Of a stretch of 20,954 nucleotides of DNA, positions 1-20,954 are shown in pieces (the stretch's first letter is position 1; each line of letters opens with the position of its first letter). The DNA is from a virus: the IMG/VR virus record IMGVR_UViG_3300049846_001905, positions 1-20,954 of that record. One strand, given 5' to 3'. The notes beneath the pieces are model-generated. The model saw nothing but the letters and a program-made list of their open reading frames with translations, had not been told where the DNA came from and ran no database searches. Both the position numbers and the translations under genes were made by a program.

Positions 1-2
1 AA

Positions 3-1046
3 ACTGAGCTTTTAAACCATTTAGCGAAGCTAAAAAGCGCGCTTTTAGCGCGAGGGTGGAGCGCAGAGCAGGCAGATCTTTTGTGTAATCAGTTGGTCGC
101 TTCAAATAGATACTCTTTCAACAAAGCTCACTCGATGTCGTACGCGATTGTGGGTTATAATACTGCGTACTTGAAGCACCACTATCCCCTAGAGTTCTGG
201 GCAGCGGAGCTAAGTATCTTTGGACGAGTTGAGGAGAAGCTTAAATCTTACGCTACTATTCTTGGTAGCGTAATACTTCAGCCGTCTATCTCAGCTTCTA
301 AGGCTACAACGTGGCAAATCGAAGGTAAGAAGCTTAGAGCTCCACTGTCTGTGATTAAGGGTTTAGGACCCGCAGCGACAACTGCTATCACTGCTCACGC
401 TCCATACACGTCAATTAAGGACTTCGCGACTAGATGTAACGGACGCATGGTCAATCGCGGTGTTTTTACTAAACTCGTATTAGCCGGACTGTTTGATGAC
501 TTTAACATGACAATACCAGATATGCTCAAAGAGTATTGGTCTGTTAAAAAAATTAAAGACGATATTCCAGAAGATGTTTTAAACCTAAATAAAATCGGTG
601 TGTTTATTCATAAAGCGCAGCTTAACTTACTGATGACAGATAAGCTGTCTCATGTAGTTAGTGATTCTTTACCTAACTGGATTCCTACGAAAAACGCTGC
701 AATTCCATATGTTTTACGAGACACTAATCACTTTATGATCGCTGATGTGGCTACTGCAGTTAAGTATATTGAGAAAAGAGATCCAAAGCGAGCAGATCAG
801 TTGGTATATATGGTCGCCTTATATAAAGGATCGAGTGTAGAGACTACGAAAACCGGCAAGAAGTTACTAAAAATATCTCTTCAAGATGGCAGCTCTACGT
901 TTGACGCTGTTGATTGGAATAACCCAGTGCCTCCAAGGTTTCCAATTAACACCCCAGTGTTAATTCACGGAAAGATTAAGAGAGGGTATAAGGTCCCTGT
1001 GGAGATTAATATTACCTTCAAGGGTTCTATCGAAAAATTAACTTAG
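3..1046 (+). CDS. dnaE: DNA polymerase III alpha subunit (family C), C-terminal part, 5' partial
   Basis: Catalytic subunit of a bacterial-type replicative polymerase; only the C-terminal ~347 residues are in the window. The frame is open without a stop from the left edge, so the TTG at 81 is an internal codon and not a start. The first ~60 residues match the end of the family-C fingers region: a YSFNKAHSMSYA motif (typical GYGFNKSHAxAYA) followed by YNTAYLKHHYPLEFWAA (typical YQTAYLKAHYPxEFxAA). Next comes a helix-hairpin-helix segment around nt 350-450 (VIKGLGPAA). The last ~100 residues (nt 740-1040) look like the OB-fold found at alpha C-termini. No beta-clamp or epsilon gene is in view. 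Most phages encode family A or B polymerases, so a family-C enzyme is a minority arrangement. The assignment is confident; the full length and presence of a PHP domain cannot be seen. Confidence 0.93.
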   Translation, partial: TELLNHLAKLKSALLARGWSAEQADLLCNQLVASNRYSFNKAHSMSYAIVGYNTAYLKHHYPLEFWAAELSIFGRVEEKLKSYATILGSVILQPSISASKATTWQIEGKKLRAPLSVIKGLGPAATTAITAHAPYTSIKDFATRCNGRMVNRGVFTKLVLAGLFDDFNMTIPDMLKEYWSVKKIKDDIPEDVLNLNKIGVFIHKAQLNLLMTDKLSHVVSDSLPNWIPTKNAAIPYVLRDTNHFMIADVATAVKYIEKRDPKRADQLVYMVALYKGSSVETTKTGKKLLKISLQDGSSTFDAVDWNNPVPPRFPINTPVLIHGKIKRGYKVPVEINITFKGSIEKLT

Positions 1047-1054
1047 GAGTTATT

Positions 1055-1666
1055 ATGCAACGCACTTTCTTAACCTCTAGTCCAGAAACTCTGGAAAACT
1101 ATCAGGTTATCGTGGACTTACCTCGGTACGAGATCCCACTCGCCAGAGCCTTACTACGAAGGGATATTCAAAAGGCGGATAAGTTTCTAAAAGACTCCGA
1201 GCCGCTCAACGTCGTCACCACGGTGAATAACATTAAAACCTTCGTTGACGAGCTGCAAGGTCTTGATCCTGAGCTTGACGCTGGTCGCATTCCTTACACC
1301 AACTACGTTGGATTAGGGTTTAAAACCACTGGAGATGCAGTGAAGTGGGCTAGAACTTTTGTCGCTCGCTTCTTTCCAAATACCGAAGAGAAGCTTCTAA
1401 AGAAAACGCTTCTTACTATCCCTCTCTCTAAAACAGAGATCATCTGGCTCGGCGGCGAAAAGTACTTAGGATTCGTAGAGGCTATCGCGACTTCTCCATC
1501 TACAGACGAGCTAGTGAAAGCTAACAGCGCGAGTAACATTGAAGCTGCTCAACCTCAGTTAACTATGGAAGATGTTAAGAGAAAGCGAGCTGAGATAGCA
1601 GCCCGTCAGGCTGCCAAAAAGAATGGTATAAAGGATACTGGGACATCAACGGTGTCGCCAGAGTAA
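1055..1666 (+). CDS. Hypothetical protein in replication cluster (203 aa)
   Basis: I do not recognise a family. The ATG at 1055 is 8 nt after the polymerase stop and has a good Shine-Dalgarno (AGGAG, 1044-1048) overlapping that stop, so the two genes are probably cotranscribed and translationally linked. The protein appears soluble, with mixed alpha/beta content in residues 1-145. A C-terminal Lys/Arg/Ala-rich helix (about residues 170-192) is followed by a short disordered Ser/Thr tail. There is no signal peptide, membrane segment or Cys/His cluster. Lying between the polymerase and the SSB gene, it may be a replication accessory factor, but that is inference from position only. Confidence 0.75.
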   Translation: MQRTFLTSSPETLENYQVIVDLPRYEIPLARALLRRDIQKADKFLKDSEPLNVVTTVNNIKTFVDELQGLDPELDAGRIPYTNYVGLGFKTTGDAVKWARTFVARFFPNTEEKLLKKTLLTIPLSKTEIIWLGGEKYLGFVEAIATSPSTDELVKANSASNIEAAQPQLTMEDVKRKRAEIAARQAAKKNGIKDTGTSTVSPE

Positions 1667-1708
1667 CAGTTTTAGAAACGCCATTTTAGGCACACACTTG
1701 GAGATTTT

Positions 1709-2635
1709 ATGTCAGAAGAATTGAATTTAAATGGTATGGTATCATCCGGTCGACGAGACATCAAGCGATTCAAAGTAACTGATGGTAGTCACATTTTCCG
1801 CATCCTCCCCCCATTCGGAACTAATCACAACAACGTTCCTTCTCGTGAAATCCAGCTTCATTGGGGATTCGCTAAAAAAGACGGGAAAACCTCACCAGTA
1901 CCTTGCTCTTATCCTCATGAGCAATACTGCCCTATTTGCGAGTTTGTAAAAGCTGAAGAGGCTAGAGCAGAACGCGAGAAAGCTCTCGGTAACACTGAGA
2001 AAGCAAAAGAGATACTTGAGGCTGCAAGCCAATTCAAGGCGAAGCGCTCGTTCCTGCTGAACGCTTCTAATAAAGCCGGCGAAATCGGTATCTTAGAGAT
2101 TCCGAAAACAGCGTTAGAAGCGGCTAAAGATTTATTTCAGCAGTACCAAAATAGGTACAACAAAAACCCAGTGAGTTTGACCACTGGCGTGTGGCTTGTG
2201 TTTAGCCGAACTGGTAAGGGTTTTAACACCACCTACTCTGTAGAGTTTAACAAAACCATACTCACTCTACCTGATGGAGATCAAGTGGAGAAGCTTGATA
2301 CTTCGCCGTTAGCTGCTAATATCGTCGAGAATTATCAGAAACTAGCTTATGATATTCATAAGATGTATCCACCTGTCGCTTCGTCAGACCTCAAGAAAAT
2401 CTTGGGTGGCGCTCCAATCGATGAAGTTATCGTTCGTAAGCAAAAATCTGACGAAGAGGCTCCTTCAGAGCCAGTCGCAGAGGCTCCAAAACCGGTCGCT
2501 GCTGCTAAAGCTCCTCCTGCAGCTAAACCAGTCGCTAAAGCTCCTGCTAAGGCTGCCGCGAAGCCTGAACCAGCTCCTGAACTGGAATTAGATCAAGAAA
2601 CCAGTGAATTAATGGACTTACTAAACGACGAGTAA
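1709..2635 (+). CDS. gp32-like single-stranded DNA-binding protein
   Basis: Probable ssDNA-binding protein that coats replication and recombination intermediates. Three visible features point to the T4 gp32 type. The N-terminal part is basic (RRDIKRFKV). A zinc-site pattern H51-X14-C66-X7-C74-X2-C77 resembles gp32's H-X12-C-X9-C-X2-C and sits in the OB-like core. The C-terminus is a long Ala/Pro/Lys linker (about residues 247-285) ending in an acidic tail (ELELD...LMDLLNDE), as in SSBs that recruit partner proteins. The length, 308 aa, is close to gp32's 301. ATG at 1709 has GGAG at 1699-1702. Neighbours are a polymerase upstream and a RecA-like recombinase downstream, as expected. Sequence identity to gp32 is clearly low, so the call rests on architecture. 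Confidence 0.83.
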   Translation: MSEELNLNGMVSSGRRDIKRFKVTDGSHIFRILPPFGTNHNNVPSREIQLHWGFAKKDGKTSPVPCSYPHEQYCPICEFVKAEEARAEREKALGNTEKAKEILEAASQFKAKRSFLLNASNKAGEIGILEIPKTALEAAKDLFQQYQNRYNKNPVSLTTGVWLVFSRTGKGFNTTYSVEFNKTILTLPDGDQVEKLDTSPLAANIVENYQKLAYDIHKMYPPVASSDLKKILGGAPIDEVIVRKQKSDEEAPSEPVAEAPKPVAAAKAPPAAKPVAKAPAKAAAKPEPAPELELDQETSELMDLLNDE

Positions 2636-2638
2636 TTT

Positions 2639-3010
2639 ATGAGCTATGAAAAGTATGATCCATACTTGGCTCTACTGGAATTTAAAGATGTGTCTCCGTT
2701 AGAAGCGGAGCGCATCGCTGAAAAATGCTTTCACGCACAATCCTGGATCGTGAAAGATCTATCAGACGCTGAGTATAAAGAATTGTTATTATCTGACAAT
2801 AATAGCATCGTAGAGTCAGAGCTGTTGCTAACTACACCAGATAACTTAACTAACGCACCTGCTCGCCAAGCTTGGGTTGTTACGCGACCAGCTAGAAAAG
2901 AGATTTACGAGAGGTACGCGAAAAGTAAGGTGAATACTGAATATTTAAAGCGTCTGTTCAGGTTGTTTGAGAGTGCTCAGATTTACTACGGCAATAAGGC
3001 TCGACGATGA
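2639..3010 (+). CDS. Hypothetical protein (123 aa)
   Basis: I do not recognise this small soluble, mostly helical protein. Its ATG follows the SSB stop by 3 nt, and its TGA overlaps the ATG of the HNH gene (ATGA at 3007-3010), so it is firmly part of the operon. The GACGAG just upstream gives only a weak ribosome-binding site; coupling to the SSB gene probably drives translation. The composition is charged, with a basic helical C-terminus (RLFRLFESAQIYYGNKARR) and no Cys pair, signal or membrane segment. Its position between SSB and recombinase is the only hint of a role in DNA metabolism. Confidence 0.72.
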   Translation: MSYEKYDPYLALLEFKDVSPLEAERIAEKCFHAQSWIVKDLSDAEYKELLLSDNNSIVESELLLTTPDNLTNAPARQAWVVTRPARKEIYERYAKSKVNTEYLKRLFRLFESAQIYYGNKARR

Positions 3011-3684
3011 AAAGAACTTCTGGTAAACGGAAGAAGAAGCCCACTTACAATAGAACCTCCGTGATTAGAGGCGCGCTTCGGCGCGCTTTTTCTCGCGACC
3101 CAATTGTGGGGGATGTTTTAAGTGAAGGTAGGCGGTTTTATCAGAAGTTTAACAAAGATGGTTCAAGAGCCAAGAAGGATGGCGTTGAGCGGCACTGCCA
3201 GGTGTGCAATCAATGGGTAAGAGCCCCTATCGGGGTATCAGTGGATCATATCGACCCAGTTGTACCCCTAAATGGGTCTTTTGACCCCAAAAACCCCGAC
3301 TGGGTTATGTTTATGAACCGTTTATGGTGCGATAAGTCAAATCTTCAAAGAATATGCGACTCGTGTCACGACGCCAAGACGAAGAGAGAGCGTGTAGAGC
3401 GCAAAATGCAATCTAACTTAAGGAATACAGAGATGCAATCAACTGCAGTCAAGCCAGATAAAATTGAGCTTAAAACCACTGGTGATGGGTTTTCTACAGG
3501 CGCTAACAGCGCCTTATACATTAATGGAGTCAAACTTACCGGCGTAACTCGAGTCGCCATTGAGGTTGCTGCTGGAGGATTAGCTCAAGTAACAGTCCAA
3601 ATGGTCGGTAACGTCTCTGCAAACATTAACGGTGAAGCTGAGCTGCGTAACGCTTTTGGCGATGATGGTGAAACGAATGAGTAA
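3007..3684 (+). CDS. HNH endonuclease-like protein with beta-rich C-terminal domain
   Basis: Probable metal-dependent DNA endonuclease. The HNH signature spans residues 64-121: C64-X2-C67, the DH pair at 80-81 followed by IDP, N112, and C117-X2-C120-H121, the last set forming the structural zinc site with C64/C67. The N-terminus is very basic (about residues 1-30). After a linker, residues 150-215 form a repetitive beta-strand domain (ALYINGVKLTGVTRVAIEV, then VTVQMVGNVSANINGEAEL), a kind of module I associate with small phage virion proteins rather than nucleases. ATG overlaps the upstream stop (ATGA), and the stop overlaps the recombinase start. It may be a packaging or homing HNH; replication context does not decide. 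A terminator-shaped hairpin lies inside codons 21-29. Confidence 0.8.
   Translation: MKRTSGKRKKKPTYNRTSVIRGALRRAFSRDPIVGDVLSEGRRFYQKFNKDGSRAKKDGVERHCQVCNQWVRAPIGVSVDHIDPVVPLNGSFDPKNPDWVMFMNRLWCDKSNLQRICDSCHDAKTKRERVERKMQSNLRNTEMQSTAVKPDKIELKTTGDGFSTGANSALYINGVKLTGVTRVAIEVAAGGLAQVTVQMVGNVSANINGEAELRNAFGDDGETNE
3069..3092 (+). terminator. Terminator-like hairpin inside the HNH coding sequence
   Basis: GCGCGC (3071-3076), loop TTCG (3077-3080), GCGCGC (3081-3086), then TTTTTC (3087-3092). With A-T and G-T pairs outside, the stem reaches about 8 bp. The very stable TTCG tetraloop on a G+C stem followed by five T is the textbook form of a rho-independent terminator. It lies only about 60 nt into the HNH frame. 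It could attenuate transcription into the HNH and recombinase genes, or be a by-product of the encoded GALRRAFS peptide. Function is not shown. Confidence 0.5.
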
Positions 3685-4612
3685 TTTTGACTTATCGCTT
3701 ATACGCGGACATATCAACGCAGCTCTTGGTAAAGAAGCGGTCAAAATCGCTTCCGAAGTGATGTATGTGGACCCAAACAACCCAGCTCACTGGGTGGTGA
3801 TGCCTCCTTGGTTCAAGGAGCTATCTACTGTACCTGGGCTGCCGTTTGGGTACATAGTTGAGTTTGTTGGTTTACCTAACGCTGGCAAAACGACAGCTGG
3901 GATCATCGCTTTAGCTCAAGCGCAAGAGCAAGGATACATCACTGTATTGATTGACGTTGAGCGCAAGTTTCCCTTTAATCGGGCCACCTCGATGGGTGTA
4001 AACCGCGAGAAGCTTATTATCATATCTGAGCCTACTATTGAGGAGAACTTCAACGTTCTTGAGCACACTCAAAAGGCTATTCATCAAGAGTATCCTGACG
4101 CTAAGGTTGTTGTTCTTTATGACTCTATAGTAGTCGGCTCTACTCGCGCAGATATGGGCAAATCAACTCTTGATCCTCAGGTTATGGCAGATCAAGCGAA
4201 GGTGTTGAAACGGATGCTGCGGCGTCAAGTCGTGCTGTGCGCAGAGTGCAACTGTGTGTTTATCGCTATTAATCAGATGCACGGTAACCCTAACCCAGCA
4301 GCTCACGGAGCTCCATCACTATCAGGCGGTAAGGGTATTGAGTACGCTAAAGCTATCTCAATTACGTTTCAGAAAGTGGGAAACTTGCCGCCTAAGACGG
4401 TTAATGGAGTTAAGTATCAGCGTGGAATTATCACTAAGATTAAGACCACGAAGAATCACTTGCAGCAAGGTGACCTCAGCTTGGCTGACGCGTTGCTTCA
4501 CGTAACCGCTGACGATATGGTTATTGCTGTGGTTAATAAGAAATCCAAAAAAGCTACTATCGAGAACGCAGAGGTAGATATTGAGGTTGATGAAGGTGAA
4601 ACCCTAGAGTAA
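3677..4612 (+). CDS. RecA/UvsX-like recombinase
   Basis: ATP-dependent strand-exchange protein for phage recombination and recombination-dependent replication. Walker A is GLPNAGKTT (residues 65-73), Walker B is KVVVLYD (143-149), and an AINQMHG segment (197-203) followed by a Gly-rich GAPSLSGGKG loop matches the L1/L2 DNA-binding region of RecA-family proteins. The C-terminus is acidic, as in RecA. The length, 311 aa, lies between short Sak4-type ATPases and RecA (about 350). I chose ATG 3677: it has GGTGA at 3667-3671 with 5-nt spacing and overlaps the HNH stop. The frame is open upstream to 3632, but that would create a long overlap. Neighbours (SSB, gp47-like nuclease) support the role. 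RecA versus UvsX versus Sak4 subfamily is not resolved by eye. Confidence 0.88.
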   Translation: MSNFDLSLIRGHINAALGKEAVKIASEVMYVDPNNPAHWVVMPPWFKELSTVPGLPFGYIVEFVGLPNAGKTTAGIIALAQAQEQGYITVLIDVERKFPFNRATSMGVNREKLIIISEPTIEENFNVLEHTQKAIHQEYPDAKVVVLYDSIVVGSTRADMGKSTLDPQVMADQAKVLKRMLRRQVVLCAECNCVFIAINQMHGNPNPAAHGAPSLSGGKGIEYAKAISITFQKVGNLPPKTVNGVKYQRGIITKIKTTKNHLQQGDLSLADALLHVTADDMVIAVVNKKSKKATIENAEVDIEVDEGETLE

Positions 4613-4630
4613 CAATTTATATATCATGGG

Positions 4631-4682
4631 GTATAAATTCAATCAGTAAGCGGTTGAATTTATATCTCAAGTTGTATAAAAT
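4631..4682 (+). promoter_or_regulatory. Promoter with overlapping inverted repeat upstream of gp47-like gene
   Basis: The 87-nt gap between recombinase and nuclease holds an exact 11-bp inverted repeat: TATAAATTCAA at 4632-4642 and TTGAATTTATA at 4654-4664, separated by 11 nt. A sigma70-like promoter overlaps its right arm: TTGAAT (4654-4659), a 17-nt spacer and TAAAAT (4677-4682), about 18 nt before the GTG start. Such a geometry fits an operator, although an RNA hairpin at the end of the recombinase message is possible. No binding protein is identified. Confidence 0.5.
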
Positions 4683-4699
4683 ACACCAAGGAACACTCT

Positions 4700-5695
4700 G
4701 TGAAAGTATTACTAATTGGCGATCCTCACCTAAAAGCTTCCGCTCTTAAGCAAGTCGAAATCTTCTTAGACTGGCTGCAGTCCCTTATCATCTCCACTCA
4801 GCCAGACATCATCGTAAACCTTGGCGATACGTTTCATACACATAACGTGGTTCGCTCCGAAGTGATGTCTTTCGTAGATCGCCACATTCGCTGGCTCGTC
4901 ACGCATTACAACGGCACTGCCTACATACTTGTAGGAAACCACGATATGGCCCACCATACCAACTCGGAAGTGCACGCTTGGATTCCGTATAAAGCTATGT
5001 ACGAAGGCGTGGTTATCGTTGATAGACCGATGAGCGTGAACGGTAAGTTTAGCTTGTTGCCGTACATTGACGACGTCTCTTCGTTTGACACTCACCTTCA
5101 AGCCGCGATGCTCTCTACTCCCTTAATTTTTTGCCATCAAACCTTCAAGAACGCTAACCTTGGCTTCACTCTAACGAAAGAGGGTGCTGTAGTACCCGAG
5201 AATTATAGCGGCCAAATCATCTCTGGTCACATTCATACAGCCCAAGATTTGGGTTGCGTGTGGTATCCCGGCACTGCGTACGCTCAGGAAGCCGCTGACC
5301 ACGATCAAGTCAAAGGCATTTACGTGTACAACTCTGAGACGCGAGGGCGAACTTTCTTTCGCTCTCCACTCCCTCAGTGGATGACGTACAGGTCAACCCC
5401 CGCGAACGTAGAGGCAGTTATCCGCCTTATGAACAAAGATGATAAAAATCACTTAGTTATAGAAGGACCTGGAACAGAGGTTAACGCTGTGGTAGACAGT
5501 CGACTATTTAAAGCTCTTAAGCAAGAGTATGGGTTTACAGTGAAGAAGTCTGCCACTCACGCCATCAAGTCGTCTAATAGCTTAAAGAAAGTGCACTCAA
5601 TGGAATCAGCTGTTGTAGAATACATTGACAAGATCTATGACGGTTCTGTAGATCGTGAGAAACTTAAAGAGAAGTGTCTACTTTCTCTTAAATAA
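4700..5695 (+). CDS. SbcD/Mre11/gp47-like metallophosphoesterase nuclease
   Basis: Probable nuclease subunit of an SbcCD/gp46-gp47-type DNA end-processing complex. All calcineurin-like phosphoesterase motifs are visible: GDPHL with D8 and H10, GDTFHTH with D43, GNHD at 79-82, H146 in CHQTF, and SGHIH at 175-179. Length, 331 aa, matches T4 gp47 (339). Residues beyond about 225 form the capping/ATPase-partner region. Start is GTG 4700, preceded by AAGGA (4688-4692) at 7 nt. In T4 the ATPase partner gp46 lies beside gp47; no gp46/SbcC gene is present in this window, so it must lie elsewhere or come from the host. It would act with the upstream recombinase and SSB. Confidence 0.9.
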   Translation: MKVLLIGDPHLKASALKQVEIFLDWLQSLIISTQPDIIVNLGDTFHTHNVVRSEVMSFVDRHIRWLVTHYNGTAYILVGNHDMAHHTNSEVHAWIPYKAMYEGVVIVDRPMSVNGKFSLLPYIDDVSSFDTHLQAAMLSTPLIFCHQTFKNANLGFTLTKEGAVVPENYSGQIISGHIHTAQDLGCVWYPGTAYAQEAADHDQVKGIYVYNSETRGRTFFRSPLPQWMTYRSTPANVEAVIRLMNKDDKNHLVIEGPGTEVNAVVDSRLFKALKQEYGFTVKKSATHAIKSSNSLKKVHSMESAVVEYIDKIYDGSVDREKLKEKCLLSLK

Positions 5696-5706
5696 AGAGG
5701 TTCAAG

Positions 5707-6489
5707 ATGAAACTGTTGGTATCTGCGTTTTTAATTATGTTATGTATGCTATCCAAGACTGCGTCAGCTGTTGTAGAGCGAGGTAAGCTAGATGTTATTG
5801 AGATGACTAGCAAAAATGTAATTATTCTTCAAGATCAAGTGACGGAATCGTCGGTAAGTAGCGTGATTTCGCAGCTTATGCAGACAGAGAGTGAAGACAT
5901 CGTCTTGTATATTAACTCTCCTGGTGGTGAGGTTATCGCTGGTAGTAAGCTTATTAACGCGATGTACGCTTCAGGAAAGAACATTGTATGTGTAGCTGAT
6001 TTTGCGGTCTCAATGGCTTTTTCTATATTTCAAGCATGCCCTGTTAGGTATATCGTCCCATCGTCTATTTTAATGCAGCACCAGATATCATACGGCGTGA
6101 GAGGTAGCTCCGAACAAATTCAAGTGCAGGTGCAATTTTCGGAAACTATAGCTAAAACTTTGAATAACTTAGACGCTGCCAGGCTGAAGATTCACCCAGA
6201 CACTTTGCAAAGATACATTCAGAAGGAGTGGTGGCTGTACGATGAACAGATTTTGCAACACAACGCTGCAGACAAGATGATTTTGGTAAAGTGCTCCGCA
6301 GAGCTCACGAAAAGTACTCGTAAAGAAATTGTTGAAACTATTTTTGGTGAAGTAGAGGTGACTTGGAGTGGATGTCCACTGATATTACAGGCTTTACAGG
6401 TGAAAATACCTGAGGCTGGTAAAGAAAAAATGACCGATCTAATAGAGCAGATTTCAAATAAAAATTGGAAAAATCGACGTTATGAATGA
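5707..6489 (+). CDS. ClpP-fold serine protease with predicted signal peptide
   Basis: ClpP/crotonase-fold serine peptidase (S14/S49-like). YINSPGGEVIAGS (residues 68-80) is the oxyanion-loop signature; ADFAVSMAF places the nucleophile at S102; SSILMQHQISYG places the histidine at H125. The third triad residue is unclear: the segment KEWWLYDEQ aligns with the usual D-x-W/F-sAeEA region and appears to carry Glu instead of Asp. Residues 1-21 look like a signal peptide: K2, a hydrophobic core, then TASA followed by V22, a good signal-peptidase-I site. The mature protein would be periplasmic or membrane-associated, which is unusual for a phage ClpP homologue; head-maturation ClpP-like proteases are cytoplasmic. 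The gene sits upstream of the terminase, and a separate prohead protease is encoded at 18465. The substrate is unknown. Confidence 0.82.
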   Translation: MKLLVSAFLIMLCMLSKTASAVVERGKLDVIEMTSKNVIILQDQVTESSVSSVISQLMQTESEDIVLYINSPGGEVIAGSKLINAMYASGKNIVCVADFAVSMAFSIFQACPVRYIVPSSILMQHQISYGVRGSSEQIQVQVQFSETIAKTLNNLDAARLKIHPDTLQRYIQKEWWLYDEQILQHNAADKMILVKCSAELTKSTRKEIVETIFGEVEVTWSGCPLILQALQVKIPEAGKEKMTDLIEQISNKNWKNRRYE

Positions 6490-6940
6490 GAATGATTTTA
6501 GAGCTGCATCAGATGACGTATGGTTAATGAACTTAGGGTATATCACTGAACACAGTGAGCAAAATCTTATGTTATATGGACACCTTGCGGCACCTGGTGT
6601 ACAGCACGTTGAGCTGATGCTTGATTCTAAGAAGTTAGAAATTCACTACGCCATCTTCCTCAACGCTAAAAGTTACCGATGGTATAAGCTTCAGAGATAC
6701 TTGAGTTCTAAAGATGGACTACTGAGTAAGTTAATGTTATTCTTAGTGTTACGATCCGTTGGGTCGTACGACCCTGAAAGTCGACTCAAGCGGTGTGTCA
6801 CAGACTACGCCGGTCCTGTATGGAGAGTTTTTACTGAGGTTATCAATGTCAAGCAATACCTCAAAATCACTAGTGGCGGTAGAGCCGAAGGTTGGGTTTT
6901 CAAAGACCGACCTCGTGAAAATTCAGGAATACCAAGATAA
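6482..6940 (+). CDS. Hypothetical protein (152 aa)
   Basis: I do not recognise a family. ATG 6482 overlaps the stop of the ClpP-like gene by 8 nt, which suggests translational coupling. The protein has an N-terminal alpha/beta part (HVELMLDSKKLEIHYAIF) and a helical middle (about residues 62-95, with a short hydrophobic run LMLFLVLRSV that is too short for a confident membrane helix). The C-terminus overlaps the next gene in another frame for 95 nt. That long overlap suggests either that the last ~30 residues are under constraint from both frames or that one boundary has shifted recently. No catalytic motif is visible. Confidence 0.68.
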   Translation: MNENDFRAASDDVWLMNLGYITEHSEQNLMLYGHLAAPGVQHVELMLDSKKLEIHYAIFLNAKSYRWYKLQRYLSSKDGLLSKLMLFLVLRSVGSYDPESRLKRCVTDYAGPVWRVFTEVINVKQYLKITSGGRAEGWVFKDRPRENSGIPR

Positions 6941-7520
6941 GCAAGGTCCTGTACCTCTGCCGCCTCAGGTTTCCGAAAAGATATTCGAGACGTACGTGAA
7001 CGGTTCATCCCTGGCTGAAGTTTGTAAATTTTACAACGAGTATAGCCCAGGGATGATTATTTTTACTGCTTACCACTACAACTGGCCAGCTATTCGAGAT
7101 GAAATATCGCTCGATCTTCAAACTAGAGTGAAGCAGAAGGTGTTGTACTCTAAGTATCAACAGCTTGAACTGGTTAGCACCATGATTCAAGTCGCTCATG
7201 TTGAAACTATGCAAGCCATGCAGCTTTACTTAAAAAATCCTAACGATAAAAACTTACCAAAAACTTTGCGAATTAAATCCCTTAAAGACTTGCAGATGGC
7301 TATAGAGATGATGTCTCAAGTAATTGGCCAAGATAACTCGAAAAATATCTCAATTACCGGTAACATCAACACAACTACTACAGAAGAGCCAGCGAAGCAG
7401 TCAGGAAATATACAGGAAGTTCTAACAGAAGCGACAGCTAAATCTCTCTTGAAGGCGATGAATCAAAAGGGAAAAGCTGAGGCAGAGGTAGTAGAGGGGG
7501 TTGAGGTCACTCCACAATGA
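6846..7520 (+). CDS. Probable terminase small subunit
   Basis: Likely DNA-recognition subunit of the packaging motor; the assignment rests mainly on its place directly before the large terminase, whose ATG overlaps its TGA (7517-7520). ATG 6846 has GAGG at 6836-6839 with 6-nt spacing; the frame is open further up to 6759 but the upstream ATG lacks a site and enlarges the overlap. The 224-residue protein has an N-terminal helical region with a possible HTH (SSLAEVCKFYNEYSPGMI, then a second helix), a central long helical region suited to oligomerisation, and a C-terminal Thr/Lys/Glu-rich tail. The order DNA-binding, oligomerisation, flexible tail is normal for TerS proteins. I see no specific sequence signature, so a different packaging factor remains possible. 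Confidence 0.66.
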   Translation: MSSNTSKSLVAVEPKVGFSKTDLVKIQEYQDKQGPVPLPPQVSEKIFETYVNGSSLAEVCKFYNEYSPGMIIFTAYHYNWPAIRDEISLDLQTRVKQKVLYSKYQQLELVSTMIQVAHVETMQAMQLYLKNPNDKNLPKTLRIKSLKDLQMAIEMMSQVIGQDNSKNISITGNINTTTTEEPAKQSGNIQEVLTEATAKSLLKAMNQKGKAEAEVVEGVEVTPQ

Positions 7521-9424
7521 AGCGAAGGAAGAATAAGACTAAAATAGCGTCGACAGCGAACAACCACTTGACCCCTGAGCAGTTGAGGCAAGTATTTTTT
7601 GCCCAATGCTTAGACAGAGACCACTTATACGAGTGGATTAAGTTGTTCTGGAACGTAAACCTACCCGGCAAGACAGTGTCTCGATACTCTTCAAGTAACC
7701 CACTGGACTCAGTTTGGAAGGTTTACAATCATTGCGTACACCTCAAAAAAGGTATGGATATTCTATACATAGCTCCACGTGGTGGCGGTAAAACACTCGG
7801 GGTAGCTATAGCAGAGTCTGCCTTGATGTTTCATGATAAGCGCGGCGTTGTTCACGTGGGAGCTATCGAGAAGCAAGCGAAACGAGCGTACACGTACTTT
7901 CAGAACTTTATTGCTAAAAATAAAGATATGCTAGCTCCGCTAGTAGACAAAGACACTATCGAGAAGACCGTGCTCGTCGTCGATAACGAGCAAGTGTCGC
8001 TAGAGTGTTTGCCGTGCACTATGGCTGCTCTTAACGGACCTCACGAAGCTTGCATCGTGATGGACGAACTAGACACCCTATCCCCTGAAGGTCGGTTGGC
8101 ATACAAGCAGATTAACGGAATTCCCGTAAAGCATCGTCTTACAGGAGCTCCACCTGTAAAGATTGGTATTTCTACTCGTAAGTCAGCTTACGGGCTTGTT
8201 CAGCAGCAGATGGACACCGCTCTTGAGCAGGGCCGTCAAGTCGAGATGTGGAACCAAATTGACCTTATGGAACGATGTGAGTCATCTCGTCACGGGACTA
8301 AAGAGGTTGACATATACGTTAACCAAGAGAAGATGCACCACATACCTCACTCTGAGTATGAGAAGCTCGCTGACAACAAGAAGCAAGACTACGTGTTACA
8401 TCGAGGTACTGATGGCTGCTTGAAGTGTCCGCTTTTCTCAGTTTGTTTAGGGGACGCGAAAAACCAAGACCCTAAGATGACTGCCGCAGCGTCGACGATG
8501 ATCGCGACGATTGACGACGTGATTCGCAAAGTAAAATCCGCTGACGCAGATTGGGTATTAGCAGAGCTGATGTGCATGAAGCCTTCTGTTGAAGGTATTG
8601 TGTTCAAGGAGTTTGATAAAACTCGTCACGTAGTCAATTACAACTACATGTGGCAAGTACTGACCAAAGAGGCTCCCACTACTATAATCGACGAAGATAC
8701 GTTTGTGCGTGAGCTTCATCGAAGAAAAATTCCTATATACGCTGGTATTGACTGGGGATGGGCAGCACCGTCGACGATCACCGTCGCCGCCGTTGATCCA
8801 GAGGATAACGTTTACGTGCTGCGCTCGTTTGGTGTAACGAAGACGAACGATCCCACTTTCATTCACATGATAAAAGTTAAGTTTCATAAGTATTACCGTG
8901 TTCAGATGTACTACCCTGATAACGCTAACGGATCTGGTATCGACTTAATGAAAACGGCTGGCTTACCGGTCGCGAAGGTTGATAAGTCAGAAAACTTAGG
9001 TGTTCAAGTTATTAAACGGTTACTTAACGTTCCAGGTACGGCTGATATAAAGATCTTTTTAGCTGAAGGGGCTTGTGATCAGCTCGTCTACGAGATGGAG
9101 CGTTATCACTACGAGAAAGACGCCTCTGGAGCGACCATCGATGGACGCTTCGCCGCTGAGTATGACCACGCTATCGACTGCTTACGGTACATGCTAGTGG
9201 CTGTTATGGGCAAGGCTCGCTTCGTTATCTCGCATGACATGCTGGGTATCACTGCAGCGGAGTCTCCGCTACACTCCGCTGACGGCGCTTATTTGCGGGC
9301 GCCTAACTTTTATGAGCTAGCGAAAGAGCATCGAATTCCAGTACATACGCCAGAAGCTAAGCCGTTTAACCAGTCGGACGACGACCGAGATGACGGTCCA
9401 GACGGCTTCCTTTGGTCATTTTAA
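7517..9424 (+). CDS. terL: Terminase large subunit (ATPase/nuclease)
   Basis: DNA-packaging motor ATPase and headful/genome-end nuclease. Walker A is APRGGGKT (residues 86-93), Walker B is CIVMDE (179-184) with the catalytic D-E pair, and a GISTRK segment after it resembles the coupling motif. The C-terminal RNase H-like nuclease shows the expected acidic triad: GIDWG, then YPDNAN, then EYDHAIDCLRY. Between the ATPase and nuclease lies an insertion with four cysteines, C254-X46-C301-X2-C304-X5-C310, which looks like a metal or Fe-S site. Length, 635 aa, is at the upper end for TerL, consistent with this insertion. The C-terminus is acidic and disordered. Start ATG overlaps the upstream stop. 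Confidence 0.95.
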   Translation: MKRRKNKTKIASTANNHLTPEQLRQVFFAQCLDRDHLYEWIKLFWNVNLPGKTVSRYSSSNPLDSVWKVYNHCVHLKKGMDILYIAPRGGGKTLGVAIAESALMFHDKRGVVHVGAIEKQAKRAYTYFQNFIAKNKDMLAPLVDKDTIEKTVLVVDNEQVSLECLPCTMAALNGPHEACIVMDELDTLSPEGRLAYKQINGIPVKHRLTGAPPVKIGISTRKSAYGLVQQQMDTALEQGRQVEMWNQIDLMERCESSRHGTKEVDIYVNQEKMHHIPHSEYEKLADNKKQDYVLHRGTDGCLKCPLFSVCLGDAKNQDPKMTAAASTMIATIDDVIRKVKSADADWVLAELMCMKPSVEGIVFKEFDKTRHVVNYNYMWQVLTKEAPTTIIDEDTFVRELHRRKIPIYAGIDWGWAAPSTITVAAVDPEDNVYVLRSFGVTKTNDPTFIHMIKVKFHKYYRVQMYYPDNANGSGIDLMKTAGLPVAKVDKSENLGVQVIKRLLNVPGTADIKIFLAEGACDQLVYEMERYHYEKDASGATIDGRFAAEYDHAIDCLRYMLVAVMGKARFVISHDMLGITAAESPLHSADGAYLRAPNFYELAKEHRIPVHTPEAKPFNQSDDDRDDGPDGFLWSF

Positions 9425-9450
9425 TGATCTTAGGACGCTTTCTGGTAAAT

Positions 9451-9484
9451 TATAATGTGTTGCCTCGTGCGATGATTAAAGGAG
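9451..9484 (+). promoter_or_regulatory. Possible promoter and strong RBS in the TerL-downstream gap
   Basis: The 67-nt gap after TerL has a perfect -10 hexamer TATAAT at 9451-9456. The best -35 candidate is TTAGGA (9430-9435) at about 15 nt, which matches poorly. A strong ribosome-binding site AAAGGAG (9478-9484) precedes the GTG start at 9492. The promoter is only a candidate; the RBS decides the start of the next gene. Confidence 0.3.
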
Positions 9485-9491
9485 TATATTC

Positions 9492-10424
9492 GTGACTCAA
9501 ACTCTAACTATGTTAGTGAATTTATTCGCTTACAGCGATAGCGTAAAATCAAACAACCCTCGCTTGCGGGACTTCGATTACGCTAGACAGATCACGGATA
9601 TTCCGACTTCTAAAACTAGAAGTCAACAGCATATCATTAACGTAGCAGAAGAAGAAACAGTCTTATCTACGCTGCGGTCTTTAACAAGCGGGTCATCTTG
9701 GACGATCTCTAATCCAAATGGGGTTACTTCTCGATACACCTGGTCTGGAATCGATCCTGTCTTAAGGACAGAGAGGATCGGGGGTGCCTTCATGAATGGA
9801 GACACGATCGATGTATCTCGATTGGCCACCAGTCGTGTTGTTCGTCTAACATTCTCAAATCCCTTAGCTACCGGCATTGTGGCTGGTGACCAGGTGTTTA
9901 TAGGTGAAGGCTCTGGCCTTAATCCTCTCAATCAGGGAATATTTACGGTAGTAGCTGCTTCTGGTAGCATTATTGATGTGTTATCAGATAGCATGGTTAA
10001 TGAGACTGGAGTCGTGGCGACAGACGTCACAGACGTGTACGCTTACAGCGCTGGCCCTGTGCGAGAAGGCGACTTCTTAAGAGTGACTTCCTCTTCGTTC
10101 AATTACGGTAACCGTGGCGACTTTCAAATCACTGCAGTCACTTCTCGTTACGTGGAAGTGCAAAACTCTAACGTAGTGCCGGAAGGTCCTGTAACTGCAA
10201 ACATCGTCGTGTACGATCAGCTGTATAAAATAACTTATATCGAGTCTGATCAGAAAGTTAACGTTTACGTTAATGGCTCTTCAGATCCGACTGTACTAGA
10301 GCCAATAGTTGACGGAGAGCCAGGGTTAGTGGCAGTCTATCTAGTTAGAGGCTCTGTATACTCTATACGGATTGAAAATGTCGGATTAAATGCCGCTAAT
10401 GTGACAACTTTCTTCGCGACTTAA
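9492..10424 (+). CDS. Beta-rich hypothetical protein between terminase and portal
   Basis: I do not recognise a family. GTG 9492 is supported by AAAGGAG 7 nt upstream. Residues 1-50 contain a charged N-terminal region (RLRDFDYARQITDIPTSKT). Residues ~50-305 are almost wholly beta-strand and turn, with repeated strand-turn patterns (VVRLTFSNP, GDQVFIGEG, GDFLRVTSS, GDFQITAVTSRYVEV) and few cysteines, the look of a virion structural or decoration protein. There is no signal peptide. Its place between terminase and portal suggests a head or neck component, or a fibre-like protein, but other phages hold unrelated genes here. Confidence is high that it is a gene and low on function. Confidence 0.78.
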   Translation: MTQTLTMLVNLFAYSDSVKSNNPRLRDFDYARQITDIPTSKTRSQQHIINVAEEETVLSTLRSLTSGSSWTISNPNGVTSRYTWSGIDPVLRTERIGGAFMNGDTIDVSRLATSRVVRLTFSNPLATGIVAGDQVFIGEGSGLNPLNQGIFTVVAASGSIIDVLSDSMVNETGVVATDVTDVYAYSAGPVREGDFLRVTSSSFNYGNRGDFQITAVTSRYVEVQNSNVVPEGPVTANIVVYDQLYKITYIESDQKVNVYVNGSSDPTVLEPIVDGEPGLVAVYLVRGSVYSIRIENVGLNAANVTTFFAT

Positions 10425-10432
10425 GGTGAGTT

Positions 10433-12148
10433 ATGAGTATATTTGATGACTTAGGTAAGAAAATGGATCAGTTAAACTCTAACATCAAAAACGGTGAGGG
10501 GTTAATACTAGAACCTGGAACGCACGACTTAGCTGGTCGTAAATCTTTCGCCACTGATCCATACCTAGAGATTTCGTCGTCGCAAGGCGCTTATCGAGCT
10601 AAGTTTACTCGACTATCTAATAGCGTGCTGAGAGCTGCGGCTACTCGCGACACTATTATATCTGCAGTTTTGCGGCATAGACGCACGCAGATTGAAGCTC
10701 ACTGTAACATTCCTCATACTCGCTTTGACACAGGGTTCACTTTTTTACGACGAGACGGCAAAGAACTAGATGACGGCGACTTCGAAGAAGTATCAAAATT
10801 ATCAAGCTGGCTGTATCACTGTGGTGACTTAAGTCAAACCCCAGAAGACGACAAGACGACGATGGCGACGCAGTTTGGCATGATGTGCCAAGACGCGCTA
10901 ACGTTCGGCCACGTGTCTATTGAGAAAGTTAGAGATAAACTCGGCAAAGGCATGCAGCGTTTTCGCCATGTTCCTGCTGAGTCTACGTTTCACGCTAACA
11001 AACATATGCCGGCCTCGCAGCACGCAGATTTAACGAACGCTCAACTTAAGGGGCTTCAGTTAAAGCAAGAAGGAGTTGTTCCTCCCGATACTAGTAAAGT
11101 CAAGTATTTGCAAGTCATCGATGGAAAAGAGGTCGCGTGGTTTAGCGAAGATACGATGATCTTTAAAGTGTTTCAGCCACCTTCGTACGTCGACAACAAC
11201 GGCTACTCCATGTCGTTAGTAGAAGCGTGTATATTGAGCATCACTCGACACTTGCAGGCTGAAAACTACAACTCACTGTTCTTCACTCACGGTTTCGCTG
11301 CTAGAGGGCTACTGCACTTAAAGGGTAACGTCAGTCAACAGAATCTTCAGCTGTTTCGTAATCAATTCAACGCCGTTATCAACGGTAACAACAACAGTTG
11401 GCGAACTCCAATTATCGCGGGTCTTGATGATGTAAACTGGATACCTTTAGCTGGTAACGCTCGTGACATGGAGTACATCCAGTACACGGATCACTTGATT
11501 AGAACTATTTGCGCTCAAGCGCAGATCGATCCAACTGAGATTGGCTTCGAATATCTGTCTCGCGGCACTCAGCAGTCAACTTTAAACTCGCCTAACAACG
11601 AGTGGAAGCTTCAAGCTTCAGCGGAGCGTGGACTTATACCGATTCTGCGCTTTTTTGAAGATTTAGTGAATCACGACTTATTAAAAGAGATTAGCCCTGT
11701 ATTAGCAGAAAAATATTTATTTAAGTTTATTGGTCTTCAAAGTGAAACACGACAGCAAGAGATCACTAGGTTGCAAGCCGAGATGGCTGTCCACTGTACT
11801 TTCAATGACTTGTTACGTCAAGTTAAGAAAGATCCAATCGGTAAAGACGCCGGCGGAGATATTCCATTAAATACACTTTGGTGGGGACTTGTGCAGCAGT
11901 GCTTAACTATTGGAGAAATTCGAGAGAAATTTTTCGGCGACAGTGGAGCTTCAAAAAAGCAAGAGTTTGCTTATATTCCATCACAGATGTTTCTTGCTTG
12001 GAATCAGCAGCTTCAGCAGCAGAAAATGCAACAAGAGCAAGCGCAGCAGCAACAGCAACAGATGGCTATGGAGCAACAGAAAAATAAGATGCAGGGTTCA
12101 GAACTTAACGTCCCTGAAGGGCCGAAATCTGATTCTTCGGTAGAATAG
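10433..12148 (+). CDS. Portal protein
   Basis: Dodecameric ring at the unique head vertex through which DNA passes. The order terminase-portal and the domain pattern support the call. An N-terminal wing region includes SVLRAAATRDTIISAVLRHRRTQIEAHC, and a central stretch FGMMCQDALTFGHVSIEKVRD follows the usual portal theme of a helix followed by a 'G.(a/v).e' strand. A clip/stem area follows, with the downstream segment AQIDPTEIGF matching the common 'lgvpp..lg' motif. The C-terminal ~60 residues are extremely Gln-rich (encoded by CAG/CAA runs at 12006-12075) and likely disordered or coiled-coil. Length, 571 aa, is typical. ATG 10433 has AAGGTGAG just upstream. Confidence 0.87.
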   Translation: MSIFDDLGKKMDQLNSNIKNGEGLILEPGTHDLAGRKSFATDPYLEISSSQGAYRAKFTRLSNSVLRAAATRDTIISAVLRHRRTQIEAHCNIPHTRFDTGFTFLRRDGKELDDGDFEEVSKLSSWLYHCGDLSQTPEDDKTTMATQFGMMCQDALTFGHVSIEKVRDKLGKGMQRFRHVPAESTFHANKHMPASQHADLTNAQLKGLQLKQEGVVPPDTSKVKYLQVIDGKEVAWFSEDTMIFKVFQPPSYVDNNGYSMSLVEACILSITRHLQAENYNSLFFTHGFAARGLLHLKGNVSQQNLQLFRNQFNAVINGNNNSWRTPIIAGLDDVNWIPLAGNARDMEYIQYTDHLIRTICAQAQIDPTEIGFEYLSRGTQQSTLNSPNNEWKLQASAERGLIPILRFFEDLVNHDLLKEISPVLAEKYLFKFIGLQSETRQQEITRLQAEMAVHCTFNDLLRQVKKDPIGKDAGGDIPLNTLWWGLVQQCLTIGEIREKFFGDSGASKKQEFAYIPSQMFLAWNQQLQQQKMQQEQAQQQQQQMAMEQQKNKMQGSELNVPEGPKSDSSVE

Positions 12149-12165
12149 ATTGGATGTATAACAAT

Positions 12166-12199
12166 AAGATATTGCAGCTCTCAATGAGCTGCCTATCTT
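12166..12199 (+). terminator. Stem-loop after portal gene; rest of the gap before RNR
   Basis: GCAGCTC (12174-12180), loop TCAAT, GAGCTGC (12186-12192). Beyond a small internal loop the stem continues as AAGATA (12166-12171) with TATCTT (12194-12199), 13 bp in total. The first T-run (TTTT, 12204-12207) is not adjacent, so it may be a weak terminator or an RNA-processing/stability hairpin rather than a canonical terminator. In the rest of the 118-nt gap I see only a -35-like TTGATA at 12206-12211 without a good -10, TATAAC at 12241-12246, and the RNR ribosome-binding site. Confidence 0.45.
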
Positions 12200-12266
12200 C
12201 GTGTTTTGATATATTCATAAAACCCCCTATGGGCGGTGAATATAACTTTTTTATAGGAGAGCTGGC

Positions 12267-14138
12267 ATGCCACTCGATTCGGGAAGTCGTCTGTTAAGTG
12301 ATTTGGTATTTGTTAGAACGTACGCGGATACGCTTCCCGATGGAACGAAGGAGCGAGTGGAGCAGACAGTAGAACGCGCTTCTGCTATGCATCAGTTAAA
12401 ATTTCCTAAGTGGTCAGACGAGATTCGCCGAGCGTTTGACTTTGTGCATAATCGAAAAATTGTACCATCAATGCGTTCAATGCAGTTCGCTGGTTACGCT
12501 ATTGAGCGCTCAAATATTCGCATGTATAACTGCGCATTTTTGCCAATCGAGTCATTTAAAGATATAGCGGACGCCACTTTTATTTCCATGAACGGATCTG
12601 GGGTGGGGTACTCTGTTCAGAGGCATCACGTGGAGCAGCTTCCTGTAATCTCTCTTGATGCTACTGACGTCGCTGTGTTCAAGATCCAAGATAGTAAAGA
12701 ATCTTGGGCGGACAGTATTCACCTACTTCTTCATAATCCTTGTCAAATGTTCGACTACTCGCTAATTCGCCCAAAGGGAGCTCCACTTTCGACTGGCGGA
12801 ACTGCGTCAGGTCCTGAAAGTTTGTGCGCCTTGCACACTCGTATAAGAGATATCTTGATTGAAGCCTCTGGACGCAAGCTGAGACCGATTGAAGTACATG
12901 ATATCATGTGCCATATAGGAGATCTAGTGTTTTGTGGAGGAGTGCGCCGCACAGCTTTGATAGCTTTATTCGATCACGATGATTTCGAGATGTTAACATG
13001 TAAACTCGGCGAGTGGTGGAGCGCTAATCCGCAACGTCAGCGCGCGAACAACTCAGCTGTCATTTATAGAAATGACCCTGATGTTCAACTTAAAATGAAG
13101 AGAGTGCTAGATATGTGCTTTGCCAGCAACGCTGGAGAACCTGGCATTTTTATGACAAATCACCCAGATTGGGGAGCTAATCCTTGTGTAGAAATCGCTC
13201 TTCGCCCCCGTCAGTTTTGTAACTTAACGGAAGTGAACGCCGCTGGCTGTACTTCTAAGGAAGACTTTCTAGAGGCAGTTCAAGCTGCTACTATTATCGG
13301 CACTCTTCAAGCGACTTACACTGATTTTCACTACATTGATCCTCGCTGGAAGGCGAACTGCGAAGCTGACGCTTTATTGGGAGTATCTATTACTGGTCAG
13401 GCTATGGCTCAACATTTCTTGACTCCTGAAATCCAAAGAGAGGCGGCGGCTTTGATGTTAGAAGTTAACGCTCTGTGGGCTAGTCGCTTAGGAATCAACC
13501 CTGCTGCGCGAATTGGTTGCACTAAGCCTTCAGGGTCTACTTCGGCGTGGCTTACTACCACCTCTGGAGTGCACGCAGCTCACTCAGAGTACTACTTACG
13601 CCGAGTGAGAGTCGATAAGACGGCTAATAAGCCAATTGTATCGTACTTAACCGATATATTTGGTCTGGGTGAACCTGGCTCTGGATCGGTAGTGGAGAGA
13701 GACGCCTTTAGCAATGATGTAGTAGTAGTGACCGTTCCTCTATCAACTAAAGGTGCTATTCAGCGAGAAAAGGAAACCGCAATAGAGCTAATGAATAGAG
13801 CTAAGTCTATCTACGATCATTGGATTAGTAGCTCGCATCGTAGCGGAGACAATAAGCACAACGTCAGTTTAACTGTATCTTACAAGCCAGATGAGGTCGA
13901 AGCTATCACTCATTGGATAATCGAGCATAGAGATAGTTTCACCGGTGTGAGCTTGTTGCCATTCGATGGAGGTACGTACACCCAAACTCCTTTCGAGTCA
14001 ATTACAGAGGAGCAATATAACGAATGGATTACTCGTTATCCATCCGGTATTGATTTATTTTCATTGAATTATGCCGGAATAGGTGACGCAAGAAAGGGAG
14101 AGCTGGCTTGCGCCGGTGGAGCCTGCGAAATTTATTAA
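12267..14138 (+). CDS. nrdJ: Adenosylcobalamin-dependent (class II) ribonucleotide reductase
   Basis: Reduces ribonucleotides to deoxyribonucleotides for phage DNA synthesis, using a thiyl radical generated from adenosylcobalamin. It resembles the monomeric Lactobacillus leichmannii RTPR. The five functional cysteines are present: C89 (MYNCAF), C307 in NPCVE, C318 in QFCNL at the same 11-residue spacing as C408/C419 of RTPR, and the tail pair C615-X4-C620 (CAGGAC) for thioredoxin re-reduction. CTKPSGSTS is the conserved barrel loop. Length, 623 aa, is about 115 shorter than RTPR (739), so some peripheral regions are reduced. ATG 12267 has AGGAG at 12255-12259. It is separated from upstream by a hairpin and from downstream by a strong terminator, so it behaves as its own unit. 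No cobalamin riboswitch is seen upstream. Confidence 0.93.
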   Translation: MPLDSGSRLLSDLVFVRTYADTLPDGTKERVEQTVERASAMHQLKFPKWSDEIRRAFDFVHNRKIVPSMRSMQFAGYAIERSNIRMYNCAFLPIESFKDIADATFISMNGSGVGYSVQRHHVEQLPVISLDATDVAVFKIQDSKESWADSIHLLLHNPCQMFDYSLIRPKGAPLSTGGTASGPESLCALHTRIRDILIEASGRKLRPIEVHDIMCHIGDLVFCGGVRRTALIALFDHDDFEMLTCKLGEWWSANPQRQRANNSAVIYRNDPDVQLKMKRVLDMCFASNAGEPGIFMTNHPDWGANPCVEIALRPRQFCNLTEVNAAGCTSKEDFLEAVQAATIIGTLQATYTDFHYIDPRWKANCEADALLGVSITGQAMAQHFLTPEIQREAAALMLEVNALWASRLGINPAARIGCTKPSGSTSAWLTTTSGVHAAHSEYYLRRVRVDKTANKPIVSYLTDIFGLGEPGSGSVVERDAFSNDVVVVTVPLSTKGAIQREKETAIELMNRAKSIYDHWISSSHRSGDNKHNVSLTVSYKPDEVEAITHWIIEHRDSFTGVSLLPFDGGTYTQTPFESITEEQYNEWITRYPSGIDLFSLNYAGIGDARKGELACAGGACEIY

Positions 14139-14159
14139 GAAGTTTTAATTTAACCTTCG

Positions 14160-14189
14160 GGGCCTTACAGTTAAGGCCCTTTCTTTTTT
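14160..14189 (+). terminator. Rho-independent terminator after the ribonucleotide reductase
   Basis: Perfect 8-bp inverted repeat GGGCCTTA (14160-14167) and TAAGGCCC (14172-14179) with a CAGT loop, followed by TTTCTTTTTT (14180-14189). It lies 21 nt after the RNR stop and is the clearest canonical terminator in the window. Confidence 0.88.
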
Positions 14190-14191
14190 GG

Positions 14192-14213
14192 TATAAATAT
14201 CATATGATAGGAG
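14192..14213 (+). promoter_or_regulatory. TATAAATA box and palindrome before the kinase gene
   Basis: Immediately after the terminator lies TATAAATA (14192-14199), identical to the T4 late-promoter core, overlapping a perfect 12-bp palindrome TATCATATGATA (14198-14209) and then AGGAG (14209-14213). No -35 hexamer is found, as the terminator occupies that region. Transcription may restart here, but A+T richness alone could produce the match. Confidence 0.3.
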
Positions 14214-14217
14214 ATGT

Positions 14218-14694
14218 ATGATGTTATACTTAATTGAAGGAATGGATAAAGTTGGTAAGAGCACAGCTGCTAGCATATTAAGAACTAGAATCAAGGGTAA
14301 TTACGTTCATATGACAGCTCCAGCTAAGTGGCATACTCGCGAAACATACTTCGCTGAAATGCTTCACACCATCGCGCTAACTGCACAGAAGAACGTAGTG
14401 ATAGATCGTACGTGGTACGGAGAAGCAGTTTGGCCGCAAGTGTATAATCGTGCAACTGTGTTGACGGACGATGATATGGAGACCCTCACTGAGGCTGCTC
14501 TCGCTCTTCATGACGGTGCTGTACATAAGCTGTATATGTTCGATGATGATGCGGAAGCCCACCTCAAACGGATGAGTGAGTTTAAAGAACCAGCTTATGA
14601 TGTACAACTAGCTTCTCGTCTTTACGACGATATGACACGCAGGCACGGCTTTATGCCAATTACTTTACCAGGAGCTATCAAATTATGGACCTAG
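14218..14694 (+). CDS. Thymidylate-kinase-like nucleoside/nucleotide kinase
   Basis: Small P-loop kinase likely to phosphorylate a (deoxy)nucleoside or dNMP, which would complement the upstream RNR in dNTP supply. EGMDKVGKST (residues 7-16) is the Walker A form typical of thymidylate kinases (EGxDGxGKST). VIDRTWYGEAVW (61-72) supplies the DR motif after a central beta strand. Length, 158 aa, is shorter than cellular TMP kinases (about 200-210), so the LID or C-terminal part is reduced. Two in-frame ATGs occur at 14218 and 14221; AGGAG (14209-14213) lies 4 and 7 nt before them, so the second may be used. Substrate cannot be assigned from sequence. Confidence 0.78.
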   Translation: MMLYLIEGMDKVGKSTAASILRTRIKGNYVHMTAPAKWHTRETYFAEMLHTIALTAQKNVVIDRTWYGEAVWPQVYNRATVLTDDDMETLTEAALALHDGAVHKLYMFDDDAEAHLKRMSEFKEPAYDVQLASRLYDDMTRRHGFMPITLPGAIKLWT

Positions 14695-14948
14695 ATACTA
14701 GACTCGCGATGGCGCAGTTGTTACATGATTTACTGAAGCGCGAATCACTTATTAAGTTTGGGAACAAGAAGAATGACGAGAAGCTCGAAAAAGACGTTGA
14801 AGACTTTATCAAAAAGCACTTAACAAACTTACTTCTTAGCGTGATGGGTGAGCGAAATGAGGTAGATTTTTCAACAGAAGAAGCTCTCATTTTAAAACAA
14901 TGGGCACAGAAACTAAAAGCCACTAGCATAGGATTAACAGAAAAATGA
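14685..14948 (+). CDS. Small hypothetical protein (87 aa)
   Basis: I do not recognise it. It is a small, charged, almost entirely helical protein (LLHDLLKRES, KKNDEKLEKDVEDFIKKHLTNLL). ATG 14685 overlaps the end of the kinase gene by 10 nt, AGGAG is at 14670-14674, and the stop overlaps the next ATG (ATGA, 14945-14948). The tight coupling on both sides supports it as a real gene. No motif, signal or cysteine is present. Confidence 0.68.
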   Translation: MDLDTRLAMAQLLHDLLKRESLIKFGNKKNDEKLEKDVEDFIKKHLTNLLLSVMGERNEVDFSTEEALILKQWAQKLKATSIGLTEK

Positions 14949-15565
14949 GAAGAACAAATGAGACCAATCCAGAAACTTTAAAGCTCTTAAAAGAGGGTGC
15001 AGCTGCAGCGCAGACTACGGCGGATACTGTAGCTTCTTACGAGAAAAAGTTGCAAATGATGCAAGAGCAGGTGCGTATGGTGCAGTACGCTGTTATGAAC
15101 ATGCTTAAAACCTTGAACAACTTCCCACAAATTCAAGCGCAGCTTGAGCAGCTCGACTATAGAACGTTAGGTGTAATCTCTGCGCTTAAGCAAATTCCTG
15201 CTTTAGCGACTGACATATCGCTAGATGAGCGCATAGAAGCGTGCGCGACCCAAGCTAGGACAGAAGCTTTTGACGAGCTCTCTAAGCAAGATGACGAGAA
15301 AAATTCATTGGTTCCACTTGAAGACGAAGACATCACTCTTGAGCATGTTGTGATTTTCACCTCAAAATGCGAAGAAAATCCAGATCAGGGCGTGTTTCGG
15401 TCTAAAATAAACCTTAGTGATGCGGCAATGGCCGATACGCGCGATAATTTCGTGGGAAAAAGAGTCGGCAGCAGTTTTACTGCAAAATTTGGCGTTCACG
15501 ATCATCTCGTAACTATCCTCGGTGCAAGGAAAAAAACCAATGCAACTTCAGACACGCAAAGCTGA
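14945..15565 (+). CDS. Coiled-coil hypothetical protein (206 aa)
   Basis: I do not recognise a family. Residues ~20-80 form an Ala/Gln-rich helical coiled-coil (KLQMMQEQVRMVQYAVMNML). An acidic linker follows (residues ~117-132), and residues ~135-200 form a compact alpha/beta domain ending FVGKRVGSSFTAKF...VTILGARKK. The phrase 'GKRVGSSF' resembles the start of the FKBP-like C-terminal domain of GreA-type factors, but this is a weak resemblance. ATG 14945 overlaps the upstream stop with only a weak AGGA at 11 nt, so translation is likely coupled. Its 3' end overlaps the next gene by 26 nt. Confidence 0.7.
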   Translation: MRRTNETNPETLKLLKEGAAAAQTTADTVASYEKKLQMMQEQVRMVQYAVMNMLKTLNNFPQIQAQLEQLDYRTLGVISALKQIPALATDISLDERIEACATQARTEAFDELSKQDDEKNSLVPLEDEDITLEHVVIFTSKCEENPDQGVFRSKINLSDAAMADTRDNFVGKRVGSSFTAKFGVHDHLVTILGARKKTNATSDTQS

Positions 15566-17444
15566 GATTACTCTTAACATCATCGAAGTAGCGAAGAAAA
15601 TCAAGAAAAAGGTCGCTGAAGTGTCGTACGGTGACTATGAAACCTACGGACGCTTTAGCCACCCCACTCTCGCGACTTATTTTGGCACTTGGATTAACGC
15701 TCGAAAAGTTGCCGCTAGAGCTAATCTTGCTAAGCTGCAAGAAGCGCTGAAAGAAGACACTAAGTCTAAACAGCTAGAGTCGCAGAAAGCAGCGATACTA
15801 AAACTGTACCGATCGCTAGTGAAGAAGACTGGGTCTAGTCCATCGGCTAACGACATGGTCGCGGCTGGGTGTTCGCGAGACAGCATAACTCGTAGTTTTG
15901 GCTCTCTCTCAGCTCTTGATGAGCTGGTCCGCAGAGAGTCGCCAGATATGTTTCACGACATTCACGTGTCGTCTCTGTTCTCCGCAGACTCGTTCGAAGC
16001 TCTCGATGAAGTGGTCGCGAAAAAACGGCGATTCATTATCTCGACAGCTGTTCAGGGATGTTACATTCATGAGGGCTTTCGAGACGCTATCGCAGCTTGG
16101 GAACAAGAGAACGACGGTGCCCTCTTAGTTATGATCACTGCTGACCCAGCTAAGTCTCGTGATAAAGGCGATCGATCTCAAAGTCCGCACGAGCGTTACG
16201 GAAAGATCGACGCAAGGCTTAAGGATGAGTTTTTTATATTGCAGGACACTGCTTTAAATAGTAACCTCAGATTATCTACATTAAAGACTTCTGCGAAAAT
16301 GATTAACCCACTTACTGGCTTGAAGCGGTTAATCCAGAAGAATGGTAACCTAATAGTCGCGTCTCCTAAGCAAGTGCAAGAGTGTGTGCCAGCGGCCAAC
16401 TTTAAGTTACCGCACGTCGGTATGGCCACTGGAGCGATCACTCTACCAGACTACTCGACTGAGTATTACATGTCTGAAAGGTTAGCTTATATAGCTGACC
16501 ATGATCACGTCATAGGAGCGATAATCGTTGAGATCGAGGACGGTGATCTTTTCCATTATCGTCAGGTACAAGCAGCGGCTGATGGTTCCTTTTATGATAT
16601 CGCTGGACTTCAACTTAAGAAGTACACTCCAAATGGAGTTGAGGTCGTAGATTTAGCGAAAGAGAACGCTGCCGCTTTTGTTTTAGGTGATTGGCACTCG
16701 GGCGAGACCGACCCTGTCGTAGCTGCAGCTTGGAAAGACTTATGCGCGATCGTTCAACCAGACTACATTGTTATTCATGATGGTTTCAACGGTTTAGCTA
16801 TCAACCATCATGAGCAAAGCGACACGATAAAGAGGGCTCAAAGGTCTATCAGCGATCAACTGGATCTAGAATCTGAATTGAGAGGATACGCTAGAGATCT
16901 CGATGTGTTAAGTTCGCTAGTGCGCAAGCGAGTTGTGGTAGTTAAGTCTAATCACGACGATTTCTTGTACACGTACCTAAAGAAAGGTTTATATATCGAA
17001 GACCCTCAAAACCACTACTTCTCTTTAGATATAGCGAAAGCCGCGATTCGTGGAGAAGATCCAGTTCAGTTCGCGATAGAGAAGGTGGTTGGAGTGCAGG
17101 ACACATCTAAGATCAAGTGGCTGAAACGAAACGAAGATTTTAAAGTTGCTAAGATTCAGCTAGGAGCTCACGGCGATAAAGGACCAAACGGAAGCCGTGG
17201 TACGCTCGCTTTGATGGAGCAGTCTTTTCGAGCGTCTGTTACAGGTCATTCTCATGTTCCGCAAATACTTCGCGGCGCTTGGTCAGTGGGCACGTCGTCG
17301 TACCTTCAACTTGACTACAACGAAGATAGTCCGAGTAGCTGGATGAACACGTCTTGTATTGTTTATCCAAACGGTCAGCGTCAGCTTATTAACTGTGTTT
17401 TTGGAAAGTACGCGCTAGGATGTCAAACGAACAAAGCGAAGTAG
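15540..17444 (+). CDS. Calcineurin-like phosphoesterase with N-terminal DNA-binding repeats; candidate DNase
   Basis: Large (634 aa) metallophosphoesterase. The C-terminal catalytic domain shows the set of calcineurin-like motifs: GDWHSG (D384, H386), HDGF, SNHDD in place of GNHD (N471, H472), GAHGDKG (H544) and GHSHVP (H570, H572). The N-terminus carries two similar helical repeats, about residues 11-60 (ending TLATYFGTWINA) and 84-132 (SPSANDMVAAGCSRDSITRSFGSLSALDEL), which match the pattern of homing-endonuclease-associated HNR-type DNA-binding repeats. Residues ~145-370 are unassigned. The architecture recalls the phosphoesterase domain of phage T5 A1-type pre-early proteins implicated in host DNA degradation; that link is tentative. 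ATG 15540 has AAGGA at 15526-15530; a GTG at 15522 is less likely. It is distinct from the gp47-like nuclease at 4700. Confidence 0.82.
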   Translation: MQLQTRKAEITLNIIEVAKKIKKKVAEVSYGDYETYGRFSHPTLATYFGTWINARKVAARANLAKLQEALKEDTKSKQLESQKAAILKLYRSLVKKTGSSPSANDMVAAGCSRDSITRSFGSLSALDELVRRESPDMFHDIHVSSLFSADSFEALDEVVAKKRRFIISTAVQGCYIHEGFRDAIAAWEQENDGALLVMITADPAKSRDKGDRSQSPHERYGKIDARLKDEFFILQDTALNSNLRLSTLKTSAKMINPLTGLKRLIQKNGNLIVASPKQVQECVPAANFKLPHVGMATGAITLPDYSTEYYMSERLAYIADHDHVIGAIIVEIEDGDLFHYRQVQAAADGSFYDIAGLQLKKYTPNGVEVVDLAKENAAAFVLGDWHSGETDPVVAAAWKDLCAIVQPDYIVIHDGFNGLAINHHEQSDTIKRAQRSISDQLDLESELRGYARDLDVLSSLVRKRVVVVKSNHDDFLYTYLKKGLYIEDPQNHYFSLDIAKAAIRGEDPVQFAIEKVVGVQDTSKIKWLKRNEDFKVAKIQLGAHGDKGPNGSRGTLALMEQSFRASVTGHSHVPQILRGAWSVGTSSYLQLDYNEDSPSSWMNTSCIVYPNGQRQLINCVFGKYALGCQTNKAK

Positions 17445-17599
17445 ATGAGTTCGTCAGCGTTTTCTACGACTTGAGACACACTTGGATCGTTGGGCGGATA
17501 ACGTTCACGTACCCCAACGGCGATGTCCAAGTCGTAGGCGTCAACCAGTGGGAGGGTACTGTCATTAGGTGTCCAATCACGGAGGTTCGTCGTATATAA
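17420..17599 (+). CDS. Small hypothetical protein (59 aa)
   Basis: A short frame beginning ATG TCA AAC GAA (MSNEQSEVDEF) and ending RRI-TAA at 17597-17599. It overlaps the last 25 nt of the phosphoesterase gene and fills what would otherwise be a ~180-nt gap in a genome with almost no empty space. GGAAAG at 17403-17408 is a possible ribosome-binding site. The product appears to be a small beta-rich protein (WIVGRITFTYPNGDVQVVGV). No family is recognised. Support is the start placement, the complete filling of the gap and sensible amino-acid composition. Confidence 0.6.
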   Translation: MSNEQSEVDEFVSVFYDLRHTWIVGRITFTYPNGDVQVVGVNQWEGTVIRCPITEVRRI

Positions 17600-17628
17600 T
17601 AACTGAGAGCGCTTTTCAGCGAGGTCTC

Positions 17629-17904
17629 ATGAGCAGAAAACAGCCAACGCAAATCGAACTCGAGCGACAAGTATCTGAATTAAAGAAGCAAGTTCAGCAA
17701 CTTCAAAAGCGCCTTAAACAAGCGCTGCGTCAACTTCGAGACCAGGAAGATATTATCTATAACGCGCAAGTAGCGATTGATCTAGAGCAAGAGCAGTCTT
17801 TTCAAGACATGCTCGTTGGAAATCCTCAACCAGAAGAGGATACAGAGTATTTCACGATAACTCTACCTAACGGTATAGTAAAAAAAATCCGCAAGCGACT
17901 GTAA
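17629..17904 (+). CDS. Coiled-coil hypothetical protein (91 aa)
   Basis: I do not recognise it. I chose ATG 17629 (MSRKQPTQIELERQ), with GAGG at 17621-17624; the frame is open back to a GTG at 17569, but that start would overlap the 59-aa gene and add an unlikely N-terminus. Residues ~8-55 form a strongly predicted coiled coil with Leu/Val/Gln heptads (VSELKKQVQQLQKRLKQALR), followed by an acidic stretch and a short beta/basic C-terminal end (FTITLPNGIVKKIRKRL). It would be a small multimeric protein. A perfect TATAAT at 17595-17600 lies just upstream, overlapping the previous stop, but without a recognisable -35. Confidence 0.7.
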   Translation: MSRKQPTQIELERQVSELKKQVQQLQKRLKQALRQLRDQEDIIYNAQVAIDLEQEQSFQDMLVGNPQPEEDTEYFTITLPNGIVKKIRKRL

Positions 17905-17928
17905 GGTATAAGTAGCGCAGGAGGCGTT

Positions 17929-18378
17929 ATGGATTCGCGATGCTTGCGTAAACTTAAAACTTTACCTAAAGAATTTTGCCCCGCAGCTGTTCATCGACTT
18001 AGATGGAGAGAGCAGCTAGGTCGTGAACCCTCAGAAGAAGAAGAGAGATCTGCCCCTGGCTGCCCTTGGGCAGTTCGAAGTCACGAACATAGCTTCTGTT
18101 TCTTTAAAGCTTACGCTGAAAGCCGTGAAAAGCTAACTGACGCTCAAATTGCCCACCTTATTGGCGTCTCAGAGTCCACAGTTAAAAAAACCGCACTTAA
18201 AGCCGAAAAAAAGCTCGCCGCTTATAAACCATTCAAAGAATTAAAGCAAGTATTCGGAAGTGACAGTATCATCGAAGAGCGCCTCATTGATCCGTACGAG
18301 GAGCATATCAATGATTTTAGTGGCTTGACTGTAACATCAGTCACTACCGAGCTAGTACCAGAAGAAGACGTTGAGTAA
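17929..18378 (+). CDS. Helix-turn-helix protein, possible sigma-like transcription factor
   Basis: Putative transcription regulator (149 aa). Residues 68-97 (LTDAQIAHLIGVSESTVKKT) form a classic HTH of the sigma-70 region 4/LuxR type, with the recognition helix at SESTVKKTALKAEKK. Before it lies a segment with C17, C45 in APGCPWAVRSHEH, H52/H54 and C57 (SFCFF), which could bind zinc or form a structural core. The C-terminal 40 residues are acidic. ATG 17929 has a near-perfect AGGAGG (17919-17924), the best ribosome-binding site in the region. It sits directly before the promoter-bearing gap and head genes, so a role in late transcription is plausible. No sigma region 2 is present, so it is not a complete sigma factor. 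Confidence 0.72.
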   Translation: MDSRCLRKLKTLPKEFCPAAVHRLRWREQLGREPSEEEERSAPGCPWAVRSHEHSFCFFKAYAESREKLTDAQIAHLIGVSESTVKKTALKAEKKLAAYKPFKELKQVFGSDSIIEERLIDPYEEHINDFSGLTVTSVTTELVPEEDVE

Positions 18379-18385
18379 GTTAACG

Positions 18386-18435
18386 TTTACCAGTAAAGTA
18401 GTGTAAAATATACTCACTATCGCTGTGTAGCGATA
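18386..18435 (+). promoter_or_regulatory. Sigma70-like promoter and leader hairpin before head-assembly genes
   Basis: TTTACC (18386-18391), exactly 17 nt, then TATACT (18409-18414): 4/6 and 5/6 matches to the sigma70 consensus. Immediately downstream, in what would be the 5' leader, TATCGCT (18418-18424), loop GTGT, AGCGATA (18429-18435) forms a perfect 7-bp stem. A further TATCGCT lies at 18447-18453 beside the AGGA of the protease gene, so the AGCGATA arm could pair with either copy. Position at the module boundary supports promoter function. Confidence 0.6.
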
Positions 18436-18464
18436 CTACGCGACTTATCGCTTCGAGGACATCG

Positions 18465-19334
18465 ATGCAAGAACTACGTAAAGGTCTAATCATAGATGGT
18501 ATTGCCGCGACTGACGCTATAGACTCGCAAGGTGAACGCTTATCTATTGAAGGAGCCGACATCTCTGCTCTAGAGCAAGGCCTGGGTCGCATCAATGACA
18601 ACCATGGTAAGCAGTTCGTCCACTCCATTGGTAGAGTGTTAGGCGCAAAAAAAATAATGAAAGCAGAGGATTGCGAAGACGATCGCCAGAAAATGTACTG
18701 GGAAAAAGTTAAGAAGCCATACATTTACACTAAAGCTGAGCTGTACGACGACGCTGAGCACCCAAACGCCAAAGCCGCTGCAGCTATCATGAAGTCACTA
18801 CATAAACAAAACGCCCCTCTATCTGTAAAGATGTCAGTAGAGGGCGCTGTTCTAGCTAGAAAAGACGGAGGAGTGCTAGATCGAACGAAAGTGCACTCCG
18901 TCGCTTTAACTTTTATGCCAGCTAACAAGCAAACTTTAGCGATGCCGGTTAGCTTCGAGAAGTCAGACTTAAACGTAAACGTAAACTGGGAAGCTCTAGT
19001 TAAGAGTGTTGCTGTGCTTCCAGACGCCCCCTCGTTCATTGAACGAAACGGCGTTGAATCCAAGATGATAGACGCGACGACGCAAGTCGTTGAGATTTTA
19101 CGTCGTGTTACAGAACTTAAGAAAGCGTTATCAGCAGGTTACGGTTCAGCTGGACCAGCTCAGGGGATGACTGGCGGAGCGGTACTCATAATGCCTAGCG
19201 TTGACAAGATGTACACTAGCTGTCCAGAGTGTGGTAAAAAGCAAGTCGTGCGCCGCCTTCAAGTGAAGTGTGATCACTGCGGAGCTGGCTGGACTATGGA
19301 TAAGGTGGCGAAGCACTTTTTGGGCAGTCATTAA
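18465..19334 (+). CDS. Prohead maturation protease with C-terminal zinc ribbon
   Basis: Probable serine protease that processes scaffold and capsid during head maturation. The N-terminal ~160 residues fit the herpes-assemblin-like phage fold: GLIIDGIAATDAIDSQGERLS as the opening strands, H47 in NDNHGKQFVHSIGRV as the catalytic His candidate, and PLSVKMSVEGAVL with S120 or S124 as nucleophile, then VHSVALTFMPAN. Residues 219-246 carry a Gly/Ala motif shared with the capsid protein N-terminus (see findings). The C-terminus is a zinc ribbon: C253-X2-C256 and C269-X2-C272. Order protease, 161-aa protein, scaffold, capsid is the expected one. ATG 18465 is 9 nt after AGGA. The exact catalytic Ser is uncertain. 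Confidence 0.85.
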   Translation: MQELRKGLIIDGIAATDAIDSQGERLSIEGADISALEQGLGRINDNHGKQFVHSIGRVLGAKKIMKAEDCEDDRQKMYWEKVKKPYIYTKAELYDDAEHPNAKAAAAIMKSLHKQNAPLSVKMSVEGAVLARKDGGVLDRTKVHSVALTFMPANKQTLAMPVSFEKSDLNVNVNWEALVKSVAVLPDAPSFIERNGVESKMIDATTQVVEILRRVTELKKALSAGYGSAGPAQGMTGGAVLIMPSVDKMYTSCPECGKKQVVRRLQVKCDHCGAGWTMDKVAKHFLGSH

Positions 19335-19352
19335 CTATTTAGCTCACTATGA

Positions 19353-19410
19353 TGGTATACTATTTCAGTGATACGCGATTTGAGTTGTTTTTTGCTCGAA
19401 TCATGCGCTG
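19353..19410 (+). promoter_or_regulatory. Extended -10 promoter and structured leader upstream of the 161-aa gene
   Basis: TGG immediately before TATACT (19353-19361) forms an extended -10 (TGnTATACT); no good -35 is seen. Downstream, GATTTGAG (19377-19384) can pair with CTCGAATC (19395-19402) with one G-T pair, and CGC/GCG flank it, giving a stem around a T-rich loop. The rest of the 118-nt gap is A-rich and ends with AAAAGGG (19437-19443) before ATG 19453. This head gene probably has its own transcript. Confidence 0.5.
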
Positions 19411-19452
19411 GAAGAGATCGGACAAATAAAATCTCGAAAAGGGTAAAAGAAC

Positions 19453-19938
19453 ATGGCAAACAATGGTCAACAAAAACGAATCGCGGACAAGCTGAAGAGA
19501 AACCTTGATCAGGTCCTTCGGCAACTTGATGGTCTCACCGTTAACCATACTGTTAACGCTGCTGGCGACCACCTAGTTGAAGTAACTGATCCAAGCTGGG
19601 CAACTACTGACACGTACGCCTTGATTAAAATTCAAGAGTTACCCGTGATTGGCGACTACTCAGTCGTTGGTTATCCAGTTCATAAGATGATGATCTGCGT
19701 AGAAGGTGACAACGCCACCCTCGGATCTGTTAAGGGATCTGCTATTGACGTTGGCTACCTCGCTGAGATCATCGGCCGGGTTAAAGACCTTGGCTGCGGC
19801 ATCGAACTCTACGTCACTGCTCTTGGTACGAAGCCTGCCGATCAAGCGACTTCAGGTGGAACTTTTAACTCTGGTTCAGCTTCCGCTTTGAAACGCTTTA
19901 TTCGCGCTTCCGTCGACACCATCGGCTTTGGTCAATAA
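19453..19938 (+). CDS. Hypothetical head-module protein (161 aa)
   Basis: I do not recognise a family. It sits between the prohead protease and the scaffold, with its own promoter-like leader, so a virion or head-assembly role (for example decoration) is reasonable but inferred. Residues ~6-28 form a basic helix (KRIADKLKRNLDQVLRQLDG); the rest is alpha/beta with strands (HLVEVTDP, TYALIKIQELPVIG, MMICVEG) and a Gly/Ser/Ala-rich segment before the C-terminal helix (ALKRFIRASVDTIGFGQ). There are no membrane or signal segments. ATG 19453 follows AAAAGGG. Confidence 0.78.
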   Translation: MANNGQQKRIADKLKRNLDQVLRQLDGLTVNHTVNAAGDHLVEVTDPSWATTDTYALIKIQELPVIGDYSVVGYPVHKMMICVEGDNATLGSVKGSAIDVGYLAEIIGRVKDLGCGIELYVTALGTKPADQATSGGTFNSGSASALKRFIRASVDTIGFGQ

Positions 19939-19967
19939 TCACTCGTTAAGGAATAAAGGGCTAACAT

Positions 19968-20744
19968 ATGAATGAAGAGCTGCTTAAGTCCCTTAACGGG
20001 GCGATCGAACTTGCGATCCAGCAAATGGTCGAAGTTGACCAACTAGCTAAAGGCGACGTTTCTTTGCAAGACGCGAAATTGCGACCTGAGTCTGCCAACG
20101 GTTCTCTACCCGGTGATACCCGCGAAGACTCCACTTTGAAACCTGAAGACGCAAACAAAGCCGAGCACGCTGATAAGGGCGACCTTAAAATCATGCACGA
20201 CGACGGTTGCGACGACGATAAGAAAGCGAAAAAAGGTGAAAATCCTTTCGCTGATAAAGACGGCAAAAAGGATAGTAAAAAAGACGACGATGATGATGAC
20301 GATGACGAGGATGACATGGATGACGACAAGGCTGAAAAAATGAAAGCCAAAATTAAGAAGTATGAAGACGAAAAAGCAGCTAAAACCGCTAACATGACGA
20401 AGTCGGCTGCGATTGACTCTGAAGAACTCAAAAAATCTATCGTCACCCAAGTGGCTGATACTTTAGAGAAAAGCTTTGGCGAAAGGCTTACTCAGCTTGA
20501 AGGCTTAATCAATAAGCTCGTTCAAACTCCTCAACCTCGCCAGTCTGTGTCTGGCTTAGCTCCTCTAGTTAAGAACGATGGAGACGCAGGCGCAACCTCA
20601 TCTCAACTCAGCAAGAGCGAAGCGCTCGACAAGCTGCTTGAGATGCAAAAGAACCAAGACAAACGAGTTGATTCTTCAGTAATCGCTCGAGTCGAAATGA
20701 ATGATTTTTCAGTTCTGGCAGAACGAAACATTAACCTGAAGTAA
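19968..20744 (+). CDS. Probable capsid scaffolding protein
   Basis: Likely internal scaffold that guides capsid assembly and is removed by the upstream protease. The evidence is position directly before the capsid gene and composition: very high Lys/Asp/Glu, a run of about 8 Asp then more acidic residues around 107-121 (nt 20285-20330), and a long helical/coiled-coil region (about residues 125-185, including EELKKSIVTQVADTLEKSF) with a second helical part near 210-235. Length, 258 aa, is normal for scaffolds. ATG 19968 follows AAGGAATAAAGGG. No enzymatic motif is seen. An alternative is a capsid-associated acidic internal protein. Confidence 0.74.
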   Translation: MNEELLKSLNGAIELAIQQMVEVDQLAKGDVSLQDAKLRPESANGSLPGDTREDSTLKPEDANKAEHADKGDLKIMHDDGCDDDKKAKKGENPFADKDGKKDSKKDDDDDDDDEDDMDDDKAEKMKAKIKKYEDEKAAKTANMTKSAAIDSEELKKSIVTQVADTLEKSFGERLTQLEGLINKLVQTPQPRQSVSGLAPLVKNDGDAGATSSQLSKSEALDKLLEMQKNQDKRVDSSVIARVEMNDFSVLAERNINLK

Positions 20745-20766
20745 CTGAACTTAGAAAGGGTATTAG

Positions 20767-20954
20767 ATGGACGGCAACTTTCTCGAACATGGTCAGGCAC
20801 TCCAGGGTGGCGTGTTTCAAGGCAACCTGACCAACTTAGAAGCAGACCAGCTCAGTAAAGCTCTTACGGCTGGTTACCCGGCTGGTGGAGCTCCTGGCTC
20901 CCTCGTTGGTGGCGCAGTATTGCAGATGGAGTCACTTGAGCATACGCTGAAAAG
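20767..20954 (+). CDS. Major capsid protein, N-terminus, 3' partial
   Basis: The frame from ATG 20767 (ribosome-binding site AAAGGG about 8 nt upstream) is open to the right edge, 62 complete codons. It begins MDGNFLEHGQALQGG and contains a Gly/Ala stretch followed by GGAVLQMESLEHTLK, a form I associate with N-termini of phage capsid proteins, where a 'GGxAL..EsLe.tLK' segment opens the N-arm. Its place after protease and scaffold genes is the standard one. The fold itself lies outside the window, so the call depends on order and this segment. Confidence 0.8.
   Translation, partial: MDGNFLEHGQALQGGVFQGNLTNLEADQLSKALTAGYPAGGAPGSLVGGAVLQMESLEHTLK

Follow-up and report, generated by a model that had tools for sequence, protein, structure and literature searches.

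The tail of the phage prohead protease carries an arm that resembles, and covaries with, the N-terminal arm of the major capsid protein

A segment in the tail of the prohead protease, here called the arm, was found again at the N-terminus of the major capsid protein (MCP) in a 20,954-base virus record (IMG/VR record IMGVR_UViG_3300049846_001905; 'the window' is this whole stretch of DNA) and in the great majority of the related phages that were compared, which make up a large and widespread class. The two arms covary from phage to phage, and the protease therefore probably enters the shell in the guise of a shell subunit. In the reading favoured here, to which a probability of about 0.6 is given, the protease arm would mimic the MCP N-arm and serve as a removable docking tag that brings the protease into the prohead.

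Results

The gene order in the window was protease, scaffold and MCP, which is that of the SPO1/Herelleviridae-type head module except for an additional ORF between protease and scaffold; all four genes are on the plus strand. The prohead (head maturation) protease (289 aa, 18465–19334) was identified by phrog_1028 (E 4.6e-13) as an S78-type prohead serine protease with a core of approximately residues 1–155; the window protease itself gave no Pfam S78 match, and its relatives in SPO1 and 812 scored above cut-off with PF04586 (Peptidase_S78) as well. Putative catalytic residues His47 and Ser124 were invariant in alignments of 24 and 38 sequences. An AF2 model, run with metagenomic relatives, had a pLDDT of mostly 84–97 in the core, for which the best Foldseek matches were T4 gp21 (5jbl, prob 0.96) and PRV pUL26N (4cx8, prob 0.87), in both cases with an E value of only about 5e-3. 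The tail containing the arm had a pLDDT of about 43–61, so that the protease arm is predicted to be flexible on its own, and the model was uninformative on the arm's binding partner. C-terminal to the arm, a zinc-ribbon motif CPEC...CDHC (residues 253–272, 19221–19280) matched Pfam Zn_ribbon_3 at E 1.7e-4, which is under the curated cut-off.

The intervening ORF (161 aa, 19453–19938), to which no function was assigned, matched no PHROG family and gave no convincing Pfam match; a weak homologue (E 4e-5, two-sequence BLAST) is found in the same location in locus L149, and locus L148 has a similarly sized ORF there. The following gene (19968–20744) was taken to encode a scaffold-like, acidic protein of 258 aa on the basis of position and composition. 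The MCP gene (20767–20954) is cut by the contig end after 62 aa; the part available matched phrog_752 weakly (E 0.25 with 62 aa), and the assignment was based on the full MCPs of relatives, which have a similar N-terminus. Myxococcus phage Mx1, the nearest annotated relative of the window, has a full phrog_752 MCP (E 2.7e-40). Elsewhere in the window a ClpP-like protease is encoded at 5707–6489 (Pfam CLP_protease, E 2e-19, with an N-terminal signal peptide apparent by eye), and between the portal and protease genes, at 12267–14138, lies a gene for a ribonucleotide reductase that scored weakly with B12-dependent (class II) models.

The arm was delimited by own-record search and alignment statistics to residues 219–247 of the protease (KKALSAGYGSAGPAQGMTGGAVLIMPSVD, 19119–19205) and residues 30–58 of the MCP (SKALTAGYPAGGAPGSLVGGAVLQMESLE, 20854–20940), and the outer coordinates 19119 and 20940, between which the first-pass annotation had placed a common motif, were correct on re-translation. 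The likeness claimed there was confirmed: LKKALSAGYGSAGPAQGMTGGAVLIMPSVD (protease 218–247) and LSKALTAGYPAGGAPGSLVGGAVLQMESLE (MCP 29–58) were aligned without gaps at 15 of 30 identical positions, and a search of the window protease against its own record returned the MCP arm as the single second match (E 8.4e-4). By local alignment against shuffled proteases the likeness had a P of about 1e-6. The scaffold of the window, which the same annotation had described as free of the motif, indeed lacked the arm when tested for likeness to its own protease (P 0.16). The other scaffolds tested likewise gave no arm beyond two weak scores (Eal132, P 0.02; 812, P 0.05); the LpeD scaffold was outside this test and the site count given below.

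With the window protease as query, Mx1 was the only annotated phage found (35% identical); its arm is unlike that of the window in sequence (KAMEAGNFNAAPSTLQGGSALQSESVD in the protease, KAMEAGNFNAKPSTLVQGSAMQIEDCS in the MCP). An arm common to protease and MCP was detected in SPO1, Twort, 812, A511-like LP-125 and Brochothrix A9, also in Mx1, Thermus Cumys, Bordetella PHB04 and others, so that the phages reached comprise Enterococcus, Lactobacillus and Bacillus herelleviruses as well as phages of Gram-negative hosts (e.g. PHB04). The MCP N-terminus matched the phage's own protease in 24 of 26 annotated phages (P 2e-4 to 1e-14 each). IMG/VR loci were fetched by patterns of the protease core, the arm not being used for selection; 109 of the 110 loci with both genes passed the same test, and in the last (L091) the arm was seen by eye in both proteins once the correct MCP start was used. 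A match in L150 lay in a spurious frame and was excluded. Many of these loci are near-copies and the independent sample is therefore about 23 lineages, which is the number remaining at <60% identity of the protease core. Two of the proteases are giants with about 1000 residues after the arm (L149, 1328 aa, 5395–9378; Mx1, 1239 aa, L003:7974–12876). In L149 the protease tail has a GGDEF diguanylate-cyclase domain (E 7e-15) at its end; in Mx1 it has a weak PI3/PI4-kinase match, and a gene for a GGDEF protein lies two genes downstream of the protease gene.

Within each genome the arm was restricted to two proteins. An arm profile (A2) was built from 9 genomes and searched against whole phage records; it gave exactly two matches, protease and MCP, in each of its source genomes and in 13 of 15 genomes outside its build, so that the arm is general and occupies exactly two sites in almost every genome. 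The two exceptions were Thermus phages, Cumys with a lineage-specific arm in both proteins that was missed by A2, and Lalka27b with a weak protease arm (P 7e-5). A search of 25 whole phage records with the arm profile gave no third arm-bearing protein at E <= 1. The independently made PHROG models cross-matched in the same way in SPO1, in which protease residues 163–206 matched the N-terminus of the MCP family phrog_752 and MCP residues 15–67 matched phrog_1028. By the same likeness test gp21 and gp23 of T4 had no such common arm (P 0.08), nor did HK97 show a comparable likeness of protease and MCP (P 0.02); HK97 was one of four controls, its score falls in the protease core region and it was taken as chance. 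In GenBank MZ501263, MZ501265, ON113167 and ON113168 the protease genes are labelled 'major capsid protein', for which the shared arm is possibly the reason.

The two arms of a phage covaried. Own pairs of protease tail and MCP head scored above all of 200,000 permutations and, in a separate run, above all of 100,000. The own-minus-swapped score was positive in 98% of 253 phage pairs, where an old duplication followed by independent divergence has an expected score of zero; for disjoint nearest pairs, own versus swapped gave P 0.0098 by Wilcoxon test and P 0.11 by plain sign test. In the window, Mx1, Cumys and A9 the own protease/MCP pair outscored any orthologous pair, and in isolated lineages the protease arm was closer to the own MCP arm than to the protease arms of other phages. 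TTGYxHGGTDQ occurs in both proteins of A9 and TAGDPHALD in both proteins of Cumys, and locus L147 has a wholly different arm, missed by the profile in both proteins and yet present in both (KALTTTTPQ...NPGPGGLSAIELQNL and KALGTTSPQ...NPAPGGLGAINSQNL). Chance likeness was ruled out by the own-record search, the shuffling, these permutations and the 110 IMG/VR loci taken together.

The first-pass annotation had further noted that the codons of the two segments differ and had argued against a recent DNA duplication, which was borne out. In the window arms 5 of 14 identical residues (Met and Trp excluded) have the codon in common (5.2 expected), and for identical arm residues of 23 phages the codons agreed 196 times, versus an expectation of 205.9 ± 9.9 based on the codon use of the individual phage. 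Codon sharing is at chance level, so the likeness is kept by selection on the protein and not by DNA conversion; recent duplication or gene conversion was thereby ruled out.

In most phages the arm starts at a predicted scissile bond (the cut is marked by ↓) of the form (hydrophobic)-x-K↓S/A, which is proposed from the sequences as a cleavage consensus for this class of phages. The pattern (hydrophobic)-x-K-(S/A) occurred 156 times in scaffolds versus 36 expected, 128 times in proteases versus 30 and 55 times in MCPs versus 37, that is, sites were enriched about fourfold in the scaffolds and proteases of annotated phages and hardly at all in their MCPs. A solved MCP chain of the 812 type (9row_B) starts at S25 of ...EDVVK↓SFQTGYG, which is the start of the shared segment; judged from the deposited sequence, S25 would be the N-terminus of the mature MCP. 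HK97 gp5, which is cut at K103↓S104 (FNK↓S104), fits the consensus. In the window the MCP is predicted to be cut at K31↓A32 (L-S-K↓A, 20857–20862), which corresponds to the 812-type site, and residues 1–31 would be a propeptide to be removed. The protease is predicted to be cut at K220↓A221 (L-K-K↓A, 19122–19127), at the head of the arm, and perhaps also at K180↓S181 (L-V-K↓S, 19002–19007), after the core; K180 and K220 were invariant in 38 aligned proteases.

Cut site and arm did not always go together. The window scaffold has six (hydrophobic)-x-K-S/A sites without the arm, and since scaffolds in general are full of such sites and lack it, the arm is more than a cleavage site. In the proteases of 3-521, LpeD, Mecenats66 and Cumys an insertion stands between arm core and K-S/A site, so that the two are separable modules. 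The notion of the arm as a mere cleavage site was weakened by both observations.

Three relatives had a protease without the arm. The protease of L148 (4003–4734) ends without arm and without zinc ribbon, although its MCP has an arm that is the best match to that of the window outside the window's own record; a search artefact was ruled out with the arm profile in six frames of the locus and in the whole 11-kb contig. Bacteroides phage DAC16 has a separate scaffold and a protease without arm, and in Chryseobacterium phage MA9V-3 (L009:4892–6490, minus strand) protease and scaffold are fused into one arm-less protein of 532 aa. Relatives with the same protease and no motif, which the first-pass annotation had named as evidence against its proposal, thus exist as a minority; they indicate that the arm is usual and not indispensable.

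Discussion

Three explanations of the shared segment had been offered in the first-pass annotation: a processing site recognised by the protease, auto-cleavage releasing the zinc ribbon, and docking of the protease into the shell by mimicry of the capsid N-arm. As the arm begins at a predicted cleavage site, processing and auto-cleavage are retained as part of the explanation, although not the whole of it given the scaffold sites without arm. Docking by mimicry fits best, because about 25 residues downstream of the site are conserved and covary, are absent from the scaffold sites and are separable from the cut; the arm itself is usual and not obligatory. On this basis the protease arm would take the site of N-arms on neighbouring MCP subunits or on a scaffold that holds N-arms, and a limited number of protease molecules would be built into the prohead during assembly. 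The protease may then cut itself at the (hydrophobic)-x-K↓S/A site before the arm, as in MCP and scaffold, which would free the catalytic domain inside the shell, and the small C-terminal piece with the MCP-like arm may stay with the shell. Against docking, the predicted site precedes the arm and an early self-cut would cost the catalytic domain its anchor. The arm-less proteases of L148 and DAC16 imply that other routes of recruitment must exist, whereas that of MA9V-3, being fused to the scaffold, needs no separate tag and lacks the arm as docking would predict.

Targeting by a C-terminal part of the protease is already known. Duda et al. reportedly found in 2013 that fusions to C-terminal fragments of the HK97 protease are taken into proheads; we know of no report of an MCP-derived segment in the proteases of SPN3US or HK97. 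In herpesviruses (UL26/UL26.5) and lambda (C/Nu3) the protease enters the shell via a sequence common to another assembly protein; there the common part is the scaffold and is encoded by overlapping genes, whereas in the present case the MCP arm is shared, and the two genes encode it separately and with different codons. The fused protease-scaffold of MA9V-3 without arm resembles the herpesvirus and lambda design. Encapsulin cargo-loading peptides are short tail peptides that place enzymes inside an HK97-fold shell, and differ in being neither copies of a shell arm nor protease sites; no membership of that class is claimed for the arm. The C-terminal propeptide of the SPN3US protease gp245 is auto-cleaved and has been proposed to serve prohead targeting (PMC7411985). 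Both gp245 and HK97 gp4 thus resemble the present case in having a segment C-terminal to the catalytic core with a proposed or shown role in prohead entry, and gp245 also in its removal by self-cleavage, as proposed here; SPN3US differs in cutting after a T4-like motif ending in Glu (the MCP after ATE-130) and not after Lys (PMC7411985). The capsid-targeting sequences of T4 internal proteins and Alt are likewise short peptides bounded by a protease site that bring a non-shell protein into the prohead (PMC7411985), but they stand at the N-terminus, are cut off themselves, and no copying of the MCP is known for them. For other phages, the MCP N-arm has been described as resting on the backbone helix or P-domain of the MCP and contacting the scaffold (PMC12749128), so that an arm copy on the protease could occupy such a site. 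No description of an arm shared by protease and MCP was found in the open-access literature; the use of a covarying MCP N-arm copy for targeting is apparently new, the literature search being an indication of novelty and not proof.

As a more tentative possibility, the MCP arm may be a general anchoring tag: after self-cleavage it would keep the C-terminal part of the protease in the shell as a minor capsid component, and in the giant proteases of Mx1 and L149, the latter with its GGDEF domain, it would bring enzyme cargo into virions. Docking itself is supported by the detection of protease in purified virions of Herelleviridae, with 4 peptides and 29.5% coverage in CKA15 (PMC12282133), and also in virions of fRuSau02 (PMC5618024).

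We consider it rather unlikely that the arm is an extended cleavage-recognition sequence, consisting of the scissile bond and about 25 residues on its C-terminal side, that covaries with the specificity of the enzyme. Coevolution of enzyme and substrates would be expected, and both the position of the predicted cut at the start of the arm in most phages and the exact start of the deposited 812-type MCP at the shared segment fit such a sequence; the enriched scaffold sites are nevertheless without arm, insertions separate site and arm core in the four phages named above, and the proteases of T4 and SPN3US need only short motifs. In SPN3US such a short motif precedes each cut (PMC7411985). Still less probable is a built-in inhibitor that lies over the zymogen's own substrate groove and silences the enzyme until assembly. 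The arm resembles a substrate and follows the catalytic core, and prohead proteases stay inactive until assembly, but AF2 places no ordered arm contact (tail pLDDT as above), and L148 and DAC16, whose proteases lack the arm, and MA9V-3 with its fused protease would have an unregulated enzyme. A functionless relic of an old copy between the genes or of occasional gene conversion, although copying would explain the origin of the segment most simply, is largely refuted by chance-level codon sharing, which speaks against recent conversion, and by the closer likeness of own than swapped pairs, which speaks against independent drift after one old duplication.

To our knowledge, except in HK97 and SPN3US it is poorly understood how the correct number of separate protease molecules enters a growing head. 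Covariation of the arm holds over widely diverged phages, among them the models SPO1, Twort and 812, and makes the question open to direct testing. Docking by a copied MCP arm could explain the presence of the protease in Herelleviridae virions and points to a short tag by which proteins might be loaded into such heads, and the (hydrophobic)-x-K↓S/A consensus gives predicted cut sites for the head proteins of the whole class.
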